This document shows, one piece after another, positions 1-64,000 of a stretch of DNA of 64,000 bases. How positions within the stretch are numbered: the stretch's first letter is position 1; every line of letters begins with the position of its first letter. The DNA is from Cupriavidus basilensis. GTDB lineage: Bacteria > Pseudomonadota > Gammaproteobacteria > Burkholderiales > Burkholderiaceae. The stretch covers positions 1-64,000 of the forward strand of contig NZ_BBQM01000016.1 of the NCBI RefSeq assembly GCF_000876015.1, written 5' to 3'. The notes beneath the pieces are model-generated. The model did not search any database, was not told the origin of the DNA, and was given only the letters and a program-made list of their open reading frames with translations. A program made the position numbers and the translations under genes.

Positions 1-419
1 GATTCCGTCTTGCTCGATTCCACGCGCGACAGGATGTAGCTGACGGCCCGCGATACCAGTTCAGGGATCTTCAACTCGGCCTTGATGCTGATGCGTGCAG
101 CGGCGATCTTGCTATCCGAGTTCTCGCGGCTCAGCTCGCCGGACATTTCCACAGAGGCGAAGCGGCTATCGGCCGGTGCGTAATAGCCAAACACGTCGAG
201 CGGGAATTCGCAGGCATGGAATCCGCGTTCGCACGCCTCGATCTTTCCGTCGATCTCGAACGTCTCACCGACCGCATACTGCACGCGCTGGCCACCACTG
301 GGATGGCATACGAAGTCCTTGTTGAAGCCCTTGTAGGCTGTTACGACGCACTCACCTTGCTCGACGGCAACCTTCTCAATTTGCTGATTCGCTGCGGTGT
401 CTTCCATCTGCATCTCCAT
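1..419 (-). CDS. Conserved phage protein, DUF7666-like (C-terminus outside window)
   Basis: Reads leftward off the window edge. After a short acidic N-terminus it shows YKGFNKDFVCHP, then a FHACEFPLDVFGYY block and SRFASVEMSGEL, a pattern of phage proteins of the DUF7666 type whose biochemical role I do not know. Three in-frame ATGs lie at 419, 413 and 407; the last has GGAG at good spacing, so the true start may be 407. It is the first gene after a leftward promoter with two repressor operators (457-498), so it should be an early gene silenced in the lysogen. The integrase probably lies further left, outside the window. Confidence 0.75.
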   Translation of the reverse strand, partial: MEMQMEDTAANQQIEKVAVEQGECVVTAYKGFNKDFVCHPSGGQRVQYAVGETFEIDGKIEACERGFHACEFPLDVFGYYAPADSRFASVEMSGELSRENSDSKIAAARISIKAELKIPELVSRAVSYILSRVESSKTE

Positions 420-456
420 CGGTCTTGGCTCTGCGTGTGCAGTGCCGATGGAGAAA

Positions 457-498
457 ACTATACACCAATGAATAGATAAATCAATACGCAAATGAATA
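457..498 (-). promoter_or_regulatory. Leftward early promoter (PL-like) with two repressor operators
   Basis: On the minus strand TTGATT (479-484) and TATAGT (457-462) are separated by 16 bp. Two copies of a 16-bp operator overlap it: 459-474 (minus-strand reading TATTCATTGGTGTATA) and 483-498 (TATTCATTTGCGTATT). The first differs at one base from the operator at 2611-2626. The two sites are 24 bp apart, as in lambda operators. The whole promoter is a near-duplicate of the rightward promoter at 2602-2628. Confidence 0.8.
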
Positions 499-557
499 GT
501 TCGGGACCCAACTTCGGAGGGGCAGGGCGGCGGGCGCCTAGCCCATGGGTTTCCTGT

Positions 558-872
558 CTACTTTGTTGCGATGGCGCTGGCCTGGGCAGCGATGGCGAGT
601 TTCCGGATAGTGTCGCCCAAGAGTTCCATAGCCTGGTCCCGGATATGAGGGAAGGCGGTAACGAGACGCACCAATAGGTCCAGTATGGACCGAACTACGA
701 GGAGAGGGTCATCCGCATACAGCCCTCCGATGTTGGCCTGATAGGAGCCCCCGTAACCGTGCTGAAACGTGATGCGGTCTTCAGCCGGGTCGTCGTCCGG
801 CGGGCGCGCCCGTACCTGCTGTCTCACCGTCCGCCCCTTCCGGAAGGCTGACATCTGAATGATGTTGTCCAT
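558..872 (-). CDS. Hypothetical phage protein, 104 aa
   Basis: I do not recognise a family. The protein has a basic N-terminal third (FRKGRTVRQQVRARPP), a central stretch with aromatic and glycine residues, and a helical C-terminus. Start at the ATG at 872, preceded by AGCAGGGGTC; a longer TTG-start form would begin at 899. It is the last gene of the block between the repressor and the leftward promoter, beyond the hairpin at 1018-1036, so its expression with the genes upstream is uncertain. Confidence 0.55.
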   Translation of the reverse strand: MDNIIQMSAFRKGRTVRQQVRARPPDDDPAEDRITFQHGYGGSYQANIGGLYADDPLLVVRSILDLLVRLVTAFPHIRDQAMELLGDTIRKLAIAAQASAIATK

Positions 873-1017
873 GACCCCTGCTCTCTTTTTTATGGGCAAG
901 AGTCGGTCTTGCCTTTCAGGCAGATTACGGGGAGGGCTGATACTAGGGCACCCCCCCGCGGTTGGGAGGCAGATGGCTCTGTCGCCAAGCGGCAGAGGTA
1001 CCGCTACAGATGCAAAA

Positions 1018-1036
1018 GCCCGCCTTGCGGGCGGGC
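1018..1036 (-). terminator. Intrinsic terminator after the secreted-protein gene
   Basis: On the minus strand a 7-bp stem GCCCGCC/GGCGGGC with a 5-nt loop is followed by CTTTTGCA. It lies 22 nt past the stop codon of the 1059-1361 gene. Confidence 0.7.
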
Positions 1037-1058
1037 CTTGCTGCCGTTCGGTTCGAGG

Positions 1059-1361
1059 CTAGAAGCCGTAGTTGCGGCGCTGCTGGCCCGGCTGGCTGGG
1101 CGGTTGCCCATAGGACTGGTTGTACTGCGGCGGGTTACTGTACTCGTCCTTCTGGTGCCCACGCTGGCCCGTGTAGGGATTTACCCCACCATACTGGTTG
1201 TTCTCGGCATTGTAGTTGTTGGAGCGCAACTGATCGGGGTTGGACCGCATGTGACCCTCGCGGTAGTTGCCGTTTTTGTCGATGGAGGGGCGGACGTAGG
1301 TTTGGGCGCTCGCGCTAGTGGCACAAACAAGTAGCGCGGCGAGAATGGCGGCTGTTCTCAT
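1059..1361 (-). CDS. Small secreted Asn/Gln/Tyr-rich protein, 100 aa
   Basis: Residues 1-20 form a clear Sec signal peptide (MRTAAILAALLVCATSASAQ, cleavage likely at ASA|Q). The mature part is hydrophilic and rich in Asn, Gln, Tyr, Pro and Gly, so it is probably disordered or surface-associated. Start at 1361 with AGGATAC upstream; a longer in-frame form would bury the signal peptide. It is in the minus-strand block behind the prophage repressor with a membrane protein and a lipoprotein, which suggests an envelope function in the lysogen. No family recognised. Confidence 0.65.
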   Translation of the reverse strand: MRTAAILAALLVCATSASAQTYVRPSIDKNGNYREGHMRSNPDQLRSNNYNAENNQYGGVNPYTGQRGHQKDEYSNPPQYNQSYGQPPSQPGQQRRNYGF

Positions 1362-1369
1362 TTTGTATC

Positions 1370-1627
1370 CTATGTCACCAAGAATCGGTAGATACCGTAG
1401 ATAAGGAAACCCATTGCGATATATGTGCCGAACGGAACGAAGCCTATAACCAGTAACGCAATGACTAGCGCGAAAATATGCCAAACGCCCAAGGCAGCAG
1501 CAACGCCTTCGGTCACGGCTCCCAGAACGAAGATGCCAAAAATCATAGTCCCAATAAGCATTGGGAGCCCGCTAGCTGATGCTGATCTGGCTAGCTCTTG
1601 GAATTTCTTGACCTTCCCGAACTGCAT
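1370..1627 (-). CDS. Small inner-membrane protein with two helices, 85 aa
   Basis: An N-terminal cytoplasmic segment (MQFGKVKKFQELARS) is followed by two hydrophobic segments, about residues 20-43 and 49-80, the second containing a Pro/Gly break. GGGGGCGGAC precedes the ATG. It lies 8 nt upstream of the secreted-protein gene and probably shares its transcript. Its position between repressor and leftward promoter resembles that of RexB, a four-helix exclusion protein, but there is no sequence basis for calling it RexB. Confidence 0.65.
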   Translation of the reverse strand: MQFGKVKKFQELARSASASGLPMLIGTMIFGIFVLGAVTEGVAAALGVWHIFALVIALLVIGFVPFGTYIAMGFLIYGIYRFLVT

Positions 1628-1665
1628 GTCCGCCCCCGGTATTTATTTTCTCTAGGTCCAATCAG

Positions 1666-1962
1666 CTAACTGGCCGCCTGCTGGGCGACACATTTGAAAG
1701 TCAATTCGGATTCAAGCGGGGTCCAGCCCCGCGCACCGTGGGTCTTCATATCGACCTGCTCCATCTGCTTTCCCTGTTCCTTGCAATAGGCATCGGCGCG
1801 CCGAAGGCTGCTCGCTTTGATCTCTTGCCAGGAATCGACGCCGCCCATGTGTCGGGTGCCAACGGTGTAGTTGCCGTTCCCGGCCGGACTGACATCCGAA
1901 ACAGTGGTGCAGCCGGCGAGAACCATGCCGATCGCCGCTACCCCCAAGATTCTTGCTCTCAT
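1666..1962 (-). CDS. Phage-encoded lipoprotein, 98 aa
   Basis: The N-terminus is a lipoprotein signal ending in the lipobox LAGC with Cys17 as the likely lipidated residue, followed by TTVSDVSPAGNG. The mature domain has conserved-looking VGTRHMGG, SSLRRADAYCKEQGK and ELTFKC segments; Cys in the last two could pair in the periplasm. Similar short lipoproteins occur in Burkholderiaceae genomes and prophages with no assigned function. It is the first gene after the repressor and may be expressed from the repressor promoter. Confidence 0.65.
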   Translation of the reverse strand: MRARILGVAAIGMVLAGCTTVSDVSPAGNGNYTVGTRHMGGVDSWQEIKASSLRRADAYCKEQGKQMEQVDMKTHGARGWTPLESELTFKCVAQQAAS

Positions 1963-2033
1963 TTTTTGACCCCGTTACAGATCATGAGAAGGTAGCGCGA
2001 TAAGCCTTTGTTTGGCTCCCCGCCAAAGTGGGG

Positions 2034-2546
2034 CTACTTTGTCTTGCGGTTGCGGCCTTCCTTGGGTTCGGGATGGAGGCCGCTGATCTGGATGCCCCTT
2101 TTCTTGCGAGCAAACACAGGCTGATCTTCATCGCCAACTCCCTCGTCGGGAGGGCTGCTGCGCAGATCTTGAAGTAGGCCAAGAGCCTTGGACAGCGCGC
2201 TGTCGGATAACCCAGCAAGGATGGCGGTGGCCTGGGCGATCTGCATTTCGCGGAGGACGCTGGCACGCTCCGTAATCTCATCGGCCGCCGGCGCCGCCAG
2301 ATGCACTACCGCGGAAGATTCCCCTGTGTACTGAACGGGATCATCCGGGCCATCTGCTAGCCAGGTAGTAGTAACCCCTAGAGCGGCGGCCAGCTTCTTC
2401 ACCGTGGACAGTTCCGGTGTGTCTGTCCTGCCCTTCAATACGCGAGCGATAGTTGGCTGCGGTACGCCGGATAGGCGGCTCAAGGCGCTCTGACCCTTGA
2501 TCTTGCGCTCGCTCATCATCCGGTCGATTCGTGTTGCGATTCCCAT
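2034..2546 (-). CDS. Prophage repressor, XRE-type HTH, no S24 domain
   Basis: Residues about 1-65 form a lambda-repressor-like HTH domain (SALSRLSGVPQPTIARVLKG, then STVKKLAAALGVTTTWLADG). The rest is a helical segment (residues 95-130) and a basic C-terminal tail. The autoproteolytic S24 (LexA/CI) domain is missing. Start chosen at 2546: the -10 box of its promoter ends just upstream, implying a leaderless mRNA as for lambda cI. A longer form from 2594 would run over the operators. It should bind the five 16-bp operators and maintain lysogeny. Confidence 0.8.
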   Translation of the reverse strand: MGIATRIDRMMSERKIKGQSALSRLSGVPQPTIARVLKGRTDTPELSTVKKLAAALGVTTTWLADGPDDPVQYTGESSAVVHLAAPAADEITERASVLREMQIAQATAILAGLSDSALSKALGLLQDLRSSPPDEGVGDEDQPVFARKKRGIQISGLHPEPKEGRNRKTK

Positions 2547-2552
2547 GCGTGA

Positions 2553-2582
2553 GATATACGTGCGCGTATAGATGGGCGTCAA
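2553..2582 (-). promoter_or_regulatory. Repressor maintenance promoter (PRM-like)
   Basis: On the minus strand TTGACG (2577-2582) and TATATC (2553-2558) have an 18-bp spacer. The -10 box lies 7-12 nt before the repressor ATG, so the transcript would be almost leaderless. Operator 2555-2570 overlaps the -10 box, the position expected for negative autoregulation. Confidence 0.6.
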
Positions 2583-2626
2583 ATCTCTATTCATGTGTGC
2601 ATTGACAATCTATTCATTCGTGTATA
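2555..2626. promoter_or_regulatory. Three-site operator region between repressor and Cro-like gene
   Basis: Three related 16-bp sites: 2555-2570 (TATACGTGCGCGTATA, near-perfect palindrome), 2588-2603 (TATTCATGTGTGCATT) and 2611-2626 (TATTCATTCGTGTATA, within a 22-bp imperfect palindrome at 2608-2629). Spacing is 33 and 23 bp. The consensus is TAT-W-C-R-T-N-N-G-N-G-Y-A-T-W. The first overlaps the repressor promoter and the other two cover the rightward promoter. Confidence 0.8.
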
Positions 2627-2630
2627 GATT
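2602..2630 (+). promoter_or_regulatory. Rightward early promoter (PR-like)
   Basis: A consensus TTGACA (2602-2607) is followed by TATAGA (2623-2628, spacer 15) or TAGATT (2625-2630, spacer 17). The Cro-like ATG at 2638 is only 8-10 nt after the -10 box, so the message is leaderless or nearly so. Confidence 0.75.
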
Positions 2631-2637
2631 TGCAGGC

Positions 2638-2868
2638 ATGGACAAAACACATCAAGCCAAGCTCGCCGAGATCAAGGCGCGAACGGACCTCAGCGAAGTC
2701 GCCTTGGCCCGCAAGCTTGGCGTCTCCCAGCCGACGGTGAATCGCATCCTCAAGGGTCAAGCCGACTGCAAGGGGAGCACGTTGGTCGCCATTGACCAGT
2801 TGCATGCCAGCGTGTTCGGTGTAGGCGCCAAAACCGGCGCTAGCCCGGCGGTCGCCGAGGCGTCGTGA
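2638..2868 (+). CDS. Cro-like HTH protein, 76 aa
   Basis: A compact HTH protein (SEVALARKLGVSQPTVNRILKG) with a short Ala-rich tail. It is the first gene of the rightward operon and diverges from the repressor across the shared operators, which is the arrangement of lambda cro. Start at 2638 with AGGC close by; longer in-frame forms run into the promoter and operators and are unlikely. The stop codon abuts the stop codon of the next, oppositely oriented gene with no gap. Confidence 0.75.
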   Translation: MDKTHQAKLAEIKARTDLSEVALARKLGVSQPTVNRILKGQADCKGSTLVAIDQLHASVFGVGAKTGASPAVAEAS

Positions 2869-3225
2869 TCAGGGCTTGCGCGATGGCCCGGCCACCGATC
2901 CCCCAAGCACCTGCGCAAGGTTCTGCAGGTCCGCAAGCAACTGCTGCGTGGACCGAATGCATGCCTCAACCGCAGCTCGCTGATCGAAGGCCGGGCTGCC
3001 TTGTTCGTAAGGCTCTCCAATCCCATTCGCCAGCCACTCGGCTGACACGCCAAGGGCTCGTGCAATCGCAGTTGTGTGCTTGCTTCCCTTCGCATTGCGG
3101 TCAGGGCTGCATAGGTGCTGGATGGACTGCGGACGAATGCCGACCCGCGACGCAAGCGCGCGACCGGAGGTTGGCGGCTGCGTCCGCGCCATTGCCCAAC
3201 GGAGCCGTTCGCCAAAGGTGTACAT
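2869..3225 (-). CDS. Second XRE-family regulator, 118 aa
   Basis: The N-terminal 70 residues are a lambda-repressor-like HTH domain (SGRALASRVGIRPQSIQHLCSP, then TTAIARALGVSAEWLANGIGEP). The last part follows phage CI proteins, where it leads into an S24 domain. Here the protein ends after one helical segment (AAVEACIRSTQQLLADLQNLAQ). Start at 3225; a longer open frame reaches 3522 but its upstream part has no coding character. It is convergent with the Cro-like gene, so transcription from the rightward promoter runs antisense through it. It could regulate the early operon or antagonise the first repressor; this is inference. Confidence 0.7.
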   Translation of the reverse strand: MYTFGERLRWAMARTQPPTSGRALASRVGIRPQSIQHLCSPDRNAKGSKHTTAIARALGVSAEWLANGIGEPYEQGSPAFDQRAAVEACIRSTQQLLADLQNLAQVLGGSVAGPSRKP

Positions 3226-3522
3226 GCGCCCGAGTTTGTCACCGGACCTATGCAGGTTTGTCTGCTTTTTCGTATCAGACGGCTCTGTCGCTTGCGACGG
3301 GCCGGCGCCGTACCCCGCCGCGAGGTTGACCCGCTCGCGGCTTCCTCCCCGCGTCTTGGCGCGGGGGCTTTTTATACCCGTTGCTCGATAGCCAGATGAC
3401 CCCGATCCAGATTCCAGCGAATGCAGCACCGCGGACTGCGAGGCAGATGGCCTTCGAGCTTGCGCAAGGGCTGTCCGCCATGTGCGGCCGGCACCAAGCA
3501 GGGCAGGGAGGTCAGGCGCCAT
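3226..3522. other. Regulatory gap without a convincing gene
   Basis: About 300 bp. It holds the upstream region of the 118-aa regulator, a GTTTGTC repeat at 3234-3240 and 3256-3262 (22 bp apart, possible operator half-sites) and the terminator at 3347-3375. A plus-strand frame from 3396 runs on into the antisense of the next gene and is not convincing as coding. Confidence 0.4.
3347..3375 (+). terminator. Intrinsic terminator in the early rightward region
   Basis: Stem CCCCGCG (3347-3353) / CGCGGGG (3360-3366) with a 6-nt loop, followed by GCTTTTTATA. It would end transcripts started at the rightward promoter after they pass the Cro-like gene, like lambda tR1. Early genes beyond it would then need readthrough or a separate promoter. 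Confidence 0.75.
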
Positions 3523-3819
3523 TTACAGCGCGCCGGCCTGTAGTAGTTCGAGGTGTTCGCCGACTTCCGCGAGCGCTTCGGCAGTTTCGTCCAGCAGCAT
3601 CGCGTGCTCAGCCGGATGCAGATTTCCTTCGTGGACGGACTCGCGCATGGATTCCAGGTGCTCCCGCACAAGGCGGGGCGCGTCATCACCATGCCGGTCC
3701 GAGTAGAGACGCAGCACGAGCTGCCGCACGAGGAAAAGTTGCAGCCGCAGGTTTCGATCTTCGAGATCGCGCGCGCTCAGTGGCATGGCCTTTTGGCTCG
3801 CTGCGTGCTGCTGTTCCAT
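3523..3819 (-). CDS. Helical phage protein, 98 aa
   Basis: Predominantly alpha-helical and charged with regular heptad-like spacing (DLEDRNLRLQLFLVRQLVLRLYSD, then MLLDETAEALAEVGEHLELLQ); probably a small coiled-coil dimer. A perfect AGGAG lies 8 nt before the ATG at 3819. It is divergent from the rightward early operon that begins at 3852, so the 32 bp between them must hold both start signals. No family recognised. Confidence 0.65.
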   Translation of the reverse strand: MEQQHAASQKAMPLSARDLEDRNLRLQLFLVRQLVLRLYSDRHGDDAPRLVREHLESMRESVHEGNLHPAEHAMLLDETAEALAEVGEHLELLQAGAL

Positions 3820-3851
3820 CCACTACTCCTTTTTGATGATCCGGGGATCAG

Positions 3852-4118
3852 ATGCACGAACTTGACGAGATGCTTATGGCCCGAGCCCCCTACACGCATC
3901 CACTTGGAAAGCTGACGCATGAGTCGAGAACGCTTCTGCCGGAGTGCGTCGGCGAAAAGCTCGTGACCACAGCCGCAGCCCTAGGCATGACCGAGGCGGA
4001 ATTGACCCGCGACATCCTTTGCCAGTGGGGCTTCGGTGACCTCATGGACAAGATAGCGCAGGAACGGCGCCGAATCACTGCGGTGAAACCGGCAGGAATC
4101 GGCGGCCAAGAAAAGTAA
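3852..4118 (+). CDS. Small phage protein, 88 aa
   Basis: A short protein with two likely helical segments (ECVGEKLVTTAAALGMTEAELTRDILCQWGFGDLMDKIAQERRR). The central part resembles an HTH or ribbon-helix-helix-like regulator seen at the start of early operons in related prophages, but I cannot assign a family. GGGGATCAG precedes the ATG. First gene of the long rightward early operon. Confidence 0.65.
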   Translation: MHELDEMLMARAPYTHPLGKLTHESRTLLPECVGEKLVTTAAALGMTEAELTRDILCQWGFGDLMDKIAQERRRITAVKPAGIGGQEK

Positions 4119-4183
4119 GGCGCCGCGAGGCACGCAAAAACACCACGGCGCCGGGCGCGCCACTATATCCGGGGGCGGAAAGA

Positions 4184-4411
4184 ATGGAACAGATCAGGTC
4201 GCGAGCAGCGATTCGGGAAGAGGGTGCGCAGGCTGCGCGCGAGGGCAAGTCGTTCGATGCATGCCCGTCGATATACGGCGAGGAGGCAGCCCTCGAATGG
4301 AAGGCGGGCTACCTGCATGCGCAGACGCAGGTCGGTGGCGACGAGTTCAGGACACGGCAGGGCCGGCAACTGGCTGCGATGCTCGAGCGGGCCGGCGGGG
4401 TGGCGGCATGA
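4184..4411 (+). CDS. Rmf/CrpP-like protein, 75 aa
   Basis: The sequence EEGAQAAREGKSFDACPSIYGEEAALEWKAGYLHA matches the short fold of ribosome modulation factor and phage-carried CrpP proteins: G..A...G, an internal CP, then a W..G...A helix. Rmf binds ribosomes in stationary phase. The antibiotic-modifying activity proposed for one CrpP is disputed and should not be assumed here. GGCGGAAAG precedes the ATG; the stop overlaps the next start (ATGA). Confidence 0.7.
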   Translation: MEQIRSRAAIREEGAQAAREGKSFDACPSIYGEEAALEWKAGYLHAQTQVGGDEFRTRQGRQLAAMLERAGGVAA

Positions 4412-4707
4412 AGGTCTATATCGCCGGCCCGATGACGGGCATTCCGAACCTGAATTTTCCCGCCTTTCACGAGGCTGCCAGCCGACTGCGCGCAGAAGGG
4501 CACCACGTCGTGAATCCGGCCGAAATCAATGCCGACCCCAGTGCGGGATGGCTCGAATGCATGCGCGCTGACATCCGTGAAATGGTCACGTGCGAGGCGA
4601 TCTTTCTTCTCCCTGGCTGGGAGTTGTCGCGGGGTGCGACGCTGGAGCGCCATATCGCGGAGCGATTGGGCTTCGTCATTCTGGCCGCCGATGAGGTGGC
4701 AGCGTGA
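4408..4707 (+). CDS. DUF4406 protein (nucleoside deoxyribosyltransferase-like), 99 aa
   Basis: The N-terminus KVYIAGPMTGIPNLNFPAFHEAASRLRAEGHHVVNPAEI and the later CEAIFLLPGWELSRGATLERHIAERLGF are diagnostic of DUF4406, a phage family with the nucleoside 2-deoxyribosyltransferase-like fold. By family it may act on nucleotides, but no reaction is established. The ATG overlaps the previous stop. Length is normal for the family. Confidence 0.85.
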   Translation: MKVYIAGPMTGIPNLNFPAFHEAASRLRAEGHHVVNPAEINADPSAGWLECMRADIREMVTCEAIFLLPGWELSRGATLERHIAERLGFVILAADEVAA

Positions 4708-4709
4708 CG

Positions 4710-4910
4710 CTACTTTGGATCAAACCGATCAAACGGATTGGCTTCACACATCAGCGGACCTGGTCCATTAGGGCGGCAGACACGGTGCGTCCAACGGTCA
4801 AAAAAGAAGACCCCTCCACTGTTTGGCTGGATGGCCTCGTAGCGGAAGAAATGAGCAACAGCGACCAGCGCAAGCATGATGACAACGGCGATAGCTATTC
4901 CGACTCGCAT
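4710..4910 (-). CDS. Small membrane-anchored protein on the opposite strand, 66 aa
   Basis: Residues 1-22 (MRVGIAIAVVIMLALVAVAHFF) are a signal anchor; the rest is a short extracytoplasmic tail with GGVFFFDRWTHRVCRPN and a second Cys. GGAGGG precedes the ATG at 4910. It is transcribed against the early operon. A plus-strand frame across the same DNA (4704-4949, GTG start) exists but has less protein-like composition. Probably a moron or regulator of envelope function; no family assigned. Confidence 0.5.
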   Translation of the reverse strand: MRVGIAIAVVIMLALVAVAHFFRYEAIQPNSGGVFFFDRWTHRVCRPNGPGPLMCEANPFDRFDPK

Positions 4911-4942
4911 GTCCGACCCTCCTTTTTCGGAGGAATCGTAGC

Positions 4943-5698
4943 ATGCTGACCAACCACTGCTACCAAGGCGACTGCCGCGCCGTCATGCGAGAGTGGCCGG
5001 CTGCCCTCGCGGATGCGTGCATCACCGACCCACCTTATGGTGACACGAGCCTGGAATGGGATCGCCGCTGCGATGGTTGGGTAGCTGAGGTCGCTCGCGT
5101 GCTTAAGCCTTCGGCATGCATCTGGGTGTTCGGAAGTATGCGTTTCATTGCCACACTGTTCGCCGATATGGAGGCCGCAGGCTTTCGCTATGGCCAGGAC
5201 ATTGTCTGGCAAAAACAGAACGGAACCGGCTTCCATAACGACCGATTCCGACGCGTGCACGAGCATGCCATCCAGTTTTACCGCGGCGCGTGGGCCGACT
5301 TGTACCGTGATGTGCAGCACACGATGGATGCGCGGGCAAAGGTAGTGCGGAAACAAGCAACGCCGGCGCGCTGGCATGGAGTCACCGGGGCGACGACTTA
5401 TGTGTCCGAGGAGGGTGGCCCTCGGATCATGCGCAGCGTTATCGATGTTGCCAACGAGCACGGCCGCGCACTGCATCCGACGCAGAAGCCGCTCGGAATT
5501 CTCGCTCCGCTGATCTCCTACTCAGTGCCGAGGGGTGGCCTCGTAGTGGATCCATTTATGGGCAGTGGTTCCACCGGCATTGCAGCTGAGATGCTAGGCC
5601 GCTGCTGGCTGGGTGCCGAGCTGAACCCCGAATACATCGCGCTGCAGTCCGAGCGCATGCGGCAGCCTGGGCTGGTGTTGGAGGTAGAGCCATGCTGA
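4943..5698 (+). CDS. Phage DNA methyltransferase (N6/N4, beta-type order), 251 aa
   Basis: Motif IV DPPY is at residues 29-32 and the AdoMet-binding motif VDPFMGSGSTG comes near residue 206, the order of beta-class amino-methyltransferases (N6_N4_Mtase family). HPTQKP just before the AdoMet motif is also typical. No cognate endonuclease is nearby, so it is an orphan enzyme that probably protects phage DNA from host restriction or marks it for replication timing. GGAGG lies 9 nt before the ATG. It overlaps the next gene by 7 nt. Confidence 0.9.
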   Translation: MLTNHCYQGDCRAVMREWPAALADACITDPPYGDTSLEWDRRCDGWVAEVARVLKPSACIWVFGSMRFIATLFADMEAAGFRYGQDIVWQKQNGTGFHNDRFRRVHEHAIQFYRGAWADLYRDVQHTMDARAKVVRKQATPARWHGVTGATTYVSEEGGPRIMRSVIDVANEHGRALHPTQKPLGILAPLISYSVPRGGLVVDPFMGSGSTGIAAEMLGRCWLGAELNPEYIALQSERMRQPGLVLEVEPC

Positions 5699-6135
5699 CT
5701 CGTCGCACACCCCTCAAGGCCGGCGCGCCTCTCCAACGTCGCACGCCGCTGCGCTCCACGACCTGGCTGAAGCAGACCGCCGGCTTGGTGCCAAGCCCCT
5801 TCAAGAAGAAGTCCCGCAAGAAGCCGCGCAAGGCGGAGCGGGACTATCTCGGGCACGTGGTCTCCCTCGGTTGCGCCGTCTGCCGACGGCTGGGCCTGGG
5901 TGCCACGCCAGCGGAGGTACATCACCCGCGCAAGGGCACTGGCATGGCCCAGCGTGCGCCCCACCGCGACGCGATTCCGCTTTGCACCGAACACCACCGC
6001 GGCGACACCGGGGTGCATGGGCTCGGCGTGAAGCGCTTTGCCTTGGTCTACGGATTCGATGAGGCCGACTTGACGGCGGAGACGCAAACGCTGCTCGTGG
6101 CCTATCTGCCGCCATCGGAGTCCGAAAGGCAATGA
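5692..6135 (+). CDS. Ref-like RecA-dependent HNH nuclease, 147 aa
   Basis: A basic N-terminus (TPLKAGAPLQRRTPLRS, KKKSRKKPRKAER) precedes a Cys/His core: CAVCRR, then EVHHPRKG, then PLCTEHHRG and GVHGLGVKRFALVYGFDE. This matches the phage P1 Ref family, HNH-fold nucleases that cut DNA within RecA-made D-loops. The core lies at about residues 60-120 and looks complete. Found beside DNA-processing genes in many phages. The start overlaps the methyltransferase stop. Confidence 0.75.
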   Translation: MLTRRTPLKAGAPLQRRTPLRSTTWLKQTAGLVPSPFKKKSRKKPRKAERDYLGHVVSLGCAVCRRLGLGATPAEVHHPRKGTGMAQRAPHRDAIPLCTEHHRGDTGVHGLGVKRFALVYGFDEADLTAETQTLLVAYLPPSESERQ

Positions 6136-6989
6136 GGCGCCCTTCTTTCCAGTTCTACCCAGGCGACTGGCAGTCCAACACGAACCTGCGCCGCTGCAAC
6201 CATGCTGAGAAGGGCGTATGGCTCGACGTCATGTGCCTGCTCCATGACTCTGAAGAATACGGCGTGCTGCGTTGGACCTTGAAGGAAATTGCCCAAGCTG
6301 TTGGCTGCCGATTGGTCGACCTGAAGGCGCTTTTGACAAAGGGCGTGCTGAAGGGCGCGGACGTCGGTGCCTCGTGCGAGGCATTCATCTATACCCCCAG
6401 ATCGGGCCGCAAGAATGGCGATCCGGTGACGCTCATTGCCGCGCAAGAGGGCCCTGTCTGGTACTCGTCGCGCATGGTCCGCGATGAATACGTGCGCACC
6501 ATTCGCGGTGAATCCTCCCGCTTTGGTGATGGCAATGATGATGCATCGAAGGGGCGCCAAATCAAAGGCAATGGTGAGCCACCAAAGGGCGCACCTAACC
6601 CCCCCTTTGGTGACGGCTCTTCTACTGCATCTGCATCTTCACCTTCGGGAACTACTCCCGTTCCTGACGGAACGGACGCTGGCGCGTCGCCAGCAATGCC
6701 TGCCGGGTTGGATGCGAAGGACGCGATTTTTCAGGTCGCCGTTCCGTGGATGGTTGAGCGAGGCGTACCGGACAAGAGCGCCCGGTCTCTGCTGGGCGGA
6801 GCGATGAAGCAGTTCGGGGACGATGGCGCGTGGGACCTAGCACAGCGCCTCATGCGGGAGCGGCCGATGGAGCCAGCGGCATGGCTAGCCGGGGCAATCA
6901 ACAAGAGCATGGGCAAGGGAGCGAGTAAGCATGGAAACTTCAGCAAGCAGGACTATCGCGCGGGCGTTAGTGAAGATGGCGCCTTCTGA
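6132..6989 (+). CDS. Phage replication protein (DUF1376-like N-terminus), 285 aa
   Basis: The first 110 residues (FQFYPGDWQSNTNLRRCNHAEKGVW and following) match the winged-helix-like DUF1376 region of phage replication initiators. A low-complexity Gly/Pro/Ser linker of about 80 residues follows, then a helical C-terminal domain (VPWMVERGVPDKSARSLLGG, EPAAWLAGAIN) of the kind that contacts the helicase loader. It immediately precedes a DnaC-type ATPase, as lambda O precedes P. The replication origin could lie inside this gene, but I see no clear iterons. Confidence 0.7.
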   Translation: MRRPSFQFYPGDWQSNTNLRRCNHAEKGVWLDVMCLLHDSEEYGVLRWTLKEIAQAVGCRLVDLKALLTKGVLKGADVGASCEAFIYTPRSGRKNGDPVTLIAAQEGPVWYSSRMVRDEYVRTIRGESSRFGDGNDDASKGRQIKGNGEPPKGAPNPPFGDGSSTASASSPSGTTPVPDGTDAGASPAMPAGLDAKDAIFQVAVPWMVERGVPDKSARSLLGGAMKQFGDDGAWDLAQRLMRERPMEPAAWLAGAINKSMGKGASKHGNFSKQDYRAGVSEDGAF

Positions 6990-7743
6990 GTGGCTTCGCA
7001 ACCGGGCGACCGAGTTGCGCAAGTGCGACGAGCACGGTGAGTACACGGCTATGCAGACGCCGGTGAAGTCATGGACGATCTGCCCGAGGTGCCTTGAGGT
7101 TGCGGACAAGCAGGGCGATGCGCAACGTAGGGTCGAGATCGCGCGCGAATGGGCGGAACGCCGCACGCAGCAACTACTGGGGCGGGCAGCCATTCCGGCT
7201 CGCTTCGAGGATCGTCGTCTGGCGAATTACGCGCCGACCTGCGAGCAGGCATGGCGTGCCCTGGCCGTGGCCAAGGAGTACGCGGACAACTTCGAGGTCA
7301 AACTTGAAGGCGGATGCGGCCTGATTCTTTGTGGCGGCGTCGGTACCGGCAAGACTCATCTTGCCGTCGGCATTGCGCACGAAATCATGATGCGCGGTTT
7401 GTCGCCGGTCTTCACTTCGGTGATGGGGGCTGTGCGTGCAGTCAAGGAGACCTACGGCCGTGACTCGGCGATGACCGAGCGGGACGCCATCCGCACCTTC
7501 ATCAAGCCGGATCTGCTGATCCTTGATGAAGTGGGTGTCCAGTTCGGCAGCGACACGGAAAAGCTGATCCTCTTCGAGATCATCAACGGCCGGTATGAGG
7601 AGGTGAAGCCAACAATCGTTATCAGCAACTTGGCCAAGGAAGCGCTGGCCCAGTTCCTCGGCGAGCGCTCATTCGACCGGCTACGCGAGGGCGGCGGCCG
7701 CCTGGTTGTTTTCGACTGGCCCAGTTACCGGAGGCAGGCATGA
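6931..7743 (+). CDS. DnaC-type helicase loader ATPase, 270 aa
   Basis: A possible zinc-binding N-terminus (C32, C51, C54) is followed by an AAA+ domain with Walker A GGVGTGKT at 135-142 and Walker B LLILDEVG. This is the DnaC/IstB-like family that loads the replicative helicase DnaB. It overlaps the replication protein gene by 59 nt if it starts at 6931 (good GGGAGCGAG upstream); an alternative ATG at 6976 would reduce this to 14 nt. Confidence 0.85.
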   Translation: METSASRTIARALVKMAPSEWLRNRATELRKCDEHGEYTAMQTPVKSWTICPRCLEVADKQGDAQRRVEIAREWAERRTQQLLGRAAIPARFEDRRLANYAPTCEQAWRALAVAKEYADNFEVKLEGGCGLILCGGVGTGKTHLAVGIAHEIMMRGLSPVFTSVMGAVRAVKETYGRDSAMTERDAIRTFIKPDLLILDEVGVQFGSDTEKLILFEIINGRYEEVKPTIVISNLAKEALAQFLGERSFDRLREGGGRLVVFDWPSYRRQA

Positions 7744-7964
7744 GCGCAGTTTCCTTTGTGGGTACGGACGCCGTAACGCGCGAGATGCTGCTCGGGCCTG
7801 AGTTTCGGAACATCGAGGTGATCGACTTCGATTGCCCGCACGGCATCGTTATCGTCCGGATCATCATCAACCTAAAAGTGGTGGTCCTCTACGGTGATCC
7901 TCAAGAAGCGCTTCTGAATTACCTGCGGGTCTCCACTGGGCCGACCGAGCTGGGGCGCGCATGA
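7740..7964 (+). CDS. Hypothetical phage protein, 74 aa
   Basis: Unrecognised. Likely a small alpha/beta domain (NIEVIDFDCPHGIVIVRIIINLKVVVLYGDPQEALLNYL) with alternating hydrophobic strands. Its ATG overlaps the stop of the helicase loader (ATGA) and its stop overlaps the next start, so it is translationally coupled in the operon. Confidence 0.6.
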   Translation: MSAVSFVGTDAVTREMLLGPEFRNIEVIDFDCPHGIVIVRIIINLKVVVLYGDPQEALLNYLRVSTGPTELGRA

Positions 7965-8200
7965 CCGTCACCTGTATCACCTGCGCCCATTTCACCATGA
8001 AGCCCCGCAAAGGCCCTGCGGTAGCCCATCTCACAGCAAGCGACATCGTGCATGCCAAGGTGGGCATGGGTAGATGCGAACTGGAGACGCTGACATTGAG
8101 GTGGACTGCAGCAGAAACCGAACTGGAGTGCGGCAAGCACGTTGCCGTGACCGAAGAACAGGCGGCGGCGCGCCGCGAATGGATCAGGAGCAAGGCATGA
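7961..8200 (+). CDS. Small Cys-containing phage protein, 79 aa
   Basis: Opens with TCITCAHF and has single Cys residues further on (GRCELE, LECGKH), a pattern compatible with a small metal-binding domain. Family not assigned. Coupled to both neighbours by ATGA overlaps. Confidence 0.6.
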   Translation: MTVTCITCAHFTMKPRKGPAVAHLTASDIVHAKVGMGRCELETLTLRWTAAETELECGKHVAVTEEQAAARREWIRSKA

Positions 8201-9096
8201 CCTGGACGCATGACGGCCTAGCCGAGGACCTGGCTGCGCATCTCCGCAGCAACACCGACCGCATGGTCTGGACGGACATGCAGCTCGGGGCCATGCACAG
8301 CAGCCGGCCGGATGTCTATGCGCTGCCGAAGAGTTACAGCCGCTTCCAGCCCATTGCTTACGAGTGCAAGGTGTCGATGTCCGATTTTCGCTCGGATGTG
8401 ACCAAGGGCAAGTACACCGACTATCTCGCGTTTGCCAGTGGAGTGGTGTTTGCATGCCCGGCCGGCCTGCTCAAGAAAGAGGATGTCCCACACGGGGCGG
8501 GGTTGATGGTTCGAGGCCCCGATGGGTGGCGGTCGCTCAAGAAGCCGGCATTGACCAAATGCGACACGCTGCCGCGCGATGCGTGGATGAAGTTGCTGAT
8601 CGATGGCGCACGCCGTGACATCCAGCGGCAGGAACTGCAAAAGGATCGCGCGTGGCGGTCGCTCAACGAGTATCAGACGCTACAAAAAATCCGCGCCGAG
8701 TTTGGGGCAGTGGTTGCGGCTGCGATCAGCGACCACCGAAACGGGACCACTCATCGGCTGGCCAGCCTCAAGGTCGAGATCATGAAGCAGACGGCGATGC
8801 TGGAGGCCGACTTAGCGCACATCGAGGAAAAGCGCCGAGCAGCGCGCAAGCGAGTTGACGATCAATGTTCGGAGCTGCTGTCCGCACTTGCCGCAGTCGT
8901 TGGCATGGAGCCGGATGCTGGTCGGGTGTACGAGATGGGCGCGCGCCTGCGGGACATGATTGCGCTGGCACAAGCTGATACCACGGTGAAGGAACTGCGC
9001 AGGATCATCCGTGGGATGCAGCTCAGTTTCAATCAATTTCGAGAAACTGAGGCGATCATCGATGCGACGCAAGTCGGCGAGAAGGCGGCTGCATGA
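8197..9096 (+). CDS. MmcB-like PD-(D/E)XK protein with helical C-terminus, 299 aa
   Basis: The N-terminal 130 residues contain RPDVYALP, then PIAYECKVSMSDFRSDVTKGKYTDYLAFASGVVFACPAG and GAGLMVR. This fits the MmcB/PD-(D/E)XK nuclease-like fold, with Asp and E-C-K as the presumed active-site set. The last 150 residues are a long helical region with Lys/Arg-rich heptads (EADLAHIEEKRRAARKR). MmcB itself is linked to DNA repair in Caulobacter. Nuclease activity here is inferred from the motif only. Start at 8197, ATGA overlap with the previous gene. Confidence 0.65.
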   Translation: MTWTHDGLAEDLAAHLRSNTDRMVWTDMQLGAMHSSRPDVYALPKSYSRFQPIAYECKVSMSDFRSDVTKGKYTDYLAFASGVVFACPAGLLKKEDVPHGAGLMVRGPDGWRSLKKPALTKCDTLPRDAWMKLLIDGARRDIQRQELQKDRAWRSLNEYQTLQKIRAEFGAVVAAAISDHRNGTTHRLASLKVEIMKQTAMLEADLAHIEEKRRAARKRVDDQCSELLSALAAVVGMEPDAGRVYEMGARLRDMIALAQADTTVKELRRIIRGMQLSFNQFRETEAIIDATQVGEKAAA

Positions 9097-9356
9097 GCGA
9101 CATCCGCCAACTACCGGTTCAAGGAGTGGCGGCTCGGCCGGCCCCCAAAAAGATCGTCCGCCCCTGCGAGTACGGAATGTACAACGCAGTCAAGGACATG
9201 GAGACGCAGATGGGCAGCGTCGAAGCATACAACCGCCTCTGCGAATGGGCTGCGCACCTGAAAGCCAAGATCGATGCTGGAGAAGCCGTCCAGCAGCACG
9301 CCATGTGGGCGACCGATCCGAAGTTCATCTATCCCGCTGATGGGCTGCAGCCATGA
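9093..9356 (+). CDS. Hypothetical phage protein, 87 aa
   Basis: Unrecognised small protein with one probable helix (SVEAYNRLCEWAAHLKAKIDAGEAVQQ). ATGA overlaps with both neighbours place it in the coupled early operon. Confidence 0.6.
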   Translation: MSDIRQLPVQGVAARPAPKKIVRPCEYGMYNAVKDMETQMGSVEAYNRLCEWAAHLKAKIDAGEAVQQHAMWATDPKFIYPADGLQP

Positions 9357-9805
9357 GCAAGAAACCACGATGGACTCTCGATGGTTATCTAGCCGCACAT
9401 CGTGCGATCTGGTCCGCGCCTACGGCGCCATCTAAGGCTGATCGCGCGGCGGCTGTCGTGAGGCGCACCCAGGCACTGGGCCGGCTCAAGACCGGCCAGA
9501 TGAACAAGGGTGAGGCCCGCTACGCCGTCTACCTGGACGAGCAAAAGCTAGCTGGCGCGGTGCTGTGGTGGAAGTTCGAGGCCGTGAAGTTGATGATCGC
9601 GCCGAACACCTCGATCACCGTGGACTTCGCGGTGATGCTTGCCTCGGGCGTGATCGAGCTGCGGGACTACAAGGGCGCGAAGGCGATGGTCACGGACGAT
9701 GCGCGCGCCAAGATGAAGGTGGCTGCCGCGCAGTTCCCGTTCGTCTTCAAGTTCATCTACCCCGCTGGGAAGGTTGGATCCGGATGGCTCGAGGAGGAAA
9801 TCTGA
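9353..9805 (+). CDS. DUF1064-like phage endonuclease, 150 aa
   Basis: MNKGEARYAVYLDE, then WWKFEAVKLMIAPNTSITVDFAVMLASGVIELRDYKG and the C-terminal KMKVAAAQFPFVFKFIYP match phage DUF1064-type proteins, related to PD-(D/E)XK enzymes. Candidate acidic residues are the Glu of KGEA, the Asp of TVDF and the Glu of VIELRDYKG. A Holliday-junction or branched-DNA nuclease role is plausible. Length is normal. Confidence 0.75.
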   Translation: MSKKPRWTLDGYLAAHRAIWSAPTAPSKADRAAAVVRRTQALGRLKTGQMNKGEARYAVYLDEQKLAGAVLWWKFEAVKLMIAPNTSITVDFAVMLASGVIELRDYKGAKAMVTDDARAKMKVAAAQFPFVFKFIYPAGKVGSGWLEEEI

Positions 9806-9882
9806 TGGATGACGTCATGAATGCATTTGTGCTGGCCGTTGTGATCGCGATGGTGGCGATCACGGTGGGGTTCGCGCGATGA
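9805..9882 (+). CDS. 25-aa single-helix membrane peptide
   Basis: ATG at 9805 follows GAGGAGGAAATC and overlaps the previous stop (TGATG). Residues 7-23 (AFVLAVVIAMVAITVGF) form one transmembrane helix. It is tied by overlapping codons to genes on both sides, which argues it is translated. Function unknown. Confidence 0.5.
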   Translation: MDDVMNAFVLAVVIAMVAITVGFAR

Positions 9883-9962
9883 AGTGTGCGAACTGCGGTG
9901 GCGCCAACCACACGGCGCCGAATTGCCCTTGGACCCGCTGCGTGCGGATTGCGAGGCCCTGA
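9879..9962 (+). CDS. 27-aa CCHC zinc-knuckle peptide
   Basis: The ATG overlaps the preceding TGA and the stop overlaps the next start (TGATG). Residues 3-16 (CANCGGANHTAPNC) give C-X2-C-X4-H-X4-C, the exact spacing of a CCHC zinc knuckle, followed by a basic tail. Zinc knuckles bind single-stranded nucleic acid, and small Cys-rich proteins occur in the nin region of lambdoid phages. The exact motif in so short a frame is unlikely by chance. Confidence 0.6.
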   Translation: MKCANCGGANHTAPNCPWTRCVRIARP

Positions 9963-10474
9963 TGGCCGGCACGAAGAAGCCCCGCAGGGCCCACCGCCCG
10001 CGCGAGATCCGCAACGACATCCCGGCGATGTTGTTCGAGAGCGACCAGCCATTGCCGGACCACCAGCGCGCCAGCATCCTGATCGCTGCCCATGCCTCTG
10101 TGTCCGCACTCGCGCGCGGCAGCGCCACGAAGGATGACTGGCACACCATCGTCAACGCCATGAACGCCTCTCAAGTCTTATGCGAAGGCGCTGGCAACAA
10201 GGAGGTGGGCTTGACCGTCATCCACGCTGCCCAAAACGCCATGATCGAAGTCGGCGAGCGCTGCAAGCAGATCGGCAGGCTTGGTGTCTCGGGCGATGGG
10301 TTACGCGCGATCAACGAGGCAATGGCGCTCTACGAGCAGTTGCTGGAGACGGTGACGAAGCGGCAATTCACGACCGCAATCAAAGAGGCCGACCGCCGCA
10401 TCAAGGCCGGCAACGTGGTGCGGTTGAAGCGCGAGGGAACTCGCAGGATGAGCGCGGCCGGGCTGGCTGTGTAA
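9962..10474 (+). CDS. Conserved phage helical protein, 170 aa
   Basis: A basic N-terminus (MAGTKKPRRAHRPREIRN) precedes a mostly helical body (RASILIAAHASVSALARG, DDWHTIVNAMNASQVLCEGAG, INEAMALYEQLLETVTKRQFTTAIKEADRRI). Similar proteins occur in beta-proteobacterial phages, without known function. Start at 9962 chosen because it overlaps the zinc-knuckle stop; an in-frame upstream extension to 9884 lacks a ribosome site. Confidence 0.6.
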   Translation: MAGTKKPRRAHRPREIRNDIPAMLFESDQPLPDHQRASILIAAHASVSALARGSATKDDWHTIVNAMNASQVLCEGAGNKEVGLTVIHAAQNAMIEVGERCKQIGRLGVSGDGLRAINEAMALYEQLLETVTKRQFTTAIKEADRRIKAGNVVRLKREGTRRMSAAGLAV

Positions 10475-10485
10475 CTGGAGGCGGC

Positions 10486-10668
10486 ATGGAGATTGTGAAT
10501 GTGAAGGTCAGTCTGGATGACGTCATCCGGTACTACGTCGAGGGGTTCAAGTTGGAAGGGAACAAAACACTCTTTAGGTATGAGGCGTTCGTTGACCCCT
10601 CAAAGCGAGTGGTTTGGATCGAGGCCACCCTAAAGGACTCTTCTACAGAGCAGGCGGACGATGAGTGA
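10486..10668 (+). CDS. Hypothetical phage protein, 60 aa
   Basis: GGAGGCGGC precedes the ATG. The sequence (IVNVKVSLDDVIRYYVEGFKL, then YEAFVDPSKRVVWIEATL) suggests a small alpha/beta fold. Overlaps the next gene by 8 nt. Family unknown. Confidence 0.55.
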   Translation: MEIVNVKVSLDDVIRYYVEGFKLEGNKTLFRYEAFVDPSKRVVWIEATLKDSSTEQADDE

Positions 10669-11008
10669 TCTTGACCAAATCGAAGCGGCCGCCCGCGCCG
10701 CCGGCTACGAGACGCGCCGCTACCGTGTGCGCGAACTGGAGGTCGTCCATATCGGGGTGGGCGATCAATGGGCGCTGTTCGATCCTCGCCGCAGCGACGT
10801 GGATGCGCTCAGGCTGATGGTCGACTGCCGCCTCAACGTCGGCGTGGGCGAGCGCAGGGTGACTGCTACCGCCTACCCCGGCGGTGTGGCGCTGACCGTC
10901 ATCGAGGATGCCGGGGATAACCGCGCGGCAGCTACCCGCATCGCAATCACGCGCGCTGCTGAGGCGCTGTATCTGCACAGGCAGGCAAAGGAGCAAGCGC
11001 AATGGTAG
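10661..11008 (+). CDS. Hypothetical phage protein, 115 aa
   Basis: N-terminal helix, then strands (RRYRVRELEVVHIGVGDQWALFDP) and a segment DALRLMVDCRLNVGV, ending in a helix (AAATRIAITRAAEALYLHRQ). It resembles the phage proteins that sit near ninB and are sometimes annotated NinX-like, but I cannot confirm a family. Overlaps the next reading frame by 7 nt. Confidence 0.55.
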   Translation: MSDLDQIEAAARAAGYETRRYRVRELEVVHIGVGDQWALFDPRRSDVDALRLMVDCRLNVGVGERRVTATAYPGGVALTVIEDAGDNRAAATRIAITRAAEALYLHRQAKEQAQW

Positions 11009-11175
11009 ATGGTGATATGTACGGCGAGGGCGTCATGACGGTCACGGCCGCATGGTTCGCATGGCGCCCGGTCCGTCTCGGCGCCGGGCGCTGGGCATGG
11101 CTTCAGCGGGTGAGGAGAATCAGAACGAAGGCTTTGTGGCGCGATTGCCGCACCATCTACCAGCCGATTGAGTGA
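11002..11175 (+). CDS. Short phage protein, 57 aa
   Basis: ATG at 11002 overlaps the previous stop and the stop overlaps the GTG of NinB. The sequence MVDGDMYGEGVMTVTAAWFAWRPVRLGAGRW... is Trp/Arg-rich, with a WLQRVRRIR segment suited to nucleic acid or membrane contact. Overlap on both sides is the main argument that it is real. Function unknown. Confidence 0.5.
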   Translation: MVDGDMYGEGVMTVTAAWFAWRPVRLGAGRWAWLQRVRRIRTKALWRDCRTIYQPIE

Positions 11176-11588
11176 CCGAAATCCACCGCGAATTCGTCCT
11201 CCGCGGCCGCGCGGACTGGCAAGAGGTGGTAGCCACCGTCCGGGCTGCCGGCCCGGCGATGGCGGAGCGGGGCACACCGCTGCGCTTGGTCTTGGTCGAC
11301 GAGTCGCAAGACAGGCTGGAAGAACAGGTGAAATTTTACTGGTCGGCGGTGATCGAGCCCATCGCCGAGCAGGTGTGGATCGGCGGCCGGCAGTTCTCGG
11401 CGAAGGCATGGCACGTCGAGATGAAGGAACGCTTCCTGCCGGTGCGCGAGATGCGCATGCCGGACGGGACGGTAAGGATGGTGGCGCCATCGATCGCGCG
11501 CGGCGAGATCACCGTGGGCGCCATGTCCGAATACACAAAGAAGGTAGCCGCGCATGCCGCGAGCGAACTAGGGGTGCAGTTTGATTAA
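11172..11588 (+). CDS. ninB: NinB-family recombination protein, 138 aa
   Basis: Matches NinB (lambda Orf): an N-terminal alpha/beta region, LVDESQDRLEEQVKFYWSAVIEPIAEQVWIGGRQFSAKAWHVEMKERFLP, then VGAMSEYTKKVAAHAASELGVQF. Lambda Orf helps load recombinases on SSB-coated DNA and can replace RecFOR. Starts with GTG overlapping the previous stop. Normal length. Confidence 0.85.
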   Translation: MTEIHREFVLRGRADWQEVVATVRAAGPAMAERGTPLRLVLVDESQDRLEEQVKFYWSAVIEPIAEQVWIGGRQFSAKAWHVEMKERFLPVREMRMPDGTVRMVAPSIARGEITVGAMSEYTKKVAAHAASELGVQFD

Positions 11589-11614
11589 CCCGGGTCCCTT
11601 TCAGGGGCGGGAAG

Positions 11615-11947
11615 ATGGGCGTACATGCCAAGCGGCGCGCTGCCTGGGAGGCGGCGGGCCAGTTGACATTGCAGTTGGAGGTTCGGGCGCGGACGCATCG
11701 TGAGCGGATACTGGAGGTGCTGGCCGAGAGCAATGATTTTCTCGTCGGCCAGGAGGTGGCGCGGCGGGCCGGGCTGCCGTACAAGCCGGCACTGGACGCG
11801 CTGACCTACCTGTACAACGATGGGAAGATCGCGCGGGTAGGGCGGAAATTCACGGCGCGCTGGGGGCGGATGACGCTGGTCCAGCGGGACACTGGATACA
11901 CTAACCTTGAGGCGTTTTTCCGTGGTGTAGGCGGCCGAGTCGAATAG
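11615..11947 (+). CDS. Winged-helix protein at the lambda Q position, 110 aa
   Basis: Residues 30-85 form a winged helix (RTHRERILEVLAESNDFLVGQEVARRAGLPYKPALDALTYLYNDGKIARVGRKF). GGCGGGAAG precedes the ATG. It is the last early gene, immediately before the structured noncoding region and the late lysis genes, where lambdoid phages encode the late activator (Q). It is therefore the best candidate in the window for a protein acting on the late promoter motif; there is no sequence similarity to Q. Confidence 0.65.
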   Translation: MGVHAKRRAAWEAAGQLTLQLEVRARTHRERILEVLAESNDFLVGQEVARRAGLPYKPALDALTYLYNDGKIARVGRKFTARWGRMTLVQRDTGYTNLEAFFRGVGGRVE

Positions 11948-11964
11948 CGGCAGCGCCCTATAAT
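11939..11964 (+). promoter_or_regulatory. Promoter of the structured RNA region
   Basis: A perfect TATAAT (11959-11964) stands out in GC-rich DNA. GTCGAATAG at 11939-11947 resembles the upstream box of the late promoter motif (CTCGAATWG), at 11 rather than 12 nt spacing. There is no consensus -35 box. The expected start is near 11971, after the stop of the winged-helix gene. Confidence 0.6.
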
Positions 11965-11970
11965 TAAGAC

Positions 11971-12645
11971 CTCAATGCCCCGTAGATAGCCCGGGAACCC
12001 AGCCGATGGGAGGTCATGAGGCCTGCAATGCCGCAAGCAGGCGAAGGATCGGCAAAGATGGCGCCGCAGGCGGGACAGCCGCCAAAGCATCCTGCCTGCC
12101 TTCATGCATGGTGATTGCATCCGGTACGCGAAATCCGGTTATCTGCCTGCCCGTCGCGGGGCAATGAAATTGGCAGAGAGGTCCATGAGGGCCGCAGTAG
12201 TCACCATCCGTGAAGACCCACCCTGAGATGGGGCATTGAGGTGCGCTAGTTGTCTGTCGTGAGCGCGCGGAGCCCTGAGACAGACTTACCCGAGGCGCTT
12301 GCTGGGCTGAAGAATCGGGGACGCGGCATAGCTAAAACCCAGCACTCTCACGCATGGCGATTGGGCCGAGTTGCGCCAACGTCGGGTAGCGCACGGTACA
12401 GGACCGTGTATCTGCGTCCGGCGGATCAATCGCCAGCCGCGAGGGAATGCGCAGGCTGATGCGCTAAAACCTAGCAGTCGGACGATGCGGATAGCTGTGG
12501 CCTGAAAAACTGTCCCAGAGCCTGCGGTGGCAAAGGGCATGAGCGTCAAGCCGGATCGGGTGTAATGGCCAAACGACACGCAAGCCGGAGACCAGCGCCG
12601 GCCCCTCACCCAAGCCCTGCCTCGTGCGGGGCTTGTTCTTTTCTG
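11971..12645 (+). ncRNA. Candidate large structured noncoding RNA, about 675 nt
   Basis: No convincing reading frame on either strand. Perfect nested stems occur throughout: 12002-12007/12048-12053 enclosing 12021-12026/12037-12042; 12069-12073/12079-12083; 12104-12108/12116-12120; 12148-12152/12159-12163; 12252-12258/12279-12285 (7 bp); 12301-12306/12338-12343; 12355-12362/12428-12435 (8 bp) enclosing 12392-12397/12403-12408. A motif GCTAAAACCYAGCASTC recurs at 12331-12347 and 12463-12479. A TATAAT box precedes it and a terminator follows. The position matches the late leader of lambdoid phages, but the size and complexity recall large phage RNAs such as GOLLD. I cannot test membership of any known class. 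Confidence 0.65.
12612..12643 (+). terminator. Terminator at the end of the structured RNA
   Basis: Stem AAGCCC (12612-12617) / GGGCTT (12629-12634), with partial inner pairing, followed by the interrupted T tract GTTCTTTTC. It separates the RNA from the lysis operon promoter at 12652. Confidence 0.7.
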
Positions 12646-12651
12646 CTTCGC

Positions 12652-12678
12652 CTCGAATAGTTCACCGCCCAATACCAT
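12652..12678 (+). promoter_or_regulatory. Late promoter motif, copy upstream of lysis genes
   Basis: CTCGAATAG (12652-12660), 12 nt, then TACCAT (12673-12678). It lies 29 nt before the holin-like gene and just after the terminator of the structured RNA. One of five close copies with identical spacing (also 24927, 25278, 34182, 36848) plus weaker ones at 17963 and 11939. Confidence 0.65.
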
Positions 12679-12707
12679 CGTCTCATTCTCAACCGAGTGA
12701 GACGACA

Positions 12708-12998
12708 ATGCCCCGATTCCCCAAGAGCCACGCGTTGCAAGACCGCTTGCGCATGGCTATCTGGCTGCTGTTCGGCCTGGCCTTCTATGTCGCCGTGTTG
12801 CTGATCGACGGCACCCGATTCCCGACCGTGCAGGTCACGCTCCAGAAACTGGGCCACGTCACCACGTTCGCGTGGGTGGGCTACTGGATTGCCCGGCAGG
12901 CGCTGGGCCGGGTGTACGCCGCCAGCAGCTCGCAGGACCGGCTGGCGCGCGCCATCGTGATCGCTGGCGTGATCATCGCTGGCTTGACGGGGCTCTGA
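12708..12998 (+). CDS. Putative holin, 96 aa
   Basis: Three hydrophobic segments (about residues 20-37, 54-71 and 81-96) and a basic N-terminus (PRFPKSHALQDRLR). It opens the lysis cassette, which runs on to a transglycosylase and spanins, so a holin role is the natural reading. No named holin family is recognised. A small inverted repeat (TCTCA/TGAGA) sits just before the start. Confidence 0.65.
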   Translation: MPRFPKSHALQDRLRMAIWLLFGLAFYVAVLLIDGTRFPTVQVTLQKLGHVTTFAWVGYWIARQALGRVYAASSSQDRLARAIVIAGVIIAGLTGL

Positions 12999-13000
12999 TC

Positions 13001-13279
13001 ATGGCAAAGATCCTCTCATTCCTCTGCTTCTTCTTCCACCCCGTCGCGCTCGCCATCGATCTGATGGTCCTGCTTGTGTGGTCATCCATCGGCCTGATCG
13101 GTACCCCTGCAAGCAGCGGGCGCCCGTACACGTGGACCACCTCGGCGGCGCTTCTGGTTGTCCTGTTGACGCTGTTCTTGCTCGGGCGCTGGGCCGGGCG
13201 GCTGGCGGAGCGTGAGCGGGCGCGGAAGATCCGCGATGGCCTGGTCGATCTGGTGCAGGCAATCCGGAGTGCACTATGA
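13001..13279 (+). CDS. Second small membrane protein of the lysis cassette, 92 aa
   Basis: Two clear transmembrane helices (residues 4-30, with LSFLCFFFHPVALAIDLMVLLVW, and 49-65) and a charged C-terminal tail (RLAERERARKIRDG). It could be the antiholin or a second holin component. It overlaps the next gene by 4 nt. Confidence 0.6.
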   Translation: MAKILSFLCFFFHPVALAIDLMVLLVWSSIGLIGTPASSGRPYTWTTSAALLVVLLTLFLLGRWAGRLAERERARKIRDGLVDLVQAIRSAL

Positions 13280-13974
13280 GCGACCAAGCCATCGAGCAGG
13301 AAATCCAAGCCAAGGGCAAGACCGCGCCGCGTGTCACGCCGGCCGACATCGAAGCGAACATCGACAGCGAGCACTATTTCACGGCGGCCGACGGCATCGA
13401 CGGCGGCATAGTTGCTGGCTACAGGTATCCGGGTCCGCTCGACCTGCTGACCTTCTGCGTGCTGGTGTTGCGCAACGGCTTCACCGTGACCGGCGAGTCG
13501 GCCTGCGCCAGCCCGGAGAACTTCGACGCCGAGATCGGTCGCAAGATCGCCCGCGCGAACGCTGTGCAGAAGGTGTGGTCGCTGATGGGCTATGCCCTGC
13601 GGGAGCGCCTTCACCAAGCAGCCGAAGCCCAGCCGGAACAGCAGGAGCCGCCGGCCATCCCCGCCGAAGACCGCGCACTGCCGGCCGACACGGAGCTGAC
13701 GCCGCCGGCGCCCGAGTCGGTGGAGTGGCGGCCGCGGATCGGCAACACCGTCATCCACAAGGGCTACATCACCAACGGCGCCGACGAACACCCAGCCATG
13801 ATCACCCGGGTACATGGCGTGGGCGAGGGCGCGCTGGTCAACGTGACCGTGTTCCCTGACATGCAGTCGCCCAAGGTCTACGCCAGCATCCCGGTCTACA
13901 CCAGCCGCAAGGCCGCTCGCGAAGCCTTGGCCGGCCCGTCGCGCGCCAACGGCTACGCATACCGGGACGAGTGA
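13276..13974 (+). CDS. Gp49-family phage protein with C-terminal extension, 232 aa
   Basis: Residues 1-115 match the phage gp49/66 family: KTAPRVTPADIEANIDSEHYFT, then LTFCVLVLRNGFTVTGESACASPENFDAEIGRKIARANAVQKVWSLMGYALRERL. The family is widespread in phages and has no known function. The second half, after a Pro/Glu-rich linker, is an unfamiliar beta-rich domain (NTVIHKGYITNGADEHPAMITRV, VNVTVFPD). The fusion and its place inside the lysis cassette are unusual. Confidence 0.75.
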   Translation: MSDQAIEQEIQAKGKTAPRVTPADIEANIDSEHYFTAADGIDGGIVAGYRYPGPLDLLTFCVLVLRNGFTVTGESACASPENFDAEIGRKIARANAVQKVWSLMGYALRERLHQAAEAQPEQQEPPAIPAEDRALPADTELTPPAPESVEWRPRIGNTVIHKGYITNGADEHPAMITRVHGVGEGALVNVTVFPDMQSPKVYASIPVYTSRKAAREALAGPSRANGYAYRDE

Positions 13975-14639
13975 TGAGCACACGCGCCTCTCGCGCCCGT
14001 CGGACGGCCGCCCCCGCCAACCCCAAGGCGTGGATGCGCCGTGGCGCCATCGTCGCGCTGCTGATCCTGGCTGAACTCTACCTGCTCGCGGCGCTCGCCT
14101 GCGCCCAGATCCCGCCGGCGGCGAACCAGTACCGCCAGGCCATCGCCCGCGAGACGGCTTTCCGTTTCGGCGTGACCGGCCCGGTGCCCGTGGTCGCCGC
14201 CCAGATCATGCAGGAGAGCAAGTTCAACCCGCTGGCGCGCAGCCAAGTGGGCGCCCAGGGGCTGATGCAGTTCATGCCGACCACGGCGGAATGGGCCGGC
14301 CAGGCTGGGGTGGATGGCCCGGTGCAGCCCCTGAACCCGCAGTGGAGCATCCGCGCCGGGGTCTGGTACGACCGCTGGCTGTACGACCGCGTGAAGGTGG
14401 CTGAAACCGAATGCGACCGCTGGGCATTCGCCCTATCGGGATACAACGGCGGGAGCGGATACGTCAACAAGCGCCAGAAATTGTCCGCGCGCCCGGGCAG
14501 TTGGGCGGAGACGGGACAGATCAACCCCGGCATCCACCCGGCGAACCAGCGCGAGAACCAAGCCTACCCGCACCAAATCCTGGGCCGCTGGCAGCCGTTG
14601 TTCAAGACCTGGGGCCGTCCGGTCGCATATCCATGCTGA
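13974..14639 (+). CDS. Signal-anchored lytic transglycosylase endolysin, 221 aa
   Basis: A basic N-terminus and one hydrophobic segment (residues 24-44) are followed by an SLT domain: AAQIMQESKFNPLARSQVGAQGLMQFMPTTAEW carries the catalytic Glu (QES) and the GLMQFMP motif, and FALSGYNGGSGYV completes it. The anchor suggests a SAR-type or signal-exported endolysin that cuts peptidoglycan once released by the holin. An alternative GTG lies 3 nt upstream. Confidence 0.85.
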   Translation: MSTRASRARRTAAPANPKAWMRRGAIVALLILAELYLLAALACAQIPPAANQYRQAIARETAFRFGVTGPVPVVAAQIMQESKFNPLARSQVGAQGLMQFMPTTAEWAGQAGVDGPVQPLNPQWSIRAGVWYDRWLYDRVKVAETECDRWAFALSGYNGGSGYVNKRQKLSARPGSWAETGQINPGIHPANQRENQAYPHQILGRWQPLFKTWGRPVAYPC

Positions 14640-14959
14640 GCCGCATCCTATCGATCCCCCTCTGGAAGGCCCTCGCGCTCATGACCATCGCATTTCTGGT
14701 CGGCGCCGCCGGCGGCATGCTGTACATGGCCATGCGCCAGGCCGCCCAGGCCGGCGCCGAGAAGACCGTCGGGAAAGTCGCCACCCAGGCCGTGCAGGTG
14801 GCGGACGCTGCACAGGTCAAGCAACTCCGGCAACAACTCGCCGCGGCGAAGAGCGAAGCGGCGACCTTCCAATCCCAACTCGCGGAGGCCGCCAGTGCGA
14901 ATCCTGCCCCTACTGCTTGCCGCCTCCCTGACGGGTTGCGGGACGACCTTAACCGTTAG
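14633..14959 (+). CDS. i-spanin (Rz-like), 108 aa
   Basis: One N-terminal transmembrane helix (residues 11-33) and a long periplasmic coiled coil (AQVKQLRQQLAAAKSEAATFQSQLAEAAS), the layout of inner-membrane spanins. The start overlaps the endolysin stop, and the 3' end contains the start of the o-spanin gene in another frame, as for lambda Rz/Rz1. Confidence 0.8.
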   Translation: MLSRILSIPLWKALALMTIAFLVGAAGGMLYMAMRQAAQAGAEKTVGKVATQAVQVADAAQVKQLRQQLAAAKSEAATFQSQLAEAASANPAPTACRLPDGLRDDLNR

Positions 14960-15158
14960 GTTCCCGCCGGTGCCGGCGGAACTCAAACAGCCGTGCGGCA
15001 GCGCCATTTTCCAGTCGCTCACCACGGCTGACCAGTACGACCTAGCCGCACGCTTAGGAGAAGCAAAGGAGTACGGCAAATCCTGCTCCGCCCGCTTCGA
15101 ACGCCTGCTTGACGCCGTGAACGCCCGCGAGGCCCTATCCCTGGAGATCACCCGATGA
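14895..15158 (+). CDS. o-spanin lipoprotein (Rz1-like), 87 aa
   Basis: GTG start within the i-spanin gene (65-nt overlap in a different frame). Signal peptide MRILPLLLAASLTGC with lipobox LTGC, Cys15 lipidated. The mature part begins with a Pro-containing stretch (TVRFPPVPAELKQPCG), as in Rz1 proteins. It should span from the outer membrane to Rz and drive the last lysis step. Confidence 0.85.
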   Translation: MRILPLLLAASLTGCGTTLTVRFPPVPAELKQPCGSAIFQSLTTADQYDLAARLGEAKEYGKSCSARFERLLDAVNAREALSLEITR

Positions 15159-15517
15159 GCGAGCAGGACCCCCAAGCCCAGACGCACACCGAGTCCGCGG
15201 CCCTGATCGTCTACCGGCTGAGCCAGATCGAGAGGACGCTGGCAAGCCTGGTGGAGCAGAACGCCAGGCTGATCACGCTCGAGCAAAGGCTGCTGGAAAC
15301 CCGGGAGGCCCTGGACCGCGCCTTCAAGGCACAGAAGGAACAGGACACCCGCGTCCGCGCGATCGAGGCGGACATGCCGACCTTGCGCATGGTCCGCGGC
15401 TGGGTGATCGCCGGCATGCTGGCCGTGATCGCCGCCTCCGGGACGGTGGTAATGGACACCATCCGCAAGTCCAGCCTGCCGCCGCCCACCGCATTGCAGC
15501 AATCCCGCACCGGCTGA
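15155..15517 (+). CDS. Coiled-coil membrane protein of the lysis/packaging junction, 120 aa
   Basis: An N-terminal coiled coil (YRLSQIERTLASLVEQNARLITLEQRLLETREALDRAFKAQKEQDTRVRAIEADM) is followed by one transmembrane helix (residues 82-101), like XhlA-type holin accessory proteins. ATGA overlap with the o-spanin gene. An anti-holin or holin-partner role is inference. Confidence 0.6.
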   Translation: MSEQDPQAQTHTESAALIVYRLSQIERTLASLVEQNARLITLEQRLLETREALDRAFKAQKEQDTRVRAIEADMPTLRMVRGWVIAGMLAVIAASGTVVMDTIRKSSLPPPTALQQSRTG

Positions 15518-15547
15518 CCGCCGACCAACCAAGAACAGGAGCCCACC

Positions 15548-16456
15548 ATGAGCAAGTCCGGCCCGCCCTCCGATAAGAGGCGCCGCGAGGAACCCGAAAC
15601 CGCCCCGGCCAAGCCGGTGGCGAAGAAGACTGCCGCCCGCAAGCCAGACACCAGGAAGCGGCCGGCTGGCAAGAAAGTGCCCAAGGTCCAGAGGGCGACG
15701 ATCAAGCGCGCCCCCGGTCCGGAGGTACTGACGGAGAAGCAACTGCGCTTTGTCGAAGAGTACATCGTTGACCTGAACGGGACGCAGGCTGCCATACGCG
15801 CCGGATACAGCACACGAACGGCCCGGACCATCGCGGCGGAGAACTTAACGAAACCGGCTCTGGTGGCGGCTATCCAGGCTGCTATGGACGCGCGCTCGGA
15901 GCGGACGCAGATCACCGCCGACCAGGTGCTCAAGCGCTGGCACCAGATCGCCTTTGCGGACGCCAATGACCTGATCGAGTATCGGCGCGTGTGCTGCCGT
16001 AACTGCCACGGCGTCGATCACCACTACCAGTGGGTCGACGAAGCCGAGTATCAGCGCGTCTGCACCGATCTCTTGGCCCAGGCTGACCCGGAAGGCCCGC
16101 CTCCGGCTCTGCCGACGGATGCGGGTGGCTATGGGTTCAACGCCAAGGCCGATCCACATGAGGATTGCCCGGAATGCAGTGGCGAGGGGCACGGCGTGCC
16201 GTTCATCCACGACACCCGCAAGCTCAAGCCCACGGCTCGCGCGCTCTACGCGGGCGTCAAGCTGACCAAGGATGGCATCGAGGTCAAGATGCAGGACCAG
16301 TCCAAGGCCCTGGAGAACATCGCGCGGCACCTGAAGATGTTCGTGGACAAGAGCGAGATCGAAGTCACCAAGCGGCCGGCCGACATGACGGACGAGGAAC
16401 TGGAGGCCGCTATCCTTGCGAAGCAGGAGGCGCTTCGGCAATCCGCTGACGAATGA
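15548..16456 (+). CDS. Terminase small subunit with zinc motif, 302 aa
   Basis: After a 60-residue Lys/Ala/Pro-rich tail, LTEKQLRFVEEYIVDLNGTQAAIRAGYSTRTARTIAAENLTKPAL is the HTH signature of the Terminase_2 family. It recognises pac DNA and hands it to the large subunit. A Cys pair (CCRNCHG) and a second one (CPECSGEGHG) in the middle look like a zinc ribbon similar to DnaJ CXXC repeats. Strong AGGAG before the ATG. Overlaps terL by 4 nt. Confidence 0.85.
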   Translation: MSKSGPPSDKRRREEPETAPAKPVAKKTAARKPDTRKRPAGKKVPKVQRATIKRAPGPEVLTEKQLRFVEEYIVDLNGTQAAIRAGYSTRTARTIAAENLTKPALVAAIQAAMDARSERTQITADQVLKRWHQIAFADANDLIEYRRVCCRNCHGVDHHYQWVDEAEYQRVCTDLLAQADPEGPPPALPTDAGGYGFNAKADPHEDCPECSGEGHGVPFIHDTRKLKPTARALYAGVKLTKDGIEVKMQDQSKALENIARHLKMFVDKSEIEVTKRPADMTDEELEAAILAKQEALRQSADE

Positions 16457-18009
16457 GCAAGGTCGCCGCGAGCGCGCTGGCCACCGTCCAGCCGTCCAGC
16501 CTTACCCGTGAGCAGAAGCTGGAACTGCTGGCTCTGCTGGATGAGAAGACGCATCGCTGGGCTAGGCGGAAGATGCTTGGCCTGTTCCCCGAAACGGGCA
16601 AGTTCAATCGGTTTCTCTACCCGAAGCACCTGCAGTTTTTCGAGGCCGGCGCCGCCTATCGCGAGCGCTGCTTCATGGCCGGCAACCGGATCGGGAAGAC
16701 AGAGGGCGGCGCCTATGAGGTCGCATGCCACCTGACCGGCCGCTATCCGGACTGGTGGACGGGACGGCGCTTCTTCAAACCTGTGCGGTTCTGGGCAGCA
16801 GGCAAGACGAACGAGACGACACGCGACATCGTTCAGGCGAAATTGCTGGGCGAGATCACCCATGCGAGCGGGCGCAAGGGCGTCACCGGCACCGGCATGA
16901 TCCCGGGCGACGACATCGGCATGATCACCTGGAAGCAGGGCGTGCCGGATATGGTCGACACGGTGAAGATCCGCCATGTCTCCGGCGGCTGGTCGAAGCT
17001 GGGATTCAAGAGCTATCAGCAGGGCCGCGGGTCATTCGAGGGCACGGAGCAGGATGGCGTCTGGCTGGACGAAGAGCCGCCCATCGACATCTACGGTGAG
17101 TGCCTGATCCGGACGGCCACCACCGGCGGAATCATCTTCATCACGTTCACGCCGCTCGAAGGCATGAGCGAGACGGTGATGGCCTTCCTGCCCAACGGGT
17201 TGCCGGAGGCGAAGGACGCGGTCGCCTCGCGCGTCAGCGACTCGAAGTACCTGGTGATGGCCGGCTGGGACGACGTGCCGCACTTGGACGAGAAGACCAA
17301 GCGCGAACTACTCGATGCCACGCCGCCATACCTTCGCGAAGCCCGCTCGAAGGGCTATCCGGTGCTCGGCTCCGGCCGGATATTCCCGGTCGACGAGGAA
17401 ACCATCAAGGTGCCGGCCTTCACCCTGCCGGATTCCTGGCCACGCCTGTGCGCCCTGGACTTCGGCTGGGACCACCCGAGCGCGATGGTCTGGATCGCAT
17501 GGGATCGCGACAACGACATCATCTACGTCTATGACTGCTTGCGCGTTCGGGAAACCACGCCGGAACAGCAGGCGCCCATGATCCTCTCGCGCGGGGATTG
17601 GGTGCCCGTGGCATGGCCACACGACGGGCTGAACACCGAGAAGGGCAGCGGCGAGCAACTGGCCGAACTGTACCGCAAGGCGCGCGTGAACATGCTGTGG
17701 GAGCGCGCGCAGTACGAAGAAACGGGTACGGAGGATGGTTCCAAGGTGTCGCGCTCGAGCGTCGAGGCCGGGCTGATGGACATGCTCACCCGCATGCAGA
17801 CCGGGAAATGGAAGGTCTTTGCCCATCTGCACGACTGGTTCCAGGAGTTCCGGCTGTACCACCGCAAGGACGGGAAGATCGTCAAGCTGAAGGACGACCT
17901 GATGTCTGCCAGCCGCTACGGGACGATGACGCTCCGTTACGCCGCCACGCCGCCGGTACCGACTCGAATTGATTCCCGACGCCGAGAATACGACTGGCGC
18001 GCCGGCTGA
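16453..18009 (+). CDS. Terminase large subunit, 518 aa
   Basis: Packaging motor and nuclease. Walker A-like GNRIGKT at residues 77-83, Walker B GVWLDEEPP near 196-204 and nuclease motif LDFGWDHPSA near 336 are all present. The large subunit pumps DNA into the capsid and cuts the concatemer. Length is normal. Its last 47 nt hold a weak copy of the late promoter motif (17963). Confidence 0.9.
   Translation: MSKVAASALATVQPSSLTREQKLELLALLDEKTHRWARRKMLGLFPETGKFNRFLYPKHLQFFEAGAAYRERCFMAGNRIGKTEGGAYEVACHLTGRYPDWWTGRRFFKPVRFWAAGKTNETTRDIVQAKLLGEITHASGRKGVTGTGMIPGDDIGMITWKQGVPDMVDTVKIRHVSGGWSKLGFKSYQQGRGSFEGTEQDGVWLDEEPPIDIYGECLIRTATTGGIIFITFTPLEGMSETVMAFLPNGLPEAKDAVASRVSDSKYLVMAGWDDVPHLDEKTKRELLDATPPYLREARSKGYPVLGSGRIFPVDEETIKVPAFTLPDSWPRLCALDFGWDHPSAMVWIAWDRDNDIIYVYDCLRVRETTPEQQAPMILSRGDWVPVAWPHDGLNTEKGSGEQLAELYRKARVNMLWERAQYEETGTEDGSKVSRSSVEAGLMDMLTRMQTGKWKVFAHLHDWFQEFRLYHRKDGKIVKLKDDLMSASRYGTMTLRYAATPPVPTRIDSRRREYDWRAG
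17963..17989 (+). promoter_or_regulatory. Weak copy of the late promoter motif inside terL
   Basis: CTCGAATTG (17963-17971), 12 nt, then GAGAAT (17984-17989). The upstream box is perfect but the second hexamer is poor. It lies 27 nt before the 18017 gene. Confidence 0.35.
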
Positions 18010-18016
18010 GGACATC

Positions 18017-18550
18017 ATGGATTCGAGCAAATTAGGGTTGGCAGAGTACGCGAGGACCGCTATTGCCCCTGCTGGGTATGGAATGCCCGTGGCCTCCCGT
18101 GCGCCGGCGTCCGGTGCACTCACGAGCGGGCTTGATCTGGCTGGGTATATCGGCGCACCGACGCAGGCCGCCCCCGCACAGAGTGGTGGCGCGCCTGCCG
18201 TGCAGGAACTCTACCCTGGGATGCGAGGCTACTTTGTGCCGGGTGAGTTCATCACGAAGGGGAATGACGCCGCACGGACTGCGCGGCAACTCTTTGTCCG
18301 GGTCGACGACGGCGGCAATGAGAAGGGTACCTACTATTTCGACCCGAAAGGCAAGTTCACCAACATGCTGGACGACGCCAATATCGGCGAATTCATTCGC
18401 GATCCAGACACCTTCGATCCGCGCAACCCGAGCGGCTTTGATTCCGGCACGTTCAAGGTGCTGCAGCAGCACCGCGGCAATCCTGCAGCCCTGCGTGACT
18501 ATGCGCGCCGCACTGGCTTCAGCATCTACAAGCAGGAGACTGCACGGTGA
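18017..18550 (+). CDS. Hypothetical phage structural-region protein, 177 aa
   Basis: Low-complexity Ala/Pro/Gly N-terminal half, then a folded-looking part (YPGMRGYFVPGEFITKGNDAARTARQLFVRVDDGGNEKGTYYFDPKGKF). Start at ATG 18017, after GAGGACATC; a TTG at 17969 is the longer alternative. Encoded between terminase and portal and overlapping the portal start by 4 nt. No family recognised. Confidence 0.6.
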   Translation: MDSSKLGLAEYARTAIAPAGYGMPVASRAPASGALTSGLDLAGYIGAPTQAAPAQSGGAPAVQELYPGMRGYFVPGEFITKGNDAARTARQLFVRVDDGGNEKGTYYFDPKGKFTNMLDDANIGEFIRDPDTFDPRNPSGFDSGTFKVLQQHRGNPAALRDYARRTGFSIYKQETAR

Positions 18551-20622
18551 CAATCGGCGACATCCAACTGTCGAGCGCTTCAATGTCCCGCGACGAGCAG
18601 CAGCCCGCAGCGGTCGGTGCCGGCCGTGTCGACGGGGACATCGAGCGCAGCGACAAGTTACCCGACGAACTCAAGGACGAGGCTCTGAGTCGCGAGCAGG
18701 TTGAGAACTTCCTCTACGAGATCAAGCACCAGCCGGGTTGGCGCCGCGAGGCGGACAAGTGCGCCGACTATTACGATGGGAACCAGCTGGATGCGAAGAC
18801 GCTGGAAATCCTCCAAGATCGCGGCCAGCCGCCCCTGATCACGAACCTGATCAAGCCCACCATCGACACGGTGTTGGGCATGGAGGCGAAGACCCGCACC
18901 GACTGGCTGGTCCGGGCGGAAGATGATGGCATTGCCACGCCGGAGATGGCGGAGGCGCTTTCCCTCAAGCTCAAGCATGCCGAGACGGAGACGCGCGCGG
19001 ACCGCGCATGCTCGGACGCCTATGCCGCGCAGTGCAAGACGGGCATGGGCTGGGTCGAGGTGTCGCGCGAGTCCGATCCCTTCAAGTTCCCGTACCGCGC
19101 CAAGTATGTGCATCGGCGCGAAATCTCGTGGGACTGGCGCTCGACGGAATCCGATCTCAGCGACGCGAAATGGCTGATCCGCCGGCGCTGGATGGATGTC
19201 GATGCGGCGATTGCCAAGATGCCCGAATATGCGGGGCTGTTGCGCCAGTGCATCAGCGGCTGGGCCGGATTCGATCCGGTCTTGTCCGAGAATACCGGTC
19301 TGGCGAACTCGTTCATGAACGAGCGCGATACCCGGCTTGAGGAACAAGACTGGCGCGACACCTTCCGCCGGCGCGTCTGCCTGTACGAAATCTGGTACCG
19401 GAAGTGGGTGTCTGGCTACGTCATTCGGCTGGCCAATGGCCGCGCCATCGATGCTGACTTCAACAACCCGAAGCACACCACCGCCATTCTGGCCGGCGCG
19501 GTCAAGGTCGAGAAGCGGATCTTCGAGAAGATTCGGTTGGCGTGGTACTGCGGACCGCACTTCCTCTATGACGTGCCGAGCCCGTACAAGCACGGCATAT
19601 TCCCTTATGTGCCGTTCTTCGGCTTCCGGGAGGACTTGACCCTCTCGCCGTATGGCCTCATCCGGGCCATGATCAGCCCGCAAGACGAGATCAATGCGCG
19701 GAAATCGAAGAACCTTTGGTTGCTGAACAGCCGACGTGTGGTCACGGATGCTGATTCGGTGGTCGACCACGACCGCACCCGCGAGGAGGTGGCGCGCGCC
19801 GACTCGTACACGATCTTGAACCCGCGTCGCAGGCCCGAAAGCCGCTTCGAGGTCAGCATGGGCGGGGAACTCGCGGCCCAGCAGTTCCAAGCCATGCAGG
19901 AAGCGAAGCAGGAAATCGCCGAATCCTCCGGCATCCACAAGGCCATGATGGGCCAGAACTCGTCCGCCAACTCGGGCCTGGCGATCAACTCGCTGGTGGA
20001 ACAGGGGCTGAACACCCTCGGGGAAACGAACGACAACTACCGCTTTGCCCGCCGTATGGTCGGGGAAATGCTGTTCTCCATGATGCTGGAGGACATGGAA
20101 GGGCGGGAAATTCAGGTGCCGGTCGGGGATGGCAAGCGCAAGCGCATCATCGTGCTGAACCAGCGCGCGGTCGATCCGGAAACAGGCCAGCAGACGGTCG
20201 TCAACGACACCTCCCGCGTGCGAGCCAAGGTCGTGCTGGACGATATTCCCTCGTCGCCCACATTCCGCGTGCAGCAGGGGACGATGCTCTCCGAACTCGC
20301 GAAGGGGCTGCCGCCACAGCTGCAGGCCGTGTTGGTGCCCTATCTGGTCGACTACTTCGACATTCCGAACAAGCAGGAAGTCATCGACCAGTTGCGCCAA
20401 ACCGTGGGCGTGATGGACGAGGCCCAGCAACAGCAGGCCGCGCAAGCGCAAGCCGCCCAGCAGCAGGCGATGGAAACCATGCAGAAGCGCATGGCCACGC
20501 TCGAGGCGGCGCTGACCGCGGCCAAGGTCAGGTCGGAGAATGCCAAAGCCGACAAACTCGAAGCCGAGGCGGACAACGCCCGCATGCCGCAACCCGTCAA
20601 CCCGCCGAGTGAATTCGCATGA
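18547..20622 (+). CDS. Portal protein, P22-like, 691 aa
   Basis: Size, position after terminase and sequence (RREADKCADYYDGNQLDAKTLEILQDRGQPPLITNLIKPTIDTVLGMEAKTR) match the P22-type portal of podoviruses. The dodecameric portal forms the DNA entry channel. The C-terminal 100 residues are Gln/Ala-rich and helical (EAQQQQAAQAQAAQQQAMETMQ), like the barrel helix of P22 gp1. GTG start overlapping the previous stop. Confidence 0.9.
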   Translation: MTIGDIQLSSASMSRDEQQPAAVGAGRVDGDIERSDKLPDELKDEALSREQVENFLYEIKHQPGWRREADKCADYYDGNQLDAKTLEILQDRGQPPLITNLIKPTIDTVLGMEAKTRTDWLVRAEDDGIATPEMAEALSLKLKHAETETRADRACSDAYAAQCKTGMGWVEVSRESDPFKFPYRAKYVHRREISWDWRSTESDLSDAKWLIRRRWMDVDAAIAKMPEYAGLLRQCISGWAGFDPVLSENTGLANSFMNERDTRLEEQDWRDTFRRRVCLYEIWYRKWVSGYVIRLANGRAIDADFNNPKHTTAILAGAVKVEKRIFEKIRLAWYCGPHFLYDVPSPYKHGIFPYVPFFGFREDLTLSPYGLIRAMISPQDEINARKSKNLWLLNSRRVVTDADSVVDHDRTREEVARADSYTILNPRRRPESRFEVSMGGELAAQQFQAMQEAKQEIAESSGIHKAMMGQNSSANSGLAINSLVEQGLNTLGETNDNYRFARRMVGEMLFSMMLEDMEGREIQVPVGDGKRKRIIVLNQRAVDPETGQQTVVNDTSRVRAKVVLDDIPSSPTFRVQQGTMLSELAKGLPPQLQAVLVPYLVDYFDIPNKQEVIDQLRQTVGVMDEAQQQQAAQAQAAQQQAMETMQKRMATLEAALTAAKVRSENAKADKLEAEADNARMPQPVNPPSEFA

Positions 20623-21899
20623 GCATCCCAACCTGCGCAGTCAGCGTCAAGCTGTACGACCAGAACGCCCAGGCCGTGGCCGGCGCGTCGATCACGGCCC
20701 AGCTCGACCGGTACGAGATCCATGATGGATTCGTGGTCCCGCAGCTCGTCGAGGCGGTGACGGACGAATTTGGCGAATGCACGCTCGAGCTGTGGCCGAA
20801 CTCGCTAGGCTCGCAGTCATCGAACTACAAGATCAAGGTCCAGCCCACGGACGCCAAGGGCTACAGCACCATTGCGATGGTGCCGGATGCGCCCACGGCG
20901 AACCTGTCGGAGATCGCGCAACTGCCGGAGATTCCGGGCAAGAGTGACTTTCAGGACTTCTTCGAGCAGGCGCAAGGCCTGGCCGAAGACCTGGTGGGCA
21001 GCGCCAACGCAGCCAAGATTGCCGCGCAGGCAGCGCAGGCCGCCGCCGAAACCAGTGCGACGGCAGCCACCGACAGCGCGACGGACGCCGGCCAGCAGGC
21101 GGCGGCTGCGCTGGCTTCCTCCCAATCAGCACAGCAGAGCGCGAACGATGCGGCGGCTTCGCTGGTGAATGCCACGGCGCAGGCTTCGGCGTCAGCTGGC
21201 AGCGCAACCGCAGCAGCCGCAAGCGCCGCCACGGCGACCACGAAGGCGGGCGAGGCATCGGCGAGCGCGACTGCAGCCGCCGGCTCGGCCACGACGGCCT
21301 CGACCAGCGAAGGGTACGCCAGCGCCTCGGCCTCAGCGGCTGCGGGGTCGGCGACGGCGGCCAGTACCAGCGCTGGCACCGCCACGACCAAGGCGGGGGA
21401 GGCAGCAGCCAGCGCCACCGCTGCGGCTGGTTCCGTCACTGCGGCCGCGACTCAGGCTGGCACGGCCACCACGCAGGCTGGGAACGCTGCCGCGAGCGCG
21501 ACGGCGGCTGCGGGCAGTGCAACAGCGGCCGGGACGAGCGCGACGGCAGCGGGGGCCGCTCAGGTAGCGGCGGAGGCGGCGCGCGATCTGGCGCAGGGGT
21601 ATGCCAATGTCGGTGCGCCGACCGTGGTCAAGCCCGGCGACGCGAGTCTGACGACCGGGCGAGTGCGCAACACCATTGTCATCTATAGCCAGACCACCAC
21701 CGCGACTCGCACGGTGACGCTCAATGCGACAGACCCGGCTCTTGGCGATACCGTCCATGTGATTCGTGCCGCGGGCGGATCGAGCGTCCAGTTACTCGAT
21801 AGCGTGGGTGGATGGATTAGGTCCCTCGCTGTCGGGCAGTTTGCAGATGCCGTCTATGACGGTACGGCCTGGGTTCTCATCGGCTTTGGCAGCGTGTAA
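20619..21899 (+). CDS. Tail fibre or appendage protein with alanine-rich coiled stalk, 426 aa
   Basis: The N-terminal 110 residues form a beta-sandwich-like domain (CAVSVKLYDQNAQAVAGASITAQLDRYE) suited to virion attachment. Residues about 125-330 are almost only Ala, Ser, Thr and Gly with recurring blocks such as GSATAAxTSAGTATTKAGEA, typical of trimeric tail-fibre stalks. The C-terminal 90 residues are beta-rich (RVRNTIVIYSQTTTATRTVTLNA) and may be the tip domain. Located between portal and capsid genes. Confidence 0.7.
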   Translation: MSIPTCAVSVKLYDQNAQAVAGASITAQLDRYEIHDGFVVPQLVEAVTDEFGECTLELWPNSLGSQSSNYKIKVQPTDAKGYSTIAMVPDAPTANLSEIAQLPEIPGKSDFQDFFEQAQGLAEDLVGSANAAKIAAQAAQAAAETSATAATDSATDAGQQAAAALASSQSAQQSANDAAASLVNATAQASASAGSATAAAASAATATTKAGEASASATAAAGSATTASTSEGYASASASAAAGSATAASTSAGTATTKAGEAAASATAAAGSVTAAATQAGTATTQAGNAAASATAAAGSATAAGTSATAAGAAQVAAEAARDLAQGYANVGAPTVVKPGDASLTTGRVRNTIVIYSQTTTATRTVTLNATDPALGDTVHVIRAAGGSSVQLLDSVGGWIRSLAVGQFADAVYDGTAWVLIGFGSV

Positions 21900-21925
21900 C
21901 CATAACCACCACGGATAGAACCTCG

Positions 21926-22489
21926 ATGGAAACTGACCACCTCATCCTGCGAGAGGACGTGCTTCGAACCGTGACGGTGCCGGAGCAAGAGGCGAATCTC
22001 AAGTACCTGGAGCAGAAGGCAATCGAGCAGGCCGCGACGGCAGAAGAACATGCCGATGCCGCGGATGCGGCCCAGGTCGCGGCGGCGCAGGCTCAGGCCG
22101 TGTCCATTGCGAGCGCTACGGCTGCGGCGCAGGCAAAGAGTGATGCGGCGGCGAGTGCAACGCAGGCGGTGATAGCGAAGCAGGTGGCAGAGCAGGCTGC
22201 AGCGAACATCGTTTCCGGTCAGTTGCTCGGCTGGGCACAGACGCAGAACTTCCAACTGGTGAGCGGCACGCGCGACGCCAATGGCGCGCTGACGGCGGCA
22301 CAGATCGCATGGCCTGATGGCACTGCCGGCGTCTTCACCGCTGACGTGCTCAGCACTGCGTTTCCGGGTGCCATCGACGCATGGCATGCCACCTACGTGG
22401 GTGCCACCACCAAGACCGTCACGCAGCCTGCGATGACGCGAGATGCCAACGGCGCCGTGACGGCGCAGCCCGCAATTTTGATTTCGTGA
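21926..22489 (+). CDS. Short tail-appendage protein with helical stalk, 187 aa
   Basis: An N-terminal region (DVLRTVTVPEQEANLKYLEQKAIEQAATAEEHADAADAAQVAAAQAQ) predicts a helical coiled stalk, followed by a beta-rich C-terminal domain. It probably forms a connector between the stalk protein upstream and the SGNH protein downstream, or a separate small fibre. No named family. Confidence 0.6.
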   Translation: METDHLILREDVLRTVTVPEQEANLKYLEQKAIEQAATAEEHADAADAAQVAAAQAQAVSIASATAAAQAKSDAAASATQAVIAKQVAEQAAANIVSGQLLGWAQTQNFQLVSGTRDANGALTAAQIAWPDGTAGVFTADVLSTAFPGAIDAWHATYVGATTKTVTQPAMTRDANGAVTAQPAILIS

Positions 22490-22497
22490 GGTGAGAG

Positions 22498-23772
22498 ATG
22501 GGATTGCTTGATGCACCGATCAGCCCTAAGCGGGCGGCTTATCTTTCGCTGGCCGGCGGATTGCTTAACAAGGGGTATGCCGGGTCTACCCTGAATGTCG
22601 TCCTATTTGGGGACTCGCGCACTGCTAATGCGAATTTGACCGTCGGTGTAAATGGAGGTTCGACAGATGCCGATTGGTTCGGCTACGCCAACGCTATCGC
22701 CGGGTTGCCGGCTACGCTCGTTCTGAATGCTGGTGTTCCAGGAGACACCACGACAGGCATGAAGAATCGCGTTGATGCGCTCATTACTTCGCTTGGTTCG
22801 TCGGTCAATGCCGCTGTGGTATGGGGACTCACGAACGACATTCCTACCACGGATGCCATGTTGACGGCTGCCCTTGCCAACTTGGAATATATCTACAGCG
22901 CCTTCGCTGCTGCGAATATCTACGTGTTCGCGTTCAGCGAGACGCCGGACAACCTATACGGAACTACTACTGCGATTCTCAAGCAGAAGTTTCGTCAATG
23001 CCTATCCACGCGCTGGAATGGCCGTACCGATGGTGAATTTATTGACATATTCCCGGCCATCATCAATCCGACAAATGCCAACGGTGCTCCGCTGATAACA
23101 GACACAGCAGACAATCTACACATCAACGTCTCTGGCGCATACAAGATTGGGAAGGTGCTCGGGCCGGCATTGGCTCGGCGCGCGAGTGGATTCAAGTACC
23201 CGTTCTGCAATTCTGTTATCGACACGAAAGAGTCGCAGCCTTTGTCGACTAATTTCTGTCGCAACCCTCTCATGACCGGAACGGATGGAGTACTAGGCGC
23301 AGGCCATACAGGCACAGTGCCGCATCTGTGGTCCACCGGCGGCGCTTCCGTGGCGGCAATGTCGATCGCGGCACGGCCCGATGGGATGGGCAACGACATG
23401 GTGGCCGCTGTCACATTTTCCTCCGCCTCGGACACATTCCAGGCATTCATGAGTAGCTTGGGCGTTTTTACCATTGCAGCCGGAGATCGGTTTGTGCTGG
23501 AAGGTGACATCAACATTTCAAGCCCAGTCAACCTGAGTGTCGTTGAGGCTGTGCTTTCGTTTGTTGGCGGCGGCGGTCCCTCGGTGAGTGTTTGGAAAAA
23601 GGCGCTGGGGGGGAATCTGCCAGAAACCTGCAATCTGAAATTCCGTAGCTCTATTCTCACGTTGCCTGCTGGCACCTACACAGGCGGGTCGATCACATTC
23701 ACGGCGCGCTGTACCGGCGCTGGAAGCGCAACTATCAAGATTGGTACTATTGCTGCCCGGAAAATAAACTGA
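22498..23772 (+). CDS. SGNH-hydrolase tail protein (putative polysaccharide deacetylase/esterase), 424 aa
   Basis: Residues 30-230 are an SGNH/GDSL hydrolase: FGDSR with Ser40 as nucleophile, LNAGVPGDTT, a block-III-like WGLTNDI and D205-N-L-H208 as the Asp/His of the triad. The C-terminal 190 residues are a beta-sandwich, perhaps carbohydrate-binding. Carried on the tail, it would remove acyl groups from host surface glycan during adsorption. Its base composition is lower in GC than its neighbours, suggesting recent exchange of the host-range domain. Only 8 nt follow the previous stop, with GAGGTGAG as ribosome site. Confidence 0.8.
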   Translation: MGLLDAPISPKRAAYLSLAGGLLNKGYAGSTLNVVLFGDSRTANANLTVGVNGGSTDADWFGYANAIAGLPATLVLNAGVPGDTTTGMKNRVDALITSLGSSVNAAVVWGLTNDIPTTDAMLTAALANLEYIYSAFAAANIYVFAFSETPDNLYGTTTAILKQKFRQCLSTRWNGRTDGEFIDIFPAIINPTNANGAPLITDTADNLHINVSGAYKIGKVLGPALARRASGFKYPFCNSVIDTKESQPLSTNFCRNPLMTGTDGVLGAGHTGTVPHLWSTGGASVAAMSIAARPDGMGNDMVAAVTFSSASDTFQAFMSSLGVFTIAAGDRFVLEGDINISSPVNLSVVEAVLSFVGGGGPSVSVWKKALGGNLPETCNLKFRSSILTLPAGTYTGGSITFTARCTGAGSATIKIGTIAARKIN

Positions 23773-23806
23773 CGTTGGATGATATGGGCCTGCATCCGAC
23801 TCTCTG

Positions 23807-24742
23807 TTACGCTGCGCTTACGGCGATCGCTCTCAGTATTCCTCTAAGCAATACTTCCTGCCCAGTAGGGGTAAGGTGAATGTTATCTAGGTAGGTAGAC
23901 TCAGGGTGCATGCTCTCATCATCCTTTAGGCTGATCAATGGCACGTTGAGATCTGAGCATAGTTCCGCAATACGTTGCAGCCCAATCGGAGGCGCAGTAA
24001 GACTGAGTTCGCTCTTTTGATAGTGCTGAACGACGACGACCGTTGCCCCTGCTTCTCGCACCACAATCAGGAACTCACGGAGGTCACTTAGTGCGCTCTG
24101 TATCTGCTCCGCAGGAGGAATCTTTGGCGACCTGCTTGCGCGAGTAACCGGAAATTTCAGATAGCGAGGGCCATAACGTGTGATGCCTTCCCAGGTTGCG
24201 AGCAGTGGCTTCACTGTTGGGTGTGTTTCCGGATCCAATGGAGCGAAGGTTGGCACGTCGGCATAGTCATCGCTGTTGACTACCAGAACAACCTTGCTTG
24301 CACCAAATAGACCGTAACGTTTCGCATAGGCTAGCCAGTTTCCTGGCCCCCAACTAAAGGCGGAGATATTGCCGACCGTGATCGGGTAATCGGCATCTGC
24401 CTGGAGAGCATTCTGCAGGCGCTCTGTGGCCAGTTCCTCCTGGTCTACCTGTGCACCTCCATTTACCACCGAATCGCCGAAGACCAGAATGCGTTGTTCC
24501 CTTGGCGCCAGACCAGTAGGGAACGAGCGAGATCTCATGCTGTACTGATTCACTGCATACCTATTGCCGAACCGCATGATATTCTGACTTGGCTGCAGGA
24601 CATATTCAATGCTAGGGTCGGCTTGATATAGCGGAGGCGTTCCGAGCCCCAGAACGGAGCGCGCGACAATTTCCGCTGCGCCCAGCAGGGTTGCAGCCAT
24701 CAGAGCTGCCACAACTATTTTCTTAGAGGTTTTCACTGGCAT
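23807..24742 (-). CDS. Signal-anchored SGNH hydrolase-like protein, 311 aa (moron)
   Basis: Minus-strand gene inside the plus-strand late region. A hydrophobic N-terminal anchor (residues 9-31) is followed by an SGNH domain: VFGDS with Ser91, GNISAFSWGPGNWL, and D286-N-I-H289. Such anchored periplasmic domains often act with membrane acyltransferases to acylate or deacylate surface polysaccharide. TAAAAT on the minus strand about 20 nt before the start could be its -10 box. Independent orientation suggests expression in the lysogen. Confidence 0.7.
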   Translation of the reverse strand: MPVKTSKKIVVAALMAATLLGAAEIVARSVLGLGTPPLYQADPSIEYVLQPSQNIMRFGNRYAVNQYSMRSRSFPTGLAPREQRILVFGDSVVNGGAQVDQEELATERLQNALQADADYPITVGNISAFSWGPGNWLAYAKRYGLFGASKVVLVVNSDDYADVPTFAPLDPETHPTVKPLLATWEGITRYGPRYLKFPVTRASRSPKIPPAEQIQSALSDLREFLIVVREAGATVVVVQHYQKSELSLTAPPIGLQRIAELCSDLNVPLISLKDDESMHPESTYLDNIHLTPTGQEVLLRGILRAIAVSAA

Positions 24743-24886
24743 GTAACGTGGAATAGGCGACTGGAATTTTATCCGGTGCGACGAGTAGTTGGTGTGCCTC
24801 CCAACTTCTAGGGGGAAAGCTTCTCATGAGGAGTTTGCTTCTGAGATCCGAGCGCCATCCAAACAGGAGGAACCATATATCGCCAC

Positions 24887-24909
24887 AGCCCGCCTAGCGC
24901 GGGCTTTTT
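24887..24909 (+). terminator. Terminator ending the tail-protein transcript
   Basis: Stem AGCCCGC (24887-24893) / GCGGGCT (24899-24905) with a 5-nt loop and a TTTTT tract to 24909. Confidence 0.75.
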
Positions 24910-24926
24910 CATCCCTATCGACCAAA

Positions 24927-24953
24927 CTCGAATTGTTCCAGGCCACCTAGCAT
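24927..24953 (+). promoter_or_regulatory. Late promoter motif, copy upstream of the 74-aa gene
   Basis: CTCGAATTG (24927-24935), 12 nt, TAGCAT (24948-24953). Follows a terminator and precedes another. Confidence 0.65.
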
Positions 24954-24994
24954 TCTCTCCATCCAAAGGCCAGTCCAATGGAAAAGACCTCGCA

Positions 24995-25015
24995 GCCACC
25001 GTCGGGTGGCTTTTT
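24995..25015 (+). terminator. Terminator between late promoter and its gene
   Basis: Stem GCCACC (24995-25000) / GGTGGC (25005-25010), loop GTCG, then TTTTT. It begins about 35 nt after the expected start of transcription and lies 21 nt before the ATG at 25037, so the gene needs readthrough. Confidence 0.75.
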
Positions 25016-25036
25016 CATGCCCTCAAGGAACAGGCT

Positions 25037-25261
25037 ATGCGCAAGTACCTGCTGAACCTTCTCATCGCATTGGATCAGGGTGCCAACACCCTGCTCGGCG
25101 GCGACCCCGACGAAACGATCTCCAGCCGGGCCGGCAAGGGACAGGCAGAGGGCAAGCGCTGGGCTTGCGTGCTCTGCCGCTTCCTCGACTGGTTCGAGCG
25201 CGACCACTGCACCAAGTCCATCGAGCGCAATGAGGGTGCCGACGCCGTGGTCACGGATTGA
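25037..25261 (+). CDS. Conserved phage protein, 74 aa
   Basis: KYLLNLLIALDQGANTLLGGDPDETISSRAGKG, then WACVLCRFLDWFERDHCTKSIERNEG, is a pattern I recognise from many proteobacterial phages and prophages, with no assigned function. Cys residues and the amphipathic helix may bind metal or membrane. AAGGAACAGG before the ATG. Has its own promoter motif and upstream terminator. Confidence 0.7.
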   Translation: MRKYLLNLLIALDQGANTLLGGDPDETISSRAGKGQAEGKRWACVLCRFLDWFERDHCTKSIERNEGADAVVTD

Positions 25262-25277
25262 GGCCACAACTGGCCGA

Positions 25278-25304
25278 CTCGAATTGCTCCACGCGCAATA
25301 GCAT
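25278..25304 (+). promoter_or_regulatory. Late promoter motif upstream of scaffold and capsid genes
   Basis: CTCGAATTG (25278-25286), 12 nt, TAGCAT (25299-25304). The leader of about 90 nt that follows holds small hairpins (CACGG/CCGTG and CCGCC/GGCGG, 25323-25350) without a T tract, before GGAGTGGAGTGG and the ATG at 25401. Confidence 0.65.
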
Positions 25305-25400
25305 CCACATCAACCCAGCACGGTAGCCGTGCCGCCCGGATAGGCGGACCGTGACATGGATTGAACCTCGCAGCCAACGCGATACGTGGAGTGGAGTGGA

Positions 25401-26465
25401 ATGGAAATTGACCTGAGCAGCGCAAGCCCCGAAGAACTTCTGAAGGCCTACGAGGCCGCCGAAAGCGGAGCGGAGCTGGCAGCAGCCGCTGCCTCCGATA
25501 CCGCGGCGGCCGAAGTGAAGCCGGACGAGGCAGCCAAGGCGGCGCAGGAAGCCGCCGAGGCCGCAGCAGCGAAGGCAGCCGAAGAGGCAGCCGAGGCCGC
25601 AAAGAAGGTGGCGGCAGGGGAGGCGGCGAAGGTCGAGACGACGCAGGAGAACGAAGGCAACGTGGAAGGCGTGCTTGCCCGCGACGGCAAGAATGTCATC
25701 CCGTTTTCGGTGCTGAAGAGTGAGCGTGACCGGGCAGCCCGGGCCGAGCAATTGGCCAAGGAAGCATCGGACAAGATCGCCGCGCTCGAAGCGCAGCTTG
25801 CCGCAGGGAATCAAGGGGCGAAATCTGGTGAAGGCGCCCGCACCACCGAGGCAGCACCCGAAGCCGATGCAATGACGCCCGAGGAGTTGGAGGCCTTCAA
25901 GGAAGACTTCCCGATCCAGTACAAGGCCTACATGGCGCAGCAAGCGACCATCAAGGCCTTGAGGGCACAGCACCAGCAGGTCGAGCAGGACAGGCAACAG
26001 CAACAGGTCGAGCGCCAGCGCACCCAGGCAGAACAGGTCCGGGATGCCATCGACGCGACGCCCAAGCTGGCGCATATCCAAGCCACCGACCCGGATCGGT
26101 TCGCAACGGCGCAGCGCTTCGACGCTGTGCTGCGAGAAGACCCGAAGTGGGCCGACAAGCCCCTGGCTGAGCGCTTTGCCGAAGTGGTCAAGCTCGTCGA
26201 GACGACGCACGGCGCAATCGAAATCCCGGGCGCGAAAACCAACCCTCCGCAGAAATCGCCGGAAGAGTTGCGCAAGGAAGCGGAGGCCGTGGCCGCCGCG
26301 TCGGCAAAGAAGACTGTGCCGACCTCCATGTCCGACTTCCCGGCCGGTGCTGCGCCGGCGAACAGCGAGAAAGAAGCCTTGGAGGGTATGACAACCCTCC
26401 AACTGGCGGACAAGTTCGCAAAGATGTCGCCCGAGCAGCAGGAAGCCTATTTCAGCTCTCTCTGA
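25401..26465 (+). CDS. Scaffolding protein, 354 aa
   Basis: Highly charged Ala/Glu/Lys/Gln-rich helical protein, encoded directly before the major capsid protein, as in P22-like phages. Residues 25-90 and 180-230 are likely coiled coils (EQDRQQQQVERQRTQAEQV). The C-terminus (DKFAKMSPEQQEAYFSSL) has the helix-turn-helix character of coat-binding ends of scaffolds. It would direct procapsid assembly and then leave. Confidence 0.8.
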   Translation: MEIDLSSASPEELLKAYEAAESGAELAAAAASDTAAAEVKPDEAAKAAQEAAEAAAAKAAEEAAEAAKKVAAGEAAKVETTQENEGNVEGVLARDGKNVIPFSVLKSERDRAARAEQLAKEASDKIAALEAQLAAGNQGAKSGEGARTTEAAPEADAMTPEELEAFKEDFPIQYKAYMAQQATIKALRAQHQQVEQDRQQQQVERQRTQAEQVRDAIDATPKLAHIQATDPDRFATAQRFDAVLREDPKWADKPLAERFAEVVKLVETTHGAIEIPGAKTNPPQKSPEELRKEAEAVAAASAKKTVPTSMSDFPAGAAPANSEKEALEGMTTLQLADKFAKMSPEQQEAYFSSL

Positions 26466-26477
26466 TCGAGGAAGACC

Positions 26478-27746
26478 ATGACGACCAGCATTCCCTACGG
26501 CAGCCCCCTCGCCGCCAAAGTGTACGGCGTGGGCCTGTTCTCCCGCGTGCAATCCGCACCGGGCTTCATGAACCTGCTTTCGGGCGAAATGCCCAAGGAA
26601 GGTTCGTTCGCCGCCAAGGCCAAGGGCCAGACCAGCCCCGACTATCCCATCGTGAAAGCGGGCGACCTGGCGAAGGCTGCCGGCGACACCGTGTCGGTGG
26701 ACCTGTTCAACCCGCTGCAAGGCAAGCCGGTGATGGGCGACAAGCGCGTGGCCGGCAAGATGATGGGCCTCACGTCGTCGACGATGGAGGTGTCCATCAA
26801 CCAGACCCGCGGCGGCGCCGACAGCGGCGGCAAGATGACGCAGAAGCGCACCAAGCACAATCTGCGCGGCATCGCGATGGCCGGCCTGCAGGGCTGGGCG
26901 CAGCGACTGGAAGACCAGACCTCGCTCGTGCATCTCGCCGGTGCGCGCGGCGACCAGATCACCAGCGACTGGGTTGTGCCCTTCCAGAACGACAGCGAGT
27001 TCGCGGAAATCCTGGTGAACCCGGTGAAGGCGCCGACCAAGAACCGCTACTACGCGGCCAACGACGCGACCAGCCCGGCGGACATCGGCACCAACGATGC
27101 GCTGACCTTCCAGGACGTCGACCGCATCGTGTCGATGCAGCGCGAGTCGCCGGTGGTGCTGCAGCCCATCAAGATCAAGGGCGACGACCGCGCGTGGAAC
27201 GATCCGCTGTGGGCGCTGTTCGTGACCGAGCGCCAGTGGCTGTACATGAAGTCGCGGACGAGCCAGACCGACTGGCGCCAGGCCATGCAAAACGCCTTCG
27301 AGCGGAAGTCGGCCGGCGTGAAGCACCCGCTGTTCGACAGCTACGAAACCCTGATGTGGAACGGCGTGCTGATCAAGCGCATGAACCGCTACGCCATCCG
27401 CTTCAACACCGGCTCGAACGTGGTCATCGACACCGGCGGCGCCGACGGCGGCACGTACACCGAGTCGACGGTGCAGACCGCGCAGCCGGTCGACCGCGCG
27501 ATCCTGGTGGGCGCGCAGGCGCTGGCCAAGGCCTACGGCAAGTCGAACAGCGACTACTTCTACGACTGGTCGGAAGAAGAAGTCGACCACAAGAACTCCA
27601 TCGAGATCGTGGTGGGTTCGATGAGCGGCACGGCGAAGATCCGCTTCAAGGTCGACGGCGTCGACACCGACCACGGCGTGGCGGTGATCGACTCGTACGC
27701 CCCGGACCCCGCCTCGGCCGCCGGTCGCACGCTGCTGGGCTCGTAA
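26478..27746 (+). CDS. Major capsid protein, N4-gp56 type, 422 aa
   Basis: Sequence and size match the N4-gp56/DUF4043 family of coat proteins: SPLAAKVYGVGLFSRVQSAPGFMNLLSG, GDTVSVDLFNPLQGKPVMGDKRVAGK, and HNLRGIAMAGLQGWAQRLEDQ. HK97-fold shell protein. Codon use is more biased to C/G-ending codons than in neighbouring genes, as expected for a highly translated protein. GAGGAAGACC precedes the ATG. Confidence 0.9.
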   Translation: MTTSIPYGSPLAAKVYGVGLFSRVQSAPGFMNLLSGEMPKEGSFAAKAKGQTSPDYPIVKAGDLAKAAGDTVSVDLFNPLQGKPVMGDKRVAGKMMGLTSSTMEVSINQTRGGADSGGKMTQKRTKHNLRGIAMAGLQGWAQRLEDQTSLVHLAGARGDQITSDWVVPFQNDSEFAEILVNPVKAPTKNRYYAANDATSPADIGTNDALTFQDVDRIVSMQRESPVVLQPIKIKGDDRAWNDPLWALFVTERQWLYMKSRTSQTDWRQAMQNAFERKSAGVKHPLFDSYETLMWNGVLIKRMNRYAIRFNTGSNVVIDTGGADGGTYTESTVQTAQPVDRAILVGAQALAKAYGKSNSDYFYDWSEEEVDHKNSIEIVVGSMSGTAKIRFKVDGVDTDHGVAVIDSYAPDPASAAGRTLLGS

Positions 27747-27762
27747 TCGGGACATGACCAAC

Positions 27763-27785
27763 GGGGCGGGCAGGGCGCCCGCCCC
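27763..27785 (+). promoter_or_regulatory. Hairpin between capsid and downstream gene
   Basis: A perfect 9-bp stem GGGGCGGGC/GCCCGCCCC with a 5-nt loop lies directly after the capsid gene. There is no T tract, so it is more likely an mRNA-stabilising 3' structure for the capsid message, or a translational spacer, than a terminator. Confidence 0.5.
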
Positions 27786-27799
27786 AACAGGAGAGAAAT

Positions 27800-28201
27800 A
27801 TGACCACCCTCAATGCTTCGACGTTGCGAGACGTGCAGTACTCGGGCGAGGCGCCGTTGGCGGCGGCGCACGGCAAGTACACGCTGGCCGCCGCCCAGAT
27901 CGGTGACAAGGTCCGTCTGAACCTGGTTTCTGCCGGCACCAAGGTCGACCAGTCGCGCCTGATCAATGGCGCGCTCGGCGCGAGCACGACCATCTCGCTC
28001 GGCTACGAGTACGCGGACGGCTCCGGCGGCGATGCCACGGCGTTCTTCAATGCACAGGCTACCGCCTCGGCCGCGTCGACGATCTCGGCATCCAAGCCGG
28101 TCTTCATCCCCAAGGACGCCTACATCGTGGCCACCGTGGGCGGCGCGGCCGCATCCGGCGACATCGATACGGTCCTGTTCTACGAGCCGCGCGGCATCTA
28201 G
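27800..28201 (+). CDS. Putative capsid decoration protein, 133 aa
   Basis: Beta-rich, Ala/Ser/Thr/Gly-rich small protein (DKVRLNLVSAGTKVDQSRLINGALGASTTISLGYEYADGSGGDATAFFNAQ) immediately after the coat gene and followed by a terminator, so it is co-expressed with the shell at high level. This position usually encodes a decoration or head-stabilising protein. AACAGGAGAG precedes the ATG. Confidence 0.65.
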   Translation: MTTLNASTLRDVQYSGEAPLAAAHGKYTLAAAQIGDKVRLNLVSAGTKVDQSRLINGALGASTTISLGYEYADGSGGDATAFFNAQATASAASTISASKPVFIPKDAYIVATVGGAAASGDIDTVLFYEPRGI

Positions 28202-28229
28202 GCGCGCCGTCCGCATCGGCGCAGTCTGG

Positions 28230-28260
28230 AACGGGGCGGCGCGTGTCGCCCCGTTTTCTT
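28230..28260 (+). terminator. Terminator after the capsid gene group
   Basis: Perfect 9-bp stem AACGGGGCG/CGCCCCGTT (28230-28238/28247-28255) followed by TTCTT. Confidence 0.8.
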
Positions 28261-28280
28261 GACCTACCTTGAGGATCATC

Positions 28281-28688
28281 ATGATCGGAATCGTGTATGT
28301 GGGCCTGAAGCCCTGGGCGCGCGACAACGTGGCAGGCTCCGGGAAATCCTGGGCCGGCCGCGGCGACGTGCAGGAAGTCTCCGAAAACCAGGCCAAGATG
28401 CTGCTGAAGTATCCGGACCAGTGGGGCCTGGAGAATCCGGAGGACGCGGATCGGCTTGGCGGCCCTGTGACGGTATCGGTCATCGACCCGACCACGGGCG
28501 AGAAGACCGAGGTGGCTCAGTCCAGCCTGGCGAAGCCGCTGGAGAAGATGAGCAAGGCCGAGCTGGCCGCCTTCGGCGCAAAGATGAAGCTCTCGCTCGC
28601 GCCGACCCTGAGCAAGAAGCAGATGATCGACGCGATCGAGGAAGCCGAGAAGGGCCCCGAGCCGCTGCAACCCGGCGTCGCGCCGTAA
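28281..28688 (+). CDS. Phage protein with C-terminal SAP/HeH-like motif, 135 aa
   Basis: The N-terminal half (VYVGLKPWARDNVAGSGKSWAGRGDVQEVSENQAKMLLKYPDQW) is a small beta domain common in head-module proteins. After a linker, MSKAELAAFGAKMKLSLAPTLSKKQMIDAIEEAE resembles a SAP/HeH/LEM helix-extension-helix motif, which can bind DNA. A head-completion role is inference. GAGGATCATC precedes the ATG. Confidence 0.6.
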   Translation: MIGIVYVGLKPWARDNVAGSGKSWAGRGDVQEVSENQAKMLLKYPDQWGLENPEDADRLGGPVTVSVIDPTTGEKTEVAQSSLAKPLEKMSKAELAAFGAKMKLSLAPTLSKKQMIDAIEEAEKGPEPLQPGVAP

Positions 28689-28691
28689 GCC

Positions 28692-29021
28692 ATGCCGACG
28701 GTTCAGCAGGTCATCAACAACGGGCGCGTGCCGCTGAATGATGCGGACAAGGACCGCTACTCGGACGCCGACATGCTCGGCTTCGTGAATGACGGTCTGG
28801 CCGAAATCTATGGCATGCGGCCGGACCTGCGCTTCGGGCGATTCGGTCAGGCGGTGCCCGTGCTCGGGCTCTCCGACGACTTCCCGCTCTCGCCTCAGCA
28901 TGCGGTGGCGATCCAGCACTACCTGGTCTTCCGGGCCGAGATGAAGGACGACGAGCACGTCAACGCCAATCGGGAAGTCAAGGCCTATAAGTTGTTCCAG
29001 ACCCTGATATCTGCCACGTGA
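28692..29021 (+). CDS. Head-tail connector (DUF6682-like), 109 aa
   Basis: Helical protein: VQQVINNGRVPLNDADKDRYSDADMLGFVNDGLAEIYGMRPDLRF, then HAVAIQHYLVFRAEMKDDEHVNANREVKAYKLFQTLI. This matches the short connector proteins that follow capsid genes in N4-gp56-type podoviruses. Probably an adaptor ring below the portal. Confidence 0.65.
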   Translation: MPTVQQVINNGRVPLNDADKDRYSDADMLGFVNDGLAEIYGMRPDLRFGRFGQAVPVLGLSDDFPLSPQHAVAIQHYLVFRAEMKDDEHVNANREVKAYKLFQTLISAT

Positions 29022-29027
29022 GGAAAT

Positions 29028-29225
29028 ATGGCTGAGCAGACCTATGAATTGAAGCCCGTTGGCGTGCGCTACGTGTGTGACAAATGCGGCGAAGGTGAGA
29101 TGCAGCGAGCGAACGGCATCGTGCTAACCGCCGATCCGCCGAGGTACATGCACGCCTGCAGTAAGTGTGGGCATCGACAGGCATTCACGGAAGTCTACCC
29201 GTCTATCCGCTGGGTGAGTGCATAG
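29028..29225 (+). CDS. Zinc-ribbon phage protein, 65 aa
   Basis: Two CXXC pairs, CDKCGEGEM and CSKCGHRQAF, spaced about 25 residues apart, form a classic zinc ribbon. Encoded between connector genes with GAGGAAAT upstream. Structural or regulatory role unknown. Confidence 0.7.
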   Translation: MAEQTYELKPVGVRYVCDKCGEGEMQRANGIVLTADPPRYMHACSKCGHRQAFTEVYPSIRWVSA

Positions 29226-29227
29226 GC

Positions 29228-29857
29228 ATGACCAAGTACACCGACCTGTTCGATGAGGTCTTGCCGGAGGTGCCTGGGGTGCCGCAGGACCTTGCCGCCA
29301 ACGCCATTCGCAATACGGTGATCGAGTTTTGCCAAGGCTCATGGTGCTGGCGCTACATCATGGACCCTGCGCCCGTGCTGGCCGGGCTGAACACGTACGA
29401 ACTCGACCCGCCGCCCGGCGCCGAGGTCGCGCAGGTGCTGCTGGTCAGCGTCGACGGCAAGGAAATCCACCCCATCGGGCAATCGGATCTCGTGGCGCGC
29501 TTGCCGCTGTGGGCGACCGAACGCGGCGAGGTGAAGTACTTCCTGACCGACGATCCAGCCCAGGTGATCCTGGCCCCCGTTCCGGTCCGCAAGATCGCTG
29601 GCGGCCTGGTCGTCACGGCGGCGCTGCAGCCCACGCGCGCCTCGACGACGTTTCCAACCTGGATCTGGTCTCGGTACTTCGATGCGCTGGCCGACGGCGC
29701 CAAGGCGCGGCTGCTGGCGATGCCGAAGAAGCCGTGGACCAGCCCGGAGCTGTTCACGCTCTACCGCGGCCGCTTCGATGCGGCGATGGGTGGGGCCAAG
29801 GCGGAATCGCACCGCGGCCTGACGCGCGCGCCGCAGCGCACCACCTCGTACCATTGA
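29228..29857 (+). CDS. Tail adaptor protein, gp10/tubular-A-like, 209 aa
   Basis: DLFDEVLPEVPGVPQDLAANAIRNTVIEFCQGSWCWRY at the start, then beta-strands and FPTWIWSRYFDALADGAKARLLAMPKKPWTSPELFTLYRGRFDAAM. This matches adaptor proteins of podoviruses that form the ring between portal and tail. Start at ATG 29228. Confidence 0.65.
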   Translation: MTKYTDLFDEVLPEVPGVPQDLAANAIRNTVIEFCQGSWCWRYIMDPAPVLAGLNTYELDPPPGAEVAQVLLVSVDGKEIHPIGQSDLVARLPLWATERGEVKYFLTDDPAQVILAPVPVRKIAGGLVVTAALQPTRASTTFPTWIWSRYFDALADGAKARLLAMPKKPWTSPELFTLYRGRFDAAMGGAKAESHRGLTRAPQRTTSYH

Positions 29858-29859
29858 CG

Positions 29860-30306
29860 ATGGATAGCGCGCCGCTTTGGTGGCTCACGAAAGACGGCGA
29901 CAGGGATTGCCTAGAACTCTATGAGCGCCACTACTCCGCGTACCGCTATGCCGATGGGCGTCAGCGAAAACTGTTCGTTGGTCCCGGCGAGAAAGTCGTC
30001 CTGCGAACCGAGCGCGGCGATGCCTGCTTCGTGTGGCGCAATTTTATCGACGACAGCGGGCAGACCGGCATCAATTGCGCCGTCTTCCGCAACGAGTCGG
30101 CGCATCAAAGCTCGGGACTCATTCGACAGGCGGATGCGATTGCTGATTGTCTCTGGCCTAATTGCCGGCATTACACCTACGTCAACGCGAAAGCGGTCCG
30201 GTCAAGCAACCCTGGATTTTGCTTCATCGCCGCGGGATGGCGGCGCTGCGGAATGACAAAGAGCGGCTTGCTAGTTCTGGAAAGGGCAACAACGGGAATG
30301 CATTGA
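29860..30306 (+). CDS. Conserved phage protein, possibly GNAT-fold (Mom-like), 148 aa
   Basis: A striking pattern: GPGEKVVLRTERGDACFVWRNFIDDSGQTGINCAVFRNES, then YTYVNAKAVRSSNPGFCFIAAGWRRCGMTKSGLLVLE. Strand order, the loop before AGWRRCG and the final strand resemble a GNAT acyltransferase, and the set recalls phage Mom-type DNA-modification proteins. This is a fold guess from motif texture, not a family match. It sits among tail genes and has lower GC than its neighbours. Confidence 0.45.
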   Translation: MDSAPLWWLTKDGDRDCLELYERHYSAYRYADGRQRKLFVGPGEKVVLRTERGDACFVWRNFIDDSGQTGINCAVFRNESAHQSSGLIRQADAIADCLWPNCRHYTYVNAKAVRSSNPGFCFIAAGWRRCGMTKSGLLVLERATTGMH

Positions 30307-30308
30307 TT

Positions 30309-32564
30309 ATGACGACGCTCTCGATCTCCCAATTTTCGGGCATCTTCCCGCGCGTACCCGATGCGCTTCTGCCGCAGATGGCTGCGACGGTGGCCGAGAA
30401 CTGCGACTTCGGCTACGGGGAGTTGCGCGGGATGAAGGGCGGGGCGCTGATCACGGCGGTGAGCAACGCCGTCAAGAGCCTATATACCGAGGATGGTGTC
30501 TCGTTCTATACGTGGGACGTGGACGTTGACGCCGTGCGCGCGCCGATGGCGAAGGATACCTATCGGCGGGTCTACTACACGACGCCAACCGACTTCCGTG
30601 TCACGAACAGCCTGGGCACGCGGCCGGATGGTGGGCCGCCGGGCTCGAGCTACCGTGTGGGCGTGCCGCAACCGACCGTCACCCCGACGTTCTCCGTCAC
30701 GGGCACGCCAAGCAGCCTGTCGGAAATCAGCATCGCGGCCCGGTTCCATTACGAGTACGGCGGCGTCAAGTACCAAGAGCAGGACATCGGGCTCACGGTG
30801 GTGACGGACAAGCAGAAATGGACCTTCACGCCGCCGACCAAGAATACGGGGGCGGCCTTCGGCCCAACCGATGAGTCATTCATCGCGACGAAGTACGCAT
30901 ACAACATCCACGACGATGGCAATGGCAACGGCCCGACGGATACCTTGGTGTGGGTAGACCTGCCGGCGGGCACGCGCGTGATCGCATCGAGCGACACCAC
31001 GCTGCGGAAGGTGTCGGACAATAGCCTGATCGAGAACGTCATCTATGTGCTGGACGACGCCGGCCGCGAGCACGAGCTGCGGACGCTCTATTCGCTGACG
31101 CGGTATTCGTACCTGAACGACAACGCGAGCGCCGCTGGAAACCTGACGCCGGACCAGGCATTCCCGGTGATCCGGCTGATCGGGACCAACACCAGCACGG
31201 GCGCCGCCGTCTTCGACATCTTCACGTCGAATTCCAGCCTGACATCATCCACCGCGGATTGGAGCGCGACGCTCACGCGCAACGACAATGCGGACAGCTA
31301 TACCGTGGTGCTGGCCTCGAAGTCGGATGCGGCAGCTACCGAGACACGGGCGTATGTCTACACCTACGTCAATACCTACGATGAGGAGGGCCCGCCTTCT
31401 CCGGCCGGCGAACTGAGCCTGATCAACGGGCTCGCGGTCGATGTGACGGTGACCCGCGACACGCCGGCGGCGGACTATGCGCCTCTCAAAGAGATCCGGC
31501 TCTACCGCACCCAATACGGCAGCGATGTCATCGAGTACTTCTACGCTGGCTCGGTGCTGGTGCTCGGGCAGCCTGGCAGCGCGTTCGTGTTTCACGACGA
31601 TGTGACGGCGGCCGGATTGAATGAGCCGCTGGCGTCGGACACCTACTATGCACCGGACCCGGGGCTGGTGGGGCTGATGACGCTCAAGAACGGCATCCTG
31701 TGCGCATGGAAGGGCAACGAACTGCATTTCTCGGAGCCGTATAAGCCCTGGGCGTGGCCGCCGGAATATGTGAAGGTGTTCCAGCACAACGTGGTCAACG
31801 GCGTGCCGTATGGCACGGGCCTGCTGCTGGTGACGACAACCGAGCCGGTGCTCATCTCGGGCACGACGCCGGGCGGCATGTCGGAACTGGACCTGAACGT
31901 GTCGCAGGCAGGGGTATCGAAGCACTCCATCGCGCTGGTGGACGGGTTCCTTGCCTACGCCAGCCGCGACGGTATCGTCGTGATGCAGGGCGGACAGGCC
32001 TCGCTGACGCTCTCGCAGCAGTTCTTCACACGCGATGTCTGGCGCGCGCGCTACGCCACCCACCTCGGCGCCATGCGGTTCTCGGTGTGGGATGGGCGCT
32101 TGGTGGTCTATGCGGACGACAGTTCCTTTCCGGCCTTCATGATCCGCCTGGATGAGGCTGCGGGCACGATGACCGACCTTCCAGGCTTTCAGGCAACGTG
32201 CTCATTCGCCAGCGACTTCGCTGATGGCGTCTACTACGGGGTCGGGTCGAACCTGTACCTGTTCAATGCCGGCGCGCCGCTTGCCACCAACTGGCAGTCG
32301 CGCGAGATGGTACTCCCGGAGCCCGTCAATTTCGGGTATGCCAAGGCGTTGTGCTCGGGAGCATGGTCGGTGGAATTCCATGCCTACGATGAGGTGACGG
32401 ACGGCTGGGTGCTGCGCCACACGAAGGCGCTGACGCGCTCTGGTGGATTCCGGCTGCCGGCCGGCTACAAGGCGCAGCGCTACAAGATCCGCATCTCCGG
32501 CACCGGCGAAGCATTCAAAGACCTGCGCATCGGCACGAGCGCGCTGGCGCTCAAGGAGGTGTGA
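30309..32564 (+). CDS. Large tail (nozzle-like) protein, 751 aa
   Basis: A long beta-rich protein starting SISQFSGIFPRVPDALLPQMAATVAENCDFGYGELRGMKGG, which is typical of podoviral tail proteins encoded after the adaptor. Later PGLVGLMTLKNGILCAWKGNELHFSEPYKPWAWPPEY and repeated strands suggest propeller-like domains. Likely the tail nozzle. Start at ATG 30309. Confidence 0.65.
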   Translation: MTTLSISQFSGIFPRVPDALLPQMAATVAENCDFGYGELRGMKGGALITAVSNAVKSLYTEDGVSFYTWDVDVDAVRAPMAKDTYRRVYYTTPTDFRVTNSLGTRPDGGPPGSSYRVGVPQPTVTPTFSVTGTPSSLSEISIAARFHYEYGGVKYQEQDIGLTVVTDKQKWTFTPPTKNTGAAFGPTDESFIATKYAYNIHDDGNGNGPTDTLVWVDLPAGTRVIASSDTTLRKVSDNSLIENVIYVLDDAGREHELRTLYSLTRYSYLNDNASAAGNLTPDQAFPVIRLIGTNTSTGAAVFDIFTSNSSLTSSTADWSATLTRNDNADSYTVVLASKSDAAATETRAYVYTYVNTYDEEGPPSPAGELSLINGLAVDVTVTRDTPAADYAPLKEIRLYRTQYGSDVIEYFYAGSVLVLGQPGSAFVFHDDVTAAGLNEPLASDTYYAPDPGLVGLMTLKNGILCAWKGNELHFSEPYKPWAWPPEYVKVFQHNVVNGVPYGTGLLLVTTTEPVLISGTTPGGMSELDLNVSQAGVSKHSIALVDGFLAYASRDGIVVMQGGQASLTLSQQFFTRDVWRARYATHLGAMRFSVWDGRLVVYADDSSFPAFMIRLDEAAGTMTDLPGFQATCSFASDFADGVYYGVGSNLYLFNAGAPLATNWQSREMVLPEPVNFGYAKALCSGAWSVEFHAYDEVTDGWVLRHTKALTRSGGFRLPAGYKAQRYKIRISGTGEAFKDLRIGTSALALKEV

Positions 32565-32566
32565 GG

Positions 32567-33835
32567 ATGGCGTCGCCTCCCGTCCCCTCGATTCCGGAGA
32601 GCGCCCTCGGCAGCATCAACGACAAGAATGTCTATCTGGTGCTGCGTGCCATTGCCGATATCCTGAATGTCCGGAATGGCCAGACTGGCGACTCGGATTC
32701 GGCATTCGTCACCCGCGGCGAACTGGGCAGCGTGGCCAAGGCCGGCACCGGAGGCCTCTCGGCGGGCGGCGCGCGGCAGTCACAGGGCGGTACCTTCCCG
32801 GTGATCAAGCCGTCCGACATCGCGCGCGTGATCACTGACCTGCAAGCCCAGGTCATGGAGTCGCCACTGTTCAAGGCGCTAGGGGAGCGAATCGACCGCG
32901 TGGATGCGCCAGGCACCGGGGTCATTGCGCAACTGGACGAGGAGCGCACCGTCCGGTCCAATGCCGTTTCGTCGCTCGTGCAGCTACTCACGACACTGGA
33001 ATCGACGGTCGGTGATCAGTCTGTGGCGCTGCAGGAGGAGGCTCAGACCCGCGCCGACGCCGACGGCAACATCATGGGCAAGTACTCGGTCAAGATCGAC
33101 GCGAACGGGTATGTGTCGGGCTTTGGGCTGATCAGCACAGCCAACAACGGTATGCCATTCTCGGATTTCACCATCCGGGCTGACCGCTTTGCTATCGGCT
33201 CACCGACGGGGCCGGGGGTGCCAGTGCTCATCCCGTTTATCGTGACGACGACCACGCAGGTGGTGAACGGCTACATCGTGCCGCCGGGCGTCTACATCGA
33301 TGCGGCGGCGATTGCCGTGGCATCCATCGGTGAAGCGCAGATCGATTTTGCCTCGATTCGGCAGGCCCATATTCAGAACGCAGCGATTGGGACCGCTCAG
33401 ATTCAGGATGCGGCGATCACCAACGCCAAGATCGGCAACGCCGAAGTTGACACGCTTTCCATCCGCGGTGACGCGGTGACTGTACCGAGAGGCGCGCACG
33501 GGGGCTCCGGCTTGACCGGCGCCACCTTCGTGGTTGCCGCCTCCGCCGTTATGCCTGCCGGGCCCGCCGCCGCGATTATCTTCGGGGTCGTGAATGTGTG
33601 GGCGACCTCGGATTCCGGGTGCTCCATCCGAATTTGCCGGGACAGCACTGTGCTGGCCGAAGTCGGTGCGACGCTGGCGGTATCAGCGGGCATCACCACG
33701 CCTTCCCTGGCGGTGCCAATCTGTTGCTTTGACTCGTCAGCATCGGCCGGTGGGACCTACTCAATACAGGTTGGGAATGCGGTCCTCATCAACTGGTACT
33801 CGGCCGACATTGCCTTGCTTGGAGCCAAGCGGTGA
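32567..33835 (+). CDS. Tail-tip or fibre protein with DUF1983-like region, 422 aa
   Basis: Residues 170-240 (GKYSVKIDANGYVSGFGLISTANNGMPFSDFTIRADRFAIGSP) match the C-terminal DUF1983-like domain of lambda gpJ-type host-specificity proteins. Then come pentad repeats (IGEAQIDFASIRQAHIQNAAIGTAQIQDAAI), a triangular beta-helix stalk, and a terminal beta domain. It probably contacts the host surface. GGAGG lies 7 nt before the ATG at 32567; a GTG at 32561 is the alternative. Confidence 0.75.
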   Translation: MASPPVPSIPESALGSINDKNVYLVLRAIADILNVRNGQTGDSDSAFVTRGELGSVAKAGTGGLSAGGARQSQGGTFPVIKPSDIARVITDLQAQVMESPLFKALGERIDRVDAPGTGVIAQLDEERTVRSNAVSSLVQLLTTLESTVGDQSVALQEEAQTRADADGNIMGKYSVKIDANGYVSGFGLISTANNGMPFSDFTIRADRFAIGSPTGPGVPVLIPFIVTTTTQVVNGYIVPPGVYIDAAAIAVASIGEAQIDFASIRQAHIQNAAIGTAQIQDAAITNAKIGNAEVDTLSIRGDAVTVPRGAHGGSGLTGATFVVAASAVMPAGPAAAIIFGVVNVWATSDSGCSIRICRDSTVLAEVGATLAVSAGITTPSLAVPICCFDSSASAGGTYSIQVGNAVLINWYSADIALLGAKR

Positions 33836-34191
33836 AGATTGCCATCTACAGCAAGGCCACTGGCCGCGTTCGACAATTCACCTATTGCGGCGAAGACGAG
33901 GCAGCCCTCAATGCATTTGAGGGGGAGGGCTATGTCGAGGTGGAGGCTATCCCGATGGGGGATTGGGAGGTCGTCGACGGGCAACTACGCCAAATTCCTG
34001 ACAAACCGTCAGAATTTACCTATGACGTCATGCGCCGAGCCGAGTACCCAAAGGAAGGCGACCAGCTTGATGCCATCTGGAAGACACTGGCCAAGCTCGA
34101 TCCCTCTCTGCTGGACCCCGAGACGAAATCGACGATGCAGCAAATCAATGCCGTCAAGGCGAAGTATCCAAAGCCAGGCGACTCGAATTAG
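33832..34191 (+). CDS. Tail-fibre assembly-type protein, 119 aa
   Basis: N-terminal beta domain (KIAIYSKATGRVRQFTYCGEDEA) and a C-terminal MRRAEYPKEGDQLDAIWKTLAKLDPSL, the 'YP...DQLDAIWK' pattern common to small proteins encoded just after tail fibres. Probably a chaperone or a cap of the preceding fibre. GTG start overlapping the fibre stop. Its end carries a late promoter motif. Confidence 0.65.
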   Translation: MKIAIYSKATGRVRQFTYCGEDEAALNAFEGEGYVEVEAIPMGDWEVVDGQLRQIPDKPSEFTYDVMRRAEYPKEGDQLDAIWKTLAKLDPSLLDPETKSTMQQINAVKAKYPKPGDSN

Positions 34192-34208
34192 GGTGCGGGG
34201 GCTAGGAT
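34182..34208 (+). promoter_or_regulatory. Late promoter motif upstream of the oxygenase gene
   Basis: CTCGAATTA (34182-34190), 12 nt, TAGGAT (34203-34208); 26 nt before the ATG at 34235. Confidence 0.55.
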
Positions 34209-34234
34209 CAGGTATCGCCTAAACCAGCCAGCCC

Positions 34235-34795
34235 ATGAAGCACTTCCAGCAAATCCATGCCGGCCTCGATGTCGCTCCGCTCCTGCTCGCGATCAAGCAG
34301 CATCCGGAACTGTGGGACCAATTCACGCCGAGGAAGATCGCGCCGGCGACGCCGCATGCGGCCATGTCGGACATCTGGGTGCGGTACAACGACATCAGGA
34401 AGTTTGCCGATGGCGACTTGACGCACTTCAACGACCCCCATTACCCGATCTGGTATCCGGCCTACGATGCGTTGCCGCAGCTACGCCCGATCATCTTCGG
34501 GCTGATGGCGCGCGTCGAGGCGGTACAGCTCGGTGGCGTGTTGATCACGAAGATCCCGCCCGGCGGCCGCATCGAGCCGCATGTTGACCACGGCTGGCAC
34601 GTCGAGCACTTCAATACGAAGCTCTACGTGGTGCTGCAATCGAATCCCGCGTGCTTCAACCGTGTCGAGGACGAGACGGTAAGCATGCAGGCCGGCGACG
34701 TGTTCTGGTTCGACAACACCGTCGATCACGAGGTATGGAACGACGGCGACGATGACCGTATCACCCTGATCGTTTGCACGAGGCGCGACCGATGA
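34235..34795 (+). CDS. Aspartyl/asparaginyl beta-hydroxylase-like 2OG-Fe(II) oxygenase, 186 aa
   Basis: The C-terminal half is a double-stranded beta-helix: GGVLITKIPPGGRIEPHVDHGWHVEHF provides the iron ligands H116 and D118, then MQAGDVFWFDNTVDHEVWNDGDDDRITLIVCTRR gives the distal His165 and a basic residue for 2-oxoglutarate. The family hydroxylates Asp/Asn or other residues; the substrate here is unknown. Overlaps a cupin gene. Confidence 0.75.
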   Translation: MKHFQQIHAGLDVAPLLLAIKQHPELWDQFTPRKIAPATPHAAMSDIWVRYNDIRKFADGDLTHFNDPHYPIWYPAYDALPQLRPIIFGLMARVEAVQLGGVLITKIPPGGRIEPHVDHGWHVEHFNTKLYVVLQSNPACFNRVEDETVSMQAGDVFWFDNTVDHEVWNDGDDDRITLIVCTRRDR

Positions 34796-35157
34796 TCGAA
34801 GGCATGATGCGCGAACTCGCGAAACGCGACCAGACCGACCTGCGCACAGTCCACCACTTCTCGAATGGGGTGTACGCCAAGCAGATGCACCTGCCCAAGG
34901 GGCACATGGCCATCTCGCACAAGCATGCCTACAGCCACCTGAGCATCCTCGCCGCGGGATCGGCGGTCGTGGCCACGGACGGGCGCAGCAGGCTGTTCCA
35001 TGCGCCGGCCTGCATCGAGATCGAGGCGGGCGTCAACCACTCCATTACCGCCATCGAGGATGTGACGTGGTTCTGTATCCATGCGACCAATGAAACCGAT
35101 CCGGACAAGGTGGACCGGGTGCTGATCCAAGGAGATGAATCGTGCCGTGGGGAGTAG
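34792..35157 (+). CDS. Small cupin-like protein, 121 aa
   Basis: One cupin motif: YAKQMHLPKGHMAISHKHAYSHLSILAAGSAVVATDG, then IEIEAGVNHSITAIEDVTWFCIHATNETDPDKVD. His residues of HKHAYSH and NHS could hold a metal. ATGA overlap with the oxygenase gene, so the two are made together. Function unknown. Confidence 0.65.
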   Translation: MIEGMMRELAKRDQTDLRTVHHFSNGVYAKQMHLPKGHMAISHKHAYSHLSILAAGSAVVATDGRSRLFHAPACIEIEAGVNHSITAIEDVTWFCIHATNETDPDKVDRVLIQGDESCRGE

Positions 35158-35861
35158 CTGCTGCTGTGGGTGGGGCGCTGGTGACTGGCGCGATGGCGGA
35201 CGATGGCGGGGCCGGAGCGGCGAATGCTGCCTCGTCGGAAGCGACACGCATGCAGGCGCAAATCGCCAAGGATCAGTGGGATCGGTACAAGACCGTCTAT
35301 GCGCCACTGGAAGATTCAATGGTCAGCGCGGCCCAGAATTACGACTCCCCGGCTCAATACGAGCGGGCGGCCGGAGAGGCGTCGGGCACCGTCGCGCAGT
35401 CGTATGGCAAGGCTCGTGATCGGCTGACCCGCACGCCAGGACTCGACCCCACTTCGGCTGCGTATGCGTCGAGCGTGGCCGGACTGGACCGTGATCAAGC
35501 GGCAGCCGATGCCGTCGCCCAGAACGGTGCTCGCAAGCAGGTGCAAGACACCGCATGGGCTCGCAAGTCCGACATGCTGAGCCTCGGGAAGGGGTTGCCG
35601 GCCCAGGCGGCGACGGGGCTTGCTGCCGTGTCGCAGCAGAGCGCCAACCAAGCAAACACCGCATACAACCGGAGCATGAATGAAGCGGCCGGCCTGGGCG
35701 GCGCGACCCGGGACATCATCGGCGGCCTGTCGTCGGCATGGAACAGCGCCAACTCGCCGGGGTTGGGTGGCGGTACGTTCGGCGGCTCGTCTTCTGGCTA
35801 TGGCTTTGCCAGCGGCAACTATTCGGCGGGCAGCAATTTGCCGCTGTCCTTCGGGCTCTAA
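35142..35861 (+). CDS. Internal virion / DNA-ejection protein, 239 aa
   Basis: Gly/Ala-rich N-terminus (WGVAAAVGGALVTGAMADDGG), helical middle rich in Ala, Gln and Asp, and Gly/Ser-rich C-terminus (GLGGGTFGGSSSGYGFASGNYSAG). These features fit small ejection proteins such as P22 gp7/gp20, and it lies just before two more virion-interior genes. GTG start overlapping the cupin gene by 16 nt. Confidence 0.6.
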   Translation: MPWGVAAAVGGALVTGAMADDGGAGAANAASSEATRMQAQIAKDQWDRYKTVYAPLEDSMVSAAQNYDSPAQYERAAGEASGTVAQSYGKARDRLTRTPGLDPTSAAYASSVAGLDRDQAAADAVAQNGARKQVQDTAWARKSDMLSLGKGLPAQAATGLAAVSQQSANQANTAYNRSMNEAAGLGGATRDIIGGLSSAWNSANSPGLGGGTFGGSSSGYGFASGNYSAGSNLPLSFGL

Positions 35862-35870
35862 GGGGGTTCC

Positions 35871-36905
35871 ATGTCGAAACTCGGACTTGGCCTTGCGGCC
35901 TATGGTGGATACCAGGCACGCGACCGCCAGATCAAGGCGGAGAACTACCAGGACCGCCAGCGCGACTACGGCACCGCCCAGATGGACGCGAATCAAGCAG
36001 GGCTAGGCGATGCCGCAGCGGCGCGAACCGCTGCAAACCAACTCAGCACGGCGCAGAGCACGGCGGAGCTGGGTCTTGTGCCGAAGCGTGCAGACTTGGC
36101 CAGCGCGCAACTCGGCTTCCAGCAGGAGACGCTGCCGCGCCAGCAAGAGACGGCCCTCAAGCAGGTCGACATGCAGGGCCAGCAGACCGACCAGGACTAT
36201 GCGACGTTCGGCCAGAAACTGCGTCAGCAGCGCATCGAGGGCGCCATCACCAACCAGGCAGCGCAGACGATGGCGATGCACAAGCTGGTCGACGTGATCG
36301 ACACCGGCGCGCCGAGCCAGGTGCTGGACTACTTCAACTCCATCGTGAAGGCTGGTGCGCTGGGCGATCTGCCTGGCCCACTGGCGGATGACGTTCGTAT
36401 GGTCAACGGTCCGGATGGCCAGCAGAAGATCGCCATCCTGTCCGGCGGCAAGCCCATCGTTGCCCTTGGCGCGGCCGACATGGACCGCATCCGCCAGATG
36501 GGCACGAAATACGATTACAAGGTGGTCGGCAAGAGCCTCGTCAAGACCGATGCGCGTGGCAATGCAACGCCGGTCTTCACCTCGCCGGAGGCGAACAAAG
36601 AAGGGGTCAACCGCGACCCGGCCGAGGTGGCCACCATGAAATACATGGTCGATTCAGGTATTGCGAAGAACCCCACGGACGCATTCAGCAAGATGCGCAC
36701 GGCGCGCGGCAAGAGCAAGGCTGAATTCATCGCGGACATGATGAAGGGCTCCATGCTGCCCGGCATGGGCGAAGACAGGATCCGCGAGCAGGAAGGCATC
36801 TTCGGCGGCATGTACGACCGCCTGAACGGTGGTAGCCGTGGGGCAGCCTCGAATTCCAACCCCGCCAATACACTCGACCCGAAGGTGCAATCACTCTTTG
36901 AATAG
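35871..36905 (+). CDS. Internal virion protein, 344 aa
   Basis: Helical, Gln/Ala-rich protein (LGLAAYGGYQARDRQIKAENYQDRQRDYG, KRADLASAQLGFQQETLPRQQETALKQ) with a middle domain of mixed structure (GQQKIAILSGGKPIVALGAADMDRIRQMGTKYDYKVV). It sits between the small ejection protein and the giant protein, so it is probably one of three proteins ejected with the DNA. Confidence 0.6.
   Translation: MSKLGLGLAAYGGYQARDRQIKAENYQDRQRDYGTAQMDANQAGLGDAAAARTAANQLSTAQSTAELGLVPKRADLASAQLGFQQETLPRQQETALKQVDMQGQQTDQDYATFGQKLRQQRIEGAITNQAAQTMAMHKLVDVIDTGAPSQVLDYFNSIVKAGALGDLPGPLADDVRMVNGPDGQQKIAILSGGKPIVALGAADMDRIRQMGTKYDYKVVGKSLVKTDARGNATPVFTSPEANKEGVNRDPAEVATMKYMVDSGIAKNPTDAFSKMRTARGKSKAEFIADMMKGSMLPGMGEDRIREQEGIFGGMYDRLNGGSRGAASNSNPANTLDPKVQSLFE
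36848..36874 (+). promoter_or_regulatory. Late promoter motif upstream of the giant virion gene
   Basis: CTCGAATTC (36848-36856), 12 nt, TACACT (36869-36874), 43 nt before the ATG at 36918. It lies in the 3' end of the preceding gene. Confidence 0.5.
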
Positions 36906-36917
36906 CGGGTAAAACTC

Positions 36918-39900
36918 ATGGCGCTCCAGGATTTCGGTAGTCTCTCCCTCACGAACTTACCGACTGGAGCGCAAGGCAAAGCGGGGTCCCCGCGCGCGGG
37001 CAGCAAGACGACGCCGCTGGATAGCGCCACCATCGACCGCATCATCGCGGAGGAGGGTGCGGACAATATCAAACCGACGGCGCTGGGCATCTACGGCCAG
37101 GAGTCGACGGGCGGCACGAACGCCGTGCGCAGTATCGATGGCGCCGAGGGCGGCATGCAGGTCACGCCCGACACCTTCAAGCGTATCGCTAAGCCCGGCG
37201 AGCGCATCGACAACCCCGAAGACAACTTCCGCGTCGGCGTCCGCTACCTCAAGCGCATGTCCGATCAGTTCGGCGTCGATCCGGCGCGCCTAGCTGTGGG
37301 CTACTTCTCCGGCGAGGGGAACGTCAACCCGAGCGGCGATACCCCTTACAAAGTTGACAAGAAGGACGGCAGCGGCAAGACCGTCTCGTCCTACGTCCGC
37401 GATCTGGTGGCGCGCGTGGGTGGCGCGGTGGCTTCGGAGGCGAAGGCGGCCGAGCCAGCGCCGGACATCAGCAAGGCGCCCAAGTACCGTGACTTCATCG
37501 CCAAGCCGCAGTGGGCCGGGCTCGACGACTCCCAGAAGACGCAGGCGCGCGACGCCTACTTTGATCGCTATGTGGCGCCGCATCTGGCGCCTGCCGAGCG
37601 AGACAGTCAGCGTGAGGCCTTCCTACAGCGCGCTACCCAGATCGAGGGCGCCGGCGCGCCCGCGGCAGCCAAGCCGGGGTTGCTCGACCGCGCTGTCGGC
37701 GCGATCAACAGCGGCTTGAATGCGGTGCTGCCGAGCGGCGGGGCAGCGGGTGGCGATCCGGCAGGGACTGGTGCGGCGGAGATTTTGGCCGTAGCCGGCC
37801 CGGAGGCAAGCAAGATCGGCGTGGCTGGTGCGAGCCCTGTTCCTGCCTCGCCCGGGGCATCGCTGGCACCTGTCACCCCCGCCTTCCGTGCAGAGGTGGG
37901 CCGCGCATTCGATGCCGCTACCCCGGAGCAGCGCCAGCAGATGGTGCAGGCCGAAGGCGTGGTCGGTCAGCTCGCGCGCGAACGCGCCGGGCAGTTCGCG
38001 GCGGCGCCGACCGGAGAGACGGCCGGTAAATTCGATACGCGCGCTGAGGCGCGGGCCGCGCGCTTGACCGCTGCCGGCGCCGACCCCAAGGTCGCGGAGA
38101 ACTTCGCGCGCTATGGCGCAGCCGCCGGGCAGATTCCTGGCACGGAACTGGGGACGGCCGGCCCGAGCAACTTCGACTTCGAGACGCAGGGGCGCTTCAA
38201 CAAGGACCCCGTATTCTCCAACCCGGTGATTCGCGCCGCCGTGAAAGGGTACGAAGGCTACCGCCAAGGATCGCTCGGGCTGGCGCAGGCCCTATTCGAC
38301 GCCACCGGCAATCAGGAATTCGCTGACATCGCGCGGCAGGGCGTGACCGATGCGCAGCGGACGACTGCCGCCATTGGCGAGCGGGGAGACGGGCTCCAGC
38401 GCAATTTCGAGGGTGCCGTGTCCTCGATCGCGCAGCAGTTGCCGGCTCTGCTGGCCGGTATGGCCACGGGTACCGAAGCCCTGCCGCTCGCCGCGATGTT
38501 CACCCAGACGTTCGGCCAGGAGTACGGAAGCGGCCGCGCGCAGGGGCTGGATGGCGGGCAGGCGGCGGCGCGCGCCGGCATCTACGGTGCCTTCGAAGTC
38601 ATCGGCGAAAAATTCGGGCTCGGCCAGACGATGCAGGCGCTGAAGCTGGCCACCAGGGGCGCACCGACGCAGGACATTGCCACCGTGCTCGCCCGCGGCA
38701 TGCTGCGCGAGATCCCGGGCGAGCAGTTGACCACGCTCGGCCAGTTCCTGACCGACAAGGTGCCGGGCATCGGCACGAACCTGGAGGCCGGGCTGGCGCA
38801 GTACCTGCAGCAGGCCGGCGACACGCTGGCCCAGACCGTGATGCAGGGTGGCTTGATGATGGGGGGTACGACCGGCGTATCTGCCGGCGTGCGCCATCTC
38901 CAGGGGGCACCGACGCAGACGAGCCAGGAACTCGATGCTGAGCGCGCACGCGAGCAGGCGGTGAGCAAGGCCGCCACCTTCTTCCAACCGCCGGCGCGGC
39001 CGAAACACGCCAGCACCGCTGCGGCCGAGCAGGTGGTGCGAGAGATGGCAGCGGAAGCTGGCATGGATACGACCGATCTTCTGCCGGCGGAAGCATCGAC
39101 ACCCGCTGCTCCGGCCCAGCCCGCTCAGGCTGACGTTGGAGCCGTGCCGGCGTCGGCTGAATCTGTCGCCACCGATACCGCGCCGCCGCAGGCCACTGAG
39201 GCAGCAATGCCGACAGCGCCAGCCGCGACGCCACAGGCAGCGGAATCCCCCGACATCGCCGCGATGTCTGACGCCATTCTCGCGGCCGAGGCCGCCCGTG
39301 GAGAGCCGAATGGAAGCGCGAGTGCTGTGCCGGCCGAGCCTGTCGATCCACGAGGCGTTGCGCCGGATGCAGGAGTGGGAGTTGATCTTGCCGCGGGACG
39401 TGCCGGACCTGTACAAGGCGGTGACGACGGACGAGCCAGTGCCGCTACGGCTGGAGTCGCTGGTGCTGACGTTGTTTCTAGTGCAGACGGAGCCACCGAC
39501 GGACAGTCGGCACTGAGCGACCGCTATGCGCAAGCCGTGGATGTCGTTCGTAAATCGCGGAGCCCGAGCGTAGCTGTCATTCAGCACAACCTGCATACGG
39601 ATTACAGCACCGCCGCTGGCATGCTGGCGCAGATGGAGCACGATGGCATCGTCACTGCGCCAAATGAGCGCGGAGTACGATCGGTGATCGAGCAGCATGC
39701 TCCAGCTGCCGTTCTGGACGCTGCCGCGCACGAGGCTGCCATGTCGCCGCAGAACGACCTGCCGCAGCCGACTGATGCACAGAAGCAGGCCGGCAACTAC
39801 AAGATGGGGCACACCACGCTCCACGGACTCGACATCACCATCGAGAACCCGCGTGGCTCGACGCGCAGCGGCACCGATGCCGGCGGGAAAGCATGGTCGG

Positions 39901-42900
39901 TGGAGATGGCGAACCACTATGGGTACTTGAAGCGCACCGAGGGTGCCGACGGCGACCATGTGGACGTGTTCATCGGACCCAAGCCCGAGAGCGGCAAGGT
40001 GTTCGTCGTCGACCAGATCGACCCGCGCACCGGCAAGTTTGATGAGCACAAGGTGCTGCTCGGATTTTCGTCGCTGACAGCGGCGCGCGCAGGGTATCTC
40101 GCCAACTACGAGCAGGGCTGGAAGGGCGCCGGCGCCATCACGTCCATGAGCATGGATCAATTCAAATCCTGGCTCAAGGAAGGCGACACCACCAAGCCCC
40201 TGAATCCCAAGGTGGGTAAGCCGAAGACGGAGAAACAGGCCAGTGCGGCGCGTGCGCAAGCAAGGAAAGTCGAGACGCCCGCAACATCGGCGGTCGAGCG
40301 GCAGAAGCCCAAGACCGAGAGGCAACTGAAGGCTGAGCGAGCATATGCCGCACTTCTGCGGGAAAGCGAGAGGGCGCGTGCCGAAGGGGATACGGAGAAG
40401 GTTGGTCTGCTGGCCGAGGATCTCGCAAAGGGGCTCGAGGAGCGGAACGGCGCACGCGCCGAAGCCATGAGCGAGGATCTAAGGCGAAAGGCGGAGGGAC
40501 AGAGGAATTACGCTAAGGACAAGCCCAAGACCGAGAAGCAGGCGCGCATCGCGCGCGCGGAGGCAGGCCCGGTAGCGAGGGGAGGCAAGCCAGAAGACTC
40601 GCCGATTCTCAAGCGAACCGCCCGCCCTGGACGGATGGCCGCGGACAATCTGCGCGCCAAGTTCGCTCCCATCATCAAACAGTGGACGAACGGCCCCAAA
40701 GGCGGCGTCGAGATCGTCCAGTCGGTCGATGATCTTCCTGCGCACCTGGCTGCGAACCTTCGCGCCGCCGGCGAGGATGGTCGTGCCCAGGGCTTCTACC
40801 TGCCCAAGTCCGATAAGGTCTACCTGATCTCCGACAACCTGCCTAGCCTCGAGCGCGCGCAGGAGGTCGTTTTCCACGAGGTCTATGGCCACAAGGGCAT
40901 GCGGGCCATCCTGCCAGGCGAGCAGTATGCCGAGATGATGGGGCGCATCCGTCGCGCGAATCCGAAGATTGCCGCGGCCGCCCGCGCGTGGTTTGACGAC
41001 TACGGCGACAGCACCATCGAGATGAACATGGCTGCCGGCCAGTCCGCCGCGGAGGCGCGCAGCAACGCGGAACTCCTCTCGGTCGAGGAGGCGCTGGCGG
41101 ATATGGCAGCAACCGTGCCGGTGGCGGGCCCGGTGCGCAAGCTGCTCGCGGCTCTGCAGGCCGGCCTGCGAAAGATCGGCCTGCAAGCCGTTGCCGACTG
41201 GCTGGAGGGCAAGGGCGAGGCGGAGACGTTCGCGCTGCTGCGCGGCGCGCGCGCGGCAGTGTTCGGCGTGACCGGCAAGGGGAAGACGCATGTTCTCGCC
41301 GACCGCGGAGCGATGGCGCTCTCGCGGAAGGATTCTGCGGCGGCCGATGACTATCGCTTCGCCACCGAGGTGATGACGGAACTTGCGGCCCATGACGAGC
41401 TGTTCAAGTGGCCACCGAGTGGCGCCCATACCCTGGATGGAGTCTTGGCGGATATTGACCCTACGATCAAGGTCGTGGGCGATGCAACGCGCGAGGACGA
41501 GCGCGATGAATCCGGTGCGGAGCGCCGCACGCTCGTGCGCACCAGCAACGACCAGGATGCCTACGTCTTCGAGCGCGGCCGCGATGTGTGGCTTGATGTG
41601 AGCCGGCTGGACCCCGGTAGCGGTGGCGATGCCATCTACCAGGCTGTCGCCAACTACGCTCTGAACGCGCGCAAGCGGTTCATCGGCGACCCTGCGGGCC
41701 TGAGCCCGGCCGCCATCGTGCGCCGGACCTATCACATGCTTGGCTCGGCGCTGCGCTTCGGTACCACCGAACATTTCCAGCCGGCGCCAGAGCAGATCAA
41801 AGGCTTGCCGGACCAGGGCATTCCTCCGCTAGAATGGAGGGGCAGCGACGCGGACAAGTTGGCCGCACTCGCAAAGAACTTTACCGATACCCTCCACCAC
41901 CTTAACCCCGAACTGCGCAATGTCCGATACGATTTTGACCGAGCTAAATTCTTTGACGGCAACGTCGAAGTGGCTCGAGGCGATCTCCCGGCGCTTGCCC
42001 CCCGAGGAAGTGGTGCGGCGCGCGCGGGGAGCCGAACGGTTGCGGCAAGCGTTGTGCTCGCAAGCCTGGCACGCGCAACGATCAGCCAAAAATCCGGATT
42101 ACTGGCACGAGCTTTACGACAGTCGGGTCAACTGGTAGCTGGGGATCTAGGCCCTCTCTTCAGCCGCTCGGCCGGCGCGCGCTGGCAAGCGCCTGACCCG
42201 ACTCGGATGGATCGCCTTATCTACGAACTGCAGGATAGGCAGATCGATCTGAGGCGTGTGCAGACCGCCATTCGCGAGCAGGTTGGGAGCATCCCGGAAT
42301 CGTTCGATGCCTACCAGAAGGAAGAGTCCTACCACGGGCGTGTCGCGGCACGCACCGCCCAATTTCTCCAGCGCGAACTGCGTCCCCTCATCGAGGACTT
42401 GCGTGTGCGCAAGATCAGCATGGAGGAACTGGAGGCCTTCCTGTGGGCTCGCCACGCCCGTGAGCGCAATGCCCAGATCGCCAGCATCAACCCCGACTTC
42501 CCGGATGGCGGCTCCGGCCTGACCGACCGGCAGGCGGCCAGCTATTTCGCTGGCGCCGACGTGAAGGACTCCGCCGGCGAGGTCATCATCAAGGGCATGG
42601 ACAAGGCCAAACTAGCCGATCTAAAGGCGCTGGCCGCGCGCGTCGACGCCATGAATGCCGGCACGCAACAGGTGCTGATTCAATATGGGCTGGAGAACCC
42701 GGAGACCATCAATGCATGGTCCGGCACGTACAAGCACTACGTGCCGCTCAAGCGTGAGGACATGGACGGCATCACGCCAATCGGGCAGGGCTTCTCCATC
42801 AAGGGATCGGCCAGCAAGCGGGCAATGGGCTCCGGCCGCAGGGTGGCCGACATCCTGGCGAACGTCGCACTGGCGCGAGAGGCGGCGATTACCCGCGGCG

Positions 42901-44789
42901 AGAAGAACCGCGTCACACTGGCGCTCTACGGCCTGGCCGTGACCAACGTCAATCCGGGATTCTGGACCACGGACAAGCCGCCCACGGTGCAGAAGATTCA
43001 TCCGACGACCGGCAAGGTCATCAAGATCCCCGACCCGTCCTACCTGAGCCGGGATAACGTCATCGTGCTGCGCGTGCGGGGCGAAGATCGTTCGATTGCC
43101 TTCAATGAGAAGGACCCGCGCGCGATGCGCATTGCATCCTCGCTCAAGAACCTGGACGTGCAGCCTTTTGGCGAAATCATGGGCGCAGTTGCCCGGACCA
43201 CGCGCTACCTGGCGGCCATCAACACGCAGTACAACCCGGTCTTCGGTTTGCTCAATGCGGTGCGCGATGTCCAGGGAGCTGCGCTCAATCTGACCACGAC
43301 ACCCATCTCCGACAAGCGCTCTTTCGTATTGCTCAATGCGCCGGCCGCCATGCGGGCCATCTGGCAGGTGGAGCGGCACGACAACAACGCGAGCCCGTGG
43401 GCCAAACTGTACGAGCAGCTTCAACTCGCTGGCGGCACCACAGGGTACCGGGAGATCTTCCGCACGGGCAAGGACAAGGCCGAGTCCCTGCAGAAGGAAA
43501 TCGATTCCCTGGATCGCGGTGCACCGCGCAAGATGCTCGACTACACGCTGAACTGGCTAGACCACTACAACACGGCAATCGAAAATGCGATCCGGCTTAC
43601 TGCCTTCAAGGCGGCTCTCGACAAGGGCCTGAGCGAGGAGCGCGCGGGCAGCGTTGCGAAGAACCTGACGGTCAACTTCAATCGGCGCGGGCGCATGGGC
43701 CGGGAGCTTGGCTCGCTGTACGCCTTCTTCAACGCGGCAGTGCAGGGCACCGCCCGGATGATGGAAACGCTGGACCCGCGCACACGCCACGGCAAGGCGA
43801 TCATCGTCGGCGGCGTATTGTTCGGCGTCATCCAGGCTCTGGTCGCCGCGGCCGCGATGGATGAGGACGACTGGGACGCCATTCCGGAATTCACGAAGCA
43901 GCGCAATTTCATCATCCCGATGGGCAAGTCCTACGCGATGATCCCGATGCCGCTGGGCTTCAACGTGCTGCCGAACATCGGCCGCATCCTGACGGAGGCT
44001 GTCAGGACCGGTGGCGAGAAGTGGCGCAAGCAGTTGCCCGACCTGCTGGGCGTACTGCTGGACAACGCCAACCCACTGGGCTCCGGCACCTTCGCGCAGA
44101 TCCTAGCGCCGACGGTCGCCGACCCCATTGTCGCCCTGGCCGAGAACAAGGACTTCACCGGGAAGGCGATTTTCAAGGAAGACCAGAACGCCATGCGCCC
44201 GAAGCCCGGCTTCCAGCGCGCCAAGGACACGGCCAGCACGGTATCGAAGGGCATCGCCTACGGCGCGAACTGGGCCACGGGTGGAACTGCCTATACCCCC
44301 GGGCTGGTGTCTCCTACCCCCGATCAGCTTGACTACATCTTCGGCACCGTCACCGGCGGACTCGGCCGAGAGGTGAACAAGGTCTACCAGACGACCGAGC
44401 TGATGGTAAAGGGAAAGGATGTGCCCGAGTACAAGAAGCCGATCATCGGCCGCTTTTATGGCGACTTCGAGGGCGACGCCGATACCGCTGGCCGGTACTG
44501 GAATGTGGTGCGCGATGTCAACGAGAAGCGCAACGAGTTTTCTGGCCGCATCAAGGATGGAGGCGACGCCGCCAGCTACCTGACCAAGCATCCAGAGTTG
44601 CAGCTGGCGAAGGCTATCGACAAGTCCCAGCAGGCGATCAGCAAACTGCGCAAAACCAAGGATCAGATCGAGCAGGCTCCCGGCATGAAAGAGGCAGACC
44701 GGACAGCTGCGATGGATGCAGTCGACAAGCAGACGACCGCGGTCATGGAGTCGATCATCGATCTGGAGAAGAGTATCAAGTCAAAGTAG
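36918..44789 (+). CDS. Giant polyvalent virion protein (2623 aa): transglycosylase, InPase-like, zincin and LPP regions
   Basis: Residues about 35-135 are a transglycosylase-like domain (ALGIYGQESTGGTNAV, GGMQVTPDTFKRIA, LAVGYFSGEGNVN) that may open the cell wall during DNA entry. Residues 955-1085 (GLDITIENPRGSTRSG, YGYLKRTEGADGDHVDVFIGP) match the InPase-like domain of phage large polyvalent proteins. At about 1319 HEVYGH is a zincin metallopeptidase site. A PLFSR motif is near 1745. The last 700 residues, with helices and one hydrophobic segment near 2310, are of the kind found in Bcep22-like podoviruses. Ala/Pro-rich linkers separate domains. Two of these linker regions also hold protein-like frames (39310, 41920). 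No frameshift is evident. Confidence 0.8.
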   Translation: MALQDFGSLSLTNLPTGAQGKAGSPRAGSKTTPLDSATIDRIIAEEGADNIKPTALGIYGQESTGGTNAVRSIDGAEGGMQVTPDTFKRIAKPGERIDNPEDNFRVGVRYLKRMSDQFGVDPARLAVGYFSGEGNVNPSGDTPYKVDKKDGSGKTVSSYVRDLVARVGGAVASEAKAAEPAPDISKAPKYRDFIAKPQWAGLDDSQKTQARDAYFDRYVAPHLAPAERDSQREAFLQRATQIEGAGAPAAAKPGLLDRAVGAINSGLNAVLPSGGAAGGDPAGTGAAEILAVAGPEASKIGVAGASPVPASPGASLAPVTPAFRAEVGRAFDAATPEQRQQMVQAEGVVGQLARERAGQFAAAPTGETAGKFDTRAEARAARLTAAGADPKVAENFARYGAAAGQIPGTELGTAGPSNFDFETQGRFNKDPVFSNPVIRAAVKGYEGYRQGSLGLAQALFDATGNQEFADIARQGVTDAQRTTAAIGERGDGLQRNFEGAVSSIAQQLPALLAGMATGTEALPLAAMFTQTFGQEYGSGRAQGLDGGQAAARAGIYGAFEVIGEKFGLGQTMQALKLATRGAPTQDIATVLARGMLREIPGEQLTTLGQFLTDKVPGIGTNLEAGLAQYLQQAGDTLAQTVMQGGLMMGGTTGVSAGVRHLQGAPTQTSQELDAERAREQAVSKAATFFQPPARPKHASTAAAEQVVREMAAEAGMDTTDLLPAEASTPAAPAQPAQADVGAVPASAESVATDTAPPQATEAAMPTAPAATPQAAESPDIAAMSDAILAAEAARGEPNGSASAVPAEPVDPRGVAPDAGVGVDLAAGRAGPVQGGDDGRASAATAGVAGADVVSSADGATDGQSALSDRYAQAVDVVRKSRSPSVAVIQHNLHTDYSTAAGMLAQMEHDGIVTAPNERGVRSVIEQHAPAAVLDAAAHEAAMSPQNDLPQPTDAQKQAGNYKMGHTTLHGLDITIENPRGSTRSGTDAGGKAWSVEMANHYGYLKRTEGADGDHVDVFIGPKPESGKVFVVDQIDPRTGKFDEHKVLLGFSSLTAARAGYLANYEQGWKGAGAITSMSMDQFKSWLKEGDTTKPLNPKVGKPKTEKQASAARAQARKVETPATSAVERQKPKTERQLKAERAYAALLRESERARAEGDTEKVGLLAEDLAKGLEERNGARAEAMSEDLRRKAEGQRNYAKDKPKTEKQARIARAEAGPVARGGKPEDSPILKRTARPGRMAADNLRAKFAPIIKQWTNGPKGGVEIVQSVDDLPAHLAANLRAAGEDGRAQGFYLPKSDKVYLISDNLPSLERAQEVVFHEVYGHKGMRAILPGEQYAEMMGRIRRANPKIAAAARAWFDDYGDSTIEMNMAAGQSAAEARSNAELLSVEEALADMAATVPVAGPVRKLLAALQAGLRKIGLQAVADWLEGKGEAETFALLRGARAAVFGVTGKGKTHVLADRGAMALSRKDSAAADDYRFATEVMTELAAHDELFKWPPSGAHTLDGVLADIDPTIKVVGDATREDERDESGAERRTLVRTSNDQDAYVFERGRDVWLDVSRLDPGSGGDAIYQAVANYALNARKRFIGDPAGLSPAAIVRRTYHMLGSALRFGTTEHFQPAPEQIKGLPDQGIPPLEWRGSDADKLAALAKNFTDTLHHLNPELRNVRYDFDRAKFFDGNVEVARGDLPALAPRGSGAARAGSRTVAASVVLASLARATISQKSGLLARALRQSGQLVAGDLGPLFSRSAGARWQAPDPTRMDRLIYELQDRQIDLRRVQTAIREQVGSIPESFDAYQKEESYHGRVAARTAQFLQRELRPLIEDLRVRKISMEELEAFLWARHARERNAQIASINPDFPDGGSGLTDRQAASYFAGADVKDSAGEVIIKGMDKAKLADLKALAARVDAMNAGTQQVLIQYGLENPETINAWSGTYKHYVPLKREDMDGITPIGQGFSIKGSASKRAMGSGRRVADILANVALAREAAITRGEKNRVTLALYGLAVTNVNPGFWTTDKPPTVQKIHPTTGKVIKIPDPSYLSRDNVIVLRVRGEDRSIAFNEKDPRAMRIASSLKNLDVQPFGEIMGAVARTTRYLAAINTQYNPVFGLLNAVRDVQGAALNLTTTPISDKRSFVLLNAPAAMRAIWQVERHDNNASPWAKLYEQLQLAGGTTGYREIFRTGKDKAESLQKEIDSLDRGAPRKMLDYTLNWLDHYNTAIENAIRLTAFKAALDKGLSEERAGSVAKNLTVNFNRRGRMGRELGSLYAFFNAAVQGTARMMETLDPRTRHGKAIIVGGVLFGVIQALVAAAAMDEDDWDAIPEFTKQRNFIIPMGKSYAMIPMPLGFNVLPNIGRILTEAVRTGGEKWRKQLPDLLGVLLDNANPLGSGTFAQILAPTVADPIVALAENKDFTGKAIFKEDQNAMRPKPGFQRAKDTASTVSKGIAYGANWATGGTAYTPGLVSPTPDQLDYIFGTVTGGLGREVNKVYQTTELMVKGKDVPEYKKPIIGRFYGDFEGDADTAGRYWNVVRDVNEKRNEFSGRIKDGGDAASYLTKHPELQLAKAIDKSQQAISKLRKTKDQIEQAPGMKEADRTAAMDAVDKQTTAVMESIIDLEKSIKSK
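39310..39516 (+). CDS. Candidate overlapping gene inside the giant ORF, 68 aa
   Basis: In the +1 frame relative to the giant gene. The protein (MEARVLCRPSLSIHEALRRM, then QEWELILPRDVPDLYKAV and PLRLESLVLTLFLVQTE) looks natural, whereas the host frame here is an Ala/Gly/Asp-rich linker. GGAGAG lies 6 nt before the ATG. Unknown function. It could also be a remnant of a gene absorbed by fusion. Confidence 0.4.
   Translation: MEARVLCRPSLSIHEALRRMQEWELILPRDVPDLYKAVTTDEPVPLRLESLVLTLFLVQTEPPTDSRH
41920..42138 (+). CDS. Second candidate overlapping gene inside the giant ORF, 72 aa
   Basis: Again in the +1 frame relative to the giant gene. MSDTILTELNSLTATSKWLEAISRRLPPEEVVRRARGAERLRQAL, then NPDYWHELYDSRVNW, reads as a normal helical protein, whereas the giant frame across 41975-42140 is an Ala/Arg/Ser-rich stretch of linker type. 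No good ribosome site is seen before the ATG, which lowers confidence. Confidence 0.35.
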   Translation: MSDTILTELNSLTATSKWLEAISRRLPPEEVVRRARGAERLRQALCSQAWHAQRSAKNPDYWHELYDSRVNW

Positions 44790-45578
44790 GTCGGAGGGCG
44801 GGCGGTACAATGGTGCGGCTGGGTGTGCGAGTCTATTCCAGACCGGCGAGCAGTCAATAATGGTTACACCATTTCCGCACCAAACTCCCATATCTATCTG
44901 ATTTTAAATGAAATGAGAGTCCCCTCCCTCGCACCAAATTCAAAAAGCTACACGGCAACAATATCGGTCACAACCCACATTTCATAAGGTTTGCGGCCTG
45001 CCGTGTGGTCTCCTCTTTCCCTTGAAATTACGCACAAAACCTCACTTGCCGGCGATGCCGTAGTCAGATGGCGTGAAGACTTGGCCTAATGGTCGGCCCT
45101 TATCGCGCAGGAAGCCCCGCACCTTCATGTCCTTGGCGGGGACGATGAACAAGGACCAGACTTCGCTTGAGGTAGCGTGTTCGTGCACATCAGTTTGTAT
45201 GCTAAGCGGCCAAAGGATGACGCGGTGGAATATATCGCTGGTCAGGAAGTTGAGCCAGTGCATCTTGCGTATTCCGCAGTGCGTGGCGAAAGGGTGAGAA
45301 GTCCGGCTGCAGTCTTTGACGCTGCCGGGTCGCCGGCTTCGCCTGCGAGCGCTCCTACGACGCGTTGATCCAGACGAAGCAGAGGTAGTGCTTCCTTGGC
45401 TTACGCGCAGCACTAGTCAAGATCAGGCGCTAATAGACTGCTCGCCTGTCAAATTGTGCCTATAAGATCACGTTATTTCTATTTCTAACTTGATACAATA
45501 CGACCGCTCTGTTTGCTGCCGGAGTCAGATCGCGGGGGCTAACCTGCCCGACACGTCTAACAATTAAAAGAGGTTCCA
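44790..45578. other. Gene-poor interval at the probable prophage end
   Basis: About 790 bp, visibly AT-richer than the phage genes. The only protein-like frame is a 73-aa minus-strand one (45042-45263). A plus-strand frame at 45177-45368 overlaps it and cannot be excluded. TACAAT at about 45494 may be the -10 box for the acyltransferase genes. An attachment site may lie here or further right, but its partner is outside the window. Confidence 0.45.
45042..45263 (-). CDS. Possible small protein, 73 aa
   Basis: MHWLNFLTSDIFHRVILWPL..., then DVHEHATSSEVWSLFIVPAKDMKVRGFLRDKGRPLGQVFTPSDYGIAGK. The C-terminal 48 residues read like a real protein end. No strong ribosome site. It may be a fragment of a longer gene cut by integration or deletion. 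Unrecognised. Confidence 0.35.
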   Translation of the reverse strand: MHWLNFLTSDIFHRVILWPLSIQTDVHEHATSSEVWSLFIVPAKDMKVRGFLRDKGRPLGQVFTPSDYGIAGK

Positions 45579-47060
45579 TTGGTATTTAGCTCCCCATTGT
45601 TTCTTTTTGTTTTTCTCCCGATCGTACTGGCCTTGTATTACGTATTGGCTCGGAGTTGCCGGAATATTCTCCTGCTTATTGCTAGTTTGATCTTCTATGC
45701 ATGGGGGGAGCCAGTATATGTCCTTCTAATGATCGGATCCATTTTTTTTAATTGGATCATAGGACTGGAACTAGGAAGGAGAAAAGACGATCGCGTGTCA
45801 AGAATTATCTTGGCTGTAGGTGTTTTTGTCAATTTGGTTGTCCTTGCTCACTATAAGTACGCCTACTTTCTACTTTCTTCGGCGAACAATATTCTGGAGC
45901 CTGCTTTTGGTATTAGGTTCGCGGGCCAACAAGTTCCGCTTCCTGTTGGGATTTCTTTTTTCACTTTTCACGCAATATCATACATCGTAGATATTTATCG
46001 AAAAGAGGCGGCGCCACTAAAGAATCCTCTTGATATGGGTGTTTATATATCCTTGTTTCCCCAGTTGGTCGCAGGGCCGATCATTCGATATCACGATATA
46101 GCGAGGCAAATTGCCGAACGAACAAATACCCTCGATCGTTTTTGCTCTGGGGTTGAGCGATTTTCATTCGGCCTCGGGAAGAAAGTCCTGATTGCAAATA
46201 TTCTTGGGAATGTTGCTGACCAGATTTTCGCGGCACCGGAAAATTCTCTATCTGCACCAATGGCGTGGCTCGGAATTGCGTGCTATACGCTGCAGATTTA
46301 TTTCGATTTCTCGGGTTACTCGGACATGGCTATTGGCCTTGCTCGCATGTTCGGGTTCGAGTTGACGGAGAATTTCAACTATCCTTACATCGCGCGGTCG
46401 ATTCGAGAGTTTTGGAGGCGTTGGCACCTATCTTTGTCTACGTGGTTTCGAGACTATCTGTATATTCCTCTGGGAGGTAATCGAGCGTCGCCTGTCCACG
46501 TGAAGGTCAATTTGTTTATCGTTTTCCTTCTATGTGGTCTTTGGCACGGTGCAAGTTGGAACTTTGTTCTCTGGGGTGCTTTTCATGGGATGCTGTTAGT
46601 GTTTGAGCGTGGACGATTTGGCGCACTGTTGGACAGGCTTCCTGGCATAGTCGGAAGCGCCTATGCCATTCTGATGGTCATGGTTGGTTGGGTTCTGTTT
46701 CGTGCGGCAGACTTGCCGCAAGCCATCGCCTATGTTGGCGCCATGCTCGGCTTGGGGTCCGGCAGTGGCTTCTCTCCTCAGGTGCTGGCCGCTGTCGATG
46801 CACGAGTGATCTGGACATTGGTGGCAGGTGTAATCCTGGCAACCCCAGTTGCGACAGTGCTTTGTCGAGATTGGGCGACACGAATTTATCCAAGTCATGC
46901 GGCGGAGCCATTTCCTCCGTATGTACGCACTATTGGAAATCTTGGAAGAAAGGGCTCTACAATAGCGATCAGCTCCTTTATTTCTATTGGGACTGTGGTT
47001 TTATGCATTTCGCAGCTCGCGACCAGCACCTACAATCCGTTCATCTATTTCAGGTTCTAA
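45579..47060 (+). CDS. MBOAT-family O-acyltransferase (AlgI-like), 493 aa
   Basis: Multi-pass membrane protein with the AlgI/DltB signatures PVGISFFTFHAISYIVDIYRKEA, FPQLVAGPIIRYHDI, FWRRWHLSLSTWFRDYLYIPLGGNR and CGLWHGASWNFVLWGAFHG, the last with the catalytic His. It would take acyl groups (usually acetyl) across the inner membrane for transfer to an extracellular polysaccharide. TTG start with AGAGG 6 nt upstream. Markedly AT-rich compared with both phage and host genes, a sign of horizontal origin. Directly followed by an AlgJ/AlgX-like partner. Confidence 0.9.
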   Translation: MVFSSPLFLFVFLPIVLALYYVLARSCRNILLLIASLIFYAWGEPVYVLLMIGSIFFNWIIGLELGRRKDDRVSRIILAVGVFVNLVVLAHYKYAYFLLSSANNILEPAFGIRFAGQQVPLPVGISFFTFHAISYIVDIYRKEAAPLKNPLDMGVYISLFPQLVAGPIIRYHDIARQIAERTNTLDRFCSGVERFSFGLGKKVLIANILGNVADQIFAAPENSLSAPMAWLGIACYTLQIYFDFSGYSDMAIGLARMFGFELTENFNYPYIARSIREFWRRWHLSLSTWFRDYLYIPLGGNRASPVHVKVNLFIVFLLCGLWHGASWNFVLWGAFHGMLLVFERGRFGALLDRLPGIVGSAYAILMVMVGWVLFRAADLPQAIAYVGAMLGLGSGSGFSPQVLAAVDARVIWTLVAGVILATPVATVLCRDWATRIYPSHAAEPFPPYVRTIGNLGRKGSTIAISSFISIGTVVLCISQLATSTYNPFIYFRF

Positions 47061-48689
47061 GTGAAAGTGGATAACATAAAAAATATCAACAGACTTACTG
47101 CGCTACTATTTGTGAGCCTGCTGGCAATTCCACTTGCACTGACCTTCAAGCCGGCTGATGGGACATCGGAGAACCGAGTTCTCACTGGATTTCCTTCAAT
47201 TGAGATATCCAAGAAGTCTCTTACTTCGTTTCCGAAACGATTTGAAGGATACATCAATGATAATTTTGGTCTGCGCAATTTATTTTTAGACCTCAATGCT
47301 GAAATTGTAAATTCAGTTTTTGGCGCGACAGGATCGAAAGATGTTATTATAGGGAAGAATGGTTGGTTGTTCTTTGCTGGCGATAAATCTCTTCCAGATA
47401 TATTGGGTAATGACCCTTTTGGTCTTGGGGACATCGAAAAATGGAAGATCAGCACCCTGGAAAAGGGGCGGTGGCTCGCATCTAGCGGAGTGGAATATCG
47501 ATTTGTTCTTGCTCCTGATAAACACACCGTCTACCCCGATTACCTGCCTGAGAACATCAAATTTAGTGGTCACCCGCGGGCGGATGTGGTGCGGAATTTG
47601 GGCTTGCAGTATTTTGTCGATCTTGCCCCAGATTTGCGTCGCGCAAGATCAGGGTTCGGCGATAGGCTGTACTTTCAGACGGACACACATTGGAAGAGCT
47701 TCGGCGCCTATGTTGGCTTCGAGGGAATCGTTCGTTCTTTGGGGACTGATTTCGAGCGCCGGGCTATCAAGTTTCAGGGAACTGATTTTGGTCGGCGTGG
47801 TGCCGCACATAAGAGGGACCTCGCCAGCATCGCTCGTATGCCAACTGTCGAAGTCGATGAGACAGTCGTTGCTTCACGGCTACCAAAATGCAGGAGTCTG
47901 AGAGCAGGGCAACCTCCGCTTGGTCTTCCTTCTGCTACAACACTGCGCATGCTTACGGTTACGTGTGAAGGAGGTAAGGGGACGGCCCTAGTGTTTCACG
48001 ATTCGTACATGCAGCAGATCATGCCCTTCATGTCTCCGCTCTTTGAGCGGGTCGTATACATCTGGGATAACCCTGACGATGACGTATTTGTCCGAATGGT
48101 GCTGCAGGAAAAGCCAGATGTCGTCATCGAGGAGCGGGTCGAGCGGTTTTTCCGAACTCCGCCGCAGGCACAGTTCGGCGGTGCGCTGGCCAAGCTCAAC
48201 GACGAGGCTGTACGTGGATACACGGCCGAAGCTGAGCAGCAGCACATTCGACTGCATGAATTGATGAAGAGCGGCGCGCGAGTCAGCAGCGATAAGCAAG
48301 GCATGTACCTAACGCTAAATGCTGCAACCCATCGCATCGAAGACTCAGGCGGTGTGGTCGAGAGTGCCAATGGTGCAATCGGTGGTTATGTGATCGACGG
48401 CTGGGCTGGCTTCCCAGCGAGCAAGCAGGGTGCTGATCACATCCTTGTCACTGTCGATGACGTGGCGGCCATGGCCGTTCCCCTGACCAAGGATCGGATG
48501 GACGTAGCGGAGCATTTCCAGGCTCCGGCCCTAAGCCGGTCCGGATTCACCTTCTTTCTTCCTGCCGACGTACTTGAAACGGTAGCCAGAGGGGGAAGTA
48601 TCAAGCTACTAGCGGGGCAGAACGGGCGATACGCCTTGATGGACGCACGGGCACTTGAAAAGCGCTTACGTGCTGACGCTGGGCTGTAG
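47061..48689 (+). CDS. AlgJ/AlgX-like O-acetyltransferase partner (SGNH-like), 542 aa
   Basis: N-terminal signal anchor (residues 12-32), then NRVLTGFPSIEISKKSLTSFPKRFEGYINDNFGLRN and GKNGWLFFAGDK, typical of AlgJ/AlgX. Catalytic set: T-D208-T-H210-W and HDS315Y, the SGNH-like triad. The C-terminal 170 residues are an extra beta domain, possibly carbohydrate-binding. It would complete acyl transfer to polysaccharide in the periplasm. GTG start immediately after the stop of the MBOAT gene. GC rises in its second half, so the gene may be mosaic. Confidence 0.85.
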   Translation: MKVDNIKNINRLTALLFVSLLAIPLALTFKPADGTSENRVLTGFPSIEISKKSLTSFPKRFEGYINDNFGLRNLFLDLNAEIVNSVFGATGSKDVIIGKNGWLFFAGDKSLPDILGNDPFGLGDIEKWKISTLEKGRWLASSGVEYRFVLAPDKHTVYPDYLPENIKFSGHPRADVVRNLGLQYFVDLAPDLRRARSGFGDRLYFQTDTHWKSFGAYVGFEGIVRSLGTDFERRAIKFQGTDFGRRGAAHKRDLASIARMPTVEVDETVVASRLPKCRSLRAGQPPLGLPSATTLRMLTVTCEGGKGTALVFHDSYMQQIMPFMSPLFERVVYIWDNPDDDVFVRMVLQEKPDVVIEERVERFFRTPPQAQFGGALAKLNDEAVRGYTAEAEQQHIRLHELMKSGARVSSDKQGMYLTLNAATHRIEDSGGVVESANGAIGGYVIDGWAGFPASKQGADHILVTVDDVAAMAVPLTKDRMDVAEHFQAPALSRSGFTFFLPADVLETVARGGSIKLLAGQNGRYALMDARALEKRLRADAGL

Positions 48690-49347
48690 CTGATCACATC
48701 GGCTGCTGGCCGACCTTTCCATGCCGCGACCAACTGGTCGCGGCAGAGATGGGCTAGAAGGACATGCTTCAGGACTGAGTCACCAATACATGCATTGACA
48801 CAGGCGCTGCTTCCGCCGCCATTGTATTACTGGGATGCAATTGCAGGAAGCTGCGCACCAGCCCCGGATCCCAGCATGACAGCCAGTCGTCCCATTCCGC
48901 GCGGGGCAGGATCCCCACACCACGCTTTCATCCCCGGATTTGTGGAAACTCTTCATCAGCGGGTGCGCGTCCGCATTGAGCGTGGGCATCGTGAATGACA
49001 CCACCTCGTCTGGCCGCGCACCACAGGTCCGCAATGGCGAATGGCATCCTCGATGGTGTCGCCATAGTAGTAACAGTTTGGACATCCGGAACGGTCACTC
49101 CATAGACGCTCTCATCATCCTTATGGATTGCGATGGGAAATACCATGTCGATACTCCTTTCTATTGCTTTCCGACTGACCCGCGAGCCGCATTTCTGAGT
49201 GCGGAATCACCAGCCGACAGGCCAGCGGTCTTCGGGATGTTACACATCGTCCCGCGTGGCAGGGCTGTAGCACCGTGACAAGGTGTGACTTCGTCGAGTG
49301 CTTGGAGTTGTGATCGCCACCTTCCCGCACCCCTCCCACGGCGCCGG
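48690..49347. other. Interval with only gene remnants
   Basis: Apart from the HicB/SRAP remnant (48780-49146) no gene is seen. It marks a scar between the acyltransferase pair and intact host genes and is the best place to look for the right prophage junction. Confidence 0.45.
48780..49146 (-). pseudogene. Decayed HicB antitoxin start joined to SRAP (YedK-like) remnant
   Basis: Reading leftward from an ATG at 49146 (AGGAG upstream), MVFPIAIHKDDESVYGVTVPDV is a HicB start. A one-base shift restores the HicB continuation NCYYYGDTIEDAI. In further frames come FAIADLW, then DEVVSFTMPTLNADAHPLMKSFHK and, after another shift, LPRAEWDDWLSCWDPGLVRSFLQLHP, the C-terminal half of a SOS-response-associated peptidase (SRAP/YedK). 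The SRAP active-site Cys region is missing. So two broken genes are fused. No HicA toxin is seen. Confidence 0.65.
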
Positions 49348-50532
49348 CTACCCAATTGCCGGCGCCAGGGCAGCATCCTTCCCGTTCGCCCGCCTGACGA
49401 AATCCAGCCCGAACAGCACCACCGCCACAATCACGCATCCGCCGAGCAGCGAAAACACCGCCATCGCCGGCATCCCCGGGCCGGCGCGCCGGTCGGGCAG
49501 GGTTGGTCCGGAGGCGAAATGCGCGTTGACGAGGTGCCGGGTGCGGAGCTCTTCGGCAATCAGGCCGACGTCGTTGAAGACTTCGCGGATGTCGTCGTCT
49601 TTCAGGTCGGTGCCGTCGAACACGTCTTTTTGCAGCGCCAGGTAGCCGGCCAGCATCGCCTTGCCTGACCTGGGCGGGGTGGCCAGGGCTTCCGCGCGCG
49701 CGAAGAAGGTTTCGCGCAGTGCGTTCTGGGCGGCGTCCCGCTCGAGCGAGGCGAGCTGCATGCGCAGGTCGGCGATGGCGGATTCCGCGCCGACGAGTTG
49801 CGCCACGGGCGACAGGTATTTCGAGCTGGCGGCATCGGACGAGAGCAGTTGCCGGGACGCCAGCCGGTCGGCGCCGGGGTATCGGCCGGCGATGACCTTG
49901 AGGGACTTCAACCGCTCGGTTTCCTGTCGGAGCTCGATTCGCTTGGCAATGATCTGGTTGTCGATCTGCTGCTTCTGGGACTTGAATTCGGCGGCCTTGG
50001 TGTGGACGATTTCGGTCAGTTCCTGGCGCAGCATCGTGTCCTTGAGGAAGTCGCCGAGGATTTCCACCCTGGCCGCCGCGTCGGCGGGCGAGGTGGCGGC
50101 AATGGAGATGTGGAAGCCGAGGATGTCGGGGTCGAGCGGGGTCTTGGTGTTGTTGAGGTAGCCGAGCTCCGCCTTGGAGTAGGGCAGCACGGGCGTGACG
50201 TGCTTGCGGAGAAAATCTTCCTGCAGGGAGTGGGTCAGGTAGCTGCCGTTGGCATCGGCCTCCAGTTTTTCACTGAGGAGAAAGCGCTGCAGGGCGCTTT
50301 TGTCGGCGAACGCGGCGCGCTGGGCGTTGTATTCCGCCAGCTTCCGGCTGGCCCGCAGAAAGCCGTCGCTCTTGTAGCTTGCGCTGGCCAGGTAGAGGAC
50401 CGAGAACAGGAGGAACGCCACGGCCGGGGCGAAGATCGCCATCCGCCTCCAGTGCCGGCGCAGCCATTGCCACAGGGCGATGGCGGAGGGTGGCAGGGCA
50501 AGCGTGCTTTCCGGCGATCTGGCTTCCGACAT
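49348..50532 (-). CDS. Polysaccharide chain-length determinant-like protein (Wzz family), 394 aa
   Basis: Two transmembrane segments near the ends (residues 31-51 and 359-381) enclose a long periplasmic helical domain with coiled-coil character (AAEFKSQKQQIDNQIIAKRIELRQETERLKSLK, AIADLRMQLASLERDAAQNALRETF), the Wzz/PCP topology. The C-terminal PGMPAMAVFSLLGGCVIVAVVLFGLDFVRRA fits. Such proteins set glycan chain length. It is adjacent to the acyltransferase cassette but oppositely oriented, so a link is suggestive only. Confidence 0.75.
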   Translation of the reverse strand: MSEARSPESTLALPPSAIALWQWLRRHWRRMAIFAPAVAFLLFSVLYLASASYKSDGFLRASRKLAEYNAQRAAFADKSALQRFLLSEKLEADANGSYLTHSLQEDFLRKHVTPVLPYSKAELGYLNNTKTPLDPDILGFHISIAATSPADAAARVEILGDFLKDTMLRQELTEIVHTKAAEFKSQKQQIDNQIIAKRIELRQETERLKSLKVIAGRYPGADRLASRQLLSSDAASSKYLSPVAQLVGAESAIADLRMQLASLERDAAQNALRETFFARAEALATPPRSGKAMLAGYLALQKDVFDGTDLKDDDIREVFNDVGLIAEELRTRHLVNAHFASGPTLPDRRAGPGMPAMAVFSLLGGCVIVAVVLFGLDFVRRANGKDAALAPAIG

Positions 50533-50692
50533 GGTGTCTCTTTGAATCGATGGATGGAAATGCGCCGGTTGCGCGCCGGCTTACTAGAATCCATCAACAC
50601 AGTGAGGCAATGGCTAGCGAATTTTCCTAAGTGCAATACGGAATCATCTCGATATTGCGTACTTGTTCGTAATTTGCGCGCCGGGCACCCGC

Positions 50693-51856
50693 TCAGCCGG
50701 CTTCATCGAACGGCAATTCGCCTTGCACAGGCAACGGCGCGAGGTCGTCTTCTCCGGCCACCGTCAACGCGCTGACCCTGACGCCCAGCAACCGTATCCT
50801 GCGGTCGAGCGTGACCCGTTTCACGCATTCGGTGGCGGCGCGCCGCAGTTGCACGGCGTCGGCGGTGGGCTCGGGCAGGCTCAGGTCGCGCGTGACGGTC
50901 TGGAAGTCGTCGTAGCGTAGCTTGACGCCGACGGTGCGGCCGACATAGCCCTTGCGGTGCAGGTCTTCGGCCAGACGCTGGCACAGGCCGGTGAAGATTT
51001 CGGAGAGGGCCTGGCGGTCCTGGCGCGGGTGGAGGTCGCGCTCGAAGGTGGTTTCGCGGCTCATGGACTTGGGTTCGGCGCTGACCACCACGCTGCGGTC
51101 GTCACGGCCCTGGGCGGTTTCCGCCAGCCACGCGGAGTAGCTGCGGCCGAAGTGGCTTTGCAGCAGGCCGAGGTCGGCATGGGCGAGGTCGCCGACGGTG
51201 GCGATGCCCAGGCCGGCGAGCTTCTCGGTGGCCTTGGGACCGATGCCGTTGACCTTGCGCACGGGCAGGGGCCAGATGCGCGCGGGGATGTCCGCGGCGG
51301 TGAGCAGGGTGAGGCCGTCGGGCTTGTCGAGTTCGGAGCCGATCTTGGCGAGCAGCTTGTTGGGGGCGATGCAGATGGAGCAGCTCAGTTGCGTGGCTTC
51401 GCGCACGGCCTGCTTGATGCGCGTGCCGAGTTCGGCCGGCTCGCCTTGCACGTCGCTGAGGTCGATGTAGATTTCATCGATGCCGCGGTCCTCGATCTGG
51501 TCGGTGAAGGCGTGGACGGCGGCCTTGAACAGGCGGGAGTAGTGCCGGTAGGAGTCGAAGTCGGTGGGCAGCAGGATGGCGTCCGGCGCGAGCTGGGCGG
51601 CCTTCATCATGCCCATCGCGGAAAAGACGCCGAGCGCGCGCGCCTCGTAGGTGGAGGTGGTGACGACGCCGCGGCCGGCGTAGTCACGCAGGCGGGCAAA
51701 GCGCCGGCTGCCGTCGGGCAGCGTCTCGGGCGTGGCGTTGCGCCCGCCGCCGATCACCACGGGCTTGCCGCGCAGTTCCGGGTACCGCAGGAGTTCGACG
51801 GAGGCGTAGAACGCGTCCATGTCCAGGTGGGCGATGCGGCGGGTTGCGGATGGCAT
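50693..51856 (-). CDS. dinB: DNA polymerase IV
   Basis: Y-family polymerase. LDMDAFYASVELLRYPELRGKPVVIGG at the start and RGIDEIYIDLSD carry the metal-binding Asp/Glu residues; SICIAPNKLLAKIGSELDKPDGL is typical. The C-terminal little finger (SRETTFERDLHP, VGVKLRYDDFQTVTRDLSLP) and the QGELPFDEAG tail, probably clamp-binding, are present. Copies damaged templates. Start 51856 is chosen because a longer frame would run into the LexA box at 51920; no clear ribosome site is seen. Confidence 0.9.
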   Translation of the reverse strand: MPSATRRIAHLDMDAFYASVELLRYPELRGKPVVIGGGRNATPETLPDGSRRFARLRDYAGRGVVTTSTYEARALGVFSAMGMMKAAQLAPDAILLPTDFDSYRHYSRLFKAAVHAFTDQIEDRGIDEIYIDLSDVQGEPAELGTRIKQAVREATQLSCSICIAPNKLLAKIGSELDKPDGLTLLTAADIPARIWPLPVRKVNGIGPKATEKLAGLGIATVGDLAHADLGLLQSHFGRSYSAWLAETAQGRDDRSVVVSAEPKSMSRETTFERDLHPRQDRQALSEIFTGLCQRLAEDLHRKGYVGRTVGVKLRYDDFQTVTRDLSLPEPTADAVQLRRAATECVKRVTLDRRIRLLGVRVSALTVAGEDDLAPLPVQGELPFDEAG

Positions 51857-51919
51857 TGGCGGCGGCTGGGATCGGGCGACGCCTGCGTCCTGCCGTGGCC
51901 GGGCGCAGCGTCTCCATGA

Positions 51920-51935
51920 CTGTATGCATATACAG
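51920..51935 (-). promoter_or_regulatory. LexA (SOS) box upstream of dinB
   Basis: CTGTATGCATATACAG fits CTGT-N8-ACAG exactly and lies about 65 nt before the dinB start, so dinB should be damage-inducible. Confidence 0.85.
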
Positions 51936-51979
51936 TATATCGAAGTCCGCACCGGATACGGAATTGTCCGAGTGTGTGC

Positions 51980-52471
51980 CTAGCGCAGTAGGAAGGCGAT
52001 GTCGTCGACGCTGATCCGCGCGGGCGGCACGCCGCGGCGCTGCTGGAACAGGATGTGCTGGAGCACCTGGCGGCGCTGGGCGGCGAAGACGGCGAGGTCG
52101 ATCGGCGAGCCGGTGCGGGCGTAGTGCTCGATCAGCAGCTTGTAGGCGCGGTGACGCAGGCGCAGCGCTTCGCCGTCGGCGCGGAGCTTGCCGGCGTCCT
52201 CCGCCGCGGGCGGCTCGGCCGCGCGCAGGGCTTCGAGTGCGAGGGCGTGCAGGTCGCGGTAGCGGTCGAGTTCGGCCTGCGTGGTGCGCAGGCGCTCGCG
52301 CAGTTCGCGGACCTTGCGCTGCAGCCGCAGCGTCATGCCGACGCCGTGCTCGATCAGCGCGACGGTTTCCAGCGCATGGCTGGCCGCGGCGATGGTGTTC
52401 TTCCAGATTCCCCGGTCGGCCGCATCGGCGTCCGTTGTCCAGCCGTTGCCGGCTCCGCTGAGTGTTTTCAT
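51980..52471 (-). CDS. Coiled-coil hypothetical protein, 163 aa
   Basis: Central coiled coil (MTLRLQRKVRELRERLRTTQAELDRYRDLHALALEALRAAE) and a C-terminal helical region. Start at ATG 52471; longer in-frame forms have an Arg/Gln/His-rich extension that looks untranslated. Host gene of unknown role, upstream of dinB and in the same direction. Confidence 0.6.
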   Translation of the reverse strand: MKTLSGAGNGWTTDADAADRGIWKNTIAAASHALETVALIEHGVGMTLRLQRKVRELRERLRTTQAELDRYRDLHALALEALRAAEPPAAEDAGKLRADGEALRLRHRAYKLLIEHYARTGSPIDLAVFAAQRRQVLQHILFQQRRGVPPARISVDDIAFLLR

Positions 52472-52817
52472 ATGACCCTTGTACCCGATGTCCGGCGGCC
52501 GATCCTGTGGTGTCCGGTCCTGTCCGTGCGCACGGTGGCCGCGCTGGCGGCGGCCTGCCATGCCGATGGTGCCTCGTGCGTTCGGGTACGTGCCGGCATA
52601 TTCCGTGTGTGTCAGGCGTGTTTCAGGCCTGTGTCACGCACGTGCCATGCCGCAGCCTCGCGCCGAGGTTTTGGGGATCGATGCTACGGTCTTAGCGGGC
52701 GCGGGCCAAGTAGAAGATGCTTAGATCTGGTTTTCCCGGCGCCTATGTCGCGCCGTTGTCGGTGCCGTCGGTGCTGTCGGTGCCATTGGCAGTGCCATCA
52801 TCGGCACCGTCATGACT
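52472..52817. other. Intergenic region with a short tandem repeat
   Basis: About 345 bp. At 52758-52812, just after the rlmJ stop side, GTCGGTGC-like units repeat several times with their inverted form (GGCACCG), which may fold. Otherwise nothing convincing is seen. Confidence 0.4.
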
Positions 52818-53675
52818 TCAGTCTTCCCGCGCTTCGAGCGTGAAGCCGGCGCCGGCATCCTGGCCCAGCAGCGAGACCAGCGTGGGCATGGCCGCTTCCA
52901 GGTTTTCCTTGAGGCGCCACGGCGGGTTGACGATGAACATGCCGCTGCCGTGCAGGCCCAGCCCGCCGGCCACCGGCTGCTTGACCGTGAGCGTGACGTG
53001 CAGCCAGCTCTTGAGCGGCAGCTTCTTGAGCTGCACCGGCAACTGCACCGATTCGCGGCGCTGCACCTCGGGATACCAGATGGCATAGATGCCGGTGGCG
53101 AAGCGCTGCAGGCCGTCCTGCAGCGTGCGCACCACGCGGGCGTAGTCCTGCTTGTCCTCGTAGGACGGGTCGACCAGCACCAGCGCGCGGCGCGGCGGGG
53201 GCGGCAGGATGGCATTGATGCCGGTGAAGCCGTCGCCGTCGTACAGCATGACGCGGCGGCCGGCGCCGCGGAAGTTGTCGCGCAGCACCTGGATTTCCGT
53301 GGGGTGCATCTCGAACAGGCGCAGGCGGTCGGCGTCGCGCAGCATCTGCCAGGCCAGCCACGGCGAGCCCGGATAGTGCCGCAGGCTGCCGTCCGGGTTG
53401 AGCGTGCGCACCTGTTCCAGGTAGTCCTCCAGCACGGTGGGCATGGGCCGCTTGGCGGCGGCGGCCTGCCACAGCCGGGCGATGCCGGTCTCGAACTCGC
53501 CCTTCTTCTGCGCGTAGGCATGGTCCAGCGCGTACAGCCCGGCGCCGGCATGCGTGTCGATATACCAGAACGGCTTGTCTTTCTGGGTCAACTGCTCCAG
53601 CAACTGGACCACGATGGCGTGTTTGAGGACATCGGCGTGGTTGCCGGCGTGGAAGGCGTGACGGTAGCTGAACAT
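52818..53675 (-). CDS. rlmJ: 23S rRNA (adenine-2030-N6)-methyltransferase RlmJ
   Basis: [19 protein letters not shown] at the start is the RlmJ signature, with the AdoMet motif [11 protein letters not shown] and the catalytic [12 protein letters not shown] (D-P-x-Y type). Methylates A2030 of 23S rRNA. Start at ATG 53675; length 285 aa is normal. Confidence 0.9.
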
Positions 53676-53908
53676 GGCAAGGCGGGCGAAAGACGGCAAA
53701 AAGAGCGGCCGAGGGGCGGCAAAAGCGCAGCAAAAAGAGCGGCAGGAGCGCGCGGATGCCGGGCGGTGGATGCCGGGCAGGGCGGCGGCGCAGGGCGCTA
53801 TGCTACCATCGCCGCCACCCGGGGCCGTCCGCCCTGTCCGCCCCCGCTGGCTGGATTCCCGGTGGATTTCTCCGGTGCGTTTGCCCGGAATTTCTCCCGA
53901 TTCCCCTC

Positions 53909-55981
53909 ATGCCAGACGTTCCTGCCCGCTTCATGTCCCGCTCACTGGATCCCGCCGAACCCGTCTTCTCCGATGCCGGGCCGCCTTATTCGACGCGCTA
54001 TGGCGACGTCTACCACAGCGACGAGGGTGGCCTCGCGCAGGCCCGCCACGTGTTCCTCGGCGGCAACGGCCTGCCGCGGGCGTGGGGCGGGCGCGACCAG
54101 TTCGTGATCCTGGAGACGGGCTTCGGCCTGGGCCTGAATTTCCTGGCGACGTGGCAGGCGTGGCGGGCCGATCCGCGGCGCTGCCGGCGCCTGCATTTCG
54201 TTTCCATCGAGAAGCATCCGTTTACGCGCGACGGCCTGGCCGCCGTCCATGCCAGGATGTCCGGCGCGGCCGAGCTGGCTCCGCTGGCCGAGCAGCTGCG
54301 GCAGGCGTGGCCGCTGGCGCTGCCGGGCATGCACCGGCTGGCGTTCGAGGGCGGGGCGGTGGTGCTGACGCTGGCCTTCGGCGACATCGACACCATGCTG
54401 CCGCGGCTGGTGCTGGGCGCCGATGCGTTCTACCTCGATGGCTTCGCGCCCGAGCGCAATCCCGAGATGTGGCAGCCGCCGCTGATGAAGCGGCTGGCCC
54501 GGCTGGCGCGGCCCGAGGCCACGCTGGCGACCTACGCCGCGGCCGGCTTCGTGCGCCGCGGCCTGCGGGCCGCCGGCTTCGAGGCCCGGCGCGCGACCGG
54601 CTACGGCAGCAAATGGCACATGACGGTGGGGCATTTCCCCGCCGAGCGCGCCCGGCGCCGGCATCCGCCGCCGGCGCCCGCGGCCTGGCCCGAGCGCCAT
54701 GCGATCGTGGTCGGCGCCGGGCTGGCCGGCTGCGCGGTGACGGAGCGCCTCGCCGCGCGCGGCTGGCGCGTCACGCTGTTCGATGCGCATGACGGTCCGG
54801 CGCGGCTGACCTCGGCCCATCGCGCGGCGGCCATGCATCCGCACCTGTCGTCGGACGACAGCATCCTGTCGCGGCTGTCGCGCGCCGGCAATCTCGCCTC
54901 GCTGCGCCACTGGGCCGCGCTGGCCGCGGCCGGCCACGCGCCGGGCTGGCACGAGTGCGGCGTGCTGCAGACCGGCGCCGGCGAGGAAGACGCGCGCATC
55001 CAGCAGGCCGCGCTGGCCGCGCTCGGGTTTCCCGCGGCCTTCGCGCGCTGGATGCCGGCCGAGGAAGCCGCGCGCCGGCACGCCGCGGCGGTGCCGCTGG
55101 GCGGGCTGTGGTTCGAGCAGGGCGGCTGGGCCGCGCCGCCCGACATCTGCGGCGCGCAACTGGCGCAGGCCGGGGCGGCGCTGACGGCGCGCTTCGGCTG
55201 CCGCGTCGCGCGGCTGGCGCGCGACGGCGACGGCTGGCTGGCGCTCGACGCGGCCGGCGCGGTGCTGGCGCGGGCGCCGGTGGTGGTGCTGGCCAATGCG
55301 CATGAAGCGCTGCGGCTGCTGCCGCTGCGCCACGTGACCATCGACCGGGTGCGCGGGCAGTTGACCACGCTGGCGGCGGCGCAGGTCGAGCAGCTTGGCG
55401 CCTGGCCCGACTGCGTGGTCACGGGCACCGGCTACCTGCTGCCGCGCGCCGCCGACGGCAGCGCGGGGGTCGGCTCCAGCTACGAGCCGGCCGACGCCGA
55501 GGACGGCGCGGAGGGCGCGCGCGCCGGCGTGCATGCCGAGAACCTCGCCAAGCTCGGCGCCTTGCTGCCCGGGCTGGCCGGCGCGGCGGGCCGGCTCGAT
55601 GCGGCCGCGCTGGACGGCTACGTCGGCGTGCGCAGCGTGTCGCACAACCGCCTGCCGCTGATCGGCCGCATCGCCGACGAGGCGCGCGCCGCGCAGGACG
55701 CCGCGGCGCTGCGCGGCGCGCGCCTGCGCGACGTGCCGCGCCTGCCCGGCCTGTACGCGGCCCTTGCATATGGCTCGCGCGGCCTCACATGGGCCGCACT
55801 GGGCGCCGAACTGCTGGCCAGCCAGATCGACGGGGAGCCGTTGCCGCTGGAGCTGGAGCTGGCCGAGGCCGTCGATCCGGCGCGGCTGCTGGTGCGCGCC
55901 CTGCGGCAGGGGCTGGCGGGGGACGCGGGCGGGTCCGCGCCAGCCGCCGCCGGGCCCGGTTCCGAGTCCGTTCCCGGCTAA
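53909..55981 (+). CDS. mnmC: Bifunctional tRNA mnm5s2U34 biosynthesis enzyme MnmC
   Basis: N-terminal methyltransferase domain (residues 1-250; [14 protein letters not shown] is the AdoMet loop, and [18 protein letters not shown] the acceptor region) and a C-terminal FAD oxidoreductase ([19 protein letters not shown] is the dinucleotide-binding motif; a RVRGQL segment and [26 protein letters not shown] near the end). It converts cmnm5s2U34 to mnm5s2U34 of tRNA. Start at 53909 or 24 nt later. Extremely GC-rich, hence long spurious frames around it. Confidence 0.9.
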
Positions 55982-56210
55982 AAACTGCCGGAAGCGAACG
56001 AAAACCGTGCGATAATCCCCGTTTTCCGTTTGCGCGGGGCCTGTGCCCGGAAGCTCCGGGGCGTGGTTTCCAGCGCATGCCGGCAAGCTTGCGGACAGGA
56101 CTTCGCACTGGCACCGGCGCTCGCCGCCGCGCATTGCCCCGCTTCATGCCGGGCGCGCGGGCGGGGTGCGCTTACGAACACAACAACATCTCTGGATTGG
56201 ATCAACGACC

Positions 56211-57569
56211 ATGTCGAATGTCATTGAAAACCTTGGCAAACTGGACCGCAAGGTGACCCTGGCCATTCCCAAGGCCGAAGTCGAAAAGGAAAAGCAGGAT
56301 CGTCTGGTTCGCCTGTCGAAGACGGTGAAGATGTCCGGTTTCCGTCCCGGCAAGGTGCCGATGAAGATGGTCGAGAAGCAGTACGGCCAGCAAGTCGAGT
56401 TCGAAGTGCGCTACGACAAGGCTGCCCGCAAGTTCTTCGACATCACCAAGGAACAGGACGTCAAGGTCGCCGGCCAGCCGCGCTTCGAAGTCAAGACCGA
56501 AGGCGTGGGCGAGGACGAAGTGGCGTTCGACGCCACCTTCGAGGTGTACCCGGAAGTCAAGCTGGGTGACCTGGCCACGGCCGAAGTGACCCGCACCAAG
56601 ACCGAAATCACCGATGCCGAAGTCGACAAGACCATCGACATCCTGCGCAAGCAGCGCGTGCACTACCACACCCGCGGCGAAGCCGGCGAGCACGGCGACG
56701 GCGGCGGCGAAGCGGCTGCCCAGAACGGCGACCGCGTCACGCTGGACTTCGTCGGCAAGATCGACGACGTCGAATTCCCCGGCGGCAAGGCGGACGACTT
56801 CGCCTTCGTGCTGGGCGAAGGCCGCATGCTGCCCGAGTTCGAGCAGGCCGCCCTGGGCCTGAAGGTCGGCGAAAGCAAGAGCTTCCCGCTGACCTTCCCC
56901 GCCGACTACCACGGCAAGGAAGTGGCCGGCAAGACCGCCGAGTTCACCGTCACGCTCAAGAAGATCGAGTGGGCGCACCTGCCGGAAGTCAACGACGAGT
57001 TCGCCAAGTCGCTCGGCATCGCCGACGGCAGCGTCGAGAAGATGCGCGCCGACATCCGCGAGAACCTCGAGCGCGAAGTCAAGCGCCGTACCCACGCCAT
57101 GCTGAAGGACCAGGTGATGGACGCGCTGCTCAAGGCCAGCGAGCTGGACGTGCCCAAGGCACTGGTCGAGCAGGACCAGGAGCGCCTGGTCGAGATGGCC
57201 CGCCGCGACCTGGAACAGCGCGGCATGCCGAACGCCAAGGACATGCCGATTCCGGCCGAGATGTTCACCCAGCAGGCCGAGCGCCGCGTCAAGCTGGGCC
57301 TGATCCTGGCCGAGATCGTCAAGGCCCACGGCCTGGACGCCAAGGCCGACCAGATCAAGGCCGAGATCGAGGACTTCGCCAAGAGCTACGAGGACCCGAA
57401 GGAAGTCATGCGCTGGTACTACGGCGACCAGCAGCGCCTGGCCGAGATGGAGGCCTACGTGCTCGAAAACAACGTGGTAAATTTCGTGTGCGACAAGGCC
57501 AAGGTCACCGACAAGACGGTGTCCTTCGAGGAACTGACTGCCGAAGGCAACCAGCCCCAGCAGGCCTGA
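56211..57569 (+). CDS. tig: Trigger factor
   Basis: Ribosome-bound chaperone and prolyl isomerase. The N-terminal ribosome-binding signature [18 protein letters not shown] is at about residues 43-60; the FKBP-type domain runs from about 150 to 250 with [23 protein letters not shown]; the rest is the helical substrate-binding domain. A Gly/Glu-rich insertion ([13 protein letters not shown]) precedes the FKBP domain. First gene of the tig-clpP-clpX-lon cluster. Start at ATG 56211. Confidence 0.95.
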
Positions 57570-57665
57570 GCCTGGCCAGTCCGGCGCGCCGTCTCCTGAC
57601 GGCGGCGCCGGCCGCGGCCTCGCTTCTCGCCGCCTTGTCTCTCACCGAACTCCAGGAGAACTTGC

Positions 57666-58316
57666 ATGACCCGCAATGATTTGCTTGACCGTCTGGCCAC
57701 CACGCAGGCCTCCGCCCTGGAAACGCAGGGACTCGGGCTGGTGCCGATGGTGGTCGAGCAGTCCGGTCGGGGCGAGCGCGCCTATGACATCTACTCGCGC
57801 CTGCTGAAGGAGCGCGTGATCTTCATGGTGGGCGAAGTCAACGACCAGACCGCTAACCTGGTGGTGGCACAGCTGCTGTTCCTGGAGAGCGAAAATCCCG
57901 ACAAGGACGTCTCGCTCTACATCAACTCGCCGGGCGGCTCGGTGTCGGCGGGCCTCGCCATCTACGACACCATGCAGTTCGTCAAGCCGGACGTATCCAC
58001 GCTGTGCATGGGCATGGCCGCCAGCATGGGCGCGTTCCTGCTGGCAGCCGGCGCCAAGGGCAAGCGTTCGGCGCTGCCGAACTCGCGCATCATGATCCAC
58101 CAGCCGCTCGGCGGCGCGCGCGGCCAGGCCTCGGACATCGAGATCCAGGCCCGCGAGATCCTGTACCTGCGCGAGCGCCTGAACGGCATCCTGTCGGAGG
58201 TCACCGGCCAGCCGGTCGAGAAGATTGCCCGCGATACCGATCGCGACAACTTCATGAGCGGCGACCAGGCGGTGGACTATGGCCTGATCGACAAGGTCAT
58301 CGCCCGCCGTAGCTGA
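57666..58316 (+). CDS. clpP: ATP-dependent Clp protease proteolytic subunit
   Basis: Serine peptidase of the tetradecameric ClpP barrel. Catalytic Ser120 ([10 protein letters not shown]), His145 (MIHQPLGG) and Asp194 (DTDRDNFMS) are all present. 216 aa, normal. CAGGAG precedes the ATG. It lies 96 nt after tig. Confidence 0.97.
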
Positions 58317-58376
58317 AAACGCCACCCCGGAACCTGCGGGTTCCGGGGCCGGCGCGGATTGAAGAAGGCTATGCAG

Positions 58377-58402
58377 AAACGAGGCCTGGCGCCTCGTTTT
58401 TT
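58377..58402 (+). terminator. Terminator between clpP and clpX
   Basis: Stem AAACGAGGC (58377-58385) / GCCTCGTTT (58391-58399) with loop CTGGC and a run of six T. A second GC hairpin without T tract (CCCCGGAACC/GGTTCCGGGG) lies about 50 nt earlier. Confidence 0.85.
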
Positions 58403-58527
58403 GCTTTTGCCCCACAGCGTAGGGGTTCCACCGCCGCGCCAATTGTTTTGGCGTATGATGCGTTTGAAGCGTATCCCCGCAGCGCCTTGGCCCTGCGGCA
58501 CGCACACTGCTAATGTGACTGATTCCT

Positions 58528-59802
<1,275 letters not shown>

Positions 59803-59854
59803 CGGCGAACGCCGGCGCTTTGTGTTTGATCGAGGCCGGCAGCGAGACCGAAAG

Positions 59855-59884
59855 GCCGCTCGCAAAAAGCGAGCGGCTTTTTTT
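59855..59884 (+). terminator. Terminator after clpX
   Basis: Perfect 9-bp stem GCCGCTCGC/GCGAGCGGC with loop AAAAA, then seven T. Confidence 0.9.
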
Positions 59885-59995
59885 CTTCATTTTCGTAAAA
59901 CGAAGGGGAGGAAACGGGGGTATGCTGTTTGGACGGGTCCTGCAAGTGCGGAAACCGGCATTTGCATGGGGTCATGAATCGTTGGCGAAGCGTGT

Positions 59996-60023
59996 CTTGC
60001 AATCGATTCATGCGGCCCAATTT
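59996..60023 (+). promoter_or_regulatory. Heat-shock (sigma32-type) promoter of lon
   Basis: CTTGCAA (59996-60002), 13-bp spacer, CCCAATTT (60016-60023), one mismatch per box from CTTGAAA-N13-CCCCATNT. It lies 26 nt before the lon start. E. coli lon is also under sigma32 control. Confidence 0.65.
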
Positions 60024-60048
60024 ACGCCTAAATGACTGACTGGGGAAA

Positions 60049-62463
<2,415 letters not shown>

Positions 62464-62513
62464 CATCGCAGGGGCCCGCTGTCCGGGGCCCCGCCGCATG
62501 ACGGCAGCACGAG

Positions 62514-62542
62514 ACGCCGCGGGTTTTGCCCGCGGCGTTTTT
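62514..62542 (+). terminator. Terminator after lon
   Basis: 10-bp stem ACGCCGCGGG (62514-62523) / CCCGCGGCGT (62529-62538) followed by TTTT. Confidence 0.9.
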
Positions 62543-62785
62543 CATTGCGCGCAGGCATCGCGCAGGTCGGCGCGCACGACCATCGCGCAGGGTTGCGCGG
62601 GGTTGCGCAGGGTTGTTTACGGGGCTTTCACGCGGCCCGTACGCGGCTTTTGCGCCGCCCGATGCGGCCATGAAGAATGCTTGGCAAAACGGCGACGCCT
62701 GTATTACACTTGCGGCCTCGCAACGCAAACAGCAGTAAGTGCTCTGATATGTGCGCGGCGATACATGCAGATTCGCGGTACGAGC

Positions 62786-62861
62786 GGGTGCTTAGCTCAG
62801 TTGGTAGAGCGGCGCCCTTACAAGGCGTAGGTCGGGGGTTCGAGCCCCTCAGCACCCACCA
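62786..62861 (+). tRNA. tRNA-Val (anticodon TAC)
   Basis: Cloverleaf complete: acceptor GGGTGCT/AGCACCC, D arm with AGCTCAGTTGGTAGAGC, anticodon loop CTTACAA, T arm GGGGGTTCGAGCCCC, discriminator A and encoded CCA. A GGGTTGCGC-type repeat occurs upstream (62585-62618), and TTGGCA near 62679 may be part of its promoter. Confidence 0.97.
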
Positions 62862-62953
62862 CGCTCGGTGCCTCGGACGCCTCGCCGTCTCTCGCCTCTT
62901 CGGTCTCGTCGCGACGAAGAACAGCGCGCAAGAGCACGGCCGCACCGAATCCA

Positions 62954-63030
62954 GGAGTGGTAGTTCAGTTGGTTAGAATACCGGCCTGTCACGCCGGGGG
63001 TCGCGGGTTCGAGCCCCGTCCACTCCGCCA
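62954..63030 (+). tRNA. tRNA-Asp (anticodon GTC)
   Basis: Acceptor GGAGTGG/CCACTCC, D arm with AGTTCAGTTGGTTAGAAT, anticodon loop CTGTCAC, T arm CGCGGGTTCGAGCCCCG (GGGTTCGAGCCCC core), discriminator G and encoded CCA. It is 92 nt after tRNA-Val, probably on one transcript. Confidence 0.97.
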
Positions 63031-63056
63031 AACAAGCAGTGAGCAGAACGTCAGCA

Positions 63057-63080
63057 GAACGGGCCCTTAGCGGCCCGTTC
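63057..63080 (+). terminator. Terminator after the tRNA pair
   Basis: 9-bp stem GAACGGGCC/GGCCCGTTC with loop CTTAGC, then TGCTTTCC. Confidence 0.7.
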
Positions 63081-63226
63081 TGCTTTCCGGCGTTCGCCGG
63101 CTTTCCTTGTTCCCGGGCGGATCCGCGCGCAACCGCGCAATGGCGGGCCGTAAATCGCGTGAAGCGTGCCGCTCCTGATAGAATCCCGGAGTTTGCCGTT
63201 CGTACCAACCCTTCTCCTGAGTCCGC

Positions 63227-64000
63227 ATGCTTGATTTCGTACGCAACAACCGCCGCTTGATGCTTCTGCTGCTGCTGGTGCTTGTCTTCCCGTCGTTCGT
63301 ATTCTTCGGCGTGGAAAGCTACTCGCGCTTCATGGACAGCTCGCACGACGCAGCCAAGGTCGACGGCCGCGCGATCACCACCCAGGAAGTCGACAACGTC
63401 GTGCGCGACCAGAGCGAGCGCATGCGCCAGGTGCTCGGCCCCAACTATGACCCGCGCCAGTTCGAAGGCGCGCAGGCCCGCCAGCAGGTGCTCGACCAGC
63501 TCATCCTGCAGCGCGTGGTGGCCAACGACGTCGCCAACAAGCATCTGACGGTGTCCGACGTGGCGCTCCAGCAAGCCATCTACAGCATCCCGGCGATCGC
63601 CAGCCTGCCCAAGCAGGCCGACGGCCGCCTCGAGCCCAAGCCCTATCTCGAACTGCTGGCGCAGCAGGGCCTCACGCCCGAGCAGCTCGAGGCGCGCATG
63701 CGCTTCGACCTCGCCACGCAGCAGCTCGGCGGCTCGATCGGCGCCACGGCCTTCGTGCCCAAGTCGCTGCTCGACCGCCTGATCGCCATCCGCGACCAGC
63801 AGCGCGACGTGCAGGTGCTGCAGTTCAAGCCGGCCGATTTCGCCGCCAAGGTCACGCCCGACGAAGCCGCGCTGAAGGCGTACTACGAAAGCCACAAGAC
63901 GCAGTTCGCCGTGCCCGAGCAGGCCAAGGTCGAATACCTGGTGCTGTCGGCCGACGCGCTGGCCGCCTCGACGCCGGTCACGCCCGAGGAGCTCAAGTCC
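63227..64000 (+). CDS. ppiD: Periplasmic chaperone PpiD (SurA_N/rotamase type), N-terminal 258 aa
   Basis: Cytoplasmic start MLDFVRNNRRLM, one inner-membrane helix (residues 12-29), then a SurA_N-like chaperone domain (VDGRAITTQEVDNVVRDQSERMRQVLG, YLELLAQQGLTPEQLEARMRFDLATQQL). Continues beyond the window, where the parvulin domain is expected. Its place after the tig-clp-lon-tRNA cluster is standard in beta-proteobacteria. It is anchored at the Sec translocon and helps outer-membrane proteins fold. Confidence 0.92.
   Translation, partial: MLDFVRNNRRLMLLLLLVLVFPSFVFFGVESYSRFMDSSHDAAKVDGRAITTQEVDNVVRDQSERMRQVLGPNYDPRQFEGAQARQQVLDQLILQRVVANDVANKHLTVSDVALQQAIYSIPAIASLPKQADGRLEPKPYLELLAQQGLTPEQLEARMRFDLATQQLGGSIGATAFVPKSLLDRLIAIRDQQRDVQVLQFKPADFAAKVTPDEAALKAYYESHKTQFAVPEQAKVEYLVLSADALAASTPVTPEELKS

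Follow-up and report, generated by a model that had tools for sequence, protein, structure and literature searches.

What kind of element fills the gap between the NinB-like and holin genes of this phage region, where a first-pass annotation saw a transcript candidate devoid of genes? The window (the whole stretch of 64,000 nt of DNA that was analysed) carries the genes given below, and the stretch in question, 11939-12645, is embedded among them in the order NinB-like, holin, endolysin, terminases. It spans 707 nt and not the 675 nt at which it had been put.

11172-11588: NinB-like gene, just 5' of the gap
11615-11947: unassigned 110-codon ORF, without a PHROG match and with an AbiEi_4 match that is sub-threshold only
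from 12708: holin gene
from 13971: endolysin gene
from 15548: small terminase gene
from 16453: large terminase gene

That the gap lacks a convincing reading frame, as was first proposed, is borne out in that the three ORFs tested in it (11947-12708; one of them, 11809-12120 on the minus strand, begins outside) gave no match to PHROG or Pfam, and a coding function for the stretch was set aside on that account. Its longest stop-free runs are of 67-69 codons on the plus strand and 119 on the minus strand. Dense structure was likewise a sound call: none of 20 dinucleotide shuffles folds as well as the 707-nt stretch (z=-2.4), and the stems singled out at the time, TGGCGATT at 12355-12362 with AATCGCCA at 12428-12435 around CACGGT/ACCGTG, are real. 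The signals proposed for its two ends fared less evenly. The perfect TATAAT is present at 11959-11964, but no -35/-10 pair was found around it and the 2 occurrences in the 64-kb window do not exceed the 2.8 expected; a terminator-like hairpin with a T-rich tail does stand at 12611-12635, but such sites (2 in 11000-14000, against a shuffle mean of 1.7) are no commoner than in shuffled sequence. Set against a lambdoid late leader, the gap has the terminator-like hairpin and is followed by the holin, and no Q gene was found among the two ORFs tested just upstream of it (11172-11588 and 11615-11947).

Rfam 15 gave no name to the element: no family was matched by the window RNA, nor by the related cores described below, in the searches run, and only tRNAs at 62786 and 62954 reach the cut-off in the 64-kb window. 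Matches to cobalamin, mir-645 and isrJ there were under cut-off and were dismissed as chance. The first reading overlooked that many phages share two of the stems, 12348-12442 and 12441-12607, as conserved elements, and that the former is present twice, its other copy being the stem at 12102-12213. The elements of the window RNA are as follows.

11959-11964, + strand: TATAAT, weak candidate for the -10 box of a late promoter, lacking a -35 and not above chance
11969-12242, + strand: domain closed by a 15-bp helix (11969-11983 with 12228-12242) in the MFE fold, holding hairpins and scaffold copy A
12102-12213, + strand: P0 copy A, UCAUG-CA-UGGUGA (12102-12114) with UCACCA-UC-CGUGA (12201-12213) around an 86-nt insert
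12348-12442, + strand: P0 copy B, UCACG-CA-UGGCGA (12348-12360) with UCGCCA-GC-CGCGA (12430-12442) around a 69-nt insert
12441-12445, + strand: 5' strand of helix P1, GAGGG, partner 12603-12607
12446-12448, + strand: conserved AAU linker
12449-12464, + strand: P2 hairpin, GCGCA-GGCUGA-UGCGC, loop L2 at 12454-12459
12465-12583, + strand: hypervariable insert (cassette) of 119 nt
12584-12602, + strand: P4 hairpin, GCCGG-AGACCAGCG-CCGGC, loop L4 at 12589-12597
12603-12607, + strand: 3' strand of helix P1, CCCUC, contiguous with P4
12611-12645, + strand: intrinsic-terminator-like hairpin with T-rich tail, likely the 3' end of the RNA

No homologue was found for most of the 5' 400 nt of the RNA, nor for the outer 15-bp helix (11969-11983/12228-12242), which is therefore without covariation support. 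In addition a near-repeat, GCTAAAACCCAGCA and GCTAAAACCTAGCA, occurs at about 12330-12345 and 12462-12477, that is 5' of scaffold B and at the start of the insert.

The route to relatives of the 3' part lay through the same genome, where BLAST of the stretch showed two short blocks recurring in order in contig C23 and one of them also in contig C11; in phage PAJU2 one of the blocks lies in the gap 3' of Q, and two conserved hairpins were apparent on reading these loci. A 24-base pattern matched 105 IMG/VR contigs and a second-hairpin pattern gave at least 120 matches, while a pattern run on GTDB genomes gave at least 117 stretches, mostly from Beta- and Gammaproteobacteria by record title and in part false. 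Short queries run against 50,697 phage records gave matches in 188, 193 and 161 of them at E<=10, chance matches included, and in 219 at E<=0.05. The genome matches needed pruning: a strict pattern found no P4 in 46 of the 117 listed, among which 20 have a helix P1 partner and a P4-like hairpin (judged by reading) and about 16 resemble conserved coding frames (for instance in Dyella and Rhodanobacter).

Window 12437-12611 is a member of a family of structured RNAs carried by numerous phages and prophages of Beta- and Gammaproteobacteria, and it is close to certain that this family is real. The core runs from the 5' strand of helix P1 through AAU, P2, the insert and P4 to the 3' strand of helix P1; by consensus P2 has 5 bp and a GGCUGA loop, and P4, stacked directly on helix P1, has 5 bp and the loop AGAUCAGCR. 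The two loops are complementary, such that a loop-loop helix of 5 bp can form. An unconstrained MFE fold of the window core returns exactly the same helices P1, P2 and P4, and its L2 and L4 offer GCUG/CAGC, four of the usual five pairs, alongside a single A-C mismatch. Linkers of exactly 3 and 0 nt are found in 266 of 283 candidate cores; this set was chosen for pairing, and its pairing was therefore left out of the evidence from covariation.

For that evidence, helix P1 was scored on 68 flank-nonredundant genome loci among the matches listed, picked by their P2 strand and by a P4 sequence pattern, P1 playing no part in the choice. From the inside outward its pairs form in 99, 96, 94, 99, 99, 94 and 90% of loci, as against shuffled means of 97 (the first pair being near-invariant), 67, 54, 68, 42, 46 and 46%, and all four Watson-Crick types are found at the six inner pairs. 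Selection on P4 (10 of 121 matches listed had no usable GCTGA, and the other 111 reduced to 88 loci) left P2 with 51 canonical stems, 11 compensated on both sides, 10 with G-U and 16 not fully paired, some of these last probably being the wrong site. The compensated P2 stems are GCGUA/UACGC, GCGAA/UUCGC, GCCCG/CGGGC, GCACA/UGUGC, GAGCA/UGCUC and ACGCA/UGCGU; those of P4, in loci selected on the 5' strand, include GCCAG/CUGGC, GUCGG/CCGAC, GCGUG/CACGC, GUAGG/CCUAC and GCAGG/CCUGC. An alignment, A1, of 51 of 135 nonredundant cores (all with inserts of 41-59 nt except L050, L100, L168 and L312), for which helix P1 was not required and P4 had to match a loose pattern, has 98.0% of its cells paired against 86.1 when shuffled, two-sided changes in 133 cells against 34.5, and a covariation score of 0.322 against 0.090 shuffled and at most 0.117 slid.

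The loop-loop contact can be followed where the P2 loop is altered. Scans for such variants gave 15, 9 and 10 contigs, from which 26 were accepted as members, some of them near-copies of one another, while L382, L383, L386, L388, L392, L395, L396 and L398 were dropped for want of a P1 partner or a full core. The P4 loop matches in 22 of the 26: GGUGA is accompanied by CAC(C/U) in 15 of 15, GUUGA by UCAAC or through a G-U pair in both cases, and GCCGA by CGGC in 5 of 6; the four uncompensated members are one GCCGA and the three with GAUGA (0 of 3). Covarying pairs are present in the homologous cores in P1, P2, P4 and between the loops, and covariation supports all four helices, compensatory loop-loop changes included.

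A covariance model of the core, R1, was built from the 51 cores of alignment A1 with the window left out and a core of its own genome, L010, in the training set. Against the 64-kb window its best match is the core (42.9 bits, E=1.5e-10, model positions 1-105). The next, at 50550-50598 (15.3 bits, E=0.024), is almost without insert and probably due to chance. Against the whole genome the window core is split into matches of 29.6 bits (E=1.7e-4) and 19.4 bits (E=0.17), probably on account of its long insert. R1 locates a core in each of 14 annotated phage regions taken from BLAST matches and in PAJU2, HK620, D3 and phage P1, with two cores in a P1-like plasmid; carriers of the family include D3, PAJU2, HK620, HK633, P1-like phage-plasmids and phage P1 itself. 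A spread of 398 Pseudomonadota genomes that included the present one gave matches at E<=1e-3 in 21, of which 7 exceed 38 bits, and the enteric core strand is found, at >=80%, in 995 of 5426 complete Escherichia coli genomes. Matches to tmRNA and tmRNA_permuted near HK620 and phage P1 were rejected as chance. In phage Magnus (L122) successive R1 matches at 2495-2588 and 2625-2728 (32.9 and 41.1 bits) make a possible tandem of cores. No description of the family was found in the titles and abstract openings of open-licence PMC papers.

The conserved arms of the core hold inserts that behave as exchangeable cassettes. Among 221 unique cores the insert is 19-178 nt long (median 74) and falls into 172 k-mer clusters. 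With 232 of 269 records kept, repeated and short-flank ones having been removed, 50 (25 groups) of 169 same-insert pairs have neither flank related, and of 146 pairs that are related in both flanks, 78 (12 groups) carry unrelated inserts. The copies in C23 and C11 of the window's own genome have related flanks around inserts of 47 and 100 nt, and one 46-nt insert is common to phage P1, a P1-like plasmid, an Escherichia contig and the metagenomic viral contigs L045 and L050. Where might such inserts come from? The window insert (query 527-645) has no match in its own genome at E<=1 save the ends of neighbouring matches, which gives no sign of a host origin. That of phage P1 was found in 546 of 5426 E. 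coli genomes, with plasmids accounting for 550 of the 558 places, and at E<=10 all of these are copies of itself; a long antisense or host-derived insert was rejected for it, and only short seeds are therefore possible. Insert lengths modulo 3 divide into 63, 85 and 73 of the 221, and stops occur in all three forward frames in 106 of the 221 cores, while frame 0 is open in 85 and frame 1 in 63; with so many open in some frame, stops alone decide little on coding.

Just 5' of the core a set of loci, several of them from Burkholderiales, have a further helix, P0, of the type UCACG-CA-UGGCGA ... UCGCCA-GY-CGUGA around a variable insert of its own, to which corresponds an enteric type, CACAAC-AGGUAAGAGCA ... 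UGCUCUUUCC-GUUGUG. The window holds two copies, B lying directly 5' of the core and having one A-C mismatch in its outer helix. One inner pair is compensatory, U-A in copy A and L022 and C-G in copy B and the other loci compared. Of 174 flank-nonredundant cores, 16 have the 10-mer TCACGCATGG in the 800 nt that precede them. Judged by eye, there are tRNA-like sequences among the P0 inserts. P0 and helix P1 strands overlap or compete for partners, and an alternative fold is therefore possible. Some variants of the arrangement may be recorded. A lone 5' half of P0 (L365 1500-1536, in a genome of the same family) lies directly 3' of a terminator-like hairpin, with no core seen in the 3 kb examined, and looks like a remnant; at L062 4585-4665 a P0 element lies 3' of a core with no further core after it; and L045, L110, L121 and L273 have an extra small hairpin 5' of P0, often with a GAAAGA-like loop and with differing stems.

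Our preferred reading, to which we would give a probability of about 0.6, is that the stretch encodes a non-coding phage RNA of several hundred nt whose 3' domain belongs to a cassette-presenting family. The genomic surroundings of the core bear on this reading and on its rivals. The position in the window recurs: in HK620 and HK633 the core is in the late leader between the annotated pR' (tQ is also annotated in HK620) and the holin gene, and in PAJU2 between Q and the gene preceding endolysin, which upholds the initial view of a structured non-coding phage RNA in late-leader position. It also suits a leader acting in cis on termination or translation of the late (lysis) genes, be it as a pR' leader or an RNA-polymerase-modifying RNA, the more so in that the upstream strand (CACAAC/UCACG) and the 3' strand of helix P1 may compete for one sequence, a possible switch. 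Yet in the window's own genome a core lies opposite two long phage-like ORFs (capsid- and scaffold-like by eye only), in Bas77 it is on the strand opposite the tail-region genes, in mEp460 it adjoins the prophage repressor, in ZC08 it sits within a tRNA cluster, and in phage P1 it is part of a 2.6-kb ban leader. In addition a hypervariable insert is unexpected in a cis element. We consider such a leader unlikely for the family, and antitermination, one of the functions first suggested, is not supported as a general account of it.

Proximity to tRNA genes would suit another explanation, that the core is a tRNA-like spacer aiding the processing or stability of its neighbours in tRNA arrays. In a set of 174 cores, to which that of the window does not belong, 31 lie no more than 1.5 kb from a tRNA gene, about ten times the 1.7% of 1568 control positions; at seven loci the tRNA starts 15-18 nt 3' of P4, and at L229 an ARAGORN tRNA-Pro call overlaps the core at 534, inside the insert, to which may be added the tRNA-like P0 inserts. 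In D3 the core lies between tRNA-Met and tRNA-Gly, in phiEt88 about 120 nt 5' of tRNA-Phe, and in Magnus about 2.3 kb before tRNAs. Against this, for 143 of the 174 the locus examined shows no tRNA up to 1.5 kb away, and the only tRNAs found in the window are 50 kb from its core; a role in tRNA arrays seems to us a somewhat poorer prospect than a cis leader. (In phage Marin, L124 2387-2623, tRNA-Gly, -Asn and -Thr are annotated over the core with tRNA-like sequences some 300 nt further on, and the annotation may be shifted.) Exchange of cassettes between conserved arms might also be the work of a DNA-level recombination site with an attC-like single-strand fold, but 40 of 44 tRNAs near cores are on the same strand and a terminator follows within 100 nt 3' in 16.5% of 170 cores (again without that of the window; controls 1.6%, opposite strand 1.2%), both of which suggest transcription, and reading the annotated contexts by eye showed neither a recombinase gene shared among them nor any protein gene recurring beside the core; this is the least probable of the rivals. 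Scarcely better is a self-assembling RNA in the manner of GOLLD/ROOL, with loop-loop pairs joining molecules and the variable linker as cargo: phage carriage, nearby tRNAs and tRNA-capable hypervariable linkers recall those RNAs, as PMC12286853 describes them, but nothing in Rfam is matched, the conserved core is only about 60 nt, and the fixed 3-nt and 0-nt linkers suit a junction within one molecule.

Under the preferred cassette-presenting reading, the RNA of the window would most likely be made with late or lytic transcripts. A tRNA-like junction (P1, AAU, P2 and P4, with P4 on P1 and the 5-bp helix between the P2 and P4 loops) would present the exchangeable insert, protecting and positioning it, and the RNA would act in trans on a target set by the insert, perhaps an RNA of host or phage, or a host factor directed at tRNA; recombination of cassettes across the near-invariant P2 and P4 arms would change the specificity of the phage. 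The strand-specific structure, the loop-loop helix, insert exchange and the association with tRNAs and same-strand terminators are established by comparative sequence analysis. To the trans-acting function of the cassettes we would give even odds. A precedent by analogy would be the STnc100-related PasD, which according to the preprint PMC13192938 is Hfq-bound and has its own seed. More tentatively, and here our belief falls a little short of even, the core may be part of a phage-wide modular system, an STnc100-related kissing-loop socket with swappable RNA cassettes (sometimes tRNA sequences) exchanged across its arms, which on the same reading would extend over proteobacterial phages, both temperate and virulent, as well as phage-plasmids like P1. 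Such a system, if real, would correspond in RNA to exchangeable accessory genes, reprogramming host RNA or translation or countering tRNA-directed defence. The family, though matched by no Rfam 15 entry in our searches, is present in phages as well known as P1, D3 and HK620; it would account for some of the long phage leaders that look 'empty' and for some gaps in tRNA islands.

Phage P1 is an excellent laboratory model for the family. Its site is between dmt and ban, 3' of the C1-controlled ban promoters annotated in NC_005856, in a region with a dicF-like part, tRNA-Asn, tRNA-Thr, a P0 with tRNA-like insert, an R1 core (63.2 bits, about 69817-69918), an STnc100-like site (70080-70199) and tRNA-Ile. 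On the minus strand plp and upl are annotated over tRNA-Thr, P0 and core (L411 4973-5542, record positions 69472-70041) and may not be real genes. Weak R1 matches are at L408 3236-3360 (20.8 bits) and, in phage P1, at L411 5579-5702. This last is the STnc100-like site, a hybrid-looking intermediate that scores with both models, 33.4 bits for STnc100 and 19.8 for R1, and it is for this reason that a relation to STnc100 is proposed.

How near is that relation? STnc100 (RF02076, a gammaproteobacterial prophage sRNA) has, like R1-type RNAs, a helix P1, AAU, P2, a variable middle and P4 contiguous with P1, and both are phage-borne. Seven STnc100 loci above cut-off, together with L185, share this P1-AAU-P2...P4 junction with differing P1 sequences, and 10 distinct STnc100-type sites, sought with that AAU, have it and 0-nt linkers. 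The P2 and P4 sequences and the loops differ, however, and the R1-type cores tested fall below the STnc100 cut-off: RF02076 (gathering score 47) matches neither the window nor, at E<=5, positions 11900-12720, and was absent from all 15 core-bearing loci searched and, at E<=2, from the HK620 leader, and R1 conversely detects none of the seven canonical STnc100 loci up to E=5. R1-type RNAs differ further in having hosts beyond Gammaproteobacteria, the P0 scaffold and the tRNA association. Since the junction is the same, the family is counted as kin of a known RNA, and from topology and the one intermediate we infer a single superfamily with STnc100 in which the R1 type is a distinct branch; this would tie an orphan sRNA to a far larger group, and if the link fails the R1 family would be a new class. 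PMC13192938 relates STnc100 to PasD, a base-pairing prophage sRNA with a different seed that was found, with target RNAs, by RIL-seq on Hfq, and PMC12370729 places STnc100 in vesicles, with a target proposed only.

GOLLD and ROOL, according to PMC12286853, are phage- or prophage-borne large RNAs near tRNA genes or islands, with hypervariable linkers able to hold tRNA. The likeness of R1-type RNAs to them is one of lifestyle and variable linkers and not of sequence, the conserved part being much smaller and Rfam giving no match; the relationship to GOLLD at first suspected here is, on the latter point, not supported. With the lambdoid late leader, from pR' to tR', the cores share their place in HK620, HK633 and probably the window, but unlike it they also occur away from late promoters and in other phage types. 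Lastly there is tRNA itself, in which two hairpins touch through their loops above a stacked closing helix, with a short linker. The window core has no match to the Rfam tRNA model, yet the R1 core follows the same plan, with a 5-bp loop-loop helix in place of the D/T elbow.
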